Positions 1-64,000 of a DNA stretch of 64,000 nt are shown in pieces (positions within the stretch are counted from its first letter, which is position 1; each line of letters starts with the position of its first letter). The translations under genes were made by a program, and so were the position numbers. The notes beneath the pieces were generated by a model. That model did no database searches, had not been told where the DNA came from, and saw only the letters and a program-made list of their open reading frames with translations. This DNA comes from Kutzneria viridogrisea (lineage in GTDB: Bacteria > Actinomycetota > Actinomycetes > Mycobacteriales > Pseudonocardiaceae), in the NCBI GenBank assembly GCA_014138725.1, contig JACJID010000004.1:496001-560000 (forward strand). The letters run 5' to 3'.

Positions 1-1536
1 AAGTCGAACTGCCTGAGCGTGGAGCCGGTGGACACCGAGTTCGGCCGCAAGACCCGCATCGACCAGACCTCCTGCAACAAGGACTTCTCCTGCCTGCTCG
101 GCGACTGCCCGTCGTTCCTGACGGTGCTGCCGGGTGAGGTGGCGCGGGCCAGGGTCCGGGCGCCCCAGCTGCCCGCGGACCAGCCCGAGCCGACGGCCCG
201 TCCAGTGGCGGCCAACGTGGTGCTGGTCGGCGTCGGTGGCACCGGGGTTGTCACCGCGAACCAGGTGCTGGCCACCGCGGCGCTGCTGGACGGGCTGGAC
301 GCCCGCTCGCTGGACCAGACCGGGCTGAGCCAGAAGGCCGGTGCCGTGGTCTCGCACCTGCGGGTCGGGCCCTCGCTGGGTGAGCGGCCCGGGTTCGTCG
401 GCGAGGGCGGCGCCGACGCCTACCTCGCATTCGACGCGCTGGCCGCCACGGCACCGGCCAACCTGGCGCGGTGCTCGCCCGTGCGCAGCACCGCCGTGGT
501 GTCCACCAGCGAGGTGCCCACCGGCCGCACCGTGACCGATCCGCACGCGGTGTTCCCCGAGGGCGGGTCGCTGCTGGCGGCGATCGCCGAGCGGACCAGG
601 GCCGAGCGCCTGCTCAGCTTCGACGCGCTGGCACTGGCCGAGCAGCTGTTCGGCGCCACCACCGCGGCCAACTTCCTGGTCATCGGCGCGGCCTACCAGG
701 CCGGGCTGCTGCCCATCAGCGCCGCCGCCATCGAGCGAGCCATCGAGATCAACGGGGTGGGCGTGGCCACCACCACGCAGGCCTTCCGCGCGGGCCGCCA
801 GCTCGTGATCGACCCGAGCTGGCCGTCCTCAGTGGACGAACAGCCCGCCGAGGTCACCGAGCTGGCCCGCGCCCAGCGCCACCTTGGCGCGGCAAGGGAA
901 CTGCTCGCCGCGCACGCCCTGCGCGGTGAGCTGCTGCGGATCACCGAGCTGCGGGTGGCCGACCTGATCGGCTACCAGGACGAGCGCTACGCCAGGCGGT
1001 ACCTGGAAGTGGTGGCCTCGGTGGCCGCCGACTCCGTGCCGCTGGCCGAGGCGGTGGCCCGCAACCTGTACAAGCTGATGGCCTACAAGGACGAGTACGA
1101 GGTGGCCCGCCTGCACCTGGACCCGGAGCTGCACCGGCAGACCGAGCAGCGCTTCGGTCGCGGTGCGCGGGCCAAGTACCTGCTGCACCCGCCGATCCTG
1201 CGCGCGCTGGGCATGCGGCGCAAGATCGCGCTGGGGCGCACCGCCCGCCCGGTGTTCACGGCGCTGCGGTCGATGCGCCGCCTGCGCGGCACCAGGCTCG
1301 ACGTGTTCGGCTACGCGCACCTGCGCAGGGTGGAGCGCGAGCTGGTCGAGGAGTACCTCGGGGTGGTGCGGCGGCTGCGTGGTGCGGACGAGGCGCTGGC
1401 GTTGCGCATCGCGGAACTGCCGGACCTGGTCCGCGGCTACGAGGAGATCAAGCTGGACTCGGTGCGCCGCTACCGGTCCGAGCTGGGCGGGCTGCTGGCC
1501 GAGCTGGACCGCGCCCCTGTCGGCGCCAGGGGCTGA
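1..1536 (+). CDS. Indolepyruvate ferredoxin oxidoreductase family protein, C-terminal part (5' end outside window)
   Basis: This is the last 511 residues of a fused 2-oxoacid:ferredoxin oxidoreductase of the indolepyruvate type. The frame is open from base 1, so the gene starts upstream. Near the left edge is a Cys-rich stretch (SCNKDFSCLLGDCPSF) typical of the iron-sulfur segment. It is followed by a gamma-subunit-like domain beginning VVLVGVGGTGVVTANQ and containing the family motif GLSQKAGAVVSH. The C-terminal third is a helical extension common in the long actinobacterial forms. The enzyme would oxidatively decarboxylate aryl pyruvates from aromatic amino acid transamination and reduce ferredoxin; this comes from family knowledge. 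The 3' end overlaps the convergent monooxygenase gene by 67 bases. The family call is firm; the exact substrate is not. Confidence 0.85.
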   Translation, partial: KSNCLSVEPVDTEFGRKTRIDQTSCNKDFSCLLGDCPSFLTVLPGEVARARVRAPQLPADQPEPTARPVAANVVLVGVGGTGVVTANQVLATAALLDGLDARSLDQTGLSQKAGAVVSHLRVGPSLGERPGFVGEGGADAYLAFDALAATAPANLARCSPVRSTAVVSTSEVPTGRTVTDPHAVFPEGGSLLAAIAERTRAERLLSFDALALAEQLFGATTAANFLVIGAAYQAGLLPISAAAIERAIEINGVGVATTTQAFRAGRQLVIDPSWPSSVDEQPAEVTELARAQRHLGAARELLAAHALRGELLRITELRVADLIGYQDERYARRYLEVVASVAADSVPLAEAVARNLYKLMAYKDEYEVARLHLDPELHRQTEQRFGRGARAKYLLHPPILRALGMRRKIALGRTARPVFTALRSMRRLRGTRLDVFGYAHLRRVERELVEEYLGVVRRLRGADEALALRIAELPDLVRGYEEIKLDSVRRYRSELGGLLAELDRAPVGARG

Positions 1537-2738
1537 TAGTCCTTGAGCCGCACCATGTTCGCCGTCTTGTCCATGCCACCGATGATCGCGTTGCGCCAGG
1601 GCAGGTACGGCAGGGCCCGCATGAACAGCTCGCGGGCCGCGATGGCGAACCTGCTCGCGGGCAGGAAGGCCTTGGTGCCGCCCGGCATCGGCTTCTGCGC
1701 CTCGCGCACGTAGTCGCGCATGATCTCGTCGTAGGCGGGGAACGCCACCCGGTGGTCCCCGCCCGCGGCGGCCAGCTCACCGGCGAGCACGTACGCGCCG
1801 ACCATGGCCAGGCTGGTGCCCATGCCGATCGACCCGGCCGACGCGGCGTCGCCCAGCAGCACGACCCGGCCCCGGCTGAAGCCGTCCAGCCGGACCCGTG
1901 CGGCCCGGGCGAAGTAGAAGTCCGGGTCGGCGTGCATGGCCCGCAGCATCGCGGGCACCTGCCAGCCCTCACCGGCGAACCGCTCGGCGATGACGCGCTT
2001 GCCCGCCGTCTCGTCACGGCGGTCGTAGCTGAGGTCGGGCTCGCTGAAGAAGAACATCGCGCGGGCGTCCCCGTTGTCCCCCACCGGGTACAGGGCGGCG
2101 GACCGGCCCAGTTCGCCCTTGCGCCGCGCGGGCATGGCGTGGAACTGGTGCCAGCCGCCCAGGTCGATCTCCGAGCGCATGGCGAAGATCGCCACGTAGT
2201 GGCCGTCGTTGTCCAGGTAGCGCTCGTGCGGGCCGAACGCCAGCGAGCGCACGTTCGAGCGCACCCCGTCCGCGCCGACGACCAGGTCGAACACCCGAGG
2301 GGCCGCGTGCCGGAACTCCACGTGCACCCCGTCGGGCCGCTCGGTCAGCGCCGTGATCGTGTCGTCGAACAGGTACTCGGTGCGGTCCTTGCCCGCCCGG
2401 TACAGGATGTCCACCAGGTCGCTGCGCAGGATCTCGATCTCGGCGATGGGGCCACCGGAGTCGCCGTGCAGTTCGGTGCCCATCTCGGCCCGCCTGCGGC
2501 CGTCCCGGTCCACGTAGCACATGCCCCGCACCCCGGTGTGCCGCCTGCGGACCTCGGGCAGCACCCCCATGCGCTCGGCCACCTCGCGGGCGGTGCCGCG
2601 CAGGTCGATGGCCTGTCCCCCGGCACGCGGGGCGGGCGCCCGCTCGACCACGGTCGGCTCGAAGCCGTACTGGGCCAGCCAGTAGGCGAGCGCGGGTCCG
2701 GCGATGCTCGCCCCGGAGATCAACACTGTCTTCCGCAT
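1470..2738 (-). CDS. FAD-dependent monooxygenase (PheA/TfdB/TetX-like)
   Basis: A 422-residue flavoprotein hydroxylase. The N-terminus MRKTVLISGASIAGPALA is the Rossmann FAD-binding GxGxxG-type motif. Further in come VVGADGVRSNVR (DG motif) and RVVLLGDAASAGSIGMGTSLA (GD motif that binds the FAD ribityl chain). The start is the ATG at 2738, because GGGGAGGACC lies just upstream and the Rossmann strand begins at once; an upstream in-frame start would add an unrelated 33-residue tail. It is divergent from a GntR-TetR fusion regulator, and the space between carries several palindromes, so it is probably the regulated target. Such pairs often deal with drugs or aromatic compounds. The substrate is unknown. 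Confidence 0.88.
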   Translation of the reverse strand: MRKTVLISGASIAGPALAYWLAQYGFEPTVVERAPAPRAGGQAIDLRGTAREVAERMGVLPEVRRRHTGVRGMCYVDRDGRRRAEMGTELHGDSGGPIAEIEILRSDLVDILYRAGKDRTEYLFDDTITALTERPDGVHVEFRHAAPRVFDLVVGADGVRSNVRSLAFGPHERYLDNDGHYVAIFAMRSEIDLGGWHQFHAMPARRKGELGRSAALYPVGDNGDARAMFFFSEPDLSYDRRDETAGKRVIAERFAGEGWQVPAMLRAMHADPDFYFARAARVRLDGFSRGRVVLLGDAASAGSIGMGTSLAMVGAYVLAGELAAAGGDHRVAFPAYDEIMRDYVREAQKPMPGGTKAFLPASRFAIAARELFMRALPYLPWRNAIIGGMDKTANMVRLKDYQPLAPTGARSSSASSPPSSDR

Positions 2739-2759
2739 GAGGTCCTCCCCCGTCGGGTC

Positions 2760-2772
2760 TGTACGGTGTACA
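2760..2772. promoter_or_regulatory. Inverted repeat TGTAC-N3-GTACA, likely operator of the monooxygenase
   Basis: A perfect 5-bp inverted repeat with a 3-base centre, 22 bases upstream of the monooxygenase ATG. The GT-N-AC geometry fits sites bound by GntR-type winged helices. Its position suggests repression of the monooxygenase by the divergent regulator; that link is inferred. Confidence 0.55.
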
Positions 2773-2813
2773 TAGTGCGCAATACACTGTTGAGCAGCAA
2801 GGAATTGGTGCCA

Positions 2814-2825
2814 TGCACTAGTGCA
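2814..2825. promoter_or_regulatory. Palindrome TGCACTAGTGCA, first copy
   Basis: A perfect 12-bp palindrome in the divergent intergenic region. It recurs, extended to 14 bp, at 2864-2877. The two copies are 51 bases apart start to start. The duplication next to a regulator gene supports an operator role. Confidence 0.6.
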
Positions 2826-2863
2826 CCAAGGTGCCACCTGCGCCGATGGGCGGCGCCAGGCCC

Positions 2864-2877
2864 GTGCACTAGTGCAC
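2864..2877. promoter_or_regulatory. Palindrome GTGCACTAGTGCAC, second copy
   Basis: A perfect 14-bp palindrome directly upstream of the ribosome binding site (GGGAGGA at 2881-2887) of the GntR-TetR regulator. A protein bound here would block transcription or initiation of the regulator gene, which suggests autoregulation. Confidence 0.6.
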
Positions 2878-2891
2878 CGAGGGAGGACTCA

Positions 2892-3794
2892 GTGCCCGCA
2901 GCGGACTCGCCCTACGCCCGCATCGTCGCCGAACTGCGCCAGCGCATCGCCTCGGGCGAGCTGCGCCCCGGCGACCGGGTGCCCTCCACCCGGCAGATCA
3001 CCCAGCGCTGGGGGGTCGCGATGGCCACCGCCAGCAAGGTGCTCGCCGAACTGCGCCAGCGCGGGCTCGTCCGGGTCGAGCCGGGCGTGGGCACCGTGGT
3101 CCTCGGCAGGCCCGGCCAGCGCGACCGCGCCCCCGGCCAGGAGGTGACCACCGAGCTCGTGGTGCACACCGCCATCCGCATCGCCGACGAGGAGGGGCTG
3201 GCCGCCCTGTCCATGCGCCGGATCGCCACCGAGCTGGGCGTGGCCACCATGTCGCTGTACCGCCACGTGCCCAGCAAGGACGAACTGGTCGTGCTGATGG
3301 TGAACACGGTCTTCGGCGAGATCGAGTACCCGAGGGTGCCGCCGCGCGGCTGGCGCCCCCGCCTCGAACTGGCCGCGCGCGAGCAGTGGGCCGTGTACCG
3401 GCGGCACCCGTGGCTGGCCCCGGTCATGTCGATGAGCAGGCCACTGGTCGCGCCGAACGCGATCGCGCAGACCGAGTGGGTCCTGGGCGCCCTGCGCAAC
3501 CTGGGGCTGGGCACCGAGGACACCATGTACGTGACGATCATGCTGTTCAGCCACGTGCGGGGCACCGCGATCAACCTGGAGTTCGAGTCCGAGGCCGTGC
3601 GCGAGACCGGCATGACGGTGGACGACTACATCGACACCAAGCTGCCCGCCATGGGGGAACTGGCCGGTTCCGGGCGGTTCCCGCTGTTCGCCGAGCTGAC
3701 CGGCAACGAGTTCGACTACGACCTGACCAGGCTGTTCGAGTTCGGCCTCACCCGGATGCTCGACGGGCTCGCCACCTGGCTCGACCAGCTGTGA
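2892..3794 (+). CDS. GntR-TetR fusion transcriptional regulator
   Basis: A 300-residue regulator with two DNA-binding domains. Residues about 5-75 form a GntR winged helix (ELRQRIASGELRPGDRVPST, then ITQRWGVAMATASKVLAELRQRGLV). Residues about 90-145 form a TetR helix-turn-helix (SMRRIATELGVATMSLYRHV). The rest is a TetR-type C-terminal ligand and dimer domain. The GTG at 2892 was chosen because GGGAGGA sits 4 bases upstream and the winged helix begins at once. It is divergent from the FAD monooxygenase and likely controls it and itself through the palindromes between them. The ligand is unknown. Confidence 0.88.
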   Translation: MPAADSPYARIVAELRQRIASGELRPGDRVPSTRQITQRWGVAMATASKVLAELRQRGLVRVEPGVGTVVLGRPGQRDRAPGQEVTTELVVHTAIRIADEEGLAALSMRRIATELGVATMSLYRHVPSKDELVVLMVNTVFGEIEYPRVPPRGWRPRLELAAREQWAVYRRHPWLAPVMSMSRPLVAPNAIAQTEWVLGALRNLGLGTEDTMYVTIMLFSHVRGTAINLEFESEAVRETGMTVDDYIDTKLPAMGELAGSGRFPLFAELTGNEFDYDLTRLFEFGLTRMLDGLATWLDQL

Positions 3795-3830
3795 GCCTCC
3801 CTCAGGCCGCTACCTTCGGCGGCTGGATTT

Positions 3831-3850
3831 TCAATCGCGTTCGCGATTGA
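3831..3850. promoter_or_regulatory. 9-bp inverted repeat around TT, upstream of lipoprotein gene
   Basis: TCAATCGCGTTCGCGATTGA: two perfect 9-base arms with a 2-base centre. It ends 9 bases before the ATG of the rhodanese lipoprotein and begins 37 bases after the regulator stop. The short centre favours a protein operator over a terminator hairpin. The cognate regulator is not evident nearby. Confidence 0.5.
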
Positions 3851-3859
3851 CTGAGGGGC

Positions 3860-4339
3860 ATGTCCTCGCGCCACGCCGTGCCCGTCGCCGTGCTCGTGAC
3901 CGGTCTGCTGCTCACCGCCTGTGGCACCAGCACACCCGCCGCCGCGCCCAGGACAACCTCCGACCCCATGGTCACCGACGAGGTCGCGCACATCAGCCGC
4001 CAGGACCTGCGCCAGCGCATGGCCGACCACTCCATCACCGTGATCGACACGCTGCCCGCCGACATGCACCGCGGCTCGCACCTGCCCGGTTCGATCAACA
4101 TCCCCGGCTTCCCGTACAACATCGCGGCCAAGTCCACCGACGACCTCGCCCCGAAGCTGGTGCCCGACAAGTCCACGCCGGTCGCCCTGTACTGCATCAA
4201 CCCGCCCTGCCGCAACAGCGAGTTCGTCGGGCGGGAGATGGTGAAACTGGGCTATACCAAGGTCACCAAGTACGCCGAGGGCATCGACGACTGGGTCAAG
4301 GCCGGTCTCCCGCTGGAGGGCGAGTCCGCGGGGCACTGA
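3860..4339 (+). CDS. Rhodanese-like domain lipoprotein
   Basis: A 159-residue predicted lipoprotein. The signal peptide ends in the lipobox LTAC, with Cys21 as lipidation site, so it is probably anchored outside the membrane. The rest resembles a rhodanese domain: a DLRQRMADHSITVIDTLP strand-helix region, the GSHLPGSINIPG motif, and the active-site region YCINPPCRNSEFVGREM. That loop contains two cysteines and is longer than the usual YCxxGxRS, so activity may differ from classical sulfurtransferase. GAGGGG precedes the ATG very closely. It is convergent with the kinase gene. Function beyond a possible extracytoplasmic sulfur or redox role is not known. Confidence 0.8.
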   Translation: MSSRHAVPVAVLVTGLLLTACGTSTPAAAPRTTSDPMVTDEVAHISRQDLRQRMADHSITVIDTLPADMHRGSHLPGSINIPGFPYNIAAKSTDDLAPKLVPDKSTPVALYCINPPCRNSEFVGREMVKLGYTKVTKYAEGIDDWVKAGLPLEGESAGH

Positions 4340-4348
4340 CCGGGGCCC

Positions 4349-5869
4349 TCACGGCAGCAGGTAACCGAGCACGCCTTCCTTGACGTTCTTGGGGCCCTCG
4401 CAGTCGGCACTGAGCGAGTCGAAGTGGTTGCCGCCCTGGTTGCACCGGTACAGCGGCACGCTGTGGGTGTCCGCAGGCGGCTGGGCGAAGACGTAACCGA
4501 GCAGGCCGACCACCTGCTGGCCCTCGCACTTGCCGGTCTGGTCCACGGAGGTGAACCGCTCACCGGCGCCGACCTTGCAGGAGTAGACGGCCTTGGTGCC
4601 GGGCTCGGCGGTGGCGAGCAGCGCACCGAGCGGGCCTTCCGCGCTGAACCCGGCGGGGGTCGGCACGCGGCTCGTCCCGCTGAAGTGCCAGCCGCTGGCT
4701 TGGCTGCGGTACCGGGTCAGCACCGCCCGGGTGTGGGTCGGGGTCGTGCTGGGCGGGGCGACCACGGCCGAGGACCTCACCGTGCTGGTGGTCGTGGTAA
4801 CGGCTGACGAGCTGGTTGGCGTTACCGGGCTGGCACTCGACGCCGAGGTGGTGGACACGACCTCACCCGCGGAGGCGATGCCCTGCTGGGGACTGGGCTG
4901 GAACAGGAACACCGCGGCCACGGCCACGCCGACGACCAGCGCGGCGGCACCACCGACGAGCAGCAGACGGCGGGGCGGGCGAGCGGGCGCGGGCTCGTCC
5001 TCGAACTGCCAGGGCACACTGGGCCGGGTCGTGCCACCGGGCAACGCGAGCACCTGAACGGTCTGCTCACCGGCCGCGGACAGCAGCTGCCGCACCTGCG
5101 TGGCGGTGAGCCGCTGCTCGGGCGACTGGGTGAGCAGCCCCATGACCACGCTGGCCATCGGCCCGGAGCAGCGCTCCAGCCGGGGCTCCTCGTACATGAT
5201 GGCGTGCATGGTGGCGGCGGTGGTGTCGCGCTGGAACGGCGCGCGCCCCTCCACGGCGTGGAACAGGGTGGCGCCCAGGGCCCACAGGTCGGCGGCGGGC
5301 GAGGGACCGGCCCCTCGGAACAGCTCGGGCGCCATGTAGCCGGGCGAGCCCATGATCGCGCCGCTGGCGGTCTGGCTCGGGTCGTCCAGCGCGCGGGCGA
5401 TGCCGAAGTCGGCCAGCTTGACCCGGCCGTCCCCCAGCACCATCACGTTGCTGGGCTTGACATCGCGGTGCACGATCCCCGCGTTGTGCGCGGTCTGCAA
5501 GGCGGCGAGCAGGCGCAGGCCGATGGCGGCCACCCGGTCCGCCGACAGCGCGCCCTCGGCGGCCATCACCTCGGCCAGGGTCGGCGCCCGCACCAGCTCC
5601 ATCACCACGTAGGTGACGCCCTGGTCGACCAGCACGTCGTACACGGTGACCACGCCGGGGTCGTTCAGCCTGCCCGCGGTCCGCGCCTCGCGCAGCACCC
5701 GCTCGCTGCCACAGGCGGGCACGGCCAGCTCCTTGAGCGCGACCTCCCGGTCGATGACCTGGTCGTGCGCCCGCCACACCACGCCCATGCCGCCGCGGCC
5801 CAGCTCACCGAGCACCCGGTACCTGCCGGCAACCAGCCGTGTTGACCCGTGCACCGAGCGTCCCCCCAT
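4349..5869 (-). CDS. Membrane Ser/Thr protein kinase with three extracellular Cys-rich repeats
   Basis: A 506-residue Hanks-type kinase. Visible motifs are the glycine loop GELGRGGMG (about 21-29), Lys46, HRDVKPSN (from 134) and DFG (154-156), with activation segment GSPGYMAPE. One membrane helix follows at about 301-323, then a Ser/Thr/Pro linker. The outside part (about 387-506) has three related repeats with the pattern YRC...HF.S....CEG...EG.LGYL; the first lacks the cysteines. The repeats resemble small exported repeat domains and may bind a wall ligand; this is inference. The ATG at 5869 is used; a GTG five codons later has GGGGGGA upstream and is equally possible. It is divergent from the response regulator. 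Confidence 0.9.
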   Translation of the reverse strand: MGGRSVHGSTRLVAGRYRVLGELGRGGMGVVWRAHDQVIDREVALKELAVPACGSERVLREARTAGRLNDPGVVTVYDVLVDQGVTYVVMELVRAPTLAEVMAAEGALSADRVAAIGLRLLAALQTAHNAGIVHRDVKPSNVMVLGDGRVKLADFGIARALDDPSQTASGAIMGSPGYMAPELFRGAGPSPAADLWALGATLFHAVEGRAPFQRDTTAATMHAIMYEEPRLERCSGPMASVVMGLLTQSPEQRLTATQVRQLLSAAGEQTVQVLALPGGTTRPSVPWQFEDEPAPARPPRRLLLVGGAAALVVGVAVAAVFLFQPSPQQGIASAGEVVSTTSASSASPVTPTSSSAVTTTTSTVRSSAVVAPPSTTPTHTRAVLTRYRSQASGWHFSGTSRVPTPAGFSAEGPLGALLATAEPGTKAVYSCKVGAGERFTSVDQTGKCEGQQVVGLLGYVFAQPPADTHSVPLYRCNQGGNHFDSLSADCEGPKNVKEGVLGYLLP

Positions 5870-5991
5870 CCGGCGTACCCCAATCGCCGGGGCATCGTAG
5901 CGGGCTGTGACCGGCCCACCTGCGGGGATCTCCACAAGACCTTCACAGGTTCCGCCCGGCTCCTCCACGACCGCTGCCTAGAGTCGGCGTC

Positions 5992-6672
5992 ATGCACGAG
6001 GGACAACGGCGGGTGTTGGTGGTCGAGGACGAGCTGACCATCGCCGAATCAGTGGCCGCCCGGCTGCGCGCCGAGGGCTTCGCCGTGGACCTGGCGCACG
6101 ACGGCCCCGCGGCCGTGGCCGCCGCCGCGCGGCTGAGCCCGGACCTGGTCGTGCTCGACGTGATGCTGCCCGGGTTCGACGGGCTGGAGGTGTGCCGCCG
6201 CATCCAGGCCGAGCGCCCGGTGCCGGTGCTCATGCTGACCGCCCGCGACGACGAGATGGACCTGCTGGTCGGCCTGGCCGTCGGCGCCGACGACTACCTG
6301 ACCAAGCCCTTCTCCATCCGCGAGCTGGCGGCCAGGGTGCACGCGCTGCTGCGCAGGGTGAGCCGGGCGGCGCCGCCCCCGCAACGCATCGTGCTGGGCG
6401 AGCTGGAGATCGACCCGGTGGAGCGGCGGGTGACCCGCGCGGGCACCGAGGCGCACCTGACGCCGACCGAGTTCGAGCTGCTGGTGCACCTGGCGGGCAG
6501 GCCGCGCGCGGTGCAGGCCCGCGAGCGGCTGCTCACCGAGGTGTGGGGCTGGGCCGAGTCCTCCGGCACGCGCACGGTGGACAGCCACATCAAGGCGTTG
6601 CGGCGCAAGCTCGGCGCGGACCTGATCCGCACCGTGCACGGGGTCGGCTACGCCCTGGAGGTGCCCAGGTGA
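5992..6672 (+). CDS. OmpR/PhoB-family response regulator
   Basis: 226 residues. The receiver domain contains the phosphoacceptor Asp56 (LVVLDVMLPG), Thr83 (MLTARDD) and Lys105 (LTKPFS). The C-terminal winged helix includes TPTEFELLVHLAGRP and ends with the GTRTVDSHIKALRRKLG recognition region. The stop overlaps the GTG of the histidine kinase by 3 bases, so the two are co-transcribed and translationally coupled. Target genes may include the membrane protein gene just downstream; this is inferred from position only. Confidence 0.93.
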   Translation: MHEGQRRVLVVEDELTIAESVAARLRAEGFAVDLAHDGPAAVAAAARLSPDLVVLDVMLPGFDGLEVCRRIQAERPVPVLMLTARDDEMDLLVGLAVGADDYLTKPFSIRELAARVHALLRRVSRAAPPPQRIVLGELEIDPVERRVTRAGTEAHLTPTEFELLVHLAGRPRAVQARERLLTEVWGWAESSGTRTVDSHIKALRRKLGADLIRTVHGVGYALEVPR

Positions 6673-7682
6673 CGCGGTTCGCCGACTGGCTGTCCGAGTG
6701 GCTGCCGCGCCCGCTGGACCCGGTGCGCTCGATCAAGATGAAGCTGGGCCTGACGGTGGTCGGCTCCGGCCTGGCGGCGCTGGCGTTCTTCTGGTGGCAG
6801 ATCGGCTGGCTGCCGCCGACCACCTCGGTGATCGCCATCGCCATCGCGCTGGCCACCTCGCAGGTGCTGGCGCACGGCATGACCCGGCCGCTGCGCGCGA
6901 TGACCACGGCCGCCCGCGCGCTGGCGCAGGGCGACTACCGGCGCCGGGTCCGGGCGACCGCACGGGACGAGGTGGGCGTGTTGGCCAAGGCGTTCAACCA
7001 GATGGCCGCCGACCTCGGCGACGCCGACCAGCAGCGGCGGGAGCTGATCGCCAACGTCTCGCACGAGCTGCGCACGCCGATCAGCGCGTTGCGGGCCGTG
7101 CTGGAGAACGTGGTCGACGGGGTGACCCCGGCCGACCCGGCGACCATGCGCACCGCGCTCGCCCAGACCGAACGGCTGGGCAGGCTGGTCACCGAACTGC
7201 TCGACCTGTCCCGGATGGAGGCGGGCGTGCTGCCGCTGCGGCGCGAGGAGTTCGCGCTGCGCCCGCTGCTGGACGAGGTGGTGGCCGAGGCGCGGGTGGC
7301 CGCACCCGCCTGCCGGTTCACCGTGCGGGTGGATCCGCCGCAGGCCACCGTGCACGCCGACCGGGGCAGGCTGCACCAGGTCGTGGTGAACCTGCTGGAC
7401 AACGCCGCCCGGCACGGCCCGGCGGGCGGTGAGGTGCGGGTCCGCGCCGAGCAGGCCGAGGGCGGGCTGTCCATCGAGGTGCTCGACGAGGGGCCGGGCA
7501 TCGCCCCGGCCGACCGGGCCCTGGTGTTCGAGCGGTTCACCCGCGGCGAGCGGGCCCAGGGCGGCGGCACCGGCCTGGGGCTGGCGATCGCGCGCTGGGC
7601 GGTGGACCTGCACGGGGGCACGATCGCCGTGGTGGAGCCCGAGAACTCCGGCTGCCGCATCCGGGTCACGCTCCCGAACTGA
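6669..7682 (+). CDS. Sensor histidine kinase
   Basis: 337 residues. Two membrane segments (about 24-45 and 50-68) with almost no outer loop suggest it senses within the membrane or through a partner. A HAMP-like segment (TRPLRAMTTAARALAQGDYRRRV) follows, then HisKA with His132 in NVSHELRTP and HATPase_c with N box (VVNLLDNAARHG), G1 (DEGPGIA) and G2 (GGTGLGLAIA). The GTG at 6669 overlaps the response regulator stop. It would phosphorylate that regulator. Confidence 0.92.
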   Translation: MTRFADWLSEWLPRPLDPVRSIKMKLGLTVVGSGLAALAFFWWQIGWLPPTTSVIAIAIALATSQVLAHGMTRPLRAMTTAARALAQGDYRRRVRATARDEVGVLAKAFNQMAADLGDADQQRRELIANVSHELRTPISALRAVLENVVDGVTPADPATMRTALAQTERLGRLVTELLDLSRMEAGVLPLRREEFALRPLLDEVVAEARVAAPACRFTVRVDPPQATVHADRGRLHQVVVNLLDNAARHGPAGGEVRVRAEQAEGGLSIEVLDEGPGIAPADRALVFERFTRGERAQGGGTGLGLAIARWAVDLHGGTIAVVEPENSGCRIRVTLPN

Positions 7683-7750
7683 CATTCACGTTCCTGCCAC
7701 CGTCCCCGCCATTGGCGCGGATGGCGATGACGCACACCCTGGAGAGAGAA

Positions 7751-9166
7751 GTGACGATGGTGCACGTCCCCCGCTGGCAGCTCGTCCGGGCCAGACCCGA
7801 GGTGCTCGCCGCCGCGGCGCTCGCCGGAGTCGTGGCGGCGACCGCCCTGCGGCTGGACCGGCCCGGCATCGGCTGGCTGATCGCGATGACCGGCGTGGTG
7901 ATCGCCGTGGCAGCGGTGGCCGTGCGGCAGGACCGGCCGCTGGACTGGCCCTGGGCGCTGGCCGCGGTGGCGCTGATGGGTGTCGGCACGGTCCGTGCGG
8001 CGGAGTGGCTGTTCGTGTTGTGCGCGCTGGCCTCCTGCGGATCGCTCTCGCTTGCGGTCACCCGGGTCCGCACCCTGCACGGGATCCTGCTCGGCGGCAT
8101 GGCGATCCCGTTCGCCTCGCTGTCCGGCCTTGGCTGGGTCGGGCGGGGACTGGCCGCGCTCGGCAGGCGGTCGGGACATCGGGTGAACCCACGGCTGGTG
8201 GCCTCGGTGGCGGTGAGCCTCGGACTGCTGGTGGTGTTCGGCGCGCTGTTCGCCGGGGCCGACGCCGCGTTCGCCGAGTTGCTGCTCAGCGCCGTGCCGA
8301 AGGTCAACGGGGGCAACACCTTCCTGTGGCTGTTCCTGTTCCTGGCGGTCGGCCTGTCCACGGTCGGCGCCTGCTACCTGCTGGCCGTGCCGCTGCCTGC
8401 GGTCAACCAGTCCTCACCGGCGCGTAGTTCCCTGCGCCGCCTGGAGTGGGCGCTGCCGGTCGGCGCGCTGGTCCTGCTGTTCGCCGCCTTCGTCGCGGTG
8501 CAGATCGTCACCTTGTTCGGCGGCAGCCAGTACGTGCTGCGCACCGCGAACCTGTCCTATGCCGACTACGCGCGAGGCGGCTTCTGGCAGCTGGCCGCGA
8601 TCACCGTGCTGACCCTGGTGGTGATCGCGGTCGTGGCCCGGCTGGCGCCTCGTGAGACCGAGAGGGACCGCCTGTGGCTGCGAATCCTGCCCGGTGCGCT
8701 CGCCGTGCTGACCCTCGTGGTCGTCGCCTCGGCGCTGACCCGCATGTGGGCCTACCAGGAGGCGTACGGCTTCACCGTGATGCGGCTGCTCGTGCAGACC
8801 TGCGAGCTGTGGCTGGGCGCGGTCTACCTGCTCGTGCTGGCGGCCGGGGTCCGGCTGCGTGGCCAGTGGCTCGCGCAGGCGGTTGTCGGCACGGCGGTCG
8901 CCGCCCTGCTCGGACTTGCCGCGATCAACCCGGAACGGCTCATCGCCGAGCAGAACATCGCGCGCTCAGTGCACAACCACGTGCTGGACTCGTACTACCT
9001 CGGCGGCCTGTCCACCGACGCCGCGCCCGCACTGGCCACTGTGGACGCCCCCTGGGCGCGGTGCCGCCTGCACGGCATGGCGCGCGACGTGCTGGAGGAG
9101 GACTGGCGCAGCTGGAACCTCAGCCGCTCGGCGGCCCGCGAGCAGGTGCTGGACGCGCGGTGCTGA
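7751..9166 (+). CDS. DUF4173-type polytopic membrane protein
   Basis: About 471 residues with roughly 11-12 hydrophobic helices. C-terminal family landmarks are visible: YADYARGGFWQLAAITVLTL, YQEAYGFTVMRLLV, and INPERLIAEQNIARSV, which match the DUF4173 group. The function of that family is not established. Start choice: GTG 7751 follows GGAGAGAGAA; ATG 7757 and an upstream ATG at 7712 are alternatives. It lies 68 bases after the histidine kinase and may be in the same transcript. It is convergent with the next gene, with only 1 base between stops. Confidence 0.8.
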   Translation: MTMVHVPRWQLVRARPEVLAAAALAGVVAATALRLDRPGIGWLIAMTGVVIAVAAVAVRQDRPLDWPWALAAVALMGVGTVRAAEWLFVLCALASCGSLSLAVTRVRTLHGILLGGMAIPFASLSGLGWVGRGLAALGRRSGHRVNPRLVASVAVSLGLLVVFGALFAGADAAFAELLLSAVPKVNGGNTFLWLFLFLAVGLSTVGACYLLAVPLPAVNQSSPARSSLRRLEWALPVGALVLLFAAFVAVQIVTLFGGSQYVLRTANLSYADYARGGFWQLAAITVLTLVVIAVVARLAPRETERDRLWLRILPGALAVLTLVVVASALTRMWAYQEAYGFTVMRLLVQTCELWLGAVYLLVLAAGVRLRGQWLAQAVVGTAVAALLGLAAINPERLIAEQNIARSVHNHVLDSYYLGGLSTDAAPALATVDAPWARCRLHGMARDVLEEDWRSWNLSRSAAREQVLDARC

Positions 9167-9167
9167 C

Positions 9168-10028
9168 TCAGAGGTAGCGGATCAGCAGCCCGCCCGCCAG
9201 CACGAAGAACACCAGGATCACCAGCGTGCTGCTGGACTCCCCGGAGGAGCTGGTGATCACCTGGTCCACCACCCCGGTCAGCCGCACCCCGCAGTCGGCG
9301 GTGATCGTGTGCCGTCCCGCCTGGATGCGGCTGAACTCCACGGGCGCGGTGAACCGGCCCGCGTCGTCGGCCACGGCGTTGCCGACCTGCTCGCCCTCGG
9401 CGGTCAGGATCACCGCATGCCCTGGCGTGCAACCGGTTCCGCTGGCCGACAGCGGCTGGCCGGGCTGCACGCTGCCGTGGTCGAGCACGAGCCCGCCGCC
9501 GGTCGGCTCGGGCACGTCGGTGATGGACGATGGGGTCGAAGTGGACGGTGTCGTGCTGCTCGTCGTCGGCGGGGTCGTGATCGTTACGGGTGTTGTCGTG
9601 GTCGTCGCGGGCGGTTTCGTGGTGAGGACCGCGGTGGTGGTCGGCGGCGGGGTCGTCGTGGTCGTCGTCGTCGGCGGCGGGGTGGTGCTGGTCGGCGTGC
9701 TGCCCGTGACGACGAAGCGCGAGCCGCTGGTTTCCTTGCCGCACACCGCACCCACCTCGTAGACCCCCGGCTTGGCATCCGCGGGCACGGTGGCGCCGAC
9801 CGAACCGGCGGTACCCGGGCTGCCGTTCACCAGCGGTGCCCCGGCCCAGGTGAAGCTGATGACCCGGCACTGGGTGAACCCGCTCCAGCTGATGGTGAAA
9901 GCACTTCCCGCCGGGCCACTGGAAGGTTTCAGCCCCATCGTCGGCGCGGCCCAGGCCAGCGGTGCGGCACCGAGCCCGATGCCCACGCAGAGCAGTGCGA
10001 CCGTCACCGTCCGGCGAACCATGCCCAT
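9168..10028 (-). CDS. Secreted/surface protein with Thr-Pro-rich stalk and C-terminal membrane anchor
   Basis: 286 residues. A classical signal peptide (MGMVRRTVTVALLCVGIG, cut near AWA-AP) leads to a small beta domain (PSSGPAGSAFTISWSGF) with two cysteines, of the type often seen in repeated Ig-like surface domains. A long Thr/Pro stalk follows, then a second beta domain (SVQPGQPLSASGTGCTPG), and a hydrophobic tail (STLVILVFFVLAGGLLIRYL) without a sortase motif. It would sit at the cell surface. It is divergent from a second exported beta-rich protein and a kinase, which suggests a common surface role. Function unknown. Confidence 0.75.
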   Translation of the reverse strand: MGMVRRTVTVALLCVGIGLGAAPLAWAAPTMGLKPSSGPAGSAFTISWSGFTQCRVISFTWAGAPLVNGSPGTAGSVGATVPADAKPGVYEVGAVCGKETSGSRFVVTGSTPTSTTPPPTTTTTTTPPPTTTAVLTTKPPATTTTTPVTITTPPTTSSTTPSTSTPSSITDVPEPTGGGLVLDHGSVQPGQPLSASGTGCTPGHAVILTAEGEQVGNAVADDAGRFTAPVEFSRIQAGRHTITADCGVRLTGVVDQVITSSSGESSSTLVILVFFVLAGGLLIRYL

Positions 10029-10109
10029 CACCACATCCGTCGATCGAAGGAGACCGCGACTGGTTGTAGCATTCCCGACCAGTCGCGCCTGCCCAACCGG
10101 GGGTTTCCC

Positions 10110-10859
10110 ATGGGACGTCTCATCGCCGCAGTGGTTGCCCTCGTCACGGTCCTCGGCCTGGCGGGTGCCGCACCCGCGCTCGCGGACGGCTCCGAGGAGC
10201 CGCCGCGACTGGGCGTCACGATCAACGGCCAGGACATCGCGGGCCGCACCGTGGCGATCAACCCCACGCAGTCCGCCGAGCTGATGATCACCGTGTCCAA
10301 CGGCTCGGACGTGCCGCGCAAGGTGCGCAGCGTACGGCTGTCGGGAACGGCGCTGGCGCTGACCTTCTTCGCCTACGACACCCTGGTCCCCTTCGACGTG
10401 CCCGCGCACGGCCGGGTCACCAGGACCTTCAGCCTGGACATGGCCGACCTGGACGGGCAGGCGATCGGCCTGCTGCCCGGCACGGTGGAGGTGTTCGACG
10501 CCCAGCGCACCCTGCTGGCCAGCACCAGCACCACCACCGACGTGCAGGGCTCGATCCGTTCGGTGTACGGGGTTTTCGGCATCGCCGTGCTGGTGCTGAC
10601 CATCGTCGCCTGGCTGACCGCACTGCTCGCGCTGGCCAGGCACCGGCTGCCCGCCAACCGCTGGCGGCGCGCGCTGCGCTTCCTGCCCGCCGGGGTCGGC
10701 ACCGGGCTGGTCGCCGTGATCACCTTGTCGGTGCTGCGAATCGTGCCGCCCGCACCCCTGATCGAGCTGCCGGTGATCGGCGGTACCACCGCCGTGGGCC
10801 TGCTGCTCGGCTACCTGACCCCGCACCCCGTCGCCGATCCCGAGAGGCTGCCCGCATGA
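10110..10859 (+). CDS. Exported beta-domain protein with C-terminal membrane helices, partner of following kinase
   Basis: 249 residues. A signal peptide (MGRLIAAVVALVTVLGLAGA, cut near ALA-D) is followed by an outside beta-sandwich domain (LGVTINGQDIAGRTVAINPT onward, about 110 residues) that resembles a carrier for protein-protein contacts. At least three membrane helices (from about 156, 190 and 215) complete it. The stop overlaps the ATG of the kinase gene by 4 bases (ATGA), so the two are translated together. The kinase has a similar outside beta domain; a shared complex is a reasonable inference. Not recognised as a named family. Confidence 0.75.
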   Translation: MGRLIAAVVALVTVLGLAGAAPALADGSEEPPRLGVTINGQDIAGRTVAINPTQSAELMITVSNGSDVPRKVRSVRLSGTALALTFFAYDTLVPFDVPAHGRVTRTFSLDMADLDGQAIGLLPGTVEVFDAQRTLLASTSTTTDVQGSIRSVYGVFGIAVLVLTIVAWLTALLALARHRLPANRWRRALRFLPAGVGTGLVAVITLSVLRIVPPAPLIELPVIGGTTAVGLLLGYLTPHPVADPERLPA

Positions 10860-12502
10860 CGGCTCCGGCCAACCTGATCGCAGCGCTGCCCCAGTACGCG
10901 CTGGGCGGCAAGATCGGCTCCGGCGGCATGGGCGTGGTCTACGCCGGGGTGCACCGCTCGCTGGGCCGCCAGGTCGCGGTCAAGCAGCTGCCCGGCGAGC
11001 TGGTGGACAAGCCGGGCATGGACGAGCGCTTCGACCGCGAGGCCAAGGTGCTGGCCAGCCTGGACCACCCGCACATCGTGCCGGTCTACGACTACGTGCG
11101 CACCGGGCACGACCGCCTGCTGGTGATGGAGAAGCTCGACGGGGCAACGGTGTTCGAGCGCTACCACAGCGGGGGCTTCACCCCGGAGCAGTCCTGCGCC
11201 ATCGCGCTGGCCACCCTCGCCGGGCTGCACGCCGCGCACACCGCGGGGGTGCTGCACCTGGACGTGAAGCCGAAGAACCTGTTGTTCACCAGGCAGGGCG
11301 TGCTCAAGGTGGCCGACTTCGGCATCGCGCAGGTGATCAGCGAGGGCGCCACCCTGGTCACCCACGGCGGCGAGGTGCTCGGCACCCCGGCCTACATCTC
11401 CCCGGAGCAGGCCTCGGGCAACCCGCTGACCCCGGCCGCCGACGTGTACTCCACGGGCACGGTGCTGTACGAACTGCTGTCCGGCACGCTGCCCTTCGAC
11501 AGCTCGCGCGGGGCGCTGAGCATGATGCGCCAGCACATCTTCGGCGAGCCGCAGCAGATCACCGGTGTGCCGGAGCCGATCGCGCGCGTGGTGATGCGCA
11601 GCATCGCCCGCGAGACCCAGGACCGCTACCGCGACGCCGAGGCGTTCGCCGCCGACCTCGCGAGCGCGGCCACCACGGCGTTCGGGCCTGGCTGGCTGGA
11701 GCGCTCCGGTGTGCCCGTGCACCTGTCCGCCCGCGTGCTCGGCGGCCAGCGCAGCCCGGCACCGCCCAAGACCCTCGCCGGACCTCCGGTGCGGCTGGCC
11801 CGGCGCCGCCGCGCGCTGGTCCCGGCGTTGATCTCCGCCGCCGCGCTGCTCGTGCTGGCCGTTGTCGCCTTCGCAGCGCCGAGGTCCTTGCCGCACAACG
11901 AGAGCAGCACGCTTTTGGTGAACGGCGCACCGGTGGGCCAGGGCGTCACCATCGACCTGAGCAGCCCGGTGGTGATCGACGGGGCGTTCACCCCGGGTGC
12001 GCCGGTGGAGGTGCGGCTGGCCCTGTCGGCCGCCGGGATCACCTTGAGCACTGCCGAGCCCCGCACCGTCACGCTGAGCCCGGACGGGCTGTTCGAGGCG
12101 AGTATCGAGCTCTCCCCCGCCGCCCGGTGGATCATCGGCGGCACGGTCACCGGGCAGATCTCCGTTGCCCGCCTTGGCGAACCGACCGTCACCCGCGCGT
12201 TCACCGCCACCGCCAAGCAGACCCCGATCGCCAGCGCGATGGGCGGCGGGGCCGTGCTGTTCGGCCTGTTCGCCCTGGCCTACGTGGAGTCCCTGCTGCA
12301 CGGGGTGCGCCGGGGCCGCCGCAGTGCGTCCACTGTGGTCGGTGCCGTGCCGCTGGGCGCGGTGTTCGGTGCGGCCGTGTGGCTGGTGGTCACCGTGCTG
12401 ACCCAGCGCGAGCCCGCCGAGCTGTTCGGGCTCGGCTGCGCGGCGGCCGGGGTCCTCGCCGCCGTGTCCCTGGTGATCGCCACCCAGCGGGCGTCCAGTT
12501 AG
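10856..12502 (+). CDS. Membrane Ser/Thr protein kinase, non-RD type
   Basis: 548 residues. The kinase domain shows the glycine loop KIGSGGMGVVY, Lys43 (AVKQLP), catalytic loop LHLDVKPKN (Asp136) and DFG (154-156), and GTPAYISPEQA. The usual Arg before the catalytic Asp is Leu135, so this is a non-RD kinase and may not need activation-loop phosphorylation. A first membrane helix (about 320-342) leads to an outer beta domain (STLLVNGAPVGQGVTIDLSS onward), and three further helices lie at the C-terminus, unlike typical PknB forms. It is coupled to the upstream exported protein. The stop overlaps the stop of the convergent next gene by 4 bases. Confidence 0.88.
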   Translation: MTAPANLIAALPQYALGGKIGSGGMGVVYAGVHRSLGRQVAVKQLPGELVDKPGMDERFDREAKVLASLDHPHIVPVYDYVRTGHDRLLVMEKLDGATVFERYHSGGFTPEQSCAIALATLAGLHAAHTAGVLHLDVKPKNLLFTRQGVLKVADFGIAQVISEGATLVTHGGEVLGTPAYISPEQASGNPLTPAADVYSTGTVLYELLSGTLPFDSSRGALSMMRQHIFGEPQQITGVPEPIARVVMRSIARETQDRYRDAEAFAADLASAATTAFGPGWLERSGVPVHLSARVLGGQRSPAPPKTLAGPPVRLARRRRALVPALISAAALLVLAVVAFAAPRSLPHNESSTLLVNGAPVGQGVTIDLSSPVVIDGAFTPGAPVEVRLALSAAGITLSTAEPRTVTLSPDGLFEASIELSPAARWIIGGTVTGQISVARLGEPTVTRAFTATAKQTPIASAMGGGAVLFGLFALAYVESLLHGVRRGRRSASTVVGAVPLGAVFGAAVWLVVTVLTQREPAELFGLGCAAAGVLAAVSLVIATQRASS

Positions 12503-13218
12503 GACAGCGGGAGCAGGAACTCCACCGTGCTGACCTGGACCGGGCTGAAGCCCAGGCTGGTCAGCGCCCGCGCGAGCTGCTCGTCCTCGGTGGCCGCGAA
12601 GGTCTCCGCGAACTGCACCTCGGAGTGCTCGGCCTTCAGCTTGGTCAGCACGGCGGAGACCAGCGCCGCCAGTTCCTCGGTCGTGCCCTCGCCATCGCGG
12701 TTGTGCACCAGGCTGGCGGTGTCGCCCTCGACCTCGACCCCGTACTCGGCGTACAGCTCGCCCTCGGCGTCGTTGAGCCCCAGGAAGAAGCTGAACTCCC
12801 CGCTGTCCTCGGGGATCGGCAGCTCCACCACCGCGCCGGAACCCTGCGGGGTCCACTCCGCGAGCAGGTCGGCCTGCCAGGTGCGGCCCAACTCCTCGCC
12901 CTGGGTGGCGCCCAGCTCGGCGAGCGCCTGCGCCGTGCCCTCGTCCTGCTCGGCGATCCAGCGCAGCACCGTGCCGCCCGCCTCCCGCGCCAGCCCCGCG
13001 GCCTCGCGCATCAGCGGCACCAGGTTGTCGGTCGTCACGTCCGGCACCGCGATGATCTTCAGCGCCGGGTCCTCGGCGCCCAGGTCGATCAGGATCACCG
13101 AGCCGGTGATCTGCTCACCCTCGGTCTCCAGCACGGTCGCGACCGCGCCGTTGGGCCAGAGGTCCAGTTCGATGAGTTCTTCGGTGGACTCGCGGTGGAT
13201 CTCGATGCTGGTGCTCAC
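12499..13218 (-). CDS. Hypothetical acidic protein, two weakly GNAT-like halves
   Basis: 239 residues, strongly acidic, no signal peptide or membrane segment. The first half (AVPDVTTDNLVPLMREAAGLAREAGG... then LAELGATQGEELG) and the second (TTEELAALVSAVLTKLKAEH... then LARALTSLGFSPVQVST) each look like the later part of an acetyltransferase fold, where a helix leads to a LxxxGF strand. The acetyl-CoA loop is not evident, so activity is uncertain. GTG start at 13218. It lies 13 bases after the start side of the steroid operon's last gene but on the same strand, so read-through is possible. Confidence 0.6.
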   Translation of the reverse strand: MSTSIEIHRESTEELIELDLWPNGAVATVLETEGEQITGSVILIDLGAEDPALKIIAVPDVTTDNLVPLMREAAGLAREAGGTVLRWIAEQDEGTAQALAELGATQGEELGRTWQADLLAEWTPQGSGAVVELPIPEDSGEFSFFLGLNDAEGELYAEYGVEVEGDTASLVHNRDGEGTTEELAALVSAVLTKLKAEHSEVQFAETFAATEDEQLARALTSLGFSPVQVSTVEFLLPLS

Positions 13219-13231
13219 TGTCGCGATTGTG

Positions 13232-14374
13232 TCACACCCCGAGCACCAGACCGCTCGTCGGCACGCCGGTGCCCGCCGTCACCAGCACGTGCCGAACCCC
13301 GTTCACCTGATTGACCGAGTCACCGCGCACCTGTCGCACCGCCTCGGCGATGCCGTTCATGCCGTGGATGTAGGCCTCGCCGAGCTGCCCGCCGTGCGGG
13401 TTGACCGGCAGCCGCCCGTCCAGCCCGATGCCCTGCTCGGCGAGGAAGTGCCGCGCCTCACCCCGGCCGCAGAAGCCCAGTTCCTCCAACTGGATCAGCA
13501 CGTACGGCGTGAAGTGGTCGTACAGCACGGCCACGTCCACATCGGACGGTTCGAGCCCGGACTGGCGCCACAGCTGCCTGCCGACCAGGTTCATCTCCGG
13601 CAGCGCGGCCAGGTCCTCGCGGTAGTAGCTGGCCATCACGTACTGGTCCGGACCGCTGCCCTGCGCGGCGGCGCGGACCAGTACGGGTGGCCGCGGCAGG
13701 TCGCGCGCACGGGAAGTGCTTGTCACCACAAGGGCCACTGCCCCGTCGCTCTCCTGACAGCAGTCGAGCAGGTGCAGCGGCTCGGTGATCCAGCGCGAGT
13801 TCTGGTGCTCGGCCAGGGTGATCGGCCGCCCGTGGAACCAGGCGCGCGGGTTGGTCGCGGCGTGGGCGCGCATCGTGACCGCCACCCGGCCGAAGTCCTC
13901 GCTGGTGGCCCCGTACTCGTGCATGTACCTGCGGGCGACCATCGCCACCGTGCCAGCGGGCGTGCCGAGCCCCATCGGGTAGGACCAGCTGTTCTCCACG
14001 GTCAGCGCGGCGGCGGTGGACACCCGGCCGAAGCGGTGCCCGGACCGCTCGTTGAAGGCCCGGTAGCAGAGCACCACCTCGGCGGCCCCGGTGGCCACGG
14101 CCATCGCCGCGTGCTGCACGGTCGCACAGGCCGCGCCGCCACCGTAGTTGACCCGGCTGAAGAAGCTCAGCTCAGGCACGCCCAGTTCGCGGGCCAACGC
14201 GATCTCCGAGTTCGTGTCCATGGTGAAGGACACCATGCCGTCCACATCGGACGGTTTCAGTCCGGCGTCGGCCAGCGCGGACAACGCCGCCTCGGCCGCG
14301 AGCCGGAGTTCGCTGCGACCCGAGTCCTTGGAGAACTCGGTCGCGCCGATCCCGGCGATCGCCGCGCCCTTCAC
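13232..14374 (-). CDS. ltp2: Steroid side-chain thiolase-like aldolase Ltp2
   Basis: 380 residues of the nondecarboxylating thiolase fold. Ltp2 proteins are retro-aldolases that cleave 17-hydroxy-3-oxo-pregnene-carboxyl-CoA to androstenedione and propionyl-CoA together with the DUF35 part of ChsH2. The two catalytic tyrosines known in the family are matched here by Tyr285 (VAVLYDHFTPY) and Tyr335 (LGEAYIHGMNG), 50 residues apart as expected. The gene is last of the five-gene operon and its ATG overlaps the chsH1 stop by 4 bases. The order and overlaps match the igr operon of mycobacteria. Expected regulator: KstR. Confidence 0.92.
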   Translation of the reverse strand: MKGAAIAGIGATEFSKDSGRSELRLAAEAALSALADAGLKPSDVDGMVSFTMDTNSEIALARELGVPELSFFSRVNYGGGAACATVQHAAMAVATGAAEVVLCYRAFNERSGHRFGRVSTAAALTVENSWSYPMGLGTPAGTVAMVARRYMHEYGATSEDFGRVAVTMRAHAATNPRAWFHGRPITLAEHQNSRWITEPLHLLDCCQESDGAVALVVTSTSRARDLPRPPVLVRAAAQGSGPDQYVMASYYREDLAALPEMNLVGRQLWRQSGLEPSDVDVAVLYDHFTPYVLIQLEELGFCGRGEARHFLAEQGIGLDGRLPVNPHGGQLGEAYIHGMNGIAEAVRQVRGDSVNQVNGVRHVLVTAGTGVPTSGLVLGV

Positions 14375-14742
14375 GGCAGCACCACCCGGACCGTGCCCGT
14401 GACGTGGTCGCCCATGCTGTTGCGGCCCACGACCTCCACTGTCGTCACACCGTCCGAAGTGGACACGGCGCGCCCGCTGAACACCAGCGTGTCGTAGGCG
14501 TAGCAGGGCACCCCGAGCCGAATGGACACGCCGCGCACCAGCGCGCCCGGCCCCGCCCAGTCGGTGACGAACCGCTGCACGAGTCCGGTCGTGGTCAGGA
14601 TGTTCAGGAAGATGTCCTTGGAGCCGCGGGCGATCGCCCGGTCACGGTCGTGGTGCACGTCCTGGAAGTCCCTGGTGGCCAAGGCAGTGCTCACGATGAA
14701 CGTCGGCGTCACCTCGACGCGCAGCTCGGGCAGCACGGTCAT
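14371..14742 (-). CDS. chsH1: MaoC-like enoyl-CoA hydratase subunit ChsH1
   Basis: 123 residues, a single hot-dog domain. The hydratase-2 motif is visible as RDFQDVHHDRDRA (Asp25 and His30), the catalytic pair; later elements include SIRLGVPCYAYDTLVFSGRA. In characterised systems ChsH1 and ChsH2 form a heterotetramer that hydrates the steroid enoyl-CoA, with ChsH1 providing catalysis. ATG at 14742; it overlaps chsH2 and ltp2 by 4 bases each, so the three are translated together. Confidence 0.92.
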   Translation of the reverse strand: MTVLPELRVEVTPTFIVSTALATRDFQDVHHDRDRAIARGSKDIFLNILTTTGLVQRFVTDWAGPGALVRGVSIRLGVPCYAYDTLVFSGRAVSTSDGVTTVEVVGRNSMGDHVTGTVRVVLP

Positions 14743-15599
14743 CGCGCCTCCCACACCGGCAGCACGAACTCGCCGACGGGCCGGAACCCGACCCGCACCG
14801 GCAACCCGACCCGCACCTCGTCCGGCGGCACACCAACGAGTTCGCCCAGCATGCGCACCCCTTCCGACAGTTCGACCAGCGCCACCACGTACGGCAGCTC
14901 GCGCCCCGGTACCGGCGGGTGGTGGTGCACGACGTAGCTGAACACCTCGCCGAGGCCGGTCGCCACGACGTAGCCCGGGTCCAGCGCGTTGCAGCGCGGG
15001 CACATCGGGCCGGGCGGGTGCCGCACCACACCGCAGGCCGAGCACCGCTGGACGCGCAGCTCACCGAGTTTCGTGCCCTGCCAGAAGAACTCCGTGTCCC
15101 GGCTCACGGTGGGCTGGAGGGCCGAAGCCGTGCTCTTGTTGCCCGGCTTGAACTTCAGGATGCGGAACAGCATCTCGGCGACCGGCTCGTCACCGACGAA
15201 CCAGGTGCTGCGCGTGGTCACGAACCAGCCCTCACCCAGCGCCGTGCGCTTCGGGCCGACCACCGCGTCCAGGACGCTGCTGACCGACACGTGCTCGCCG
15301 GGACGCAGGTACCGGTGGTAGGTCTGCTCGCAGTTGGTGGCGACCACGGAGGTGTACCCGGCCTCGTCCAGGACCGCGCTCATCGCGGCGAGCGGGTCGT
15401 GCTCCTCGGCGGCGGGGTGCAGTCCGCGCATCGTCCACACCTGCACCATCGCGGGCGGGGCCAGCTCGGGGTAGGCGGAGTTGCCGTCCCCCAGCGCCTC
15501 CGTCCAGTTGTTGATCATTGCCGGGTTGACGGCGTCCCGCGCTGGCCGGCGCGGACTCGGCCCCAGCGCGGCGATGCGCTCCGCCTCGTCGGTGATCAT
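14739..15599 (-). CDS. chsH2: ChsH2: MaoC-like domain fused to DUF35
   Basis: 286 residues. The N-terminal half (1-165) is a MaoC hot-dog domain without the catalytic pair. The C-terminal half is a DUF35 OB-fold with a zinc ribbon formed by Cys186, Cys189, Cys200 and Cys203 (CSACG...CPRC). Known role: the MaoC half pairs with ChsH1 as hydratase; the DUF35 half binds Ltp2 and is needed for the aldolase step. It overlaps both neighbours by 4 bases. Confidence 0.92.
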   Translation of the reverse strand: MITDEAERIAALGPSPRRPARDAVNPAMINNWTEALGDGNSAYPELAPPAMVQVWTMRGLHPAAEEHDPLAAMSAVLDEAGYTSVVATNCEQTYHRYLRPGEHVSVSSVLDAVVGPKRTALGEGWFVTTRSTWFVGDEPVAEMLFRILKFKPGNKSTASALQPTVSRDTEFFWQGTKLGELRVQRCSACGVVRHPPGPMCPRCNALDPGYVVATGLGEVFSYVVHHHPPVPGRELPYVVALVELSEGVRMLGELVGVPPDEVRVGLPVRVGFRPVGEFVLPVWEAR

Positions 15600-16741
15600 C
15601 GGGGCACCCTGGGCAGGCCCAGACCGGCACTGGCGATCAGCTCGCGCTGGACCTCGTCCACCCCGCCGCCGAAGGTCAGCACCAGGTTGCGCTTGGCCTG
15701 CACGTCCAGCCAGTGCGCCAGCTCCGCGGTGTCCGGCTCACCGGGGTCGCCGTGCCTGCCGACCAGTTCCTCCAGCGCGGCGGTGATCACCTGCACCCGG
15801 TTGGCCGCGAACACCTTGGTGGCCGAGGCGTCGGCGATCCGCACGGTGTCGGTGGCGGCGACCTGCCAGTTCAGCAACTCGTTGACGTGCAGGCACGCGG
15901 CGGTCCTGGCCAGGGTGCGGCGCACGTCCGGCTCGGACAGCAGCTCGCGCTTGGCGGCCCAGTCGCGGACCCGGTCGTACAGCGCGGCGATGCGCCCGGC
16001 GGGCCCGAGCATGACCCGCTCGTGGTTGAGCTGCGTGGTGATCAGCCGCCAGCCCGCGTTCTCCTCGCCGACCAGGCGGCTCACCGGCACCCGCACGTCG
16101 CGGTAGTAGCTGGCGTTGACGTGGTGCGCACCGTCGCAGGTGATGATCGGGGTCCACGCGTAACCGGGATCGGTCGTGTCCACGATCAGGATCGAGATGC
16201 CCTTGTGCTTGGCGGCGGCCGGATCGGTGCGGCAGGCCAGCCACACGAAGTCGGCGTCGTGCGCCCCCGTCGTGAAGACCTTCTGCCCGTTGACCACGTA
16301 CTCCTCGCCCTGGCGCACCGCGCTGGTGCGCAGCGAGGCGAGGTCGGTGCCCGCCTCGGGCTCGGTGTAGCCGATCGCGAAGTGGATCTCACCGGCCAGG
16401 ATCCCCGGCAGGAAGCGGGCCTTCTGCTCCTCGGTGCCGAACCGCTGCAACGTCGGGCCGACGGTCTGCAGGGTGACGTAGGGCAGCGGCACGTCGGCGC
16501 GGGCCGCCTCGTTGACGAAGAGCTGCTGCTCGACCTGGCCCAGCCCGCGACCGCCGTACTCCACCGGCCAGCCCACGCCGAGCCAGCCGTCCCGGCCCAT
16601 CCTGGCCACGACCTCGCGGTACACCTCGCCGTGCCGTTGGGTCAGCAGGGCGGCCCGCTCCGCCGGGGAGAGCAGCCCGGCGAAGTAGGCCCGCAGCTCC
16701 TCGCGCAGGGCTCGCTGGGCACTGGTCAACTCGATGTGCAC
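15596..16741 (-). CDS. chsE2: Steroid acyl-CoA dehydrogenase beta subunit ChsE2 (FadE29-like)
   Basis: 381 residues with full acyl-CoA dehydrogenase architecture: N-terminal helical domain, FAD-binding middle domain (FAIGYTEPEAGTDLASLRTSA, NGQKVFTTGAHDADFVWLACRT) and C-terminal helical domain (LNHERVMLGPAGRIAALYD). In known systems it pairs with the short ChsE1 as a heterotetramer to dehydrogenate the three-carbon side-chain CoA ester. The GTG at 16741 (VHIELTSAQRALREELR) fits the family start; it overlaps chsE1 by 16 bases. Confidence 0.9.
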   Translation of the reverse strand: MHIELTSAQRALREELRAYFAGLLSPAERAALLTQRHGEVYREVVARMGRDGWLGVGWPVEYGGRGLGQVEQQLFVNEAARADVPLPYVTLQTVGPTLQRFGTEEQKARFLPGILAGEIHFAIGYTEPEAGTDLASLRTSAVRQGEEYVVNGQKVFTTGAHDADFVWLACRTDPAAAKHKGISILIVDTTDPGYAWTPIITCDGAHHVNASYYRDVRVPVSRLVGEENAGWRLITTQLNHERVMLGPAGRIAALYDRVRDWAAKRELLSEPDVRRTLARTAACLHVNELLNWQVAATDTVRIADASATKVFAANRVQVITAALEELVGRHGDPGEPDTAELAHWLDVQAKRNLVLTFGGGVDEVQRELIASAGLGLPRVPR

Positions 16742-17670
16742 GACAGCACCTCCGCAAGGTGGTCGATCCGCTGGGCCGCGCCGCCGACGAACCGGGTGAG
16801 GTCCTTGGCCAGGGCGTAGTAGCGGTGCAGCGGGTAGGTGACGTCCAGCCCGAGGCCGCCGTGCAGGTGGTGACAGGTGCGCACGGCGGGCAGCAACTCC
16901 TCGGCGAGCCAGTGCGCGGCGACGGCGACCTGCACGCTGGCGTCCAGCCCCTCGTGCAGCCGCCAGCAGGCCGACCACGTGGCCAGGTGCAGGGTTCGCC
17001 AGGCGATGTACACATCGGCGATCTGCTGGGCCACGGCTTGAAAGGCGGCGAGCGGCCTGCCGAACTGGTGGCGGGTCGCCACGTGTCGCTTGGTGAGGTC
17101 CAGCGCACCGGCCAGTGCCCCGCTCGCCACCGCGCAGGCTCCCGCGAGTGCGAGCTCACCGAGTGCTGGTGCGCCCTGGTACACCGTATCCGGGCGGACT
17201 CGCTCCAGGTGCAGGCTGAACTCCGGCGCACCGGTCGAGGTGTGGCTCGGGCGCAGGGTCACACCGGGTGCGGCCGGGTCGACCAGGGCAACGGTGGTGT
17301 CGCCCGCTGGAACGAGGATGCGGTGTGCGGTGGCCGCGTAGGGCACGCCGACCGCGTGGCCGGTGAGCACACCGCCGGTGAGGGTGACCGAGGTTTCGTG
17401 CGGGACGGCGGTCAGCACGACTCGGTCCGGGACCGGGATCCCGCTGTGCGCCAACGGGAGCACGCCCAGGGCGATCGTGGCCAGCGCGGGAACCCGCACA
17501 GCGGCGCGCCCGACTTCGGACAGCACCGCCATGCCGCTGAGCACGTCCAGTTCGGACGAGCACAGCCCGGCGGACAGAAGTCCGGGCCACACCTGGTCTT
17601 CGGGCCGCCGGAGCACGGTGGCCGCGAGCTCGGCGACGGCCTGCCGCTCGCGGTCGAGTGTGAAGTCCAC
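16726..17670 (-). CDS. chsE1: Steroid acyl-CoA dehydrogenase alpha subunit ChsE1 (FadE28-like)
   Basis: 314 residues, shorter than usual acyl-CoA dehydrogenases and with a reduced middle domain, as in FadE28. The C-terminal part (ATRHQFGRPLAAFQAVAQQIAD, then HHLHGGLGLDVTYPLHRYY) keeps the substrate and FAD-contact helices. It is the first gene of the igr-type operon. The GTG at 17670 has GAGGAG 7 bases upstream. A KstR box lies 15-28 bases upstream, so the operon should be induced when sterol-derived CoA thioesters bind KstR. Confidence 0.9.
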   Translation of the reverse strand: MDFTLDRERQAVAELAATVLRRPEDQVWPGLLSAGLCSSELDVLSGMAVLSEVGRAAVRVPALATIALGVLPLAHSGIPVPDRVVLTAVPHETSVTLTGGVLTGHAVGVPYAATAHRILVPAGDTTVALVDPAAPGVTLRPSHTSTGAPEFSLHLERVRPDTVYQGAPALGELALAGACAVASGALAGALDLTKRHVATRHQFGRPLAAFQAVAQQIADVYIAWRTLHLATWSACWRLHEGLDASVQVAVAAHWLAEELLPAVRTCHHLHGGLGLDVTYPLHRYYALAKDLTRFVGGAAQRIDHLAEVLSCTSS

Positions 17671-17684
17671 GCCGACTCCTCACG

Positions 17685-17698
17685 TAGAACGTGTTTCA
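17685..17698. promoter_or_regulatory. KstR box upstream of igr-type operon
   Basis: TAGAACGTGTTTCA, an exact match to the KstR consensus TNNAACNNGTTNNA. It lies in the 43-base gap between fadE34 and chsE1, giving the five-gene operon its own steroid-controlled promoter. Confidence 0.88.
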
Positions 17699-17713
17699 GT
17701 TTTAGCGCAGCGG

Positions 17714-19702
17714 CTACTGTCGGGGCAAGCCCAGCAGCTGTTCGGCGGCCAGGGTGAGCAGCACCTGGGTGGTGCCGCCCGCGATGCTCAGGCACCGAGT
17801 GAGCAGGAACTCGCGACTACACTCCCCCGCCACCGCACCAGCGGGCCCGAGCAGGTCCAATGCCGCTTCCGCAACGGATTGCCGATGCCGCACGCCGACC
17901 AGCTTGCGCACACTGGACCCGGCGCCGGGGTCGTGGCCGCCGAGCCGGTTCAGCGTGCCGCGCAGGTCCAGCAGGGAGACCGCCAGGCCCTGGGCCACGA
18001 GTGCGCCGATCCGCTCGGCATGTTCAGCGCCCGGCTCATGAGCCAGAACGCGTTCCACCTCCTTCCCCAAGGAACTCCCGCCGCCCATGGCGACCCGCTC
18101 GTTGGCCAGCGTGGTGCGGGCCAGCCGCCAGCCGCCGTTGACCTCGCCGACCACGCAGTCATCGGGCACGAAGACCTCGTCCAGGAAGACCTCGTTGAAC
18201 ACCGCGTCCCCGGTGATCTCCCGCAGCGGGCGCACCTGGATCCCCGGCGAACGCATGTCCACCAGGAAGTACGTGATGCCCTTGTGCTTGGCGACCCGCT
18301 CGTCGGTGCGAGCCAGGCAGATCGCCCAGTCGGCCTCGCGAGCCAGCGAGGTCCACACCTTCTGGCCGGTCAGCCGCCAGCCGCCAGGCGCCCGCACCGC
18401 CCGAGTGCGCAGCGAGGCCAGGTCCGAACCCGCCTCCGGCTCGCTGAACAGCTGGCACCACACCAGGTCCCCGCGCAGAGTCGGCCCGGCGAAGCGCTCG
18501 CGCTGGGCCTCGGTGCCGTGCGCGAGGATCGTGGGCACCGCCCACCAGCCGATGACCAGGTCCGGGCGGCCGATCCCGGCAGCACGCAGCTCCTCCTCGA
18601 TCACGAGCTGCTCGGCGGGCGCGGCGTCCAGCCCGTACGGCTTGGGCCAGTGCGGTGCCAGGTAGCCCGACTCGGCCAGCGCCACGCGCTGGTCGGCGGC
18701 CCCGGCGATCGAGGCCACCACGGCGCGGACCGGCTCGCGGTCGGCGGCGAGGTCGACGTGCAACGTCCTGCGCTGCCCCTGCCCGGCGAGCGAGGCGACC
18801 CGCCGCCGCCACCTCGCGCTGCCGCCCAGCAGTTGGCGCGAGGCCACCGCCCGCCGCAGGTAGCGGTGTGCGTCGTGCTCCCAGGTGAAGCCGATACCAC
18901 CCAGCACCTGGATGCAGTCCTTGGCGTTGTCCACGGCGGCGTCCAGCGCGATCGCCGCGGCCACGGCGGCGGCCAGCGGCAGTTCTCCCGGCGACTGGTC
19001 GGCGGCGCAGGCGGCGTCCCAGGCCACGGCGGCGGCCTGCTCGGCGCGGCAGAGCATCTCCACGCACAGGTGCTTGACCGCCTGGAAGGACCCGATCGGG
19101 CGGCCGAACTGGGTGCGCACCCGTGCGTACTCGACGGCGGTGCGCAGGCACCACTCGGCGATGCCGACGGCTTCGGCGGCCGCCAGCGTGGCGAGCAGGT
19201 CGGTGACGGGCGCGGTGCCGATCACCCGCTCGGCGGGGACCAGCTCCTCGTCCAGGTCCACTTCGGTCAGCGGGCGGCTGGGGTCCAGGGGCTCGCCACC
19301 GACCGGCGATCCGCCCTCGGCCAGCACCCACGTGCCCCCGGCCGACAGCAGCAGCGCACCGGGCTCGCCCAGCGCCAGGGCCCGCCCGCTGATCAGCAGG
19401 CCGCCGTCGGCGCGGGGCCTCGCGACCAGTTCGGACGGTCCACAGTGGACCGCGCACGGCCCGTCGTGGCGACCGAGCACGAGCCCGGCCAGCGCGGTGG
19501 GCAGCACCGGGCCGGGCGCCAGCCGCTCGGCCGCGGCGGACAGGGCCACGGCCAGGTCCACGACCGGCCCGCCCAGCCCACCGGCCGGTTCGGGCAGGCA
19601 CAGGGAGAACAGGCCCAGTTCGGTCAGCTCCGGCCAGCCGCTCCCGCAGGCGCGCACGGCTTCGGCGAGGTCGCGCTGGGTGTCCGTGATGGCGATCGGC
19701 AT
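17714..19702 (-). CDS. fadE34: Fused double acyl-CoA dehydrogenase, FadE34/ChsE3-like
   Basis: 662 residues containing two acyl-CoA dehydrogenase units in one chain. The first unit (1-310) carries RTQFGRPIGSFQAVKHLCVEM and QVLGGIGFTWEHDAHRYLRR. The second (from about 325) has the complete set: LVWCQLFSEPEAGSDLASLR, TGQKVWTSLAREADWAI and a C-terminal SIAGGTTQVLLTLAAEQLLG. FadE34 is the fused counterpart of ChsE1-ChsE2 and acts on the five-carbon side-chain intermediate in cholesterol catabolism. A KstR box lies 11-24 bases upstream of the ATG, and kstR is divergent. Confidence 0.9.
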   Translation of the reverse strand: MPIAITDTQRDLAEAVRACGSGWPELTELGLFSLCLPEPAGGLGGPVVDLAVALSAAAERLAPGPVLPTALAGLVLGRHDGPCAVHCGPSELVARPRADGGLLISGRALALGEPGALLLSAGGTWVLAEGGSPVGGEPLDPSRPLTEVDLDEELVPAERVIGTAPVTDLLATLAAAEAVGIAEWCLRTAVEYARVRTQFGRPIGSFQAVKHLCVEMLCRAEQAAAVAWDAACAADQSPGELPLAAAVAAAIALDAAVDNAKDCIQVLGGIGFTWEHDAHRYLRRAVASRQLLGGSARWRRRVASLAGQGQRRTLHVDLAADREPVRAVVASIAGAADQRVALAESGYLAPHWPKPYGLDAAPAEQLVIEEELRAAGIGRPDLVIGWWAVPTILAHGTEAQRERFAGPTLRGDLVWCQLFSEPEAGSDLASLRTRAVRAPGGWRLTGQKVWTSLAREADWAICLARTDERVAKHKGITYFLVDMRSPGIQVRPLREITGDAVFNEVFLDEVFVPDDCVVGEVNGGWRLARTTLANERVAMGGGSSLGKEVERVLAHEPGAEHAERIGALVAQGLAVSLLDLRGTLNRLGGHDPGAGSSVRKLVGVRHRQSVAEAALDLLGPAGAVAGECSREFLLTRCLSIAGGTTQVLLTLAAEQLLGLPRQ

Positions 19703-19712
19703 CAGCCAAGAG

Positions 19713-19726
19713 TAGAACGTGTTTCA
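19713..19726. promoter_or_regulatory. KstR box upstream of fadE34
   Basis: TAGAACGTGTTTCA, identical in all 14 bases to the box upstream of chsE1. It matches TNNAACNNGTTNNA and sits directly before the fadE34 start in the fadE34-kstR divergent region. Confidence 0.88.
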
Positions 19727-19767
19727 CTTCACGTCACGACCCCCTGACGTACAATGCAATATGAAAA

Positions 19768-19781
19768 TGAAACACGTTTCG
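19768..19781. promoter_or_regulatory. KstR box upstream of kstR
   Basis: TGAAACACGTTTCG matches TNNAACNNGTTNNA at all but the last position and has a GAAAC/GTTTC inverted core. It lies about 49 bases upstream of the kstR ATG, consistent with autoregulation. Confidence 0.8.
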
Positions 19782-19829
19782 ATCGTGTAACGTACGCGGT
19801 CGACACGCGACACCACCGCAGGGGGATCG

Positions 19830-20438
19830 ATGCCCGCGACGCCACGAGCGCGCTCCGGCCAGCTCACCGAGGAGGAACTGGGCTCGGCGGCACAGCGCGA
19901 CCGCCGCAAGCGCATCATCGAGGCCACGATCGCGCTGGCCTCCAAGGGCGGCTTCGACGCGGTGCAGATGCGCGCCGTTGCCGAGCGGGCCGACGTCGCC
20001 CTCGGCACCCTGTACCGCTACTTCCCGTCCAAGATCCACCTGCTGGTGTCCGGGCTGGCCACCCAGCTGGAGCACTCCCTGGAGCGGGCCGAGCGCGGGC
20101 CGATCCCCGGGGACAACGCGGCCGAACGGGTGCTGTCGGTGCTGGGCCGGATCACCAAGGGCATGCAGCGCGAGCCGCACCTGACCGAGGCGATGACCCG
20201 GGCCTTCATGTTCGCCGACACCTCCGCGGCGACCGAGGTGGACCAGGTGGCGCTGCTGATCGAGACCCTGTTCATCCGGGCCATGGGCCACACCGAGCCC
20301 ACCGAGGAGGACAAGGCCATCGCCAGGGTGATCGGCGACGTGTGGCTGTCCAACCTGGTCGCCTGGGTCACCCGGCGCGCCTCGGCCAGCGACGTGACCA
20401 ACCGCCTGGAACTGACCGTGCGCCTGCTGCTGCGCTGA
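19830..20438 (+). CDS. kstR: TetR-family repressor of steroid catabolism KstR
   Basis: 202 residues. The N-terminal part is very close to mycobacterial KstR: ELGSAAQRDRRKRIIEATIA, then the recognition region QMRAVAERADVALGTLYRYFPSK. The C-terminal part keeps LTEAMTRAFMFADTSAATEVDQV and VIGDVWLSNLVAWVTRRASA. KstR represses genes for uptake and side-chain breakdown of cholesterol and is released by 3-oxo-cholestenoyl-CoA-type ligands (family knowledge). Its divergent position to fadE34 and the three boxes around it support the assignment strongly. Confidence 0.95.
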   Translation: MPATPRARSGQLTEEELGSAAQRDRRKRIIEATIALASKGGFDAVQMRAVAERADVALGTLYRYFPSKIHLLVSGLATQLEHSLERAERGPIPGDNAAERVLSVLGRITKGMQREPHLTEAMTRAFMFADTSAATEVDQVALLIETLFIRAMGHTEPTEEDKAIARVIGDVWLSNLVAWVTRRASASDVTNRLELTVRLLLR

Positions 20439-20485
20439 CCCTGATTCGCGCGCGGCCCCCGGTACAGGGCACGATCAGTGCCATC

Positions 20486-22984
20486 ATGACGCTCACCGAC
20501 CTGCTCCCCGACGCCGCCGATCCCGACACCCTGTTCGAGACCTTCTCGGCCTGGGCCGAGGAACAGGGCACGGCGCTGTACCCGCACCAGCAGGAAGCCC
20601 TGATCGAGGTGGTGTCCGGGGCGAACCTGATCCTGAGCACCCCGACCGGCTCCGGCAAGAGCCTGGTCGCCGCGGGGGCGCACTTCGCCGCGCTGGCCCA
20701 GGGCGTGCGCAGCTTCTACACCGCGCCGATCAAGGCCCTGGTGTCGGAGAAGTTCTTCGCGCTGTGCGAGACCTTCGGCGCGGACAAGGTCGGCATGCTG
20801 ACCGGGGACGCCAGCGTCAACGCCGAGGCGCCGATCATCTGCTGCACCGCGGAGATCCTGGCCAACCTGGCGCTGCGCGACGGGGCCGAGGCCGACGTGG
20901 GCCAGGTCGTCATGGACGAGTTCCACTTCTACTCCGAGCCCGACCGCGGCTGGGCCTGGCAGGTGCCGCTGCTGGAGCTGCCCAGAGCCCAGTTCGTGCT
21001 GATGTCGGCGACCCTCGGTGACGTCACCCGCTTCGAGACCGACCTCACCCGGCGCACCGGACGGCCCACCGCCGTGGTGCGCAACGCCGAACGGCCCGTG
21101 CCGCTGCTGTTCAACTACGTGCTGACCCCGCTGCACGAGACCCTGGAGGAACTGCTCTACACCAAGCAGGCCCCGGTCTACGTCGTGCACTTCACCCAGG
21201 CCGCGGCGATCGAGCGCGCGCAGTCGCTGATGAGCATCAACGTCAGCACCCGCGCGGAGAAGGACGCCATCGCGGAGATGATCGGCCGGTTCCGGTTCTC
21301 CTCCGGGTTCGGCAAGACCCTGTCCCGGCTGGTGCGCCACGGCATCGGCGTGCACCACGCTGGCATGCTGCCCAAGTACCGGCGGCTGGTGGAGCGGCTG
21401 GCCCAGGCCGGGCTGCTGAAGATCATCTGCGGTACGGACACGCTCGGCGTCGGCATCAACGTGCCGATCCGCACCGTGCTGTTCACCGCGCTGAGCAAGT
21501 ACGACGGCACGCGCACCCGGCTGCTCAAGGCCCGCGAGTTCCACCAGATCGCCGGGCGGGCGGGCCGCGCGGGCTACGACACCGTGGGCATGGTCGTGGT
21601 GCAGGCCCCCGAGCACACCGTGGAGAACGAGAAGGCACTGGCCAAGGCCGGGGACGACCCGAAGAAGCGGCGCAAGGTGGTCCGCAAGAAGCCGCCGGAG
21701 GGCTTCGTGTCCTGGGGCGAGCCCACCTTCCAGCGGCTGGTCGAGGCCGAACCGGAGCCGCTGACCTCCAGCTTCGGGGTCAGCCACTCCATGCTGCTCA
21801 ACGTGATCGGCAGGCCGGGCGACGCCTTCGCCGCGATGCGCCACCTGCTGGAGGACAACCACGAGGACCGCAAGTCCCAGCTGCGGCTGATCCGCCGCTC
21901 CATCGCGATCTACCGCGCACTGCTCGCGGCCGGGGTCGTGGAGAAGCTGCCCGAGCCCGACGAGCAGGGCCGCACCGTGCGCATCACCGGCGACCTGCAA
22001 CTGGACTTCGCGCTCAACCAGCCGCTGTCCCCGTTCGCGCTGGCCGCCGTGGAACTGCTCGACCGGGACGCCCCCGGCTACGCGCTGGACGTGCTCTCGG
22101 TGATCGAGTCCATTCTGGACGATCCGCGCCAGGTGCTGTCCGCACAGGAGCACAAGGCCCGCGGCGAGGCCATCGGCGCGATGAAGTCCGAGGGCATCGA
22201 GTACGAGGAGCGCATGGCGCTGCTCGAGGACGTGACCTACCCCAAGCCGCTGGAGGAGTTGCTCACCGGGGCGTACGACACCTACCGGCGCGGGCATCCC
22301 TGGGTGGCCGACCACCGGCTGTCGCCCAAGTCCGTGGTGCGCGACATGTTCGAGCGGGCCATGACCTTCGGCGAGTACGTGCAGTACTACTCGCTGGCCC
22401 GGTCGGAGGGGCTCGTGCTGCGCTACCTGGCCGACGCGTACAAGGCGCTGCGGCAGACCGTGCCCGCCGAGGCCCGCACCGAGGAGCTGTCCGATCTCAC
22501 CGAGTGGCTCGGCGAGCTGGTACGCCAGGTCGACTCCAGCCTGATCGACGAGTGGGAGAAGCTCACCAACCCCGAGGACGAGCCCACCACCCCCATCGAC
22601 GACGGGCCGCCCGCCGTCACCCTGAACCTGCGGGCCTTCCGCGTGCTCGTGCGCAACGCCCTGTTCCGCCGCGTGGAGCTGGCCGCGCTGCGCAACTACT
22701 ACGAACTCGGCGAGCTCGACGGCGAGTACGGCTGGGACGCCCAGGCCTGGCAGGAGGCGCTGTCGGGCTACTACGAGGAGTACGACCGGATCGGCACCGG
22801 CCCCGACGCGCGCGGGCCCGCCTTCCTGACCATCACCACCGAGCCCGAGCGCTGGCTCGTGCGCCAGGTGTTCGACGACCCCGAGGGCGACCACGACTGG
22901 GGGATCAGCGCCGAGGTCGACCTCGCCGGTTCCGACGAGTCCGGCACCGCCGCACTGGTCATCACCGACGTGGGCCCGCTCTGA
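20486..22984 (+). CDS. Ski2-like DEAD/DEAH-box RNA helicase with DUF3516 C-terminus
   Basis: 832 residues. Helicase motifs in order: Q-type region YPHQQEALIEV (from 32), Walker A STPTGSGKS (51-59), motif Ib, DEFH (144-147), SAT in LMSATLGD, and motifs V-VI TLGVGINVPIRTV and QIAGRAGRAGYD. The remainder (from about 400) is the long region called DUF3516, typical of an actinobacterial group related to Ski2/Mtr4 helicases. It likely unwinds structured RNA in decay or ribosome-related processes. ATG at 20486. No partner gene is adjacent; a strong hairpin follows the stop. Confidence 0.88.
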   Translation: MTLTDLLPDAADPDTLFETFSAWAEEQGTALYPHQQEALIEVVSGANLILSTPTGSGKSLVAAGAHFAALAQGVRSFYTAPIKALVSEKFFALCETFGADKVGMLTGDASVNAEAPIICCTAEILANLALRDGAEADVGQVVMDEFHFYSEPDRGWAWQVPLLELPRAQFVLMSATLGDVTRFETDLTRRTGRPTAVVRNAERPVPLLFNYVLTPLHETLEELLYTKQAPVYVVHFTQAAAIERAQSLMSINVSTRAEKDAIAEMIGRFRFSSGFGKTLSRLVRHGIGVHHAGMLPKYRRLVERLAQAGLLKIICGTDTLGVGINVPIRTVLFTALSKYDGTRTRLLKAREFHQIAGRAGRAGYDTVGMVVVQAPEHTVENEKALAKAGDDPKKRRKVVRKKPPEGFVSWGEPTFQRLVEAEPEPLTSSFGVSHSMLLNVIGRPGDAFAAMRHLLEDNHEDRKSQLRLIRRSIAIYRALLAAGVVEKLPEPDEQGRTVRITGDLQLDFALNQPLSPFALAAVELLDRDAPGYALDVLSVIESILDDPRQVLSAQEHKARGEAIGAMKSEGIEYEERMALLEDVTYPKPLEELLTGAYDTYRRGHPWVADHRLSPKSVVRDMFERAMTFGEYVQYYSLARSEGLVLRYLADAYKALRQTVPAEARTEELSDLTEWLGELVRQVDSSLIDEWEKLTNPEDEPTTPIDDGPPAVTLNLRAFRVLVRNALFRRVELAALRNYYELGELDGEYGWDAQAWQEALSGYYEEYDRIGTGPDARGPAFLTITTEPERWLVRQVFDDPEGDHDWGISAEVDLAGSDESGTAALVITDVGPL

Positions 22985-22996
22985 CCCGAATGTCGT

Positions 22997-23039
22997 GAAG
23001 GTGCCGTTCGCGGCGTTCAACGTCGTGAACGGCACCTTC
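22997..23039. terminator. Strong hairpin after helicase gene
   Basis: Arms GAAGGTGCCGTTC (22997-23009) and GAACGGCACCTTC (23027-23039) are perfectly complementary over 13 bp with a 17-base loop. It begins 12 bases after the stop. There is no T-run, as is common in high-GC actinobacteria. The flanking AATGTCGTGAAGGTGCCGT is almost the same as the sequence after malQ at 33198. Confidence 0.65.
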
Positions 23040-23056
23040 CTGACACCGCCACGGCG

Positions 23057-23110
23057 CGCTGCGAAAGGACCGTTCGCTGCGTCCAGCGCAGTGAAAGCCA
23101 CCTTCGCGGC
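23057..23110. repeat. Second hairpin-rich intergenic element
   Basis: A stretch with AAAGGACCGTTCGCTGCG, CGCTG-CGTC-CAGCG (small hairpin) and GTGAAAGCCACCTTCGC. It shares the GAAAG/CGTTC/CACCTTC vocabulary of the preceding hairpin and looks like a second, decayed copy of the same intergenic family. No reading frame of coding character is present between 22985 and 23322. Confidence 0.45.
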
Positions 23111-23160
23111 GGTCGTGGCAGGCGCCCAGCGTCGCCAACGGCACGCGACACGCAGCCGGG

Positions 23161-23254
23161 CGGGACTCACGCTCCCCAGACCGGGACTCGCGCACCCCAG
23201 AGCGGGACTCGCCGTACCGGAACGTCCGACACGCCGTACCGGGAGCGCCGACAC
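23161..23254 (-). repeat. Repeat array R1: two B units and three A units
   Basis: On the minus strand the order is B, B, A, A, A. The A units read GAGTCCCG on the minus strand (GGGACTC on plus at 23162, 23183 and 23204; exact 21-base steps). The two B units occupy 23211-23232 and 23233-23254 (22 bases each), with minus-strand core GTGTCGGACGTTCCGGTAC in the first. The array lies between the convergent helicase gene and the small hypothetical gene. Confidence 0.8.
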
Positions 23255-23322
23255 GCGCGGGCCCGGCGCGCAGCACGACGTCGCGGGCCCCCGCACGGTG
23301 GGGACCCACGACGTCGGTGCGG

Positions 23323-23640
23323 TCAGGAACCGGCCAGTGCCGTGTCGACCCGGCGTTCGATCAGCGCCGCGACCTGCTGGGGATCAAGTCCCGGCTGGAT
23401 CGCGGCCAGTGCCTTGACCGCTTCGAGGGCGGCGGCGGCCATGGCCTCCGCGCGCCCGGCCCGCATCGACGCGCTGACCAGCCACTGCGGCAGCGAGTAG
23501 GTCTCCTGGCTGGTGGGATCGTCCGGGTCGTGCTCCGGGTTGACCAGCCGCCAACCGTTGAGCGCGCTGACAACGGTCGCCGGGACCGCCTGCACGGCGC
23601 GGTCCAGTCTCTCGACTGCGTGCGCCAGCTCCTCGTCCAT
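23323..23640 (-). CDS. Small hypothetical protein
   Basis: 105 residues, mostly helical and acidic. N-terminus MDEELAHAVERLDRAVQAVP; a central SLPQWLVSASMRAGRAEAMAAAALEAVKALAAIQPG segment; no signal peptide or membrane helix. The ATG at 23640 has GGAGGGG 5 bases upstream, which supports a real gene. It is divergent from the ABC exporter operon. Not recognised. Confidence 0.6.
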   Translation of the reverse strand: MDEELAHAVERLDRAVQAVPATVVSALNGWRLVNPEHDPDDPTSQETYSLPQWLVSASMRAGRAEAMAAAALEAVKALAAIQPGLDPQQVAALIERRVDTALAGS

Positions 23641-23806
23641 CTCGCCCCTCCAGCGCACCCGCGTGTGTGACGGTCCCGGCCCGTCGTCCTTCCCCCGGGC
23701 AAGGATCATGCTCCTGGCCTGGCCATACACCGGACATCCGGGAAACCCCGTACATCGGTGAAAACAAAGTACGGAGGTAGGCTCACTTCTTGCTAGGCTG
23801 GGCGGC

Positions 23807-25600
23807 ATGGACCACCCAGGGGGATACCGCGCGCCACGTGCGCGCATCAACCCGGACAGCAACCGCTCCTGGCTGCGCCGCGCGCTGCCGGTGGTGCTGG
23901 CACACCGCTGGATGTTCGGCTCGGCGCTGGCGCTGGCCTTCGTCGGGCTGGTGATCAGCGTGCAGATACCCAGCCTGCTGCAGGGCGCGATCGACAACGC
24001 CATCGTCACGCACCGGGACCAGCTGGGCCACTACCTCTGGTGGATCGGCGGCCTGGCCGCGGCCACCCTGGTCACCGGCTACCTGTCCCGGCTGCTGCTG
24101 TTCCGCACCGCGTACGAGATCGAGTACGACCTGCGCAACATCATGTACGAGCACCTGACCGGACTGTCCTTCCCGTTCTTCGACCGGGCGCAGACCGGCC
24201 AGCTGATCTCCCGGGCCAACTCCGACATCCGCTCGGTGCAGATGTACCTGACCTTCGCCCCGTTCATCCTGGTGCAGTGCGGCATCGCCGTGGTGGCATT
24301 CGGCTACATGCTGGCGATCAACGTGCCGCTGGCACTGGTGTCCATGCTGCCCATGCCGCTGGTGTTCCTGGCGGGCCGCCGCATGCAGAACACGATGTTC
24401 CCGGTGTCCTGGCTGATCCAGTCCCGGCTGGCCGAGGTCGCCACCGTGGTGGACGAGAACGTCAACGGGGTCCGCGTGGTGAAGTCCTTCGCCGCCGAGG
24501 GCCGCCAGTTGCAGGCCGCCCAGCGCGCGGCGAACAGGCTGCGCTGGGCCTACGTCAAGGACGCCGACCTGCGGGCCCGCTGGACGCCCGCGGTGCAGAA
24601 CCTGCCCAGGGTGGGCCTGGTGATCGTGCTGCTGCTGGGCGGCTACCTGGCCGTACAGGGTGAACTGGGGGTCGGCGCCATCCTGGCGTTCAACTCCTAC
24701 CTGATGCTGATGCAGATGCCGTTCCAGATGGTCGGCATGCTGATCATGATGGGCCAGCGGGCCGCCGCCTCGGCGCAGCGGCTCTACGAGGTGCTCGACG
24801 AACAGCCCGAGATCGTGGACGCCCCGGACGCCCGCGAGCTGACCGGCTGCGCGGGCGAGGTGGAGTTCGACTCGGTGCGCTTCGGCTACGCCGAGGGCCC
24901 CGACGTGCTCCAGGACTTCTCCCTGCGCGTGCACCAGGGCGAGACGGTGGCGCTGGTGGGCCGCACCGCCAGCGGCAAGTCCACGGTGGCCAGGCTGCTC
25001 CCCCGCTTCTACGACGTGCGCTCCGGCGCGGTCCGGGTGGACGGGATCGACGTGCGCGCGCTGACCACGCACAGCCTGCGCGAGGCCGTGGGTGTGGTGC
25101 TGGACGAGCCCTTCCTGTTCAGCGAGTCGATCAGGGACAACATCGCCTACGGGCGGCCGGACGCCGACATCACCGACATCGAGCGGGCCGCGCGGGTGGC
25201 CGGGGCGCACGAGTTCATCACCGAACTGCCTGAGGGCTACGACACGGTGATCGGCGAGCGCGGCTACACCCTGTCCGGCGGCCAGCGCCAGCGCATCGCG
25301 ATCGCGCGGACCCTGCTGGTGAACCCGCCGGTACTGGTGCTCGACGACGCCACCAGCGCCGTGGACGTGCAGACCGAGCAGCGGATCCACGCCGGGCTGG
25401 GTGAACTGCTGGCCGGGCGCACCACGCTGGTGATCGCGCACCGGCTGTCCACCATCAGCCTGGCCGACCGCGTGGTGCTGGTCGAGGGCGGCCGGGTGGT
25501 CGCCGAGGGCACGCACACCGAACTGCTGGCAACCACTCCGCTCTACTCCGAGGTGCTGGCCACCGCGGCGGACGACGACATGACAGGGGCGACGGCATGA
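23807..25600 (+). CDS. ABC exporter half-transporter, degenerate-site subunit
   Basis: 597 residues: six membrane helices in the first 320 residues, then a nucleotide-binding domain with Walker A GRTASGKST, signature LSGGQRQRIAIART, and Walker B VLVLDDATSAVD. The residue after the Walker B Asp is Asp, not the catalytic Glu, so this half contributes the non-hydrolysing site of a heterodimer. The stop overlaps the start of the next gene by 4 bases (ATGA), giving equal expression. Substrate unknown; related pairs export drugs or lipids. A TAGGCT -10-like element 7 bases before the ATG suggests a leaderless message. Confidence 0.9.
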   Translation: MDHPGGYRAPRARINPDSNRSWLRRALPVVLAHRWMFGSALALAFVGLVISVQIPSLLQGAIDNAIVTHRDQLGHYLWWIGGLAAATLVTGYLSRLLLFRTAYEIEYDLRNIMYEHLTGLSFPFFDRAQTGQLISRANSDIRSVQMYLTFAPFILVQCGIAVVAFGYMLAINVPLALVSMLPMPLVFLAGRRMQNTMFPVSWLIQSRLAEVATVVDENVNGVRVVKSFAAEGRQLQAAQRAANRLRWAYVKDADLRARWTPAVQNLPRVGLVIVLLLGGYLAVQGELGVGAILAFNSYLMLMQMPFQMVGMLIMMGQRAAASAQRLYEVLDEQPEIVDAPDARELTGCAGEVEFDSVRFGYAEGPDVLQDFSLRVHQGETVALVGRTASGKSTVARLLPRFYDVRSGAVRVDGIDVRALTTHSLREAVGVVLDEPFLFSESIRDNIAYGRPDADITDIERAARVAGAHEFITELPEGYDTVIGERGYTLSGGQRQRIAIARTLLVNPPVLVLDDATSAVDVQTEQRIHAGLGELLAGRTTLVIAHRLSTISLADRVVLVEGGRVVAEGTHTELLATTPLYSEVLATAADDDMTGATA

Positions 25601-27513
25601 CCTGGCCAGGTGGTGGGGGCAACGCCTTCGCGGCGACCAGGGCGGGGGCCGGCGGCCTGCCCTTCGCGGGCATCCCCCCGGAGTTGCAGGACGGGGTGGA
25701 CAAGCTGCTGGCCACCGAGCCGGAGCACCCCGAGCCGACGGCGCGGTTCGCGCACGCCCGCAAGGACCCGGACGGGGCGCGGCTGAGCCTGCGCAGGCTG
25801 GTGCGGCCGTACTGGGCGCTGGCCGCGCTGGCGGGCCTGCTCGTGGTGCTGGAGACGGCGGCTTACCAGGCGGGGCCCGCGCTGACCCAGATCGGCATCG
25901 ACCAGGGCATCACCGGGCACAGCATGACCGCGCTGGTGGTGGTCGCCGTGCTGTACCTGCTGAGCGTGCTGGTCACCGGGCTGGCCTCGGCCGCGCGGGT
26001 GATGGTCACCGGCCGCATCGCCGCCTCGGTGATGAACGACCTGCGCGTGCGGGTGTTCACCCAGTTGCAGCGGCTGTCGCTGGACTTCTTCACCGAGGAG
26101 AAGGCCGGGGTGATCATGACCCGGATGACCAGCGACATCGAGAACCTGCAACAGCTCGTGCAGGACGGGCTGGTGCAGTTCGCCATCCAGGGCCTGACGA
26201 TGGCCGTGGTGACCGTGGTGCTGTTCGCCTACGACGTGAAGCTGGCGCTGATCACCCTGCTGCTGGTGGTGCCCGCGCTGACCGCCGCCTCGCTGTGGTT
26301 CCACTCGGCCTCCAGCAAGGGCTACCTCAGGGTTCGCGACACCATCGCCGAGGTGCTGGCCAACCTGTCGGAGAGCCTGCAGGGCGTGCGGATCGTCACC
26401 GCGCACAACCGGCAGGGGCTCAACATCCGGCGGCACCGCCAGGTGACCGGCCGCTACCTGACGGCCAACGTCTACACCGCGCAGGTCAACTCGACCTACG
26501 GCCCCTCGACACAGGTGGTGGGCGTGGTCGGCCAGCTGGTGCTGCTCGTGTTGGGCGCTGGCATGGTCGCCGACGGCGAGCTGACCATCGGCGAGCTGAT
26601 CGCGTTCCTGCTCTACCTGGGCGCGTTCTTCCAGCCGATCCAGCAGCTGGTGCAGCTCTACAACACCTACCAGCAGGGCCAGTCCTCCGTGGTCAAGCTG
26701 CGCGGCCTGCTGGGCACCGAGCCCAGCGTGCCGGAGGCCGCCGACGCGGTGGACCTGCCCCCGGTGCAGGGCGAGATCACCTTCGAGCGCGTGGGTTTCG
26801 GCTACCAGCCCGACCTGCCGGTGATCCGCGAGCTGGACCTGGAGATCGCCCGCGGGGAGACGGTGGCCTTCGTGGGACCGACCGGGGCGGGCAAGTCCAC
26901 CCTGGCCAAGCTGGTGACCCGGTTCTACGACCCGACCCAGGGCCGGGTGCTGATCGACGGGCACGACCTGCGCGGGGTGGGCATCGAGTCGCTGCGCCGC
27001 CAGCTGGGCGTGGTGCCGCAGGAGCCGTTCCTGTTCGCGGGCACCCTGCGCGACAACGTGCGCTTCGCCCTGCCCGAGGCCGAGGAGGAGCAGGTCTGGC
27101 AGGCGCTGCGCGCGGTGGGCCTGGCCGAGGTCGTGGAGCGCATGCCCAACGGCCTGGACACCGTGGTGCAGGAGCGCGGGCAGTCGCTGTCCTCGGGCGA
27201 GCGGCAGCTGGTGGCCCTGGCGCGGGCGTTCCTGGCGCAGCCCCGCGTGCTGGTGCTGGACGAGGCCACGTCCAACCTCGACCGCAGCTCGGAGACCCGG
27301 ATCGAGGCGGCGCTGGACGTGCTGTTGCAGGGCCGCACGGCACTGCTGATCGCGCACCGGCTGTCCACCGCGATGAAGGCCGACCGGATCGTGGTGGTGG
27401 ACGGCGGACGGGTGGTCGAAACCGGTTCGCATGGCGAGTTGGTGGCCGCCGGAGGACGCTATGCGGAGATGTTCCAAACGTGGACTGACCAGTCAGAATC
27501 CACGAAAATGTGA
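25597..27513 (+). CDS. ABC exporter half-transporter, canonical-site subunit
   Basis: 638 residues with an N-terminal extension of about 60 residues before six membrane helices. The nucleotide-binding domain has Walker A GPTGAGKST, signature LSSGERQLVALARA, and Walker B VLVLDEATSNLD with the catalytic Glu. It should pair with the preceding subunit to form a heterodimeric exporter with one active ATP site, as in TM287/288 and similar systems. Start ATG at 25597 overlaps the upstream stop. Confidence 0.9.
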   Translation: MTWPGGGGNAFAATRAGAGGLPFAGIPPELQDGVDKLLATEPEHPEPTARFAHARKDPDGARLSLRRLVRPYWALAALAGLLVVLETAAYQAGPALTQIGIDQGITGHSMTALVVVAVLYLLSVLVTGLASAARVMVTGRIAASVMNDLRVRVFTQLQRLSLDFFTEEKAGVIMTRMTSDIENLQQLVQDGLVQFAIQGLTMAVVTVVLFAYDVKLALITLLLVVPALTAASLWFHSASSKGYLRVRDTIAEVLANLSESLQGVRIVTAHNRQGLNIRRHRQVTGRYLTANVYTAQVNSTYGPSTQVVGVVGQLVLLVLGAGMVADGELTIGELIAFLLYLGAFFQPIQQLVQLYNTYQQGQSSVVKLRGLLGTEPSVPEAADAVDLPPVQGEITFERVGFGYQPDLPVIRELDLEIARGETVAFVGPTGAGKSTLAKLVTRFYDPTQGRVLIDGHDLRGVGIESLRRQLGVVPQEPFLFAGTLRDNVRFALPEAEEEQVWQALRAVGLAEVVERMPNGLDTVVQERGQSLSSGERQLVALARAFLAQPRVLVLDEATSNLDRSSETRIEAALDVLLQGRTALLIAHRLSTAMKADRIVVVDGGRVVETGSHGELVAAGGRYAEMFQTWTDQSESTKM

Positions 27514-27541
27514 GGCAGGTCACACATTTGCTCGGGCTTTG

Positions 27542-27557
27542 TGTGTCACCTGACACA
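27542..27557. promoter_or_regulatory. Palindrome TGTGTCA-CC-TGACACA
   Basis: Two perfect 7-base arms around CC, 28 bases after the exporter stop and 80 bases before the NTPase-like gene. A partly related AGGTCACACA lies just upstream at about 27516. It could be an operator for the downstream pair or part of a terminator for the exporter operon. Confidence 0.4.
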
Positions 27558-27637
27558 GAGCCGCGCGCACTTCCCGGATAACTAACTCCTGGACGGGTGG
27601 CCATCGGGCGCCCCCGCGGGAGCGAGTCGAGAGGGCG

Positions 27638-29677
27638 ATGACCGAACCGGTGCGCAAGGGCATCTCGGCGGCCGCCGCACGCCCGGGTGGCACCGCGGCC
27701 AAACTCGAACGGCGCAGCGAGGGGCTGGACAGCCTCGGCGTGGGCACCGTCGAGATCATCCCCGTACAGCGCGGCACCGCGCCGCAACGGCCCGCACCGC
27801 ACACCTACCGGGTCAGCCCGCCGAAGATGGCCGGGTGGAGCTACCGGCTCGACGAACGCTCCCGCGAGGAGGTACGCGCCGTCTTCGTGCCCCCGGACGA
27901 CTTCGAGGACACGGTGGCCTTCGCCAGACAGCACCCGCTGGTGGTGGTCCGGGTACCCACCGGGCACGGCAAGCACGTCACGGGATTCCGGCTGCTGGAC
28001 CGCACCGGGGCCGAGGAGCTGCACTGCCTGAGCCACCCGCGGGACCTGCGCAGGCTCACCCGCGAACGGCTCGGCCTGGGTGACGGCTACCTGCTCGTCG
28101 GCGGCGGGGCCAACCTGGCCCGGCTGCTGGACCGGCACGAGATCGCCCGGCTGGACACCGAACTGCGGCACGCCCGCGCCCGGCTGGTGGTCGTCGTGGA
28201 CACCGACCTCGGCATCACCGACGGCGGCCTTGGCGAGCACCTCACCGAGATCCACGGCAGGCCGCGCGCGGAGACCGTGGTGCACCGGCACCTGCGGTGG
28301 CGGATGGCCGCGACGCCCAAGGCCGCCGAGGCCCTGCTGGCCCGCCAGGACGTGGCCGCGCTGATCGAGCAGGAGACCAGTCCGGACTCCTCGCCGCGGC
28401 GCGCGGCCGTGCTCGCCGGGCTGCTGGCCGACAGCGCCCGCGAGCCGGACTGCGCGGTGGACTCGGTGCGCACCAAGCTGTCCCAGCAGGCCATCGGCGA
28501 ACTGGGCACCTGGTTCGCCGGGCTGCCCGATCAGCGGGCGCGCAGCCTGGCGATCGCGTTGGCCGTGCTCAACGGCCTGCCCTCGGACACCGTGGCCGAG
28601 GTGGGCAGGCTGCTCAACCGCAAGCTGGGCGCTCCGCACGGCCCGGTCGGCGGCACCGTGCTGACCGGGCTGCGCGCCCGCACCGGCAAGGCCACCGTGC
28701 GCACCGACCAGGGGCTCACCCCCGTGGAGGTCGTGGAGTACAGCGAGCCCGCGTACCCGAACCTGGTGCTGCGGCACGTCTGGCAGGAGCACCCGGAGGC
28801 GCACTGGGAGATCGTGGACTGGCTGCACGACCTGGGCGGCCACCCGATCGAGGAGGTGCGGGTCCGCGCGGGCACCGCGGCGGGCGCGCTGACCGCCGTG
28901 GACTTCGACTACCTGCAGCAACAGGTCTTGCTGCCCTGGGGATGCAGCAAGGACGCCCGCCACCGTGAGGCGGCAGCCATCGCGCTGGACGCCTCACACG
29001 CCGCGCCTTCGACGCGGGCCGCGGTGTGCGATCTGGTGGAGCGGTGGAGCTACGCCGACACCGCCGAACAGGTCGCCACCGCGGTGCGGGCGTACGGCGG
29101 CGGGGTCGGGGCCGACCGAGGGGACGCGGCGTTCCAGGCGTTCGACCGGCTCGCCGAGTGCGGGGACCCGGCCGTGGTCGAGGCGATCTGCGCGAGCCTG
29201 ACCGAGCTGGTGGAGGCCGGTACCGGCAAGCTGGCGGGCCGGGTGCTGGCCACGCTCGCGCAGTGGACGGCCAGCCCGTCGGCGGCGCGCTCGGGCACGG
29301 GCACGCTGGCGTTCCTGCTGATGGCCGCCGACCTGGTGTGGGCCCCGCAGGAGCTGCCTGCCACCCGCTGGCCGCTGCTGCTGCGGCTGGCGGAACCGGA
29401 GCGGCACCGCGCGGTGATCACCGAGCTGTGGCGGACCGTGCTCGACTCGCCCGAGCACGCGTGCCTGTCCACCCAGGTGCTCGACGGCTGGGCGCACCTT
29501 GCCGAGCGCGACGAGCTGGCGCGGCGGGCCTTCGCGGCGCTGCTGCGTGAGGCGGCGACCACGCCCAGGGCCGAGGAGCGGGTACGCGCGCAGGCCCAGC
29601 GCTGGTCGCAGGAGCAGGACACCGTGCACGCCCCGCTGACGGCCCAGGCCGTGCTGGCCGCGACCGAGCTGGTCTGA
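27638..29677 (+). CDS. Unassigned NTPase-like protein with helical-repeat C-terminus
   Basis: 679 residues, not recognised as a named family. After a basic, low-complexity leader (1-65) comes a possible nucleotide-binding region: LVVVRVPTGHGKHVTGFRLL (P-loop-like GHGKH, about 106-115) and RLVVVVDTD (Walker-B-like, about 182-190). Residues from about 215 onward are helical and repeat-like, suggesting HEAT- or TPR-type packing as in STAND-type proteins. The P-loop lacks the normal Ser/Thr after Lys, so ATP binding is doubtful. No membrane helix is seen. ATG 27638 follows GAGAGGG. The next gene starts 3 bases after the stop, so the two form an operon. Confidence 0.6.
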   Translation: MTEPVRKGISAAAARPGGTAAKLERRSEGLDSLGVGTVEIIPVQRGTAPQRPAPHTYRVSPPKMAGWSYRLDERSREEVRAVFVPPDDFEDTVAFARQHPLVVVRVPTGHGKHVTGFRLLDRTGAEELHCLSHPRDLRRLTRERLGLGDGYLLVGGGANLARLLDRHEIARLDTELRHARARLVVVVDTDLGITDGGLGEHLTEIHGRPRAETVVHRHLRWRMAATPKAAEALLARQDVAALIEQETSPDSSPRRAAVLAGLLADSAREPDCAVDSVRTKLSQQAIGELGTWFAGLPDQRARSLAIALAVLNGLPSDTVAEVGRLLNRKLGAPHGPVGGTVLTGLRARTGKATVRTDQGLTPVEVVEYSEPAYPNLVLRHVWQEHPEAHWEIVDWLHDLGGHPIEEVRVRAGTAAGALTAVDFDYLQQQVLLPWGCSKDARHREAAAIALDASHAAPSTRAAVCDLVERWSYADTAEQVATAVRAYGGGVGADRGDAAFQAFDRLAECGDPAVVEAICASLTELVEAGTGKLAGRVLATLAQWTASPSAARSGTGTLAFLLMAADLVWAPQELPATRWPLLLRLAEPERHRAVITELWRTVLDSPEHACLSTQVLDGWAHLAERDELARRAFAALLREAATTPRAEERVRAQAQRWSQEQDTVHAPLTAQAVLAATELV

Positions 29678-29680
29678 GCG

Positions 29681-30217
29681 GTGCCGGAGGAGGTGTCGTT
29701 GATCCTGGCCGAGGAGCCGGTGCGCCGCATCCAGTTCAGCGGCCGTCCGGACACGCCGCGGGGTGTCGCAGTGGTCTGCGCCACCAAGGAGGGTCGGCTG
29801 GAGGAGGTCGGCAGGCTGGGCATCCTGGCCCGCTACCACCGCCGCTACGAGGTCGACCTCAGCGAGCACCACACCCGGCTGGCGGCCTTCGTGCCCGCCC
29901 AGCGCGACGGCCGCTTCGACTGCCGTGCCGAGCTGCGGTGGCAGGTCTGCGCCCCGGTGGAGGTGGTCCGCCACCGCGTGAGCGACGGCCGTGCGCTGTG
30001 CCACGACCGCCTGCTGGCCAAGCTGAGCCGGATCACCGAGCAGTTCCCCGCGGCCGAGTCGGCAGCCGCGGAGCGAGAGGTCAACAGCCGACTTGGTGCC
30101 GGTCCACTCGTCATGGACGAAGGCATCACCGTTCACCACTTTGCGGCGCGGCTGACCCCGGACGCCGGCTTGGACCAGCCGGCGTTCGGGGTCACACACC
30201 CCCGCGAGTCCCGCTGA
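29681..30217 (+). CDS. SPFH/band-7-like small protein, partner of NTPase-like protein
   Basis: 178 residues. The pattern YEVDLSEHHTRLAAF...RDGRFDCRAELRWQVCAPVEVVRHRV, followed by helical LLAKLSRITEQFPAAESAAAEREVN and the closing strand MDEGITVHHFAARLTPD, resembles one SPFH (stomatin/band-7) domain. There is no N-terminal membrane anchor, so it would attach through partners. The GTG is at 29681. The last codons (HPRESR-stop) are encoded inside the first unit of repeat array R2, so the present C-terminus was set by the repeat. Function unknown. Confidence 0.55.
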   Translation: MPEEVSLILAEEPVRRIQFSGRPDTPRGVAVVCATKEGRLEEVGRLGILARYHRRYEVDLSEHHTRLAAFVPAQRDGRFDCRAELRWQVCAPVEVVRHRVSDGRALCHDRLLAKLSRITEQFPAAESAAAEREVNSRLGAGPLVMDEGITVHHFAARLTPDAGLDQPAFGVTHPRESR

Positions 30218-30335
30218 CCCGCACACGAGTCCCGCCCAGCGGAGCACGAGTCCCGGGCAGGACCGCGCGTGTCGGACGTTCCGGTGCCGCGTGTCGGCGC
30301 TTGCGGTACCGCGTGTCGGACGTTCCGGTACGCGG
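30206..30335 (+). repeat. Repeat array R2: three A units then three B units
   Basis: A units start at 30206, 30227 and 30248 (GAGTCCCG each; exact 21-base steps). B units start at 30269, 30291 and 30313 (GTGTCGG each; 22-base steps), with core GTGTCGGACGTTCCGGT in the first and third. The A-to-B step is again 21 bases, so both unit types share one register. It lies between convergent genes and overlaps the end of the SPFH-like gene. Confidence 0.85.
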
Positions 30336-30375
30336 TGCGGGCGCCCCGGCCCAACCCGAGGCACCCTCGCGCGGC

Positions 30376-31230
30376 TCACTTCTTGGCGAACACCCCTGCG
30401 GGGAAGGCCCCGGCCTTCAGCGCGGTGACCGTGATCGGGTGGGCGAGTTCGCCCAGGCGGGCACACCTTTCCGCACCGAGGTGCGCCCACGGGGCCAGGT
30501 CCAGCCGGTCCGTGTGGTCCTCGACCTCGGCGCGCAGCGCGGTCCCGCGCTCGGTGGGCGCACCGTCCGCGTCCAGCAAGCCCTTGGCGCGCAACGACTC
30601 CTCGCCCGCGGCCCACTGCTCGTCGGACCAGCCGCGGGTGGACTTGGCCGCCTCGGGCAGGAAGCCGGTACCGGCCGCGGTGTGCGCGATCAGCGCCTCG
30701 ATCCCGCTCAGCCCGGCCTGCACCAGCGCGGCGATGTGCCCGTCGCCGCGGAACTCGCGCAGCAGGGTGATGGCGTGCCAGTACACCAGGTGCGGCTCCT
30801 CGGGCCACTCCAGGTCGGCGTGCCCGGCGTAGAGCGCGCGGCCATCCGGGGTGCAGGCCTCGCTGGCGACGCGGGCCAGTTGCGCGGCCTCGGCCATCTC
30901 GGCGGAGGCGACCAGCTCGTCGCCCAGCAGCCTGCGCAGCGAGGCGTCAGCGGCCTTCCAGCGAGCCTCGACCACGGCCTTGGGTGTGGTCAGTGTCCAC
31001 GCCCTGGGGATGTACTTGGCCACCGTCTCGGGGTTGAAGTTGTAGAACGTCGCGGCGACCGCACCCGGTCCGACCTCGCCCATCGGGGCGGCCCTGCCCG
31101 CGAAGTAGCACATGCGGCCCGGTCGCAGCCCCGCCGCGACGAAGTTCTCCTCGGCCTCCGGTGCGAAGTAGATCTGGGAGTGGATCGGCTCCAGCAGCTT
31201 GGCGAGCTTGTGGGTCGCTTTCAGGTCCAT
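30376..31230 (-). CDS. SCO6745-family protein
   Basis: 284 residues, helical. It begins MDLKATHKLAKLLEPIHSQIYFAPEA and contains GLRPGRMCYFAGRAAPMGEVGPGAVAATFYNFNP, the conserved core of the actinobacterial SCO6745 group. The C-terminal part resembles a helical domain with a winged-helix-like end (LDADGAPTERGTALRAEVEDHTDRL). No catalytic function is established for the family. ATG at 31230, divergent from malQ with 38 bases between. Confidence 0.7.
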   Translation of the reverse strand: MDLKATHKLAKLLEPIHSQIYFAPEAEENFVAAGLRPGRMCYFAGRAAPMGEVGPGAVAATFYNFNPETVAKYIPRAWTLTTPKAVVEARWKAADASLRRLLGDELVASAEMAEAAQLARVASEACTPDGRALYAGHADLEWPEEPHLVYWHAITLLREFRGDGHIAALVQAGLSGIEALIAHTAAGTGFLPEAAKSTRGWSDEQWAAGEESLRAKGLLDADGAPTERGTALRAEVEDHTDRLDLAPWAHLGAERCARLGELAHPITVTALKAGAFPAGVFAKK

Positions 31231-31268
31231 GGCGTTCACGCTAGCCCGATCACTGCCAAGGTGGACAC

Positions 31269-33197
31269 ATGGATGATCTGTTGGTCGAACTGGCCGCCGC
31301 GCACGGGGTCGCGACCTGGTACGAGGGCAGCCAACGGCGCAGGGTGGAGGTGGATGCCGAGGTAGTGGTGGCCGTGCTGGCCCAACTCGGAGTGACGGCC
31401 GACACACCGGAACAGGTTCGCGCCGAACTGGCGCGAGTGCGGGCCGAGGCCGCGGGCGAGGCGCTGCCGCCGACCGTCGTGCTGCGCGCGGGCGACACCC
31501 GCGCGCTGCCCGGCGACGGCCAGGTCCGCACCGAGGACGGTCAACTGTTGACAGTTGGCAGCGAGCTGCCCGCGGACCTGCCGCTGGGCTGGCACACCCT
31601 GCACGTCGGCGAGCAGACCGCCACGCTGGTGGTGGCGCCCGCGAAGCTGCCCGAGCCGCCGCGGGCGTGGGGCTGGATGGTGCAGCTCTACGCACTGCAC
31701 TCCGCGCGCTCCTGGGGTGTCGGTGACCTGGCCGACCTGCGCGAGCTCGTCGGCTGGGCGGGCGGCACCGGGGCGGGTGTGGTGCTGCTCAACCCGCTGC
31801 ACGCCGTGGCGCCGGTGCACCCGATCCAGCCCTCCCCGTACTCCCCGTCCAGCAGGCGGTTCACCAACCCGATCTACCTGCGGGTGGACGAGGTGCCGGA
31901 GTACGCGCTGGCCGATGAGTCCACGCGGGCCCGGGTCGACGCGCTGGCGGTGAGCCCGGACTGGGCGCGGATCGACTACGACGCGGTGTGGCGCGCGAAG
32001 ATAGGCGCGCTGGAACTGCTCTGGCCGTACGCGGAGAAGTCCACTGAGGACAGTGACTTCGCGGTGTACTCGGCGCTGGCGGAACGGCACGGCGCCGACT
32101 GGCGCGACTGGCCGGAACCCTTGCGGCACCCCGAAAACCCCGCCGTCGCGGCGGCCAGGACCGAGCTGGCGGACCGGATCGCGTTCCACGGCTGGCTGCA
32201 ACGGCTGTGCGACCGCCAACTGGCACAGGCGCAGCAGGCCGCCCGCGACAGCGGCATGGCCGTGGGCATCGTGCACGACCTGCCGGTGGGCGTGGACCCG
32301 GGCGGGGCCGACGCGTGGGCCCTGCAGGACGTGCTGGCCACCGGCGTCACCGTGGGCGCCCCGCCGGACGCGTTCAACCAGCAGGGCCAGAACTGGTCGC
32401 TGCCGCCGTGGCACCCGCGCGAGCTCGCCCGCGCCGGGTACCGGCCGTACCGGGACCTGGTCCGCGCGGTGTTCCGGCACTCCGACGGCATGCGCATCGA
32501 CCACATCGCGGGGTTGTGGCGGCTGTGGTGGATCCCGCCGGGCGGGGACGCGCGCCGCGGCACGTACGTGCACTACGACGCCGAGGCCATGCTCGGCATC
32601 CTCGCGCTGGAGGCGCACCGCGCGGGCGCCGTGGTCGTCGGTGAGGACCTGGGCACGGTGGAGCCGGTGGTCACGCGGAGCCTGCACGAGCGGAACATGC
32701 TGTCCTCGGCGGTGTTGTGGTTCGAGCGGGACGTGGACGTGCCCGGCGAGCCGCTGCTGGAGCCGCAGCGGTGGCCGGAGTTGGCGACCGCCAGCGTGTC
32801 CACCCACGACCTGCCCACCGCGGCCGGGTTCCTGCGCGGGGAGCACGTGCGGGTCCGCGCCGAACTCGGTGTGCTGGCCGGGGACGTCGAGTCCGAACAG
32901 GACAACGCCGCCCGCGAACGCGAGGAGTTGCTCGCGCTGATGCGCCGTGCGGGCGTGCTCGCCGAGGACGCCAGCGAGCAGGACACGATCGTGGCCATGC
33001 ACGCCCTGCTGGCCCGCACCCCGTGCCGGTTCGTGCTCGCCTCGCCCTACGACGTGATCGGCGAGCCCCGCCAGCCCAACCTGCCCGGCACCGTGTCGGA
33101 GTACCCCAACTGGAAGATCCCGTTTTCGGTGCACCTGGCCGAGTTCACCGCCGACCCGCGCGTCCGGCGCGCGATCGAGGCCCTGCGGGCGCCCTGA
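31269..33197 (+). CDS. malQ: 4-alpha-glucanotransferase (amylomaltase)
   Basis: 642 residues, GH77. An N-terminal extension (1-130) typical of actinobacterial forms precedes the barrel. Visible conserved sites: SPYSPSSRRFTNPIYL, GAPPDAFNQQGQNWSLPPW, nucleophile Asp in MRIDHIAGLWRL, acid/base Glu in VVGEDLGTV, and STHDLPT with the third catalytic Asp. It transfers glucan segments between maltodextrins in glycogen or maltose metabolism, in the cytoplasm. ATG at 31269. A strong hairpin follows the stop. Confidence 0.93.
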   Translation: MDDLLVELAAAHGVATWYEGSQRRRVEVDAEVVVAVLAQLGVTADTPEQVRAELARVRAEAAGEALPPTVVLRAGDTRALPGDGQVRTEDGQLLTVGSELPADLPLGWHTLHVGEQTATLVVAPAKLPEPPRAWGWMVQLYALHSARSWGVGDLADLRELVGWAGGTGAGVVLLNPLHAVAPVHPIQPSPYSPSSRRFTNPIYLRVDEVPEYALADESTRARVDALAVSPDWARIDYDAVWRAKIGALELLWPYAEKSTEDSDFAVYSALAERHGADWRDWPEPLRHPENPAVAAARTELADRIAFHGWLQRLCDRQLAQAQQAARDSGMAVGIVHDLPVGVDPGGADAWALQDVLATGVTVGAPPDAFNQQGQNWSLPPWHPRELARAGYRPYRDLVRAVFRHSDGMRIDHIAGLWRLWWIPPGGDARRGTYVHYDAEAMLGILALEAHRAGAVVVGEDLGTVEPVVTRSLHERNMLSSAVLWFERDVDVPGEPLLEPQRWPELATASVSTHDLPTAAGFLRGEHVRVRAELGVLAGDVESEQDNAAREREELLALMRRAGVLAEDASEQDTIVAMHALLARTPCRFVLASPYDVIGEPRQPNLPGTVSEYPNWKIPFSVHLAEFTADPRVRRAIEALRAP

Positions 33198-33204
33198 ATG
33201 TCAT

Positions 33205-33247
33205 GAAAGTGCCGTATGAGACATCTGATGTCTCATACGGCACTTTC
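33205..33247. terminator. Perfect 20-bp hairpin between malQ and LytR-type gene
   Basis: Arms 33205-33224 and 33228-33247 are perfectly complementary over 20 bp with the 3-base loop CTG. It fills the gap between two convergent genes (stops at 33197 and 33251), so it can terminate both transcripts. The left flank and arm share AATGTCRTGAARGTGCCGT with the hairpin at 22997. Confidence 0.85.
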
Positions 33248-33250
33248 GAG

Positions 33251-34753
33251 TCACTTCACGCAGGGCACGTCCCCGCCCTGCATGGCCTCCATGGGCCCGC
33301 TGGGCGCGGTGGCCGGCGCGGGTGCGGCAGCGGCGGCGGGGCGCGAGGTGGTCGGCGCGGCGCTGGTGGTCGGGGTCAGCACGGCGGGCAGGGTGAAGTC
33401 GGTGCCCGCGACCACCCGAACGTGGTTGGCGGTGGTGTCGGGGTCGAGTTCGGCGCTCAGGCCCAGCAGGTCGGCCACCGCCCTGGCGGCCTCGTCGGCG
33501 CCCTTGCCGTAGTACAGCGCGGACTCGCCGAGCTGGTGCGGGTGGGTGTGGGTGCTGCCCTTGGTCATTCCCTTGCCCACCAACCCGTTCTGCACCTGCC
33601 CGGCGACGCCCTCGATGCCCGCGGCGTTGACCACGTCGACGATCGCGGGCGGCAGGGTGGTCGGTGCGGGCTTGCGGTCACCGATCAGCTCGCGCACCGT
33701 GGCGCGGACCAGCGCGAGGTCCACCAGGTTGACGTCCTCGCCGTTGATCCGGCCGAACCCCTTGATGGGCAGGGTGGTGAAGGTGATGCCGCCACCGGTC
33801 AGCCCCTGCGAGCGCTGCACGAAGTCCATCAGGTCCAGGCCCTCGTCGATGACGATGTTCTTCTTGGCGGCCTGCACGAGCCCGGCGAGCTTGCCGGGGT
33901 CGGCGAAGGTGCCCGCGCTCTTGAGCTGGTGCGAGGCGGAGGCGAGGAACGCCTGCTGACGGCGTTCCCGGTCCAGGTCGGTGAAGTTCAGCTCGGGGTG
34001 CACGTAGTCCCGCCGCTGCCGCACGAAGGCCAGCGCCTGGCCCGCGTCGAGCTGCTGCTGCCCCTTGACGAACCTCGCGCCGGAGTAGCTGTCCTGGGTG
34101 GGGCCCTGCAGGCACACGGTGATCGAGCCCAGCGCCTGGGCCAGGTCGTAGAAGCCGACCAGGGTGACCTCGACGAAGTGGTCGATCGGGATGCCGCCGA
34201 GGAAGGCTCGCACGCTGTCCACCGTCTGCTTGCGACCGGCCTCCCTGCCTTGGGCCTCAAGGGTTTTCCGGTCGGTGACGCCCTGGGCCGCCAACTGCTG
34301 CTCGCGGGCGTACTTGGCCAGCCCGTAGCCCTGCTTGATCTTGCCTTTGGCCTGGCCCGCCGGGCTGCCGGGCAGGGCGACGTAGTCGTCGCGCGGCACG
34401 GAGACCAGCGTGGCCCTGCTGCCGTCCTCGGGCACGTGCAGCACCATCAGCACGTTGGTGTTGTAGCCGCCGTTGGAGCTGTCCCCCGCGTGCAACTGGT
34501 CGTAGACGGCCTGCGGCAGCGGGTTGCCGTTCTGGTCCAGCCTGCTGTCCAAGCCCATGATCAGGATGTTGGTCGCACCGTCGGTGGACCGGGGTGTGCC
34601 GGAGCCCAGCGCCTGTGAACGGGTCAGCCCCTCGGTGAACTCGGCGTAGTAGACCCACGCGTAGCCGGTGGCACCGAACACCAACAGTGCGGTGACGCCG
34701 AGTGCGACCTTGCCGACCAGCCAGGCCCAGCGCCCGGTACTCCCTTGTTCCAC
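33251..34753 (-). CDS. LytR-CpsA-Psr (LCP) family cell-wall glycopolymer ligase
   Basis: 500 residues. One membrane helix (about 13-35) anchors it, and the LCP domain is outside. Conserved features: TNILIMGLDSR, NTNVLMVLHVPEDGSRATLVSVPRDDYV, GIPIDHFVEVTLVGFYDL, and QALAFVRQRRD (the Arg-rich phosphate-binding region). A LytR_C domain follows (PPAIVDVVNAAGIEGVAGQVQNGL), then an Ala/Pro/Thr tail. Such enzymes attach arabinogalactan-like or teichoic polymers to peptidoglycan. GTG 34753 is the last start before the helix; no clear ribosome site is visible, so the true start may differ. Confidence 0.88.
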   Translation of the reverse strand: MEQGSTGRWAWLVGKVALGVTALLVFGATGYAWVYYAEFTEGLTRSQALGSGTPRSTDGATNILIMGLDSRLDQNGNPLPQAVYDQLHAGDSSNGGYNTNVLMVLHVPEDGSRATLVSVPRDDYVALPGSPAGQAKGKIKQGYGLAKYAREQQLAAQGVTDRKTLEAQGREAGRKQTVDSVRAFLGGIPIDHFVEVTLVGFYDLAQALGSITVCLQGPTQDSYSGARFVKGQQQLDAGQALAFVRQRRDYVHPELNFTDLDRERRQQAFLASASHQLKSAGTFADPGKLAGLVQAAKKNIVIDEGLDLMDFVQRSQGLTGGGITFTTLPIKGFGRINGEDVNLVDLALVRATVRELIGDRKPAPTTLPPAIVDVVNAAGIEGVAGQVQNGLVGKGMTKGSTHTHPHQLGESALYYGKGADEAARAVADLLGLSAELDPDTTANHVRVVAGTDFTLPAVLTPTTSAAPTTSRPAAAAAPAPATAPSGPMEAMQGGDVPCVK

Positions 34754-34803
34754 CAGGCAGACGGTACCGCTGGGCCAATGTGGGGCTTGATCGGGATCGT
34801 TGT

Positions 34804-34832
34804 TGACAGCTTCTCGCGCCACTTCTAGCGTA
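34804..34832 (+). promoter_or_regulatory. Promoter of the Gfo/Idh/MocA operon
   Basis: TTGACA at 34804-34809 and TAGCGT at 34827-34832, separated by 17 bases. This is a sound vegetative-type promoter. The predicted start of transcription is near 34839. Confidence 0.55.
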
Positions 34833-34840
34833 AATCGGCA

Positions 34841-34854
34841 GAAAGGCTTTTCTA
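34841..34854. promoter_or_regulatory. Imperfect palindrome AGAAAGGCTTTTCT, candidate LacI operator
   Basis: A near-symmetric AGAAA/TTTCT repeat centred on GC, directly downstream of the predicted promoter. The position fits repression by the LacI-family regulator encoded as the last gene of the operon. Inferred from symmetry and position only. Confidence 0.4.
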
Positions 34855-34872
34855 CACCCCCTGGGAGAGGCC

Positions 34873-36024
34873 GTGACACGCAGGACCGTGGGCATCGCCA
34901 TGAACGGCGTCACCGGCCGGATGGGACACCGCCAGCACCTGCTCCGCTCCGTTCTCGCGCTGCGCGAGCAGGGCGGCATCCCGTTGGGAGACGGCACGGC
35001 GGTCCTGCCCGAACCCGTGCTGGTCGGTCGGTCGGAGCACAAACTGCGCCACCTGGCCGAGCAGCACGGCATCGCGCGCTGGACCACCCGGCTGGACGAG
35101 GCCCTGAACGAGCCCGACGTGCAGGTGTACTTCGACGCGCAGGTGACCCCCGCCCGCTACGACGCCGTGGTCGCCGCGATCAAGGCGGGCAAGCACGTCT
35201 ACTGCGAGAAGCCCACCGCGAACAGCCTGCCCGAGGCGCTGGAACTGGCCAGGATGGCCGCCGAGCGGGGCGTGAAGACCGGCGTGGTGCAGGACAAGCT
35301 GTTCCTGCCGGGGCTGCGCAAGCTCAAGCGGCTGCTGGACGGTGGCTTCTTCGGCCGGGTGCTCTCGGTGCGCGGGGAGTTCGGCTACTGGGTGTTCGAG
35401 GGCGACTGGCAGCCCGCGCAGCGCCCGTCCTGGAACTACCGGGCGCAGGACGGCGGCGGCATCGTGCTGGACATGTTCTGCCACTGGCAGTACGTGCTGC
35501 GCGAGCTGTTCGGTCCGATCAGGACGGTGCAGGCGGTGACGGCCACGCACATCCCCGAGCGGGTGGACGAGCAGGGCCGCACCTACCCCGCCACCGCCGA
35601 CGACGCCGCGTACGGGATCTTCGAACTGGACGGCGGGGTCGTCGCGCAGATCAACTCCTCCTGGGCAACCCGGGTGAACCGGGACGAGCTGGTGGAGTTC
35701 CAGGTGGACGGCACCGAGGGCAGCGCCGTCGCCGGGCTGCGGCGCTGCCGGGTGCAACACCGCTCCGTGACGCCGAAACCGGTGTGGGACCCGGACGTTC
35801 CCTCCACTGTGGACTTTCGCGCGCAGTGGCAGGAGGTGCCCGACAACCACGAGTTCGACAACGGGTTCAAGCACCAGTGGGAGCTGTTCCTGCGGCACGT
35901 CGTGCTGGACGAGCCCTGGCACTGGGACCTGCTCGCCGGGGCCCGCGGTGTGCAACTGGCCGAGCTGGGGCTGCGCTCGGCCGCCGAGGGCCGTCGGCTG
36001 GCGGTCCCGGAGCTGCGGCTGTGA
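34873..36024 (+). CDS. Gfo/Idh/MocA-family oxidoreductase
   Basis: 383 residues. The N-terminus MTRRTVGIAMNGVTGRMGHRQHL is a nucleotide-binding strand-loop-helix, and the family motif AGKHVYCEKPTANS carries the conserved EKP lysine. The C-terminal domain has FGYWVFEGDWQPAQRPSWNYR and GGGIVLDMFCHWQYVLREL, with the His of the usual catalytic region. It likely oxidises a sugar, polyol or derived acid with NAD(P). First gene of a four-gene operon whose members overlap or nearly touch. Confidence 0.88.
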   Translation: MTRRTVGIAMNGVTGRMGHRQHLLRSVLALREQGGIPLGDGTAVLPEPVLVGRSEHKLRHLAEQHGIARWTTRLDEALNEPDVQVYFDAQVTPARYDAVVAAIKAGKHVYCEKPTANSLPEALELARMAAERGVKTGVVQDKLFLPGLRKLKRLLDGGFFGRVLSVRGEFGYWVFEGDWQPAQRPSWNYRAQDGGGIVLDMFCHWQYVLRELFGPIRTVQAVTATHIPERVDEQGRTYPATADDAAYGIFELDGGVVAQINSSWATRVNRDELVEFQVDGTEGSAVAGLRRCRVQHRSVTPKPVWDPDVPSTVDFRAQWQEVPDNHEFDNGFKHQWELFLRHVVLDEPWHWDLLAGARGVQLAELGLRSAAEGRRLAVPELRL

Positions 36025-37028
36025 ACCGGGTCGTGTTCGCCGCGGCCCACGTGGCCGCGCACTCGCACACCGCCGTGGACTGGGAGAACACGTTGCGGTT
36101 CCGGCACTACCTGTGGTCGCTGGGGCTCGGCGTCGCGGAGGCGATGGACACCGCGCAGCGCGGCATGGGCCTGGACTGGGTGGGTGCCGCCGAGCTGATC
36201 CACCGCAGCGCCAAGGAAGCTGCCTCGGTGGGCGGGCGCATCGCGTGCGGGGTCGGCACCGACCAGCTCCACGCCGCCGACTCGGTGCAGACCGTGCTCG
36301 ACGCGTACCGCGAGCAGCTCGACGTGGTGGAAGACGTTGGCGCGCAACCGGTCCTGATGGCCAGCAGGCAGCTCGCCGGGCTGGCCGCCCGCGCCGAGGA
36401 CTACCACCACGTGTACGGCACGCTGCTGGGCCAGGTCAGCAGGCCCGCGATCCTGCACTGGCTCGGGCCGATGTTCGACCCCGCGCTGAGCGGCTACTGG
36501 GGCAGCACCGACCTGGACGCGGCGACCGCGGTGTTCCTGGACGTGGTGCGGGCCAACGCCGATCGCGTGGACGGGGTGAAGATCTCGCTGCTGGACGCGG
36601 ACCGCGAGGTGGCGCTGCGGCGTGCCCTGCCGGCGGGCGTGCGCTGCTACACCGGTGACGACTTCCACTACCCGGAGCTGATCGCGGGCGACGAGCACGG
36701 GTACAGCGACGCGCTGCTCGGCGTGTTCGACCCGCTGGCGGCCGTGGCGGCCAGGGCGCTGACCGCGAGCAGCGCCGCGGAGTTCCGACAGGTCCTGGAC
36801 CCGACCGTGGAGCTGGCCCGGCACGTGTTCGAGGCGCCGACCCGGTACTACAAGACCGGGGTGGTGTTCCTGGCCTGGCTGGCCGGGCACCAGGACCGCT
36901 TCGTGTTGCTGGAAGGCCTGGAGCGGGCCCGCACCCGCGAGCACCTGTTGCGCTGCCACGAACTGGCCGAGCAACTGGACCTGTTCGACGACCCGGACCT
37001 GGCCGCGGCGCGGGCGCGGACGCTGTGA
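36021..37028 (+). CDS. DUF993 family protein (dihydrodipicolinate synthase/aldolase-like)
   Basis: 335 residues. Starts VNRVVFAAAHVAAHSHTAVDWENTLRFRHYLWSLGLGVAEAMDTAQRGMGLDW, diagnostic for DUF993. A barrel-type pattern follows, with PAILHWLGPMFDPALSGYWGS and VDGVKISLLDADREVALR; the Lys in VDGVKIS is at the Schiff-base position expected for this aldolase fold. GTG 36021 overlaps the upstream stop; the stop overlaps the next start. A lyase step on a keto-sugar acid is plausible but unproven. Confidence 0.85.
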   Translation: MNRVVFAAAHVAAHSHTAVDWENTLRFRHYLWSLGLGVAEAMDTAQRGMGLDWVGAAELIHRSAKEAASVGGRIACGVGTDQLHAADSVQTVLDAYREQLDVVEDVGAQPVLMASRQLAGLAARAEDYHHVYGTLLGQVSRPAILHWLGPMFDPALSGYWGSTDLDAATAVFLDVVRANADRVDGVKISLLDADREVALRRALPAGVRCYTGDDFHYPELIAGDEHGYSDALLGVFDPLAAVAARALTASSAAEFRQVLDPTVELARHVFEAPTRYYKTGVVFLAWLAGHQDRFVLLEGLERARTREHLLRCHELAEQLDLFDDPDLAAARARTL

Positions 37029-37873
37029 ACCGGCTCAGCGTCAACCAGCAGACGATCCGCCAGTGGTCGTTGGCGGAACTGGTTGCCGGCTGTTCGGACG
37101 CCGGAGTGGCCAATGTGGGTCTGTGGCGCGAACCCGTCACCGAGCACGGCCTGGCGAGGACCGCGAGGCTCGTGCGGTCGGCGGGCCTGTCGGTGACGAG
37201 CCTGTGCCGGGGCGGCTTCTTCACCGCCGCCGAGCCGGCCGCGCGGACCGCCGCGCTGGCGGACAACCGGGCCGCGATCGAGCAGGCCGCCGAGCTGGGC
37301 GCCCCGGTGCTGGTGCTGGTCAGCGGTGGTCTGGCGGACCGCCCGCACGACCTGGCCGGGGCACGACTGCGGGTGGCCGAGGCGCTGGCCGAGCTCGGGC
37401 CGTACGCGGGCGAGCGGGGCGTGCGGCTGGCGGTCGAGCCGCTGCACCCGATGTTCTGCTCGGACCGCTGCGTGGTGAACACCCTGCGGCAGGCCCGCGA
37501 ACTGGTCGCGCCGCTGCCCGCCGAGCAGGTCGGCGTCGTGGTGGACACCTACCACTGCTGGTGGGACCCCCAGGTGTACGAGGAGATCGCCCTGCTGGGC
37601 GCGGCGGGCCGCATCGCGCTGTTCCAGGCCGCGGACTGGGTGACTCCGCTGCCCGAGGGCGTGCTGGTGGGGCGCGGGCAACTCGGCGACGGGCACGTGC
37701 CGCTGCGCGAGCTGCTGGCCGCGACCGACGCGGCGGGCTACCGCGGCCCGGTCGAGGTGGAGATCTTCAGCGAGGACCTGTGGCGCCGCCCGGGGGGTGA
37801 GGTTCTCCGCGAGCTGCTCGGCCGATACCGTGACCACCTGCTGGAAAGGCCGGAAAGGGATGGAACGGGGTAG
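37025..37873 (+). CDS. Sugar phosphate isomerase/epimerase-like TIM-barrel protein
   Basis: 282 residues of the AP-endonuclease-2 type barrel. Metal-site motifs: RLAVEPLHPMFCSDRC (Glu), VGVVVDTYHCWWDP (Asp and His), and YRGPVEVEIFSEDLW (Glu). It would isomerise or epimerise a keto-sugar intermediate of the same pathway as its operon partners. GTG 37025 overlaps the DUF993 stop by 4 bases; the LacI gene starts 3 bases after its stop. Confidence 0.85.
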   Translation: MNRLSVNQQTIRQWSLAELVAGCSDAGVANVGLWREPVTEHGLARTARLVRSAGLSVTSLCRGGFFTAAEPAARTAALADNRAAIEQAAELGAPVLVLVSGGLADRPHDLAGARLRVAEALAELGPYAGERGVRLAVEPLHPMFCSDRCVVNTLRQARELVAPLPAEQVGVVVDTYHCWWDPQVYEEIALLGAAGRIALFQAADWVTPLPEGVLVGRGQLGDGHVPLRELLAATDAAGYRGPVEVEIFSEDLWRRPGGEVLRELLGRYRDHLLERPERDGTG

Positions 37874-37876
37874 TCG

Positions 37877-38896
37877 ATGCCGGTGACGCTGGTCGAGGTA
37901 GCCGCACGGGCCGGGGTGTCGCCCGCGACGGTGTCCCGCGTGCTCAACGGCAACTATCCGGTGGCCGAGGCCACCCGGCAGCGCGTGGAGCAGGCGGTCC
38001 GCGAGCTGGACTACGTTGTCAACGCGCACGCCCGCGCCCTGTTGCACTCCACGAGCGGCATCGTGGGCGTGGTGCTCAACGACGCGGCCGACCCGTTCTT
38101 CGCGGGCATCGCGCGCGGCATCCAGACCGCGGCCGCGGGCACCCGGCGGCTGTCGATCATCTGCAACTCCGAGGGTGAGCCCAGCCAGGAGTTCGCCTTC
38201 CTCGATCTGCTGCGCGGGCACCGGGCCGATGCCGTGGTGCTGGTCGGCGCGGCCCCGGAGGACGAGGAGTTCCGCACCGAGTCCGCCGCGCGCGCCAAGG
38301 GCCTGCAGACCAACGGCACGCGGCTGGTGCTGTGCGGTCGGCCCGCGCCCAGTCCGTCCGCACCCGGTGACGTGGTCGCCATCGACAACGAGGGCGGGGC
38401 GCGGGCGATCACCCAGCACCTGCTCGACCTGGGCCACCGGGAGATCGCCTACCTGACCGGTCCCGCGGGCCGGACCACGACCACCGCGCGGTTCGTCGGG
38501 TTCCGCACCGCGCTGGAGCAGGCCGGGGTTCCACTGGACCAGGGCCTGGTGCTCGGCGGGGACTTCAGCCGCCGGTCCGGGCAGCTGGCCGTGCAGAACC
38601 TGCTCGCCGCGGGCAAGCGGTTCACCGCCGTGGCCGCCGCCAACGACCTGATGGCCGCCGGTGCGGTCAGCGCCCTGCGCGAGGCCGGGCTGCGGGTGCC
38701 GCAGGACGTGTCGGTGGTCGGCTACGACGACCTGCCCACCGCCGTGGACGTGTGGCCCGCGCTGACCACCGTGCACGTGCCGCTGGAGGAGATCGGGCGG
38801 CTCGCCGTGGAGCTGGCCTTCGGCGGTTCGGGCATGCAGACCACCGTCACCGCCCCGACCCACCTCGTCGTGCGCGACTCCACCGCCGCGCGCTGA
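37877..38896 (+). CDS. LacI-family transcriptional regulator (operon repressor)
   Basis: 339 residues. LacI helix-turn-helix: TLVEVAARAGVSPATVSRVLNGNYPVAEATRQRV, followed by the hinge YVVNAHARALLHSTSGIVGVVL. The periplasmic-binding-protein-like core ends AFGGSGMQTTVTAPTHLVVRDSTAAR. As last gene of the operon it most likely represses the operon promoter at 34804-34832 when no inducer is present. No sugar transporter lies nearby, so the inducer cannot be guessed. Confidence 0.9.
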   Translation: MPVTLVEVAARAGVSPATVSRVLNGNYPVAEATRQRVEQAVRELDYVVNAHARALLHSTSGIVGVVLNDAADPFFAGIARGIQTAAAGTRRLSIICNSEGEPSQEFAFLDLLRGHRADAVVLVGAAPEDEEFRTESAARAKGLQTNGTRLVLCGRPAPSPSAPGDVVAIDNEGGARAITQHLLDLGHREIAYLTGPAGRTTTTARFVGFRTALEQAGVPLDQGLVLGGDFSRRSGQLAVQNLLAAGKRFTAVAAANDLMAAGAVSALREAGLRVPQDVSVVGYDDLPTAVDVWPALTTVHVPLEEIGRLAVELAFGGSGMQTTVTAPTHLVVRDSTAAR

Positions 38897-38905
38897 CCCC
38901 TCAGC

Positions 38906-39040
38906 GAGTCCCGGCCACAGGCGCGCGAGTCCCGGCCGTCACGCACACCGCCGTGCGCCAAAACGGGACTCGTGTGCGCCAGCGCGGGACTCGCGCAACT
39001 CAGAGCGGGACTCGCGCAACTCAGAGCGGGACTCGGCGTG
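38906..39040. repeat. Repeat array R3: two A units then four inverted A units
   Basis: Plus-strand A units (GAGTCCCGG) begin at 38906 and 38927. Minus-strand A units (GGGACTC on plus) begin at 38965, 38986, 39007 and 39028, each exactly 21 bases apart. Two of these have identical 21-base units ending in the CAACTCAGAGC segment. The array is thus a divided inverted repeat and could fold into a large hairpin. It lies between the convergent LacI and LtrA genes. Confidence 0.85.
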
Positions 39041-39043
39041 GGG

Positions 39044-40189
39044 TCAGCGGCCCAGGGCGCTGCTGGCGGCCACCAGCGCGGCGAGCACCAGGCCGGTCGC
39101 GGGCACGGCCCAGCCGGTGAACGGGGTGAGCAGCACCAGTGGCACGGCCACCAGGTAGGCGGCGTTCATCAGCGGGGTCGAACAGGGCCGCACGTGCAGG
39201 GCCCACACCCCGGCCAGGTAGACCGCCACCGGCAGGGCGACGACCATGCCCGCGGCGAAACCGGACAGGTGCGCCTCGTGGGTCTGGTAGGCCAGGGCCA
39301 CCTCGATGCCCGCGCCAACGGCCGCGGCCGAACCGAAGACGACCAGGTGGCTGTAGCCCCAGATGATCGAGGTGCGCAGGGTCGTCAGCAGGTGGTGGGC
39401 GGGCCGCTCGAAGTAGATCCACCACATCGAGAACACGATCAGCAGCCCGCCACCGGCCAGCACCAGCACCTCGGGCCCACCGTGCCCGGAGGCCAGCGCG
39501 GACTGGGTCGCGGTGGTCGCCGCGAGCACCGACTCACCCAGCACGATCAGGGTGAACAGCCCGTAGCGCTCGGCGATGTGGTGCGGGTGCCAGGTGGTCG
39601 GCGCGGCCCGCTCGGCCCAGATCGGCACCGACACCTCGGCGATGGCGAACACCACGAAGGCCACCGGCGCCCAGCTCACGGGCAGCACCAGCCACAGCAC
39701 CCACAGGAGCTGCACGGCCACGATGCCCCCGGCGTAGCGCAGCGCGCACCGCCTGCGCGGACCGTCGGCCCGTGCCGCGCGCAGCCACTGGCTGACCATC
39801 GCCAGCCGCATCACCAGGTAGCCGACCACCGCGATGCCGAAGTCGCCCTCGTCGAAGGCGCGCGGCACGCCCGCGGCGAAGATCAGCACACCGGCGATCT
39901 GCACCAGGGTGGTCAGCCGGTACACCCCGTCGTCGGTGTCGTAGGCCGAGGCGAACCAGGTGAAGTTCATCCACGCCCACCAGATGGCGAAGAACACCAT
40001 GGCGTAGCGCAGCAGGGCCAGCCCGAAGTGAGCCTCGGCCAACATGTGGTGCAGGCTGGACGCTGCCAACGAGACGGCGACCACGAAGCACAGGTCGAAG
40101 AACAGCTCCAACGGGGTCGCGACCCGGTGTTGCTCGTCCATGGACCGCGCGGACATGGGCCGGTACCAGGGCCTGGCGAAGCTCTTCAC
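39044..40189 (-). CDS. Low temperature requirement protein A (LtrA) family membrane protein
   Basis: 381 residues with about 10-12 membrane helices. Family motifs: TPLELFFDLCFVVAVSLAA, HHIAERYGLFTLIVLGESVLAATTA and YSHLVVFGSAAAVGAGIEVAL. The family role is uncertain; the name comes from a Listeria cold-sensitive mutant. The GTG at 40189 is used; an ATG 11 codons in (MSARSMDEQHRV) is also possible. The stop lies only 4 bases beyond repeat array R3. Confidence 0.85.
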   Translation of the reverse strand: MKSFARPWYRPMSARSMDEQHRVATPLELFFDLCFVVAVSLAASSLHHMLAEAHFGLALLRYAMVFFAIWWAWMNFTWFASAYDTDDGVYRLTTLVQIAGVLIFAAGVPRAFDEGDFGIAVVGYLVMRLAMVSQWLRAARADGPRRRCALRYAGGIVAVQLLWVLWLVLPVSWAPVAFVVFAIAEVSVPIWAERAAPTTWHPHHIAERYGLFTLIVLGESVLAATTATQSALASGHGGPEVLVLAGGGLLIVFSMWWIYFERPAHHLLTTLRTSIIWGYSHLVVFGSAAAVGAGIEVALAYQTHEAHLSGFAAGMVVALPVAVYLAGVWALHVRPCSTPLMNAAYLVAVPLVLLTPFTGWAVPATGLVLAALVAASSALGR

Positions 40190-40253
40190 GCAGGCACCCT
40201 AGCCAAGCACCGGTCCCCCGGCCCGGTCGCCGCTCACCCGTGCGGGGGAAGTC

Positions 40254-40550
40254 CTACTCGATCTCCCGTGCGATGCGCCGGTCGATCTCCGCCTCGTCCG
40301 GACACGGGTTGCCGTCCACCGGGCAGCGCAGCTCGGAGCCGCTCAACCAGTCGGGGCGCATGGCCGCGGCCTCCTCCATGCACATCGCGCAGACCTCCCG
40401 CGCGGCCGGGTTGATCTCCAGCCCCTCCTCGCCGCAGAACGTCCTGCGCCAGGACACGTCGCGGCAGCACACCAGGTGCGTGATCTCCTCGGGCCGGGCG
40501 ACAAGCCGGTACCTCGCCTCGGTCCGCTGCTCCTGCCTGGTCTCGTTCAC
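40254..40550 (-). CDS. Small Cys-rich hypothetical protein
   Basis: 98 residues with eight cysteines in clusters: HLVCCRDVSWRRTFCG, VCAMCMEE and LRCPVDGNPC. This pattern suggests a metal-binding, zinc-ribbon-like protein; no known family was recognised. GTG 40550 has GGGGAGGACT directly before it and overlaps the acyl-CoA dehydrogenase stop by 4 bases, so it is translated from the same message. Confidence 0.65.
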   Translation of the reverse strand: MNETRQEQRTEARYRLVARPEEITHLVCCRDVSWRRTFCGEEGLEINPAAREVCAMCMEEAAAMRPDWLSGSELRCPVDGNPCPDEAEIDRRIAREIE

Positions 40551-41698
40551 AGTCCTCCCCTGGCCACCAGCTGACGGGCGATCACCGAGCGCTGGATCTC
40601 GTTGGTGCCCTCGCCGACGATCATCAGCGGGGCGTCGCGGAAGTAGCGCTCCACGTCGAACTCGGTGGAGTAGCCGTGTCCGCCGTGCACCCGGATCGCG
40701 TCCAGCGCGATCTGCACCGCGGCCTCGGAGGCGAACAGCTTGGCCATGCCCGCCTCCAGGTCGGCACGCCGCCCGCTGTCGTAGGTCCGGGCGGCGTGCA
40801 GCACCAACTGGCGCGCCGCGGTCAGCTTGGTCGCCATGTCGGCGAGCAGGTTGCCCACCGACTGGTGCTGCCAGATCGGCTTGCCGAAGCTCTCCCGCTG
40901 CTGGGCGTAGCGCAGGGCGTCCTCGAAGGCGGCCCGCCCGACGCCGACCGCCCGCGCGGCCACCTGGATGCGGCCGATCTCCAGCCCGGACATCATCTGC
41001 GCGAACCCCGCGCCCTCCCGGTCGCCGAGCAGGGCCTCGGCGGGCACCCGGTAGTCGGTGAAGGACAGCTCGCAGCTCTCCACACCCCGGTAGCCCAGCT
41101 TGGGCAGGTCGCGGGACACGGTCAGGCCCGGGCCGTGCTCCACCAGCAGCACGCTGATTCCGGTGTGCGCGGGCTCGGCGCGCGGGTCGGTGCGGCACAG
41201 CAGCGCGATCAGCCCCGCGCGGCGCGCGTTGGTGATCCAGGTCTTCGTGCCGTTGACCAGGTAGCCCTGCCCGTCCCGGACCGCCGTGGTGCGCAGCGCC
41301 TGGAGGTCCGAGCCGCCGTCGGGCTCGGTCAGCGCCATGGCGGCCCGCAGCTCGCCGGTGGCCATCCGGGGCAGGTAGCGCTCCCGTTGCCGCTCGGTGC
41401 CGAACCGGCCGATGAGTGTGGCCACCACGGTGTGCCCGCCCATGGCTCCGGCCAGGCTCATCCAGCCGCGGGCCAGTTCCTCGGTGACCAGCGCGAAGCA
41501 GGGCGCCGACACCGGCACGCCGCCGTAGCGCTCCGCGATGGCCAGCCCGTACACCCCGAGCTGCTTCATGCGCTCGATCAGCGCCTCGGGGTAGCTGTCC
41601 GCGTGCTCCAACTCCCTGGCCACCGGCTGGACCTCGCGCCGCACGAAGTCCGCCACCGTGTCCAGGACCGCCTGCTCCTCGGTGCCGAGTTCGTGCAC
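40547..41698 (-). CDS. Acyl-CoA dehydrogenase
   Basis: 383 residues with the standard order of motifs: AMALTEPDGGSDLQALRTTAV, NGTKTWITNARRAGLIALLCRT, QQRESFGKPIWQHQSVGNLLADM, the catalytic-Glu region DAIRVHGGHGYSTEFDVERYFRDA, and MIVGEGTNEIQRSVIARQL. It introduces a double bond into an acyl-CoA; short-chain or branched substrates are likely from the overall likeness, but not certain. No KstR box lies upstream. GTG at 41698. Confidence 0.9.
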   Translation of the reverse strand: MHELGTEEQAVLDTVADFVRREVQPVARELEHADSYPEALIERMKQLGVYGLAIAERYGGVPVSAPCFALVTEELARGWMSLAGAMGGHTVVATLIGRFGTERQRERYLPRMATGELRAAMALTEPDGGSDLQALRTTAVRDGQGYLVNGTKTWITNARRAGLIALLCRTDPRAEPAHTGISVLLVEHGPGLTVSRDLPKLGYRGVESCELSFTDYRVPAEALLGDREGAGFAQMMSGLEIGRIQVAARAVGVGRAAFEDALRYAQQRESFGKPIWQHQSVGNLLADMATKLTAARQLVLHAARTYDSGRRADLEAGMAKLFASEAAVQIALDAIRVHGGHGYSTEFDVERYFRDAPLMIVGEGTNEIQRSVIARQLVARGGL

Positions 41699-41711
41699 CG
41701 ACGGCCCCCCT

Positions 41712-42116
41712 TCAGTTGTCGGCCAGCACCTTCACCAACCGCCGCACCCCCTCCCGCCAGTGTGCCCCCTGCTCCCCCTCCGACCACAGCTCCGCCAGCT
41801 CGGACTCGGCGGCCAGCACCCGCCGCAGGGCCCGCACCGCCAGCGGGCGCAGGTCCACCGGCAGGTCGGGCAGCGGCTCCTTGGGCCCGTAGATCGGGTC
41901 GGCCGGGTCACCCTGCGGGCACTGCGCGGCCACCAGCGCCGCGGCCGCCACCGCCCGCGCACCCTCGTCCCCGTCCAGGTGCTCCCGCTCCCCCGCCGCC
42001 GAGGACAGCGTCTCGCGCACGGCCTCGACCCGGTCGTCGGGGCCCAGCTCGTCCAGGTCCCCGCTGAAGTCGGCCGCCGCGTCGTTGTCGAACGCCCCGG
42101 TGTCCCACGCGCCCAC
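41712..42116 (-). CDS. DUF4259 domain protein
   Basis: 134 residues. Start VGAWDTGAFDNDAAADFSGDLDEL matches the common DUF4259 opening (MGAWGTGPFDNDDAADF). The GTG at 42116 is preferred over the one six codons upstream because AAGGAG stands 5 bases before it. Cytoplasmic, acidic, function unknown. It ends 13 bases before the acyl-CoA dehydrogenase start and may lie in the same transcript. Confidence 0.75.
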   Translation of the reverse strand: MGAWDTGAFDNDAAADFSGDLDELGPDDRVEAVRETLSSAAGEREHLDGDEGARAVAAAALVAAQCPQGDPADPIYGPKEPLPDLPVDLRPLAVRALRRVLAAESELAELWSEGEQGAHWREGVRRLVKVLADN

Positions 42117-42229
42117 TCGTGCTCCTTCCACCACGTGTCGACATCATGGCAGCGGGCACCGACAAGATCACCCGCACGCGGCGGGCGTCACCGCGACGGC
42201 CGACCCTCGTTCTCCCCAGTGGAGCCGAG

Positions 42230-43315
42230 ATGGTCGATCACCTCATCCCCGCGCCCTACGTCGGCGCGATCACCAGGGGCGCGGTGCACGGCGGGCTGGA
42301 ACTGGGGCCGCTGCTGCGCCGCGCGGGCGTGCCCGCCGACCCCGAGTCGGGGTTGAGCGCCGCTCAGGTCAGTGAGCTGGTGCTGGAACTGCGGCGGGTC
42401 ACCGGCGACGAGTTCCTCGGCCTGCTGCCCGCGCGCGGCGCACCCGGCGCGTTCGGGCGGATGTGCGTGCAGGCGCTGCGCGAACAGGACCTCGGCCGGG
42501 CACTGCACCGGGCCTTCGCCCGTAGCGAGGTCTTCCCCACCAGGGCGGTGCAGTGCGTGAGCGGGGACCACGTCACCTCGGTGTCGATCCGGGCGGGCGC
42601 GGTGCCGGACCCCGGCAACTTCGTAGCCGGGATCGTGCTGCTCGTCTGGCACCGCACCGCGTGCTGGGCGGTGGACCGGTACATCCCGTTGCGGCGCATC
42701 ACCTTCCCTGGTGAGGCACCGCCGGGCAGCGGGGCGCTGTTCGGCTGCCCGGTGACGACCGGCCCCGAGGCGAGCGCCCAGTTCCCCGCGCACTACCTGC
42801 GCTGCCCGGTCCGCCGCGGCGGCACCGACCTGCGCGCGTTCCTGCACAGGGCGCCGCTGGTCTTCCTGGACCGGCCCGACCTCGGCGGCGCGATCAGCGC
42901 CCGGGTGCGGCACGCCCTGGCCCGTGGACTGCGCCGGGGCGTGCCGAGCCTGGAACAGGTGGCCACGCGGCTGGCGATGAGCGTGGCCACCCTGCGCCGC
43001 AGGCTGAGCGAGGACGGCGTGTCCTTCCGCGCGCTGCGTGAGGAGGTGCTGCGCGAGGAGGCCGTGGCCAGCCTGCGCGAGGGCCGCGAGCCGGTGCACG
43101 AACTGGCGCGGCGGCTGGGCTTCTCCGAGAGCAGCGCGTTCCGGCGTGCGTTCAAGCGCTGGACGGGGCTGTCCCCCGGCCAGGCTCAGACCTTGGCCGG
43201 GGCCAGTTCCTCGTTGTCCACACTGGGGATCTCCCTGCCGCGCAGCGAGGCCCCGTTGGTCTCCGGCACGAACCACAGCGCCACCGCGCCGACCACGCAG
43301 GCGCCCATCATGTAG
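42230..43315 (+). CDS. AraC-family transcriptional regulator
   Basis: 361 residues. N-terminal arabinose-binding-like region of the AraC/OruR type (LELGPLLRRAGVPADPESGLS, then ALHRAFARSEVF). The C-terminal helix-turn-helix pair is PSLEQVATRLAMSVATLRRRL and VHELARRLGFSESSAFRRAFKRWTGLSP. ATG 42230 was chosen because the family start MVDHLIPAPYVGAI follows and GGAG is upstream. The reading frame runs about 38 residues past the usual end and overlaps the convergent transporter gene by 130 bases. Confidence 0.82.
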   Translation: MVDHLIPAPYVGAITRGAVHGGLELGPLLRRAGVPADPESGLSAAQVSELVLELRRVTGDEFLGLLPARGAPGAFGRMCVQALREQDLGRALHRAFARSEVFPTRAVQCVSGDHVTSVSIRAGAVPDPGNFVAGIVLLVWHRTACWAVDRYIPLRRITFPGEAPPGSGALFGCPVTTGPEASAQFPAHYLRCPVRRGGTDLRAFLHRAPLVFLDRPDLGGAISARVRHALARGLRRGVPSLEQVATRLAMSVATLRRRLSEDGVSFRALREEVLREEAVASLREGREPVHELARRLGFSESSAFRRAFKRWTGLSPGQAQTLAGASSSLSTLGISLPRSEAPLVSGTNHSATAPTTQAPIM

Positions 43316-44520
43316 TAGGCGGGCACCAGGCTGTCCCCGGTGGCACCGATCAGGCCCTGGTTGACGGCCGGGGCGGTGCCGCCGAACAGCGAGGTGGACA
43401 CGTTGTAGGCGATGGCGAAACCGGCGTAGCGCACGTGGGCCGGGAACATCGCCGGGAACATGGCCGAGATCGTGCTCAGCTGGGGGATGTAGAGCAGGCC
43501 AAGCAGCGCGAAGGCGATGATGGCCTGCGGATAGCCCTGGGCCATCAGCTTGTAGAGCGGGATCGCCAGCACGAACAGCCCGATGATGGACACCCACCAC
43601 AGCGGCTTGCGGCCGACGCGGTCGGACAGGGAGCCGGAGAACGGCAGCAGCACCATCATGACCAACTGCCCGATGATGACCAGCTTGAGCGAATCCCCCG
43701 AGGACAGACCGAGTTCTGACTCCACATAGGTCGGCATGTAGGCCAGCAGCGTGTAGTTGGCCACGTTGAGCGTGACGACCAGGGCCATCAGCAGCACCAG
43801 CGGGCGCCAGTAGCTGAACAGGTCGCGGAACTGCGTACCGGTCTGCTCCTCCACCTGACCGGACTTGGACAGCTCGCGGAAGACCGGGGTGTCCTTGAGC
43901 TTGCTACGCAGGTAGAGACCGACCAGTCCGAGCGGTGCCGCCACCAGGAACGGCAGGCGCCAACCCCAGGACTGCATCGCCTCGGTGCCCAGGACCGTCT
44001 CGGCGACCAGCACCAGCAGGGCACCGGAGGTCAGGCCGGCGAGCGTGCCGAACTCCAGGAAGCTGCCGCACAGCCCGCGCTTGCGATCGGGGGCGTACTC
44101 GGCCATGAACGTGGCCGCGCCGCCGTACTCCCCGCCGGTGGAGAAGCCCTGGACCATGCGCAGCAGGACGAGCCCGATCGGGGCGAGGATGCCCAGCGTG
44201 CCGTAGCCGGGCAGCAGTCCGACGCAGAACGTGGACGCGGCCATCAGCAGGATGGTCAGGGCGAGCACCTTCTGCCGTCCGGCGCGATCGCCCAGCGGTC
44301 CCCAGACCAGGCCGCCCAGCGGCCGGATCAGGAAGGAGGCCGCGAACACCAGCAGACTGCCCAAAGTGGACGCAGTCGGATCAGCACTGGGGAAGAACGC
44401 CTTGCCGATGTAGACGGCGGTGTAGGCGTAGACGCCGTAGTCGAACCACTCGGTGGCGTTGCCGATCGCGGAGGCCGCGATCGCGCGACGCAACGTGCGG
44501 CGTTCTTGTTGGCTGGACAT
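43186..44520 (-). CDS. MFS transporter, metabolite:H+ symporter family (ProP-like)
   Basis: 444 residues, 12 predicted membrane helices. The opening RAIAASAIGNATEWFDYGVYAYTAVYIGKAFFP and the motif GGLVWGPLGDRAGRQKVL are typical of ProP/ShiA-type symporters, as is RMVQGFSTGGEYGGAATFMAEY. Its location directly upstream of and divergent from ectABCD suggests uptake of a compatible solute such as proline, betaine or ectoine. This is context inference. A Crp-like site and another palindrome lie in the shared intergenic region. Confidence 0.88.
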   Translation of the reverse strand: MSSQQERRTLRRAIAASAIGNATEWFDYGVYAYTAVYIGKAFFPSADPTASTLGSLLVFAASFLIRPLGGLVWGPLGDRAGRQKVLALTILLMAASTFCVGLLPGYGTLGILAPIGLVLLRMVQGFSTGGEYGGAATFMAEYAPDRKRGLCGSFLEFGTLAGLTSGALLVLVAETVLGTEAMQSWGWRLPFLVAAPLGLVGLYLRSKLKDTPVFRELSKSGQVEEQTGTQFRDLFSYWRPLVLLMALVVTLNVANYTLLAYMPTYVESELGLSSGDSLKLVIIGQLVMMVLLPFSGSLSDRVGRKPLWWVSIIGLFVLAIPLYKLMAQGYPQAIIAFALLGLLYIPQLSTISAMFPAMFPAHVRYAGFAIAYNVSTSLFGGTAPAVNQGLIGATGDSLVPAYYMMGACVVGAVALWFVPETNGASLRGREIPSVDNEELAPAKV

Positions 44521-44596
44521 CAGGGCTTTCCCTCACACTCGGCTGACCGGGCCGCCCCGATGCAGGCGAATCTCCCCCGTCAGGTCACAGAACTCT

Positions 44597-44612
44597 CCAC
44601 TGTCCACAGTGG
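44597..44612. promoter_or_regulatory. Palindrome CCACTGT-CC-ACAGTGG
   Basis: Perfect 7-base arms around CC in the 319-base region between the transporter and ectA. It lies 77 bases upstream of the transporter start and may be an operator for it. The arms are also part of a short motif (CCACTGTGG) that recurs in several genes of this window, so chance relation to that motif is possible. Confidence 0.4.
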
Positions 44613-44676
44613 ACTTACAAACTCCTCACACCCCCTCGGTTCGGGAGTTGCCAGAGCTTCACCCGTTTACACTAGA

Positions 44677-44692
44677 TGTGACGGGGCTCACA
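44677..44692. promoter_or_regulatory. TGTGA-N6-TCACA, Crp/GlxR-type site
   Basis: An exact match to the general Crp-family consensus TGTGA-N6-TCACA (centre CGGGGC). It stands in the middle of the transporter-ectA intergenic region, 157 bases before the transporter start and 148 before the annotated ectA start. A cAMP-responsive Crp/GlxR-type regulator could act on either gene. The rest of 44521-44839 holds no reading frame of coding character. Confidence 0.55.
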
Positions 44693-44839
44693 CTCTCAGC
44701 GGTAACGGGGCGCCTCGGCCCCGCGCGCGCCCGGCTCCGCGCCGCCCGCGCGCGCCAGGGTTCCCACAGGTCAGTGCGGATATTTCCACCGATTCGCGCG
44801 CCCGCCGTTATCGAATAAACCAGAAAAGCTCAACTTCTC

Positions 44840-45463
44840 GTGAGCGATACCACACCCGGCGTCAAGACCGCGTCGGGAGCGACTGTCGACCCAGGGGCCG
44901 ACCTGCTACGTTTCGGCAGCATGCTCGACATCCGGACGAAACACGTCGGTGGCATTCCAAACCCCGCCGGGACGGCGGTGATCGACCGACCCGAACTGAG
45001 CGACGGGCGCCTGTTGTGGCGGATCGCACGCGATTCTCAGGTACTCGACGTTAATTCACCCTACGCCTATCTGCTGTGGACCCGCGATTTCGCGGACACC
45101 ACCGTGGTGGCCAGGGTCGGCACCGAGGTCGTGGGATTCGTCTCGGGCTACCTGCGCCCGGACGCTCCGGACACGCTGGTGGTCTGGCAGGTGGCCGTGG
45201 ACTCCGCCCACCGGGGGCGCGGCCTGGCCCGCCAGATGCTGGATGAGCTGGTCACACGGGTGCGGCCGAAGGGAGCTCGATTCCTGGAGACGACGATCAC
45301 GGCTGACAACGACGCCTCGAACCGGTTGTTCTCGGCATTCGCCCGTGCGCAGGGCGCGCACCACGCGCGCAGCACGCTCTTCACCTCCGACCTGTTTCCC
45401 GACGGTCACGACGCGGAGGAACTGCACCGCATCGGACCGTGGCCCGCCACCACAACCCAGTAG
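44840..45463 (+). CDS. ectA: L-2,4-diaminobutyric acid acetyltransferase
   Basis: 207 residues as annotated. GNAT fold with the EctA signature RIARDSQVLDVNSPYAYLLWTRDFADTTVVA, acetyl-CoA loop VDSAHRGRGLARQML, and TTITADNDASNRLFSAFAR. It acetylates L-2,4-diaminobutyrate at the gamma nitrogen, the second step of ectoine synthesis. The start is uncertain: GTG 44840 gives a longer N-terminus with TATCGAAT about 25 bases upstream; ATG 44921 gives the more usual 180 residues and has TACGTT 7 bases upstream, which would suit a leaderless message. Followed by ectB after 10 bases. Confidence 0.92.
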   Translation: MSDTTPGVKTASGATVDPGADLLRFGSMLDIRTKHVGGIPNPAGTAVIDRPELSDGRLLWRIARDSQVLDVNSPYAYLLWTRDFADTTVVARVGTEVVGFVSGYLRPDAPDTLVVWQVAVDSAHRGRGLARQMLDELVTRVRPKGARFLETTITADNDASNRLFSAFARAQGAHHARSTLFTSDLFPDGHDAEELHRIGPWPATTTQ

Positions 45464-45473
45464 GGAACTGACC

Positions 45474-46709
45474 ATGACCGTCTTCGAGACGCTGGAATCC
45501 GAAGTCCGCAGCTACTGCCGGTCGTGGCCGGTGGTTTTCGACAAGGCCGTCGGGAGCTGGCTGTACGACGAGAAGCAGAAACCGTACCTCGATTTCTTCG
45601 CGGGTGCGGGAGCGCTCAACTACGGGCACAACAACCCGTTGCTCAAGCAGCCACTGATCGACTACCTGTCCAGTGACCGCGTGGTGCACTCCCTGGACAT
45701 GAGCACCGCCGCCAAGGGCGCCTTCCTGGAGACCTTCGCCGAGTTGGTGCTCAATCCACGCGAACTGGACTACAAGGTGCAGTTCCCCGGACCGACCGGC
45801 ACCAACTCGGTGGAGTCTGCGCTCAAGCTGGCCCGCAAGATCACCGGTCGCGAGTCGGTGGTCAACTTCACCAACGCCTTCCACGGCATGACCCTGGGCG
45901 CGCTCTCGGTCAGCGGGGACTCGATGAAGCGCGGCGGCGCGGGCATTCCACTGGTGCACGCCACCCCGATGCCCTACGACAACTACTTCGACCGCCAGTA
46001 CCCGGACTTCCTGTACTTCGAGCGCCTGCTCGAGGACGGCGGCAGCGGGCTGAACAAGCCCGCCGCGGTGATCGTGGAGACGGTGCAGGGCGAGGGCGGC
46101 ATCAACGTGGCCCGGTTCGAGTGGCTGAAGGGCCTGGCCGAACTGTGCCGCAAGCACGAGATCCTGCTGATCGTGGACGACGTGCAGATGGGCTGCGGCC
46201 GCACCGGCCCGTTCTTCAGTTTCGAGCCCGCGGGCATCACCCCGGACATCGTGTGCCTGTCCAAGTCCATCGGCGGCTACGGTCTGCCCATGGCGCTCAC
46301 GCTGTTGCGCCCGCACCTGGACGTGTGGAACCCCGGCGAGCACAACGGCACCTTCCGCGGCAACAACCCCGCCTTCGTCACCGCCAAGGCGGCCCTGGAC
46401 AACTACTGGGCCGACGACGCGCTGGAGAAGGGCGTGCTGGCCAAGGGCGAGCAGATCGGCCGCGCCCTCCAGGAGATCACCGAGGTGGTGCCGGGCACCA
46501 CCGCCAAGGGGCGTGGCCTGGCGCGCGGTCTGTCCTTTGCGGACAGCAAGCGGGCCGGTGCAGTGGCACGCGCCGCCTTCCACCGCGGCCTGCTGGTGGA
46601 GACCTCCGGCCCGGACAACGAGGTGGTCAAGCTCATGCCACCGCTGACCATCCGCGAGGAAGACCTGGCCCACGGGCTGCAACTGTTCGCCGACGCCGTG
46701 CGCGCCTGA
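45474..46709 (+). CDS. ectB: Diaminobutyrate-2-oxoglutarate transaminase
   Basis: 411 residues, class III aminotransferase. Marks: [34 protein letters not shown], Asp in [15 protein letters not shown], and the PLP-binding Lys in [15 protein letters not shown]. It makes L-2,4-diaminobutyrate from aspartate semialdehyde and glutamate, the first dedicated step. GGGAACTG precedes the ATG. Second gene of ectABCD. Confidence 0.96.
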
Positions 46710-46723
46710 GAGAGGACCTGACC

Positions 46724-47122
46724 ATGATCGTGCGCTCCCTGGACGAGATCGACGGCACCGAGCGCGACGTCGTCACACCGAACTGGCGCAGCAAGCGCAT
46801 CATCCTGGCCGGTGACGGCGTGGGCTTCTCGGTGCACGAGACCCTGCTCAAAGCGGGCACCGTCAACGACTTCTGGTACGCCAACCACGTCGAGGCGGTG
46901 TTCTGCGTCGAGGGCGAGGGCGAGCTGACCGACAAGGAGACGGGCCAGACCTACCAGCTGCGGCCCGGAACCCTGTACCTGCTCAACGGCCACGAGCGGC
47001 ACCAGGTGCGCCCGAGGACCGACATCCGCACGGTGTGCGTGTTCAACCCGCCGGTCACCGGCCGCGAGGTGCACGACGAGAACGGCGTGTACCCGCTGAT
47101 CGCAGAAGTCACCGGCAAGTGA
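46724..47122 (+). CDS. ectC: Ectoine synthase
   Basis: 132 residues, cupin fold. Contains [23 protein letters not shown] and [19 protein letters not shown], the metal and substrate region of EctC, and ends [20 protein letters not shown]. It closes the ring of N-gamma-acetyl-diaminobutyrate to give ectoine. ATG follows GAGAGGACC at 8 bases. Confidence 0.97.
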
Positions 47123-47135
47123 GGAGTGGCAGCAG

Positions 47136-48026
47136 ATGACCATCGCGGTTGAGGACCGCTACCCGACCCGCACCGCGGCACCGACCGCGCCGATTCCCCG
47201 CGCCGAGCCCGCGGTCTGGTCCGGATCGCCGCGCGGGCCGATCGACGACACGACGCTGGACTCCTACGACGCCAAGGGATTCCTCACCGTCGACCAACTG
47301 CTCGGCCCCAAGGAGGTGGCCGCCTTCCAGTCGGAGCTGGCCCGGCTGCGCTCCGACGAGTCCGTGCGGGCCGACGAGCGGACCGTGGTGGAGAAGCAGT
47401 CCCAGGACGTGCGCTCGATCTTCGACGTGCACCGCATCAGCGGGCTCATCGCGGAGCTGGCCGCCGACCCGCGCGTGCTGGACCGGGCCAGGCAGATCCT
47501 CGGGTCGGAGGTGTACGTACACCAGAGCCGGGTGAACTTCATGCCCGGCTTCACCGGCAAGGGCTTCTACTGGCACTCCGACTTCGAGACCTGGCACGCC
47601 GAGGACGGCATGCCGCTGATGCGCGCGGTGAGCATCTCCATCGCGCTGACCGACAACTACCCGTTCAACGGCGGGCTGATGCTGATGCCCGGGGCGCACC
47701 GCACCTTCGTACCCTGCACCGGGGCAACGCCGAGCGACCACTACAAGGAGTCGCTCAAGGAGCAGGAGATCGGCGTGCCCGCACAGGCCGCGCTGACCGA
47801 TCTGGCCACCAGGCACGGCATCGAGCAGTTCACCGGCGAGGCCGGCTCGGCGCTGATGTTCGACAGCAACAGCATGCACGGCTCGGGCAGCAACATCACC
47901 CCGTTCCCGCGGTCGAACATCTTCATGGTGTTCAACAGCGTGGACAACGCGCTGACCGACCCGTTCGCCGCGGACAGCCCCCGCCCGGAGTTCATTGCCA
48001 GCAGGGACTTCACCCCGCTGGGCTGA
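47136..48026 (+). CDS. ectD: Ectoine 5-hydroxylase
   Basis: 296 residues, Fe(II)/2-oxoglutarate dioxygenase. Iron ligands are visible in FYWHSDFETWHAEDGMP (His-x-Asp) and SNSMHGSGSNITPF (distal His). It turns ectoine into 5-hydroxyectoine, a better protectant in heat and drought. ATG is 13 bases after the ectC stop with AGGAG upstream. Last gene of the cluster; no aspartate kinase gene is attached. Confidence 0.96.
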   Translation: MTIAVEDRYPTRTAAPTAPIPRAEPAVWSGSPRGPIDDTTLDSYDAKGFLTVDQLLGPKEVAAFQSELARLRSDESVRADERTVVEKQSQDVRSIFDVHRISGLIAELAADPRVLDRARQILGSEVYVHQSRVNFMPGFTGKGFYWHSDFETWHAEDGMPLMRAVSISIALTDNYPFNGGLMLMPGAHRTFVPCTGATPSDHYKESLKEQEIGVPAQAALTDLATRHGIEQFTGEAGSALMFDSNSMHGSGSNITPFPRSNIFMVFNSVDNALTDPFAADSPRPEFIASRDFTPLG

Positions 48027-48112
48027 ACGCCCCGGCCGCAGTCAACTGTGAAGATCGTGTCGCGGACCACTACGCGGCATGATGATCCGGAGGCTGCGAC
48101 TGGGGGTCGTGC

Positions 48113-51034
48113 ATGGGGGCACTCGGGGAACTCGTGCGTGCCGGACGGCTGCGCGCGGGGTTGACCCAGCAGGAACTCGCGGACCGGGCCGGGGTCAGCG
48201 TGCGCTCGGTCCGTGCGATCGAGCGCGGGCAGGCCAGCCGCCCGCAACCCGACTCGCTGCACCGGATAGCGGTGGTGCTGGGCGTGCGCCTGCCCGACCA
48301 GCACCGCCCGTCCGGCGACGTGGAAATCCTGGTGCTCGGGCCGCTGGCACTGCGCAGGCACGGGGTGCAACTCCCGCTGGGCCCTCCGGCGCAACGCGCG
48401 TTGCTCGGTCTGCTCGCCTTGCGCCCCAACGAGGTCCTCAGCCGGGACGAGGTCGTGGACGTGCTGTGGGGGCATCGCCCGCCGACCTCCTGGGCCAACC
48501 TGGTGCACACCTACCTCGCCCGCATCCGCAAGCTGATCAGCGAGACCGAGCCGGTGATCCTGTCCCGGGGCACCGGGTACAGCCTGATCGCCGAGGAGCG
48601 GCACCTGGACCTGCTGCGCTTCGAGGTGCTGGCCACCAAGCACACCCGGCTGGGCGAGGCACTGGACTGCTGGCGCGGCCCGGTGCTCGCCGACCTGCCC
48701 GGGGGACTGCGCAACCACCCGGCCGCGATCAGCGCGGGCAACCGGCGGCTCGACCTGGTGCTGGAACACTCCGAGGACCTGATCGGCTCCGGGCGTGGCG
48801 CCGAGGCCGTGCGGTACCTGGAGGCCCTGCTGCCCGAACAGCCGCTGCACGAGGGCGTGCACGCCCGCCTGGTGACGGCGCTGGCCGCCGCGGGCAAGCA
48901 GGCCGCCGCCCACCTGCTCTACACCACGATCCGCGAACGACTCAGCGAAAACCTGGGTGTGGAGCCGGGTTCCGAGCTGCGCAGGGCGCACAGCCGACTG
49001 GTCACCGGCTCCGGGCACCTGCCGCCGGACGAGCTGCCACCGGACGCCGAGCACTTCACCGGACGGGCCGACCCCCTGCACCGGCTGGACATCGGCAGCG
49101 GGCTCACCGTGATCACCGGGCCCGGCGGGGTCGGCAAGAGCGCGCTGGCCGCGCACTGGGGGCACCGCGCGCGGGAGTCCTTCCCCGACGGCACGGTGTA
49201 CCTGGACCTGCACGGGGACGGGCCGCAGTCCCCGCTGCCCGCCGCCGCGGCGCTCACCCAGCTGCTGCGCTCGCTCGGGGTCAGCGGCGAGCGGGTGCCC
49301 GGTTCGCCGACGCGACGGGCCGCCCGGTTCCAGTCCCTTGTGGACGGTCGGCGGCTGCTGCTCGTCCTGGACAACGCGAGCACCTCCGAGCAGATCCGCC
49401 CGCTACTGCCCGCTTCCCCGACCTGCCGGGTGATCGTCACCAGCCGGGAGCGCCTGCCGGAACTGACCGGAGCCGACCGGATCGAGCTGGACCTGTTGTG
49501 CGAGCAGGAATCCGTCCTGCTGCTCGGACGTGACCGCGCGGAGCTGGCGAGCCGCTGCCCCCGGCTCCCCCTCACCCTGCGGCTGGCCGCCGTCACCCCG
49601 CTGCCCGGCTCGCGGCCGCTGTCCACGGCCGCCGTGCTCTCCCGCGCGTACCAGAACCTGACCCCGTTGCCCGCCAGGGCGTTCCGGCTGCTCGGCGCAC
49701 ACCGCGGACCGTCCTTCGACGTGCACGCCATCGCGGCACTGGCCGACACGGACCTGGACTCGGCCCACCAGCTGCTGTCCACATTGGTCAGTTCGCGACT
49801 CGTCGAGCCGTTCGGCGACAACCGTTTCCGCATGCACGACCTGGTGCGCCGCTTCGCGGGCGATCTGTCCGACGGCGAGGCCGGTGCCGCGCGACAGCGG
49901 TTGGCCGCCCACTACCGGCAGACCGCCATCGCGGCCACCGCCGAGTTCCCCTGGCGGGTGACGACCTCCGGCTCGCCTCGGTTCGCGGACAAGGAGGCGG
50001 CGCTGGCCTGGTTGGAGGCAGAGCGGGCCAACCTGGTGCTCACCCCGCAGCCTGACCCCGCCGAGTGGGCCACCGTGCTGTGGCGGTACCTGGCGGGCAG
50101 CGGCCACCACGAGGACGCCCGCGCCCTGTACAGCCAGGCGCTGAGCACCGCGCGCAACACCGGCGACCGGCTCGGCGAGGCCACCGTGCTGGGCAACCTC
50201 GGCCTGGACCACTGGCGGCTGGGCCGCTACCGCGAGGCACTGGAGGTCCTGCAACAGACCCTGGCCGTGTACCGGGAACTCGGCGAGCCCGCGCGGGAAG
50301 CCCGGACGCGGTGGGGCATCGGGCTGCTCATGACGCACCTCGGCCAGTACCGGGAAGCCCTTGCCCAGTCGCGGATCGCCCTGCAACTCGCCCGGCGGAC
50401 AGGCAACAGGCCGGTCGCCGGGCTGGTGCTGTGCGCCATCAGCTCGCTGTGCCGCGCGCTGGACCGCGGCGCGGACTCGCTGAGCGCCGCCCGCGAGGCC
50501 GTCATCGCCGCGCAAGCCGCGGGCGACCGCATCGTCGAGGTGTACGCCCTGCGCTGCCTCGGGCTCGCCCAGTGGCAGTCCGGTCACCGCCAGGCCGCGG
50601 GCTCGGCACTGCGCCAGTCGCTCGCGCTGGCCGTGCGGGCCGGTGACCGGATCGCCGAGGGGTACGTCCGCTGGGCACTCGGGCTCGTACACTGGCTGGC
50701 GGGCCGGTTCACCGATGCGAGAGCGCACGCCCGCCGAGCGCTCGACCTCGCCGAACAGCTTGGCGTGCAAGCGCTTGCCGCCCACAGCCTGTGGGCGCTC
50801 GGCCTGATCGAGACCGATCCCAGCCTGGTCGCCCGCGCCCTGGACCGCGCACGGCGGACCGGGGACCGCGACGTGGAGGGCCACGCCCTGTGGGCCGCGG
50901 GCAAGGTCAGCTGGCGCCTGGGTCGCACCCGCGAGGCCACCGGCCGACTGGGTGAGGCCCTGGCCTTCGCGCGCTCAGCCGGAGCGGTCCGCCTGGAAGG
51001 CCAGGTGCTGGAGGCGCTGGCGGAGATCGGCTAG
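48113..51034 (+). CDS. XRE-SARP/BTAD-NB-ARC-TPR regulator (AfsR-like)
   Basis: 973 residues. Domains in order: XRE helix-turn-helix (1-60, LTQQELADRAGVSVRSVRAIERGQ), OmpR-type winged helix (about 65-155, ALRPNEVLSRDEVVDVLWG), bacterial transcriptional activation domain (about 160-310), NB-ARC with P-loop GPGGVGKSALA (about 345) and LLLVLDNASTSEQIRPLLP, then 8-9 TPR units (from about 650). The ARC part is shortened: after LLLGRDRAELASRCPRLPLTLRLAA the usual winged-helix lead-in is reduced. Such proteins control secondary metabolism or stress genes. The target is unknown; it lies directly after ectD. Confidence 0.85.
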   Translation: MGALGELVRAGRLRAGLTQQELADRAGVSVRSVRAIERGQASRPQPDSLHRIAVVLGVRLPDQHRPSGDVEILVLGPLALRRHGVQLPLGPPAQRALLGLLALRPNEVLSRDEVVDVLWGHRPPTSWANLVHTYLARIRKLISETEPVILSRGTGYSLIAEERHLDLLRFEVLATKHTRLGEALDCWRGPVLADLPGGLRNHPAAISAGNRRLDLVLEHSEDLIGSGRGAEAVRYLEALLPEQPLHEGVHARLVTALAAAGKQAAAHLLYTTIRERLSENLGVEPGSELRRAHSRLVTGSGHLPPDELPPDAEHFTGRADPLHRLDIGSGLTVITGPGGVGKSALAAHWGHRARESFPDGTVYLDLHGDGPQSPLPAAAALTQLLRSLGVSGERVPGSPTRRAARFQSLVDGRRLLLVLDNASTSEQIRPLLPASPTCRVIVTSRERLPELTGADRIELDLLCEQESVLLLGRDRAELASRCPRLPLTLRLAAVTPLPGSRPLSTAAVLSRAYQNLTPLPARAFRLLGAHRGPSFDVHAIAALADTDLDSAHQLLSTLVSSRLVEPFGDNRFRMHDLVRRFAGDLSDGEAGAARQRLAAHYRQTAIAATAEFPWRVTTSGSPRFADKEAALAWLEAERANLVLTPQPDPAEWATVLWRYLAGSGHHEDARALYSQALSTARNTGDRLGEATVLGNLGLDHWRLGRYREALEVLQQTLAVYRELGEPAREARTRWGIGLLMTHLGQYREALAQSRIALQLARRTGNRPVAGLVLCAISSLCRALDRGADSLSAAREAVIAAQAAGDRIVEVYALRCLGLAQWQSGHRQAAGSALRQSLALAVRAGDRIAEGYVRWALGLVHWLAGRFTDARAHARRALDLAEQLGVQALAAHSLWALGLIETDPSLVARALDRARRTGDRDVEGHALWAAGKVSWRLGRTREATGRLGEALAFARSAGAVRLEGQVLEALAEIG

Positions 51035-51084
51035 GGGCGCTGCGTGGTGCTGCGCGGCGCAGCGCGTGGTGGGGGTTGGGGGGC

Positions 51085-51234
51085 GTGTCGGCGGTTGGCG
51101 TGCGGTGTGTCGGCGGTTCGAGGGTGGTGTGTTTGCGGTTGGTGTGCGGCGTGTCCCGGTCACCGGTTGGCGAGTCCCGGTCTCGGGAGGGCGAGTCCCG
51201 GGCTGGGGAGGACGAGTCCCGGTGTGGGGCGTGC
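51085..51234 (+). repeat. Repeat array R4a: B-like units followed by A units
   Basis: Units begin at 51085, 51107 and 51129 (B-like, GTGTCGGCGGTTGG type, 22-base steps), at 51151 (transitional GTGTCCCGG), and at 51172, 51193 and 51214 (A type, GAGTCCCGG, 21-base steps). The order is B then A on the plus strand. It begins 50 bases after the stop of the large regulator gene. Confidence 0.85.
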
Positions 51235-51306
51235 GGGGTGCTGCCGGGTTGGTGACGCGGGTTGGTTTGGTGCGGGTCCCTCGCGGCGGCCTGTGATCGG
51301 GGTTTC

Positions 51307-51327
51307 CGGGGCATGGGGGATGCCCCG
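51307..51327. repeat. Hairpin inside the repeat region
   Basis: CGGGGCAT and ATGCCCCG, 8-base arms with a five-G loop. It stands in the non-repetitive 175-base stretch (51235-51408) that separates arrays R4a and R4b. A second inverted repeat, ACCAACCC/GGGTTGGT with a one-base centre, is at 51367-51383. No coding function is seen in this stretch. Confidence 0.6.
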
Positions 51328-51408
51328 ATTCGCCGACGAGCGTAAGGCCGCCGCTACCCACACAAAACCAACCCCGGGTTGGTGGGCGTTGTGCGGGGGT
51401 TGCGGTGC

Positions 51409-51840
51409 GTGTCGGACGTTGCGGTACCGCGTGTTCGGCGTTCGGGTGCGGTGTGTTGGCGGTTGGGGTGCGGTGTGTCGGACGTTGGGGTGTCGCGTGT
51501 TCGGTGTTCTGGGGTGGTGTGTCGGACGTTGCGGTGCGGCGTGTTCGGCCTTCCGGTGCGGTGTGTCGGACGTTGCGGGATGGCGTGTCGGCGTGTCCGG
51601 GGCAGCGTGTTCGGCGTTCCGGTGCGGCGTGTTGGCGGTTGGGGTGCGGCATGTCCCGCTGACCGGAACGCGAGTCCGGGCTGAGGGGCGCGAGCCTCGG
51701 TCTGGGGTAGGTGAGTCCCGGTCTCTGGTGGGTGAGTCCCGCTGCCTGGAGGGCGAGTCCCGTTGTGGGGAGCGTGAGTCCCGCTCTGAGGAGGGCGAGT
51801 CCCGGGCTGGGGTGGGTGGGTCTCGCAGCCTGGCCGGGGT
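51409..51840 (+). repeat. Repeat array R4b: eleven 22-bp B units then nine 20-22-bp A units
   Basis: B units start every 22 bases from 51409 to 51629 (11 units, all GTGT then C/T-GG). Variants alternate: GTGTCGGACGTTGCGG, GTGTTCGGCGTTCCGG and GTGTTGGCGGTTGGGG. From 51651 the units become A type (ATGTCCCG, GAGTCCGG, GAGCCTCGG, then GAGTCCCG) at 51672, 51692, 51713, 51734, 51755, 51776, 51797 and 51818, in 20-21-base steps. The strand is strongly G+T rich. It ends about 80 bases before the HNH gene. Confidence 0.9.
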
Positions 51841-51922
51841 TGGGCTTTGGGCGTGGTCACCCACATGGGTAGCCATTGGTGTGCAACGGTTTTGGGGTGG
51901 ATTGGGGAGTAGAATTGTTGGT

Positions 51923-53060
51923 ATGACAGCATTCGTGGAGACTCGGCCTGCCGCAGGGTTGTGGCGGTTGGGGGACGCGGAGCTGTTGGGTGAGTTGCAG
52001 GACGCGGAAGTGGTTCTGCGGCAAGCGTATGCGCGGGTGTTGGGGTTGGTCGCGGAGGCGGGTGCGCGGGGTGTGGCGGAGCGGGTGGGGTATCCGAGCC
52101 TGGCAGAGTTGCTGCGTGGTGTGCTCTGCGTGAGCAAGAAGGAAGCCAGGCAGCGGATCGCGCACGCGGGGGTTCCGGTGGGGGTGGCGTTGGAACCGGA
52201 GCAGTTGTCGGTGATCAACCGGGTGCTGAGAGAGCTACCGCCACACATCGGTACAACCGACCGGGAGCAGGCTGTCGAGGTCCTGGCAGCGGCGGCCCAG
52301 TCGCTGGATGCCTCCAACCTGGTGCCGCTGGGCCGGGAGATCGTCAACCGGCTGGACCCCGACGGGGCGCTACCCAGCGAGGACGAACTCGCCCATCCGC
52401 GACGTGAGTTCCGGTACGACACACGGCGGGACGGGTCAGTGCGGTTCCAGGGGTGCCTGGACGCGGAGACCGGCGCCCTGCTGGGGGCAGTCCTCAGCCC
52501 GCTGGCGAAACCACACGACGCCCACGACACACGAACCCTGCCCGAACGGCAAGGGGACGCGTTCGCGGAACTACTGGAGACCAGCACCACGCCGACGGAG
52601 GGGGGGGGAACGCCCCCACATCGCAGTGACCATCGACTGGCACACGCTCACAACCGGCACAGGAACCACCGAACTCGCCCCGTCAGCGATCCGCCGACTC
52701 GCCTGCGACGCGAAAGTGCTCCCAGTGGTACTGGGCAGCAACTCCGAACCGCTCGACATCGGGCGGATCAGCTACACCGTGCCGCCCCACCTCCGACGAG
52801 CACTGATCGTCAGGGACCAGCACTGCGCCTTCCCTGGATGCAGGCGAAGGCCAAGCAGCTGCCACGCGCACCACGTGATCCACTGGGCGAACGGAGGGGA
52901 CACCGCACTGTCCAACCTGGTGCTGCTGTGCGGAATGCACCACAGGTTGATCCACCACAGCGGCTGGACAGTGCGGATCACCAACGGGCGGCCGGAATTC
53001 ACGCCGCCGAGCTTCGTCAGGCGAAGATCACCCGCACCAGGGAGTACTGCTGCAGGGTGA
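51923..53060 (+). pseudogene. DUF222/13E12-type HNH endonuclease, frameshifted at a nine-G run
   Basis: The first frame (ATG 51923) encodes the DUF222 part, from MTAFVETRPAAGLWRLGDAE to about residue 226. At a run of nine G (52600-52608) the frame is lost. The other frame continues ERPHIAVTIDWHTLTTGTG and then the HNH region CAFPGCRRRPSSCHAHHVIHW...LLCGMHHRLIHH, ending at 53060. With eight G the protein would be one chain of about 378 residues. So this is a frameshifted gene, a phase-variable gene, or a sequencing error. The end overlaps the convergent glycosidase-like gene by 44 bases. A TAGAAT element 7 bases before the ATG suggests a leaderless transcript. Confidence 0.85.
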
Positions 53061-55122
53061 GGTCGAAGGTCGCGGCCGAACCGCTGGTCGTCCACGGCAC
53101 GGGCTGCGGGGCGGGGGTGGGGTTGTCGGGCGAGCTGACGGTCACGGTGCCGATCTGCTTGCCGGTGGGCAGGTCGACGCGCACGGTGCAGGTGGTGGGC
53201 GCGGCCTTGAACTCGGTGGGCTTGTCGCCGAACTGGGTGAAGTTGACCAGTTGCAGGACGAGGTCGGAGCCGAGGCGGTTGACCTCGAGGTGGATGCGGG
53301 GGTCACCGGCGGCGAGGCCGACGGTGGGCGGGGCGGCGCGCAGGACGGGGCCGAGCAGGAGGTCGGCGCTGGCCTGGTCGGTCTTGGTGAGGTAGTTCAG
53401 GCCGAGCAGGTCCTTGTGGTACCAGCAGGTTCCGTTCTGCTTGCTGGCGGGCAGGGGGTCGGCGCGGCGCAGGCCGAGCACGTCGGACAGGGCGAACTCG
53501 GTGCGGGTGGTGCCGAACTGGTCGAGGCCGGTGGGGTTGGGGCCGGTGACGACGAGGGTGCCGCCGCCCGCGACGAAGCCGCGCAGCACGGCGGCCTCCT
53601 CATCGGACACGGCCTGGAGGTTGGGCAGCAGCAGGGCCTTGAGGCCGACGAGGTCGGCGGGGGCGAGGCCGGGGCTGGTGACGGTGCGGAAGGGCACATG
53701 GGCGTACACGAGGGCCTTGACGACACCGCGGAAGTCGCCGAGCCAGGAGTGGTGGTCGGCGCCCTCCTCGCGGCTGCCGGTGGCCCACCAGTCCTTGACA
53801 CCCTTGGGGGCGACGGTGTTGAGGTACATGCCGGTGCCCGCGCCGGGGTCGACGTAGTCGCGGGAGGCACTGGAGTGGTAGACGCCGACCTCGGCGGTGT
53901 TCACGCTGTCGTACAGGGCGTTCTGGTTGGCCGCGATGAAGCCGTACATGCGGGTGCGCATGGCGAGGTCGGTGCTGTCGGACTTGTACGGGCTTTTGAC
54001 CTCGAACGGGTTGCAGCCCGCGGCGAGCAGTTCGGCCATGACCAGGGAGGCGTCGTCGGCCTTCCACCCGTAGCTGAAGGCCCAGGCGGGTTTGGCCCCG
54101 CTGGCGGCACGGGCGTACTTGTACATGGAGATCAGGCAGGTCCAGTCGGTGGCGGTGGCGTGCCGCATCCCGTCGTAGTTGCCGAGGATGTCGACCTCCC
54201 ACACGTGGCTGACGCCCGGGGAGGTGCGCAGGTAGGCGCCGTCGAGGCCGACGAGGGTGCCGTACTGGTAGTCCATGCTGACGGTCTCGACGAAGGTCAC
54301 CAGCTGGGGGTTCACCGACTGACCGGCGGCGGCGATGTCGCGCTGCCAGCCGAGCAGGGTGTGGTGCCGCCACTCCACGTACCGGCGGAACACGGGGCTG
54401 GTGAAGTCGGGCTTGGCGGGCAGGGCGAGCCCGGTGTCGGCGCGGAAGGCCGAGGCGGCCCAGGAGGATGCGTCACACCAGCTGAGGGCGCCGTCGAAGT
54501 AGATGGGCACATCGGGCCAGATGGCGTCGACCCCGGTGCCGGCCAGTTGCCTGATGCGGGCGAGGTAGAAGTCGCGGTAGGGCGAGTTGGGGCTGACCCA
54601 GCAGCTCTCGTCGTCGGGGTCGACCCACACGACAAGATCCCCGTAGAACACGTTGGGCTTGCCCTCGGGTGAACGCTGCACCCAGTCCTTGCCCGGGCCG
54701 TTCTTGTAGAACGACTGCCCGATGCGGCCACCGATGCTGATGACCTCCAGCGAGGGGTAGTACATGACCACCCGCATGCCCGCGGCGTGCGCGAGCTCGC
54801 AGAACTGCCTGACCTTGCCCATGTGCTCGGTGAACTGCTGGTCGGTGATCCAGTTGGACAGGATGGTGTCCAGCTCGATCACGCTGACGTTCTGCTTGCG
54901 CAGGGCGTCGATCTTCGGCTTCATGTCGCGGACCGGGTCGGCGTCCTCGTCGAAGGTGGTGTCGGCGATACGCGCGAACCGGCTCCACTCGGGGAAGACC
55001 TCGGTCAGCCGTGCCGTGCCGCCGTACGCGGGCAGGAACTGGGCGGCGACCGCCACCCCGCCCACGGCCAGACCGGCCCTGAGCAGTCCGCGTCTGCTGA
55101 TCCGTGCAGGTGTTCGAGCCAC
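53017..55122 (-). CDS. Tat-exported glycoside hydrolase-like protein
   Basis: 701 residues. A twin-arginine signal (RISRRGLLRAGLAVGGVAVAA) directs export. The body looks like a GH42/GH29-type barrel: FARIADTTFDEDAD, MRVVMYYPSLEVISIGG, GDLVVWVDPDDESCWVSPNSPYRDFYLARIRQL, GVDAIWPDVPIYFDG. A later Rossmann-like part (LVGLKALLLPNLQAVSDEEAAVLRGFVAGGGTLVVTGPN) matches a beta-galactosidase trimerisation domain, and the end is a beta-sandwich. A polysaccharide-degrading role outside the cell is likely, substrate unknown. GTG 55122 follows GGGGGATC. A LacI-type operator lies 25 bases upstream. Confidence 0.8.
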   Translation of the reverse strand: MARTPARISRRGLLRAGLAVGGVAVAAQFLPAYGGTARLTEVFPEWSRFARIADTTFDEDADPVRDMKPKIDALRKQNVSVIELDTILSNWITDQQFTEHMGKVRQFCELAHAAGMRVVMYYPSLEVISIGGRIGQSFYKNGPGKDWVQRSPEGKPNVFYGDLVVWVDPDDESCWVSPNSPYRDFYLARIRQLAGTGVDAIWPDVPIYFDGALSWCDASSWAASAFRADTGLALPAKPDFTSPVFRRYVEWRHHTLLGWQRDIAAAGQSVNPQLVTFVETVSMDYQYGTLVGLDGAYLRTSPGVSHVWEVDILGNYDGMRHATATDWTCLISMYKYARAASGAKPAWAFSYGWKADDASLVMAELLAAGCNPFEVKSPYKSDSTDLAMRTRMYGFIAANQNALYDSVNTAEVGVYHSSASRDYVDPGAGTGMYLNTVAPKGVKDWWATGSREEGADHHSWLGDFRGVVKALVYAHVPFRTVTSPGLAPADLVGLKALLLPNLQAVSDEEAAVLRGFVAGGGTLVVTGPNPTGLDQFGTTRTEFALSDVLGLRRADPLPASKQNGTCWYHKDLLGLNYLTKTDQASADLLLGPVLRAAPPTVGLAAGDPRIHLEVNRLGSDLVLQLVNFTQFGDKPTEFKAAPTTCTVRVDLPTGKQIGTVTVSSPDNPTPAPQPVPWTTSGSAATFDLTLQQYSLVRVIFA

Positions 55123-55147
55123 AGCGATCCCCCAACAAGTCCTTGGC

Positions 55148-55162
55148 TGGTAAGCGTTTCCA
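55148..55162. promoter_or_regulatory. TGGTAAGCGTTTCCA, LacI-family-type operator
   Basis: TGGWAA-GCG-TTTCCA symmetry of the kind bound by LacI-family sugar regulators. It sits 25-40 bases upstream of the glycosidase-like gene, right where a repressor would block the promoter. Carbohydrate control of the exported enzyme is inferred. Confidence 0.55.
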
Positions 55163-55186
55163 GCCTATTGGGGTTCACAGCGGGTG

Positions 55187-55696
55187 TCAGCCGTACACCT
55201 TGAGGTTGCCCAGTTTGGTCGTACCGGTGACCCTGATGAGCGGACCGTCCGGACTGCCACCGCCATTCATCAGCGCCCGTTTGCCCAGCACCGCCGCTCC
55301 CTCGTCGATGACCTGGGCGCCCGGCGGCACCAGCAGCACCACCTTGCCGCAGAACGAGGATGCCTCGACCTCGATGCGTTCCCCCGGCCGGGCGGCGGCC
55401 AGGTTGAGCACCACGGCCCCGAACACGGCGCGCACGGTGATGCGCCTGCTCAGGTCGGGCACGCGCACGATCTTGCTGAACAGGGCGGCCACCTCGTGCT
55501 CGCCCTGATCGGGCAGCGCGGGCACCCCGCTCTGCCCGAGGTCGGACAGCACCGGGGCCAGTTCCTCGGCCATCCGGGCCGCGTAGACGGTCTCCACCCG
55601 CTCGGCGTGCTCGGTCCAGGTCAGCCGCCCGTCGGCGACCGCCCGGTTGAGCAGCTCCACGCAGCGTTCCCGGTCCTCGTTCGACAGCCGGACCAC
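55187..55696 (-). CDS. DUF1707 domain protein with LiaF-like C-terminal region
   Basis: 169 residues. The N-terminal DUF1707 motif is complete: VRLSNEDRERCVELLNRAVADGRLTWTEHAERVETVYAARM. The C-terminal beta-helix-like part (ITVRAVFGAVVLNLAAARPGERIEVEASSFCGKVVLLVPPG) resembles cell-wall-active antibiotic response proteins. No membrane helix is seen. Function is not established. GTG at 55696; divergent from the P450 gene. Confidence 0.82.
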   Translation of the reverse strand: MVRLSNEDRERCVELLNRAVADGRLTWTEHAERVETVYAARMAEELAPVLSDLGQSGVPALPDQGEHEVAALFSKIVRVPDLSRRITVRAVFGAVVLNLAAARPGERIEVEASSFCGKVVLLVPPGAQVIDEGAAVLGKRALMNGGGSPDGPLIRVTGTTKLGNLKVYG

Positions 55697-55741
55697 AACT
55701 CCCCCTCAGCCAAGCATCTTATTTGCCGAGATTCTCATCCA

Positions 55742-55770
55742 TTCACTGGCTCGCGGTCAAGCACTACGCT
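55742..55770 (+). promoter_or_regulatory. Candidate promoter of the P450 gene
   Basis: TTCACT at 55742-55747 and TACGCT at 55765-55770, 17 bases apart. It precedes the P450 ribosome site (AGGGAGGG near 55780) at a normal distance. Confidence 0.4.
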
Positions 55771-55793
55771 GGAAGCCCAGGGAGGGAGCGGTC

Positions 55794-57071
55794 ATGGGTG
55801 ACAGGCGGTTGGCGGCGACGTTGTTCGCGAGCAGGGTGGTCGCCGGGATCTTCGGTGCGCTGGGCGATCCACTGGCCCGGCTGGTGCGGGACACGGGCAG
55901 CGCGGACCCGTACCCCATCTACGAGTCGATCAGGGCCAGGGGCGTGCTGGTGCCCAGCAGGCTCGGCCCGCTGATGACGGCCTCGCACCCGCTGGCCAAC
56001 TCCGTGCTGCGCGACGCGCGCTTCGGGGTGATGCCCAACAGCGAGATGACCGGGCTGGACCTGGACCTTCGCGGGCACGGCCCGCTGCCCGTGGTGGACC
56101 CGATCGAGGGCTCGTTCCTCATGCGCAACCCACCGGACCACACCCGGCTGCGGCGGCTGGCCGCACCCTCGTTCAGCCCCAGGGCGCTGCGTGAGCAGAC
56201 CGAGATCGTGGAGTCGGTGGTGGCGGGCTTCCTGGACGAACTGGCCGAGCGGCCCAGTTTCGACCTGGTGACCGACTTCGCCGCCCGGGTACCGATCAAG
56301 GTCATCTGCGGGCTGCTGGGCGCCTCGGACGCCGAGCACGCGCGCATGATGGACTGGGGCACCACCCTGGCCGGGGCCATCGACGGGGTGCGCACGATGC
56401 GGCAGGTGCACACGTTGCGGCGGACCCTCGTGGAGCTCAACGAGTTCCTGACCGAGGTCGCCGAGGACCACCGCGCGCGACCGCGGGAGGACGTGGTGAG
56501 CCATCTGCTGGCGGACCCGGACCTGTCCCGGGAGGACCTGCTGGCGACCTCGGGGCTGCTGCTGGCCGCCGGGTTCGAGACCACGGTCAACCTGATCGGC
56601 AACGGGGTGCTGGCCCTGCTGGCCAACCCCGAGGCGAAGCGGCGGCTGATCGAGGACCCGGACTGCGCGCCGAACGTGGTCGAGGAGGTGCTGCGGCTGG
56701 ACCCGCCGGCGCAGTTCAGCGGGCGCACCGCGCTGGAGCCGGTGGAGCTGGCGGGCCGAGTGGTGCCCAAGGGCACGCCGGTGATCCTGTTACTGGCGGC
56801 GGCGAACCGGGATCCGGAGGTGTTCGCCGACCCACACCGGTTCGACATCGACCGGCCCAACGCCAAGGACCACCTGGCCTTCTCCTCGGGCATCCACTAC
56901 TGCCTTGGCGCGAGCCTGGCCAGGATGGAGGGGGCCATCGCACTGCGGGCGCTGTTCACCCGGCTGCCGGGGCTGCGGCTGGTGGGCCCGGTGCGACGCA
57001 GGCCATCCCGGGCGATCCGCGGCCCGCTGCGCATGCCGGTGACGGCCCGCACCCGGTCCACTGTGGCCTGA
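55794..57071 (+). CDS. Cytochrome P450
   Basis: 425 residues. I-helix SGLLLAAGFETTVNLIGN (AGxxT with the acid-alcohol pair as Glu-Thr), K-helix EEVLRLDPP (ExxR), and heme-binding loop FSSGIHYCLGASLARME with the Cys ligand. The N-terminus (MGDRRLAATLFASRVVAGIFG) is not a membrane anchor; the enzyme is soluble and bacterial class I, needing ferredoxin partners that are not encoded here. Substrate not predictable. No KstR box lies upstream, so a steroid role is not supported. ATG 55794 is 8 bases after AGGGAGGG. Confidence 0.92.
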   Translation: MGDRRLAATLFASRVVAGIFGALGDPLARLVRDTGSADPYPIYESIRARGVLVPSRLGPLMTASHPLANSVLRDARFGVMPNSEMTGLDLDLRGHGPLPVVDPIEGSFLMRNPPDHTRLRRLAAPSFSPRALREQTEIVESVVAGFLDELAERPSFDLVTDFAARVPIKVICGLLGASDAEHARMMDWGTTLAGAIDGVRTMRQVHTLRRTLVELNEFLTEVAEDHRARPREDVVSHLLADPDLSREDLLATSGLLLAAGFETTVNLIGNGVLALLANPEAKRRLIEDPDCAPNVVEEVLRLDPPAQFSGRTALEPVELAGRVVPKGTPVILLLAAANRDPEVFADPHRFDIDRPNAKDHLAFSSGIHYCLGASLARMEGAIALRALFTRLPGLRLVGPVRRRPSRAIRGPLRMPVTARTRSTVA

Positions 57072-57148
57072 GCACAGAGACGGGGCTCACTTACCCGATC
57101 GGGTCACATCCCCACCACGGGCCGGCGGTGTGCGGCACTCTGGAGGTG

Positions 57149-57183
57149 GGTGTCCCGCCACACCGCCGCCGTGGCGGGACACC
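57149..57183. terminator. 13-bp hairpin between P450 and POT genes
   Basis: GGTGTCCCGCCAC and GTGGCGGGACACC pair perfectly over 13 bp around the 9-base loop ACCGCCGCC. It lies between convergent genes (stops at 57071 and 57191) and can serve both. Confidence 0.8.
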
Positions 57184-57190
57184 GTCACTC

Positions 57191-58684
57191 CTAGTCGATG
57201 CCCTGCATCTTGCGCTTGATGTACGGGGACAGGAAGAACAGCGCCACACCGACCAGCACGGTGATCCCGCCGATGATGCCGAAGTAGGGGATCTCGCTTT
57301 CCGGGCTGACCTTGTCCACGATCTGGCCGGAGATCGCCTGCGCCGCGGCGTCGGCGAGGAACCACAGGCTCATCATCTGCGAGCCGAAGGCCACCGGCGC
57401 CAGGCGGGTGGTCGCGGCCAGGCCCACCGGGGACAGGCACAGCTCGCCGAGGATCACGATCAGGAAGCTGCCCGCCAGCCACAGCGGGTGCACCACCTTG
57501 AGCGACGGGCCGTAGATCAGCGCGGGCAGGATCATCCACAGGTAGGACGCACCGGAGAACACCACGCCCAGCGCGAACTTCACCGGGGTGCTCGGCGCGC
57601 GGCGGCCCAGCTTGGTCCACAGCAGGGCGAACAGCGGGGCCAGCACCACGATGAAGCCGGGGTTGAGCGACTGGAACCAGGAGGAGGGCATGGTGAAGCC
57701 GAACGCGCCGAGGTCCACCCGCGTGTCGGCGTAGGTGGCCAGCACGTTGGAGCCCTGCTCCTCGATCATCCAGAAGAACACCGTGCCGATGAACAGCGGG
57801 ATGTAGGCGATCACCCTGGACCGCTCCACGGCGGAGACCTTCTTGCTGCGCAACATCATCACGAAGTACGAGGTGGGCAGCACGATGCCGAGCACGGTGA
57901 TCACGTCGATCACCCGGTCCACGCTGAGCACCCCGGCCAACCCGGAGATCACGAAGGCCGCGGCCACCACCACCGCGCCGATCACGATGCGGGTGATCAC
58001 CTTGCCGCGCTCGTCGGCGCCAACCGGGTTGACCGGCTTGTCCCCGACCAGCGCGAGCTTGCCCTTGCCCAGGACGTAGAACACCAGGGCCAGCGCCATG
58101 CCGAAGGCCGCCACGCTGAAGCCCAGGTGGTAGCTGATCTTCTGGCCGATGGTGCCGACCACCAGCGGGGCCAGCAGGGCGCCGATGTTCACACTCATCA
58201 CGAAGATGGTGAACCCGGCGTCGCGGCGGCGGTCCTCGGGCTCGTACAGGCCGCCGACCATCGTGGAGATGTTCGGCTTCAGCAGGCCGGTGCCCAGGGT
58301 GATGAACAGCATCGAGACGTACAGCGCCGCGACACCGCCCGGGAAGGACAGCGCGATGTGCCCGATCATGATCAGCACGCCGCCGTAGAGCACGGCGCGC
58401 CGGGCACCGAAGATCCGGTCGGCAAGCCAGCCGCCGATGACGCCGGACATGAAGACCGCGGCACCGTAGGAGGAGGCCAGCGAGTTGGCCAACCCCTTGT
58501 CCAGGCCCAGCCCGCCCTCGCTGAGCTGGCTGTACATGAAGTAGACCAGGATCGCCTTCATGCCGTAGTACGACAGGCGTTCCCAGAACTCGGTGAAGAA
58601 GAGCGGGCCGAGGCCTGCCGGCTGGCCGAAGAAACCCTTTTGGGGTGGCTTCACGCCCTCCGTCTCGGTGGCGGTCGCAGTCAC
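57191..58684 (-). CDS. POT/PTR-family proton-coupled oligopeptide transporter
   Basis: 497 residues, about 14 membrane helices. The ExxERFxYY-type motif is present as FTEFWERLSYYGMKAILVYFM, and GTGLLKPNISTMVGGLYE carries the second family motif. It imports di- and tripeptides with protons. GTG 58684 was preferred because AGGAGG lies 6 bases upstream; an in-frame start further up would add 20 residues. It is convergent with the P450 gene. Confidence 0.92.
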   Translation of the reverse strand: MTATATETEGVKPPQKGFFGQPAGLGPLFFTEFWERLSYYGMKAILVYFMYSQLSEGGLGLDKGLANSLASSYGAAVFMSGVIGGWLADRIFGARRAVLYGGVLIMIGHIALSFPGGVAALYVSMLFITLGTGLLKPNISTMVGGLYEPEDRRRDAGFTIFVMSVNIGALLAPLVVGTIGQKISYHLGFSVAAFGMALALVFYVLGKGKLALVGDKPVNPVGADERGKVITRIVIGAVVVAAAFVISGLAGVLSVDRVIDVITVLGIVLPTSYFVMMLRSKKVSAVERSRVIAYIPLFIGTVFFWMIEEQGSNVLATYADTRVDLGAFGFTMPSSWFQSLNPGFIVVLAPLFALLWTKLGRRAPSTPVKFALGVVFSGASYLWMILPALIYGPSLKVVHPLWLAGSFLIVILGELCLSPVGLAATTRLAPVAFGSQMMSLWFLADAAAQAISGQIVDKVSPESEIPYFGIIGGITVLVGVALFFLSPYIKRKMQGID

Positions 58685-58794
58685 GCGATCCTCCTGTGCA
58701 TTCACGATTAACTCACGGGTAACCAGATATGTGGTGGAGCGCACCCTAGCGGTACGTTCGTTACGGGTTACATCCGTACCAGTGAGTTCGTGAG

Positions 58795-59688
58795 CTAGGA
58801 CACCTCCACAAGTCTGCTGCTGTCCTGCCGACCGGGGGGAGTCCTGCGACGTCCCGTCAGCGCGGTGAGCCCCACCCCGACCAGCACAACACCCGCGCCC
58901 ACCACGCGCAACACCGTCAGCTGCTCACCGAGTACCAGTGCGGTGGAGCTCATGCCGAACACCGGCACGAGCAGGGAGTACGGGGCGACGGCGGTCGCGC
59001 CGTAGCGGCGGATCAGGGTGGTCCAGACCCCGAAGCCGAACACGGTTGAGACCCAGGCCACATAGCCCAGCGCCACCAGCGAGGAAGGCTCGGGCGCGTG
59101 CAGAGCCGACAGGTCCTCGGTGAGCGCGGACAGGGCGAGCAGCGGCAGCGGCGGCACCACGCTGACCCACACCAGGAAGCGAAACGAGTCGGGCGGGGCG
59201 GCCTTACGGGTCAGCACGTTGCCCATGGCCCAACTCGCCGCGCTGGCCAGCACCAGCAGGAAGGCGGGCAGCGGGCCGGAGGCGCCGAAGTCGGTGGCCA
59301 CGAGCACGATCCCGGCCAGCGCCACGCCCATGCCCAGCAGCTGGCCGCGGGTCGGCCGCTCGCCAAGCAGCACGGCCGAGAACAACGCGGTGAACAGGGC
59401 CTGGCTCTGCAACACCAGCGAGGACAGCCCGGCGGGCACCCCGGCCTTGATCGCCACGAAGAGCAGGCCGAACTGCAGGGCGCCGAGCACGAGGCCGACC
59501 GCGACCACCCAGCGCCAGGCCACCTGCGGGCGGCCCACGAACAACACCGCGGGCACGGCGGCCACCGCGAAGCGCAGTGCGGTGAACAGCAGCGGCGGGA
59601 AGCTGTCCAGGCCGTAGTCGATGGCCACGAAGTTGATGCCCCAGGCGGCGGCCACGGACACGGCGAGCAGCAGGTGCACGTGTTTCAC
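58795..59688 (-). CDS. EamA-family (DMT) transporter
   Basis: 297 residues, ten membrane helices in two EamA repeats (LLAVSVAAAWGINFVAIDYGL and LVLASAASWAMGNVLTRKAAP). Such proteins export amino acids, metabolites or drugs. The divergent LysR gene 73 bases away is the usual partner and likely regulator. GTG at 59688. Confidence 0.88.
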   Translation of the reverse strand: MKHVHLLLAVSVAAAWGINFVAIDYGLDSFPPLLFTALRFAVAAVPAVLFVGRPQVAWRWVVAVGLVLGALQFGLLFVAIKAGVPAGLSSLVLQSQALFTALFSAVLLGERPTRGQLLGMGVALAGIVLVATDFGASGPLPAFLLVLASAASWAMGNVLTRKAAPPDSFRFLVWVSVVPPLPLLALSALTEDLSALHAPEPSSLVALGYVAWVSTVFGFGVWTTLIRRYGATAVAPYSLLVPVFGMSSTALVLGEQLTVLRVVGAGVVLVGVGLTALTGRRRTPPGRQDSSRLVEVS

Positions 59689-59761
59689 CAGGGCAGTCTC
59701 GGCGCACGGCTGGATTTAGCACCAGCACAATGTCCTTCATCGTACGGTTTAGCATCGCTAC

Positions 59762-60673
59762 ATGATTGATCTCGGTCGGCTGCGGGCGCTGCACGCCGTC
59801 GCGGTGCACGGCTCGATCAACGCCGCGGCGGCGGCGCTGGGCTACACCCCCTCGGCGGTCTCCCAGCAGATCGCCAAGCTGGAGCGGGAGACCCGCACCA
59901 CGCTGCTGGAGCGCCGCGGCCGGGGCGTGGTGCTGACCGACGCCGCGCAGTCGCTGGCCGGGACCGCGCACAGCGTGCTGGCACTGGTGGAGCAGGCCGA
60001 GATCCGGCTGGAGCAGCTGCGGGGCGCGGCGGTCGGCCGGGTGCGGCTGGGCGCGTTCGCCACCGCCTGCCGGGGACTGCTGCCCCCGGCCGTCGCCGCG
60101 CTGGCCGCCGAGCAGGCGGAGCTGGACCTGCGCGTGCTGGAGGTGGACCCGCCCTCGGCGGTGGAGATGGTCTCGCGCGGGGAGCTGGACGTGGCGGTGG
60201 TGCACGACTGGACCAACACCCCGCTGGCCGTGGACGAGTCGCTGGCCCGTCACCCGCTGGGCGAGGACCACGCCGACGTGCTCGTGCCCGCCGGGCACCG
60301 GCTTGCTGAGCAAAGCTCGGTTCAGCCGGAGGACCTCGTGGGCGAGCGGTGGATCTGCCAGCCCGCGGGCTCGATCTGCCACGACTGGCTCGTGCGCACG
60401 ATGCGCGAGGCCCGAGTGGAGCCGATCGTGGCGCACGAGATCACCGAGTACCAGACGCAGCTGGAGTTCCTGGCCCTCGGGCAGGGCATCGCGCTGCTGC
60501 CGAGGCTGGGCCGCGCCGCGCTGCCGCCGACCGTGCGCGCGCTGCGGCTGCGGCCGGTGCCGACCCGGCGACTGTTCGCGGTGTGGCGCGAGCGCGCCAG
60601 CAGGCGGCCCGCGATCGCCGTCACCGTCCAGGCGCTCGTCCGAACGTGGGACAAAGTGGTCCAGACCACTTGA
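59762..60673 (+). CDS. LysR-family transcriptional regulator
   Basis: 303 residues. LysR helix-turn-helix LRALHAVAVHGSINAAAAALGYTPSAVSQQIAKLERETRTTLLERRGRG, followed by an effector domain (VRLGAFATACRGLLPPAVAAL...). It is divergent from the EamA transporter and probably activates it. The space between holds two TTTAGCA copies (near 59715 and 59748) that could be part of its binding site. Effector unknown. Confidence 0.9.
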   Translation: MIDLGRLRALHAVAVHGSINAAAAALGYTPSAVSQQIAKLERETRTTLLERRGRGVVLTDAAQSLAGTAHSVLALVEQAEIRLEQLRGAAVGRVRLGAFATACRGLLPPAVAALAAEQAELDLRVLEVDPPSAVEMVSRGELDVAVVHDWTNTPLAVDESLARHPLGEDHADVLVPAGHRLAEQSSVQPEDLVGERWICQPAGSICHDWLVRTMREARVEPIVAHEITEYQTQLEFLALGQGIALLPRLGRAALPPTVRALRLRPVPTRRLFAVWRERASRRPAIAVTVQALVRTWDKVVQTT

Positions 60674-60674
60674 G

Positions 60675-60685
60675 GAAACGGTTTC
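60675..60685. promoter_or_regulatory. GAAAC-G-GTTTC inverted repeat
   Basis: A perfect 5-bp inverted repeat right after the LysR stop and 155 bases upstream of the LacI-family gene. The sequence GGAAACGGTTTC resembles LacI-family half-sites. It may be an operator of the downstream regulator or simply part of the LysR terminator region. The remainder of 60686-60840 has no coding frame. Confidence 0.4.
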
Positions 60686-60840
60686 TTTCATCGTTGTTGT
60701 TGCCCTGTCTGCGTTACGCCGTCAGAGCGGATTTGTCACGACAACCACGAATGCGACCGTTGACCGATCACAGTGTCCGAATTTTTGCACGTCAGCTCGC
60801 TACTCTCCCCCGAACGCCAGATCGTGGAAGGGGTAACCGG

Positions 60841-61866
60841 GTGGCAGCACGACAGATCACGCTGGCCGAGGTCGCTCAGCACGCCGGGGTCTCGTTGGCC
60901 ACCGCGTCCAGAGTCCTCAATGGAAGCAACCGCCAGGTGAGCGAGGAGCTGCGGGACCGGGTCATGGTCAGCGCGGAGTCACTGGGCTACCTGCCCAACG
61001 CCTCGGCACAGGCGTTGGCGCGCAACAGCAGTTCACTCGTCGGTCTGGTCGTGCACGACATCTCCGACCCGTACTTCTCCAGCATCGCCGCCGGGGTCAC
61101 GCGGGTGGCCGAGGACGCGGGGCTGGTGGTGGTGCTGGGCACCACGGCACGACACACCGAGCGCGAGCGCGAACTGCTGTGCGTGCTGCGGGCGCACCGG
61201 GCCAAGGCGGTGGTCATCATCGGCAGCCGCACCACCGACAAGGCGGCGACCGCGCGGCTGGCCGAGGAGATCGGGACCTTCATCGCCCAGGGCGGGCGGG
61301 TGGCCTGCGTGTCCCAGGCCAGGCTGCCCGCGGACACCGTGGTGCCCGCGAACAAGGCGGGTGCCCGCGCGCTGGCCCGGGAACTGGTCCGCTTGGGGCA
61401 CCGGCGTTTCGCCGTGCTCGGCGGCCCCGAGGAGCTGCTGACCAGCCGGGACCGCATCGCCGGGTTCCGCGCCGGGCTGGCGGAGTCCGGAGTGGACCTG
61501 CCCGAGTCCTCGGTGCGGCACGGGGAGTTCGGCAGGGACGGCGGCTACCGCAGCGCCGCCGAACTGGTGGCCGACGGCTCCACGGCGACCTGCGTGTTCG
61601 CGGTGAACGACGTCATGGCGCTGGGCGCGATGGCGGCGCTGCGGGCCGCCGGGCGCCGAGTGCCCGAGGACGTGTCGGTGGCCGGGTTCGGGGACATCCC
61701 GACCCTGCGCGACGTGACGCCCACGCTGACCACGGTCCGCCTGCCGCTGGAGGAGATGGGCGTGCGCGCGGCGCACATGGCGCTGGGCGAGTACACCGGC
61801 CCGCAGCCGCGCACCGTGAAAATGGCCGCGGAGGTGGTGCTGCGGGAGAGCACACTGGGCGTGTGA
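60841..61866 (+). CDS. LacI-family transcriptional regulator
   Basis: 341 residues. The DNA-binding start is ITLAEVAQHAGVSLATASRVLNGSNRQVSEELRDRV with hinge LPNASAQALARNSSSLVGLVV. The core (HDISDPYFSSIAAGVTRVAEDAG) and end (PRTVKMAAEVVLRESTLGV) are typical. GTG 60841 follows GGAAGGGG. Its stop overlaps the amidohydrolase start by 4 bases, so it likely regulates that gene and itself. Confidence 0.9.
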   Translation: MAARQITLAEVAQHAGVSLATASRVLNGSNRQVSEELRDRVMVSAESLGYLPNASAQALARNSSSLVGLVVHDISDPYFSSIAAGVTRVAEDAGLVVVLGTTARHTERERELLCVLRAHRAKAVVIIGSRTTDKAATARLAEEIGTFIAQGGRVACVSQARLPADTVVPANKAGARALARELVRLGHRRFAVLGGPEELLTSRDRIAGFRAGLAESGVDLPESSVRHGEFGRDGGYRSAAELVADGSTATCVFAVNDVMALGAMAALRAAGRRVPEDVSVAGFGDIPTLRDVTPTLTTVRLPLEEMGVRAAHMALGEYTGPQPRTVKMAAEVVLRESTLGV

Positions 61867-63434
61867 TCGTCTTTCGCAACGGCTCCGTCTGGGGCACCGG
61901 CAGCACCGCGCTGGCCGTGTCGGGCGGGCGCATCGTGGCCCTCGGCGAGCAGGCGCTCGACCTGTGTGCGACCGAGGTCGTGGACCTGGCGGGCGGCGCG
62001 CTGCTGCCCGCCTTCGGCGACGCCCACGCGCACCCCCTGTTCGCCGGGCTGGAGTCGCGCGGGCCGCGCGTCACCGAGCAGTCCACTGTGGACGGCATCG
62101 TGGCCGAGGTGCGCCGCTGGGCACTGGCCAACCCCGGGGCGGACTGGGTGGTCGGCGCGAGCTACGACCCCTCGCTGGCCGCCAACGGGGAGTTCGACGC
62201 GCGCTGGCTGGACGCGGCCGTGCCGGACCGCCCGGTGGTGCTGCGCTCGCGCGACTACCACGCGGTGTGGTGCAACACCGAGGCACTGCGCCGCGCCGGG
62301 GTCGACTCGCGCACCCCCGATCCGAGACTGGGCTGGATCACCCGCCGGGCCGACGGCAGCCCGCTGGGCACCCTGCTGGAGTGGCACGCCTGCGACCTGG
62401 TGCTCGACCTGGTGCCGCGCACGCCGCTGGCGGACCTGGTGGCCGCGCTGGAACACGCGGGCCGCCGCTACGCCCAGGTCGGTGTCACCTGGGCGCAGGA
62501 CGCCTGGGTGGAACCGGAACTGGTGGCCCCGTACCTGGAGGCGGTGCGCCGCGGCGTGCTGGGCTTCCGCGCCGACCTGGCCCAGCGCGCCGACCCGGAC
62601 CGCTGGCGGGCGCAGCGCGCGGAGTTCGCCGAGCAGCGCGAACTGGTCCGGCGGCACGGCGGCGGGCTGGTCACGGCGCGCACCGTGAAGTTCTTCGCCG
62701 ACGGGGTGATCGAGGGCGGCACGGGTGCTCTGCTGGAGCCCTACGTGGACGCGCCGCACTCGCACGGCATGGCGGTGTGGCCGCCCGAGGAACTGGCGCG
62801 TGCGGTGACGGCCTTCGACGCCGACGGGTTCCAGGTGCACGTGCACGCCATCGGGGACGCCGCGGTGCGGTCCGCCCTGGACGCGGTGGCCGCCGCACGG
62901 GCCGCCAACCCCGCGTGGGACCGGCGGCCGGTGATCGCGCACGTGCAGCTCGTGCACCCCGCCGACCTGCCCCGCTTCGCCGAACTCGGGGTGATCGCCA
63001 ACTTCGAGGCGCAGTGGGCCTGCCGGGACGCCACCATGACCGAGCTGACCATCCCCCGGCTGGGCGAGCAACGCGCGGCCAGGCAGTACCCGATGGGCAC
63101 CCTGCACCGGCTGGGCACCCGGCTGTCCCTGGGCAGCGACTGGCCGGTGAGCCCGCCCGACCCGCTGCTGGGCATCGGCACGGCGGTCGCGCGGGACTGG
63201 CTGCCCGCCGAACGGCTGGACCTGACCGCCGCGCTCACGGCACAGACCGCGGGCGCCGCCTGGCAGGCCGGGGCCGAGCACGAATGGGGCCGCCTGGCCG
63301 TGGGGCACAGCGCCGACCTGGTGGCCCTGGACCGCGATCCCACGGCGGTCGAGGCGTGTGATTTGGGCACGATCCGGGTAACAGGTACGTGGCTTGCCGG
63401 CCGAAGGCTCCCGGACGCCTCTACACTGGACTGA
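61863..63434 (+). CDS. Amidohydrolase family 3 (YtcJ-like)
   Basis: 523 residues. Metal-binding motifs: GDAHAHPLFAG (HxH), VKFFADGVIEGGTGALLEPY (metal Lys/Asp region), FQVHVHAIGDAAVRSALDAV, RPVIAHVQLVHPAD, and LGSDWPVSPPDPLLGIGTAV (catalytic Asp). YtcJ-like enzymes hydrolyse amides or related bonds of small molecules; the substrate is unknown. GTG 61863 overlaps the LacI gene stop. No signal peptide. Confidence 0.88.
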   Translation: MIVFRNGSVWGTGSTALAVSGGRIVALGEQALDLCATEVVDLAGGALLPAFGDAHAHPLFAGLESRGPRVTEQSTVDGIVAEVRRWALANPGADWVVGASYDPSLAANGEFDARWLDAAVPDRPVVLRSRDYHAVWCNTEALRRAGVDSRTPDPRLGWITRRADGSPLGTLLEWHACDLVLDLVPRTPLADLVAALEHAGRRYAQVGVTWAQDAWVEPELVAPYLEAVRRGVLGFRADLAQRADPDRWRAQRAEFAEQRELVRRHGGGLVTARTVKFFADGVIEGGTGALLEPYVDAPHSHGMAVWPPEELARAVTAFDADGFQVHVHAIGDAAVRSALDAVAAARAANPAWDRRPVIAHVQLVHPADLPRFAELGVIANFEAQWACRDATMTELTIPRLGEQRAARQYPMGTLHRLGTRLSLGSDWPVSPPDPLLGIGTAVARDWLPAERLDLTAALTAQTAGAAWQAGAEHEWGRLAVGHSADLVALDRDPTAVEACDLGTIRVTGTWLAGRRLPDASTLD

Positions 63435-63569
63435 CCCATTTGAGCTGTTGAAGTTTCGAGGAGTGACACCTTCCGTGCCCGATGCGCGGTCACCTGGCAG
63501 GAGTAGTGGGCCGGGGGAAAGCCCCGGCTGCCATACCAACCCGGACACCCGCCTCACCGGAGGCCCGAG
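63435..63569 (+). promoter_or_regulatory. Structured 5' leader of CNNM gene, possible metal riboswitch
   Basis: The 135-base leader can fold: TGGCA pairs with TGCCA, enclosing GGAGTAGTGG and an inner hairpin GCCGGGG/CCCCGGC with a GAAA-type loop. The order GGAGTAG, inner hairpin, CATACC recalls the manganese-sensing yybP-ykoY class, but the expected 3' part is not clear. GTGAC/GTCAC pairing is possible further upstream. CNNM proteins are linked to divalent metals, so metal control is reasonable. The assignment is weak. Confidence 0.35.
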
Positions 63570-64000
63570 GTGACCGGACCCCTGATAGATGTGCTCGGCC
63601 TGCTCGCCGTGCTCGCGCTCACCGCGGGTACCGCGATCTTCGTGGCCGCCGAGTTCTCCCTGACCACCCTGGAACGCAGCCAGGTCGACAACCACGTCCG
63701 CCAGGTCGCCGACGCCCGCGCCAAGCGGGTGCAGCAGGCCCACCGGACCCTGTCGTTCCAGCTCTCCGGCGCCCAGCTGGGCATCACGCTGACCACCCTG
63801 GTCACCGGCTACCTGGCCGAACCGGCCATCGCCGGGCTGCTGTCCGGGCCGCTGACCGCGCTGGGCCTGCCGCAACCGGCGGCCGGGGCCGTCGCCGCGG
63901 CCGTGGCCCTGCTGCTGGCCACCAGCCTGTCGATGGTCTTCGGCGAGCTGGTGCCCAAGAACCTGGCCATCGCCAAGCCGCTGCCCACCGCACGCGCGGT
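63570..64000 (+). CDS. CNNM-domain (CorC/HlyC) transporter-like protein, N-terminal part
   Basis: The first 143 residues of a hemolysin-C/CorC family membrane protein; the gene runs past the window. The opening MTGPLIDVLGLLAVLALTAGTAIFVAAEFSLTTLERSQVD and the block QLSGAQLGITLTTLVTGYLAEPAIAGLL and VFGELVPKNLAIAKPL are diagnostic for the CNNM domain. Such proteins take part in magnesium, cobalt or related metal export. GTG 63570 is the first start after the structured leader; CCGGAGG lies upstream. Confidence 0.9.
   Translation, partial: MTGPLIDVLGLLAVLALTAGTAIFVAAEFSLTTLERSQVDNHVRQVADARAKRVQQAHRTLSFQLSGAQLGITLTTLVTGYLAEPAIAGLLSGPLTALGLPQPAAGAVAAAVALLLATSLSMVFGELVPKNLAIAKPLPTARA

Follow-up and report, generated by a model that had tools for sequence, protein, structure and literature searches.

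A tandem array of 21/22-bp units in Kutzneria viridogrisea forms the left part of a multicopy DUF222-HNH element

What is the long tandem array that occupies positions 51085 to 51840 of the 64,000-nucleotide stretch of Kutzneria viridogrisea DNA analyzed here (the window), and how did it come to lie there? Reading the plus strand unit by unit gave 27 units in two arrays. Array 1 (R4a, 51085 to 51234) holds seven units of 21 or 22 bp: three B-like units starting at 51085, 51107, and 51129, one transitional unit (GTGTCCCG) starting at 51151, and three A units starting at 51172, 51193, and 51214. Array 2 (R4b, 51409 to 51838) holds 20 units, with 11 B starts at steps of exactly 22 bases from 51409 to 51629, followed by nine A-type starts at steps of 20 to 22 bases (51651, 51672, 51692, 51713, 51734, 51755, 51776, 51797, and 51818). 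The initial annotation had counted about 27 units of these types at these places; the count is exactly 27 and lies far beyond chance. For the A motif GAGTCCCG, the window has 20 occurrences where 5.71 would be expected, and none of 100 shuffles reached 20. B pairs at 22-bp spacing, with at most one mismatch, occur 13 times against 0.00 expected, and 14 A units are followed by a partner at 20 to 22 bases, a number that was 0 in 100 first-order Markov resamplings.

All units of the two arrays have one orientation and are not palindromic. They run head to tail without spacers, i.e., there is no alternation of spacer and repeat, and the array was rightly said not to be a CRISPR. The strong G+T richness of the strand was likewise borne out, with a (G-C)/(G+C) skew of 0.37 to 0.39 and a (T-A)/(T+A) skew of 0.62. 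Neither array folded clearly better than shuffled sequences (z of −0.39 on the plus strand and +0.92 on the minus strand for array 1; −0.40 and +1.04 for array 2, folded in two parts).

Comparison of copies showed that arrays 1 and 2 are the left part of a ~2-kb repeated element with 15 copies in the genome (10.25 Mb in 11 contigs). Its order is B/A units, a 116-bp hairpin, B/A units, a leader, and a DUF222-HNH gene, the second unit block being usual rather than universal. The initial interpretation is partly supported; it missed both the place of the array at the front of a multicopy DUF222-HNH element and the hairpin at 51259 to 51375. In the window, tblastn located the gene on the plus strand in two parts, the first (DUF222) at 51923 to 52585 and the second (the end of DUF222 plus HNH) at 52611 to 53018 in another frame; this copy is frameshifted. 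At an identity of at least 81%, the genome holds 15 copies, of which 12 are open over their full length and 3, including that of the window, are broken; more diverged copies exist besides. The gene is under purifying selection, with a median dN/dS of 0.186 over the 66 pairs formed by the 12 open copies. An intact copy (P0001) matched PF02720 (DUF222; E value, 1.6e-31) and then PF01844 (HNH; E value, 9.8e-5) and nothing else in Pfam; no HUH (Y1) enzyme was detected, and no RuvC-like domain at an E value of 0.01. A structure search with the predicted model, which is weak (pLDDT, 68.8), gave no match at an E value of 0.001, and its best matches were HNH enzymes.

Between the two arrays lies an imperfect hairpin of ~116 bp with 19-bp outer arms (51259 to 51375, plus strand), recognized as an inverted repeat and by folding. 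Its RNA fold was far better than those of shuffled sequences (z of −5.68 on the plus strand and −5.94 on the minus strand). A left-arm pattern allowing up to two mismatches matched at 16 places in the genome. All of them lie next to one of the 15 gene copies, with two sites in a single element, and there was no match in this genome away from a DUF222-HNH gene. In a joint alignment of 20 hairpins, compensatory changes were found in 10 of 35 predicted pairs, mainly from a single split between two families. The leader that follows array 2 (51839 to 51922, plus strand) carries GGTCACCCACATGGGTAG...AGTAGAATTGTTGGT and is alike in the other copies compared.

The genome also contains a more distant DUF222-HNH family (ten rows, of which eight copies were read), 26 to 30% identical to P0001. 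Four of its copies (L071, L072, L077, and L078) have a hairpin directly upstream, with nearly the same core and a different outer stem. Two others (L073 and L079) appear to begin inside the hairpin, and two (L074 and L076) retain only decayed traces of it. That so distant a family has a near-identical core looks as if the hairpin were common to both families within this host. No GAGTYCCG unit was found within 700 bp to the left of the gene in the eight copies; in L077, a short B array abuts the hairpin on the left. Two copies of intermediate identity (L067 and L068) showed neither array nor hairpin by eye. In other genomes, a strongly folding leader was found in 6 of 6 copies tested in G014, 4 of 5 in G013, and 2 of 6 in G035, where control stretches were mostly unstructured and a few, in G035 and G013, folded well; no such leader was seen in G006, G002, G027, or G063. 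The hairpin is therefore limited to certain lineages, and the idea of a universal partner of the gene was ruled out.

IscB, with its omega RNA (HEARO), is an HNH nuclease gene with a structured leader. The gene described here resembles it in having a structured leader, and the best PDB sequence match of the HNH domain is IscB (E value, 2.6e-4), the resemblance to McrA being weaker. It differs from IscB in lacking a RuvC-like Pfam match at an E value of 0.01 and from omega RNA in having no Rfam match at the gathering score, in a search that covered window positions 50900 to 53100 and seven other loci. Matches of the hairpin to ilvB-OMG and mir-138 were below threshold and were dismissed.

The element has a sharp right end at 53019 to 53027 (plus strand), within the last codons of its gene, so that the stop codon of the gene is flanking DNA. 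The ten copies compared share nothing beyond this point and diverge immediately past it, as do the copies in G014. Read on the minus strand, the right end in the window gives the neighboring gene its last codons and stop, and among called genes, the right-hand minus-strand gene runs to a stop inside the element in the window, L039, and L040. The right neighbor in the window ends differently from its 71% identical relative in G012, which is consistent with the element having replaced its last codons. On the other side, 9 of the 10 copies examined have a left neighbor gene whose 3' end faces the element, and the element usually begins just past the stop codon of a codirectional gene. Neither an empty site nor a target duplication was found at the one site tried, for which 59 other genomes gave one close relative of the right-hand gene in the window, in G012 and with a different neighbor; the argument for movement is thus made from copy number and boundaries.

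The unit blocks are the most variable part of the element. In all 15 copies of the main family, reading by eye placed units to the left of the hairpin and on the strand of the gene. By the same reading, array 2 is absent from 3 of the 15 (L051, L057, and L065) and consists of A-type units only in L055 and L062, and B units were not clearly seen in array 1 of L037. Array length and A/B makeup differ freely between copies, which argues against a strongly constrained function. In L051, a block of four A units (84 bp) to the left of the HNH gene (G000:C1, near 400 kb) recurs four and a half times with hardly a change, as a tandem duplication of higher order. The arrays of L057 and L047 match at 98.5% over the 133 bp that lead to the hairpin, and the match ends at a unit. 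Array 1 is otherwise mostly unshared between copies (3 pairs at ≥88% over ≥90 bp), and local growth could therefore explain much of it.

The initial annotation had also proposed that a 21-base period sets every unit on the same face of the helix. This is not supported: a 22-base step at 10.5 bases per turn drifts by ~34 degrees per unit, so that 11 units go once around the helix. The regular 21/22-bp spacing and the common GNGTC core would fit a phased array of binding sites for a DNA-binding protein. However, the step is 21 for A units and 22 for B units here and 22 in G009 and G014, and copy number is unconstrained. Given the drift of 22-bp steps and the free number of units, we reject regular phasing as the point of the array, and we regard a phased binding array as very improbable.

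Long arrays also occur away from the gene. Fifteen stretches were fetched around large arrays of the genome. Nine of them, like the window, contain two co-oriented B/A arrays with a DUF222-HNH open reading frame (ORF) directly downstream in every case; both gene parts, searched separately, matched their counterparts in the window at 80 to 94% identity. The remaining six stretches (L036, L042 to L045, and L048) contain arrays and no DUF222-HNH copy. L045 (G000:C3:416000-431000) is the clearest example of a solitary long array; in it, some 15 units, B and then A, lie on the minus strand at 7190 to 7530, directly after a stop codon. This array is G/T-rich (skews of 0.29 and 0.78), and a second, shorter array at 6190 to 6450 on the plus strand has the opposite orientation. 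No HNH gene, hairpin, or leader remnant was found near the two arrays, and long arrays evidently do not need the element. In L048 (G000:C4, ~907.6 and 910.6 kb), two matching B-type arrays lie 3 kb apart, as in a local duplication.

Minisatellites and the MIRU-VNTR loci of actinobacteria are intergenic tandem units of variable number. The array might be such a minisatellite without function, one that expands by slippage where gene ends tolerate it and that came to precede the HNH gene by historical accident. The great variation in unit number and A/B makeup, the absence of array 2 from three copies, the 84-bp higher-order duplication, and the array of L045 would all fit. This reading is nevertheless unlikely in our judgment, as a single orientation in all 15 copies and a parallel association in G014 (described below) show more order than an accident predicts. 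The array also differs from these loci in having two related unit types, usually B and then A, and in being attached to a repeated gene-bearing element.

Units of both types extend well beyond the window, so that the case named in the initial annotation as speaking against a conserved function, an array present nowhere else, does not apply. The exact A pair (GAGTCCCG-N13-GAGTCCCG) occurs 1,040 times in the genome (reversed control, 0), and a 22-bp pattern for pairs of B units gave 107 matches, also with a control of 0. The family has thus grown to more than 1,000 exact A pairs in this one species. The pair is present in 11 of 99 relatives, and the searched genomes of its own genus, six in number, have between 0 and 7 each. 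A relaxed A pair (Y allowed; spacing, 11 to 16) matched in 43 of 119 relatives, mostly one to three times; the reversed control also gave scattered matches, once as many as seven. Higher counts, which fall in four genera besides that of the window, were obtained for G014 (247), G020 (65), G009 (27), G054 (22), G006 (13), G058 (10), and G049 (8); the 9 matches in G001 are mostly a different 7-bp repeat. The supposed kinship of the A and B types is supported. The hybrid unit GTGTCCCG, or a close form of it, stands at the B-to-A junction in most element copies. In G009 and G054, a 22-bp unit such as GAGTCCCGCGTTCCGGTGCCGC combines the head of an A unit with a B-like body; the unit of G014 is 22 bp long as well.

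The scattered units gather at gene ends. Forty evenly spaced 20-kb stretches (800 kb) were surveyed with a simple gene caller, one 15-kb gap being counted as convergent. Per kilobase of intergenic DNA, A units numbered 0.85 where the flanking genes converge, 0.29 where they run in tandem, and 0.024 where they diverge; 15 A units fell inside called genes over 632 kb. Of 64 convergent regions, 6 held an array site (a chain of units), as did 3 of 200 tandem regions, with 4 sites among them, and none of 96 divergent ones. Convergent regions differed from divergent regions (P = 0.0035) and, with the 4 tandem sites counted, from tandem regions (P = 0.015). In stretches of relatives, most of them chosen for holding arrays, convergent and tandem sites numbered 5 and 2 in G006, 4 and 2 in G009, and 3 and 4 in G020, with none divergent. 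Scattered units are on average C-richer and element arrays G/T-rich, although L045 shows that this split is not absolute.

Three further, smaller arrays of A/B units were read in the window itself: three A and two B units at 23161 to 23256 (minus strand), three A and three B units at 30206 to 30331 (plus strand), and two A units on the plus strand followed by four on the minus strand at 38906 to 39034. All are less G+T skewed than arrays 1 and 2. The third lies between two convergent genes; its opposed blocks take up the gap and form a strong hairpin when either strand is folded (z of −3.95 and −3.22). The other two folded no better than shuffles (23155 to 23256; z of +1.91 and +1.69) or not clearly better (30200 to 30335; z of −1.35 and −0.53).

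Such placement would be expected if the units were functional elements of the host at gene 3' ends, e.g., bidirectional transcription terminators or barriers between convergent genes, with the HNH element merely landing beside them. The bias toward convergent regions, the strong fold of the opposed array, and the state of G006, where all seven array sites read hold units in both orientations and several begin right after a stop codon, favor this explanation. However, single-orientation arrays fold not clearly better than shuffles, unit orientation is inconsistent relative to the neighboring gene, and avoidance of promoters alone would yield the same placement. We regard a host function as possible but somewhat unlikely; it is compatible with the capture of units by the element that we prefer (see below), and the weights given to the alternatives in this study are not mutually exclusive. 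In the same-genus genome G006, the opposed A units at gene ends (L354 to L359) occupy intergenic gaps of 85 to 435 bp and in one case surround a perfect palindrome, GTCGAGTTCCGGAACTCGAC.

The relation between the units and the nuclease could be followed into other genomes. Relatives of the nuclease are encoded in actinobacterial records; the gene matched in 41 of 59 relatives (own genome not counted), and DUF222-HNH genes are multicopy in many of the genomes searched. In G014, which belongs to a different genus, the protein is 38 to 40% identical; seemingly 5'-truncated copies there sit at contig ends and were ruled out as such. Units lie within 300 bp of the ORF start at 7 of 18 left ends read in G014, all on the strand of the gene, and at 1 of 20 right ends read. 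Among gene 3' ends of that genome, 7 of 326 have units within 120 bp (versus 7 of 18 left ends; Fisher P = 8e-7). Contact was scant elsewhere: a unit within 700 bp to the left of the gene was found for 0 of 8 copies read in G009, 0 of 1 in G020, 1 of 7 in G054 (at −105; some loci there are cut by contig ends), and 1 of 8 in G006 (a single unit at −492 on the other strand). G008, G012, G035, and G063 have at least 31 to 33 gene matches each, yet 0 or 1 unit pairs. Gene and unit counts are thus uncoupled across genomes, and a general rule by which nuclease number drives array number was ruled out.

These counts bear on the idea of a pair like REP/RAYT, in which the scattered arrays would be nonautonomous passengers spread by the DUF222-HNH protein, which would recognize either the hairpin or the 21/22-bp units. 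The units adjoin the gene in all 15 main-family copies and in 7 of the 18 G014 copies read, and further arrays are scattered without a gene, as this idea predicts. Against it stand the four gene-rich genomes almost without arrays, the copies of other array-bearing genomes that hardly touch arrays, and the left-arm pattern of the hairpin, which never occurs away from the gene here. We consider such a pair rather improbable. The gene-rich genomes and the scant contact in G009, G020, G054, and G006 instead lead us to prefer capture of gene-end units over their dispersal by the nuclease.

We therefore consider it reasonably probable that a repeat family of gene ends was captured and amplified by a DUF222-HNH mobile element and that the array is the left part of this compact, multicopy element with its single gene. 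A/B units without the gene occur mostly at gene 3' ends, here and in other genera, and these would constitute the preexisting family from which units were captured. The element, as copy number and boundaries suggest, would move and insert at gene 3' ends, with its right terminus set precisely and its left terminus loosely. A block of preexisting units would have been captured at the left end, independently in G014, and then carried and amplified by tandem duplication while the element was copied. The HNH protein may nick DNA, with the hairpin as its putative recognition structure. The long array would accordingly be a passenger rather than a purpose-built protein-binding array. In this species the anatomy of the whole family can be read, from the common right end inside the ORF and the hairpin confined to the gene to the repeat block at the left, and an anonymous repeat becomes a testable mobile-element model.

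REPs flank the RAYT (TnpA-REP) gene, and the present units resemble those of such REPtrons in being dispersed in extragenic DNA beyond the gene. Unlike in REP/RAYT systems, the protein here is DUF222-HNH and not an HUH enzyme, arrays 1 and 2 are not palindromic (some scattered sites do have opposed units), and gene and unit counts are uncoupled across genomes. REPs have been described as extragenic repeats of high copy number that are linked to a nuclease-type gene and are suspected nonautonomous mobile units (PMC8266576). A bolder and, we think, improbable proposal is that the element represents a new class of selfish DNA in bacteria, comparable to REP/RAYT but built on an HNH nuclease. A DUF222-HNH nuclease would mobilize itself through a hairpin in cis (DNA or RNA), insert at gene 3' ends with the end of its own ORF as right terminus, and seed tandem 21/22-bp units that disperse. 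Among the matches listed in a search of open-licence papers, there was no hairpin-plus-array element of this kind and no such family of gene-end units.

A closer parallel in gene content is the REP13E12 (13E12) family of Mycobacterium tuberculosis, likewise a multicopy DUF222-HNH family in an actinobacterium. REP13E12/HNH endonuclease/DUF222 is named among repetitive elements in a reference-free scan (PMC10589994), and a 2026 preprint describes REP13E12 regions as gene-conversion hotspots said to lack a defined biological function (PMC13061034). The present element differs in its long hairpin and the 21/22-bp arrays before the gene, with ends mapped over 15 copies; neither feature appears in the portions of the M. 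tuberculosis descriptions available, with which the comparison was made by description. Tandem repeats of another kind lie downstream of the gene in G002, where L120 carries 15-bp units, ~24 copies each, at 1433 to 1788 and 2588 to 2961 relative to the HNH start.
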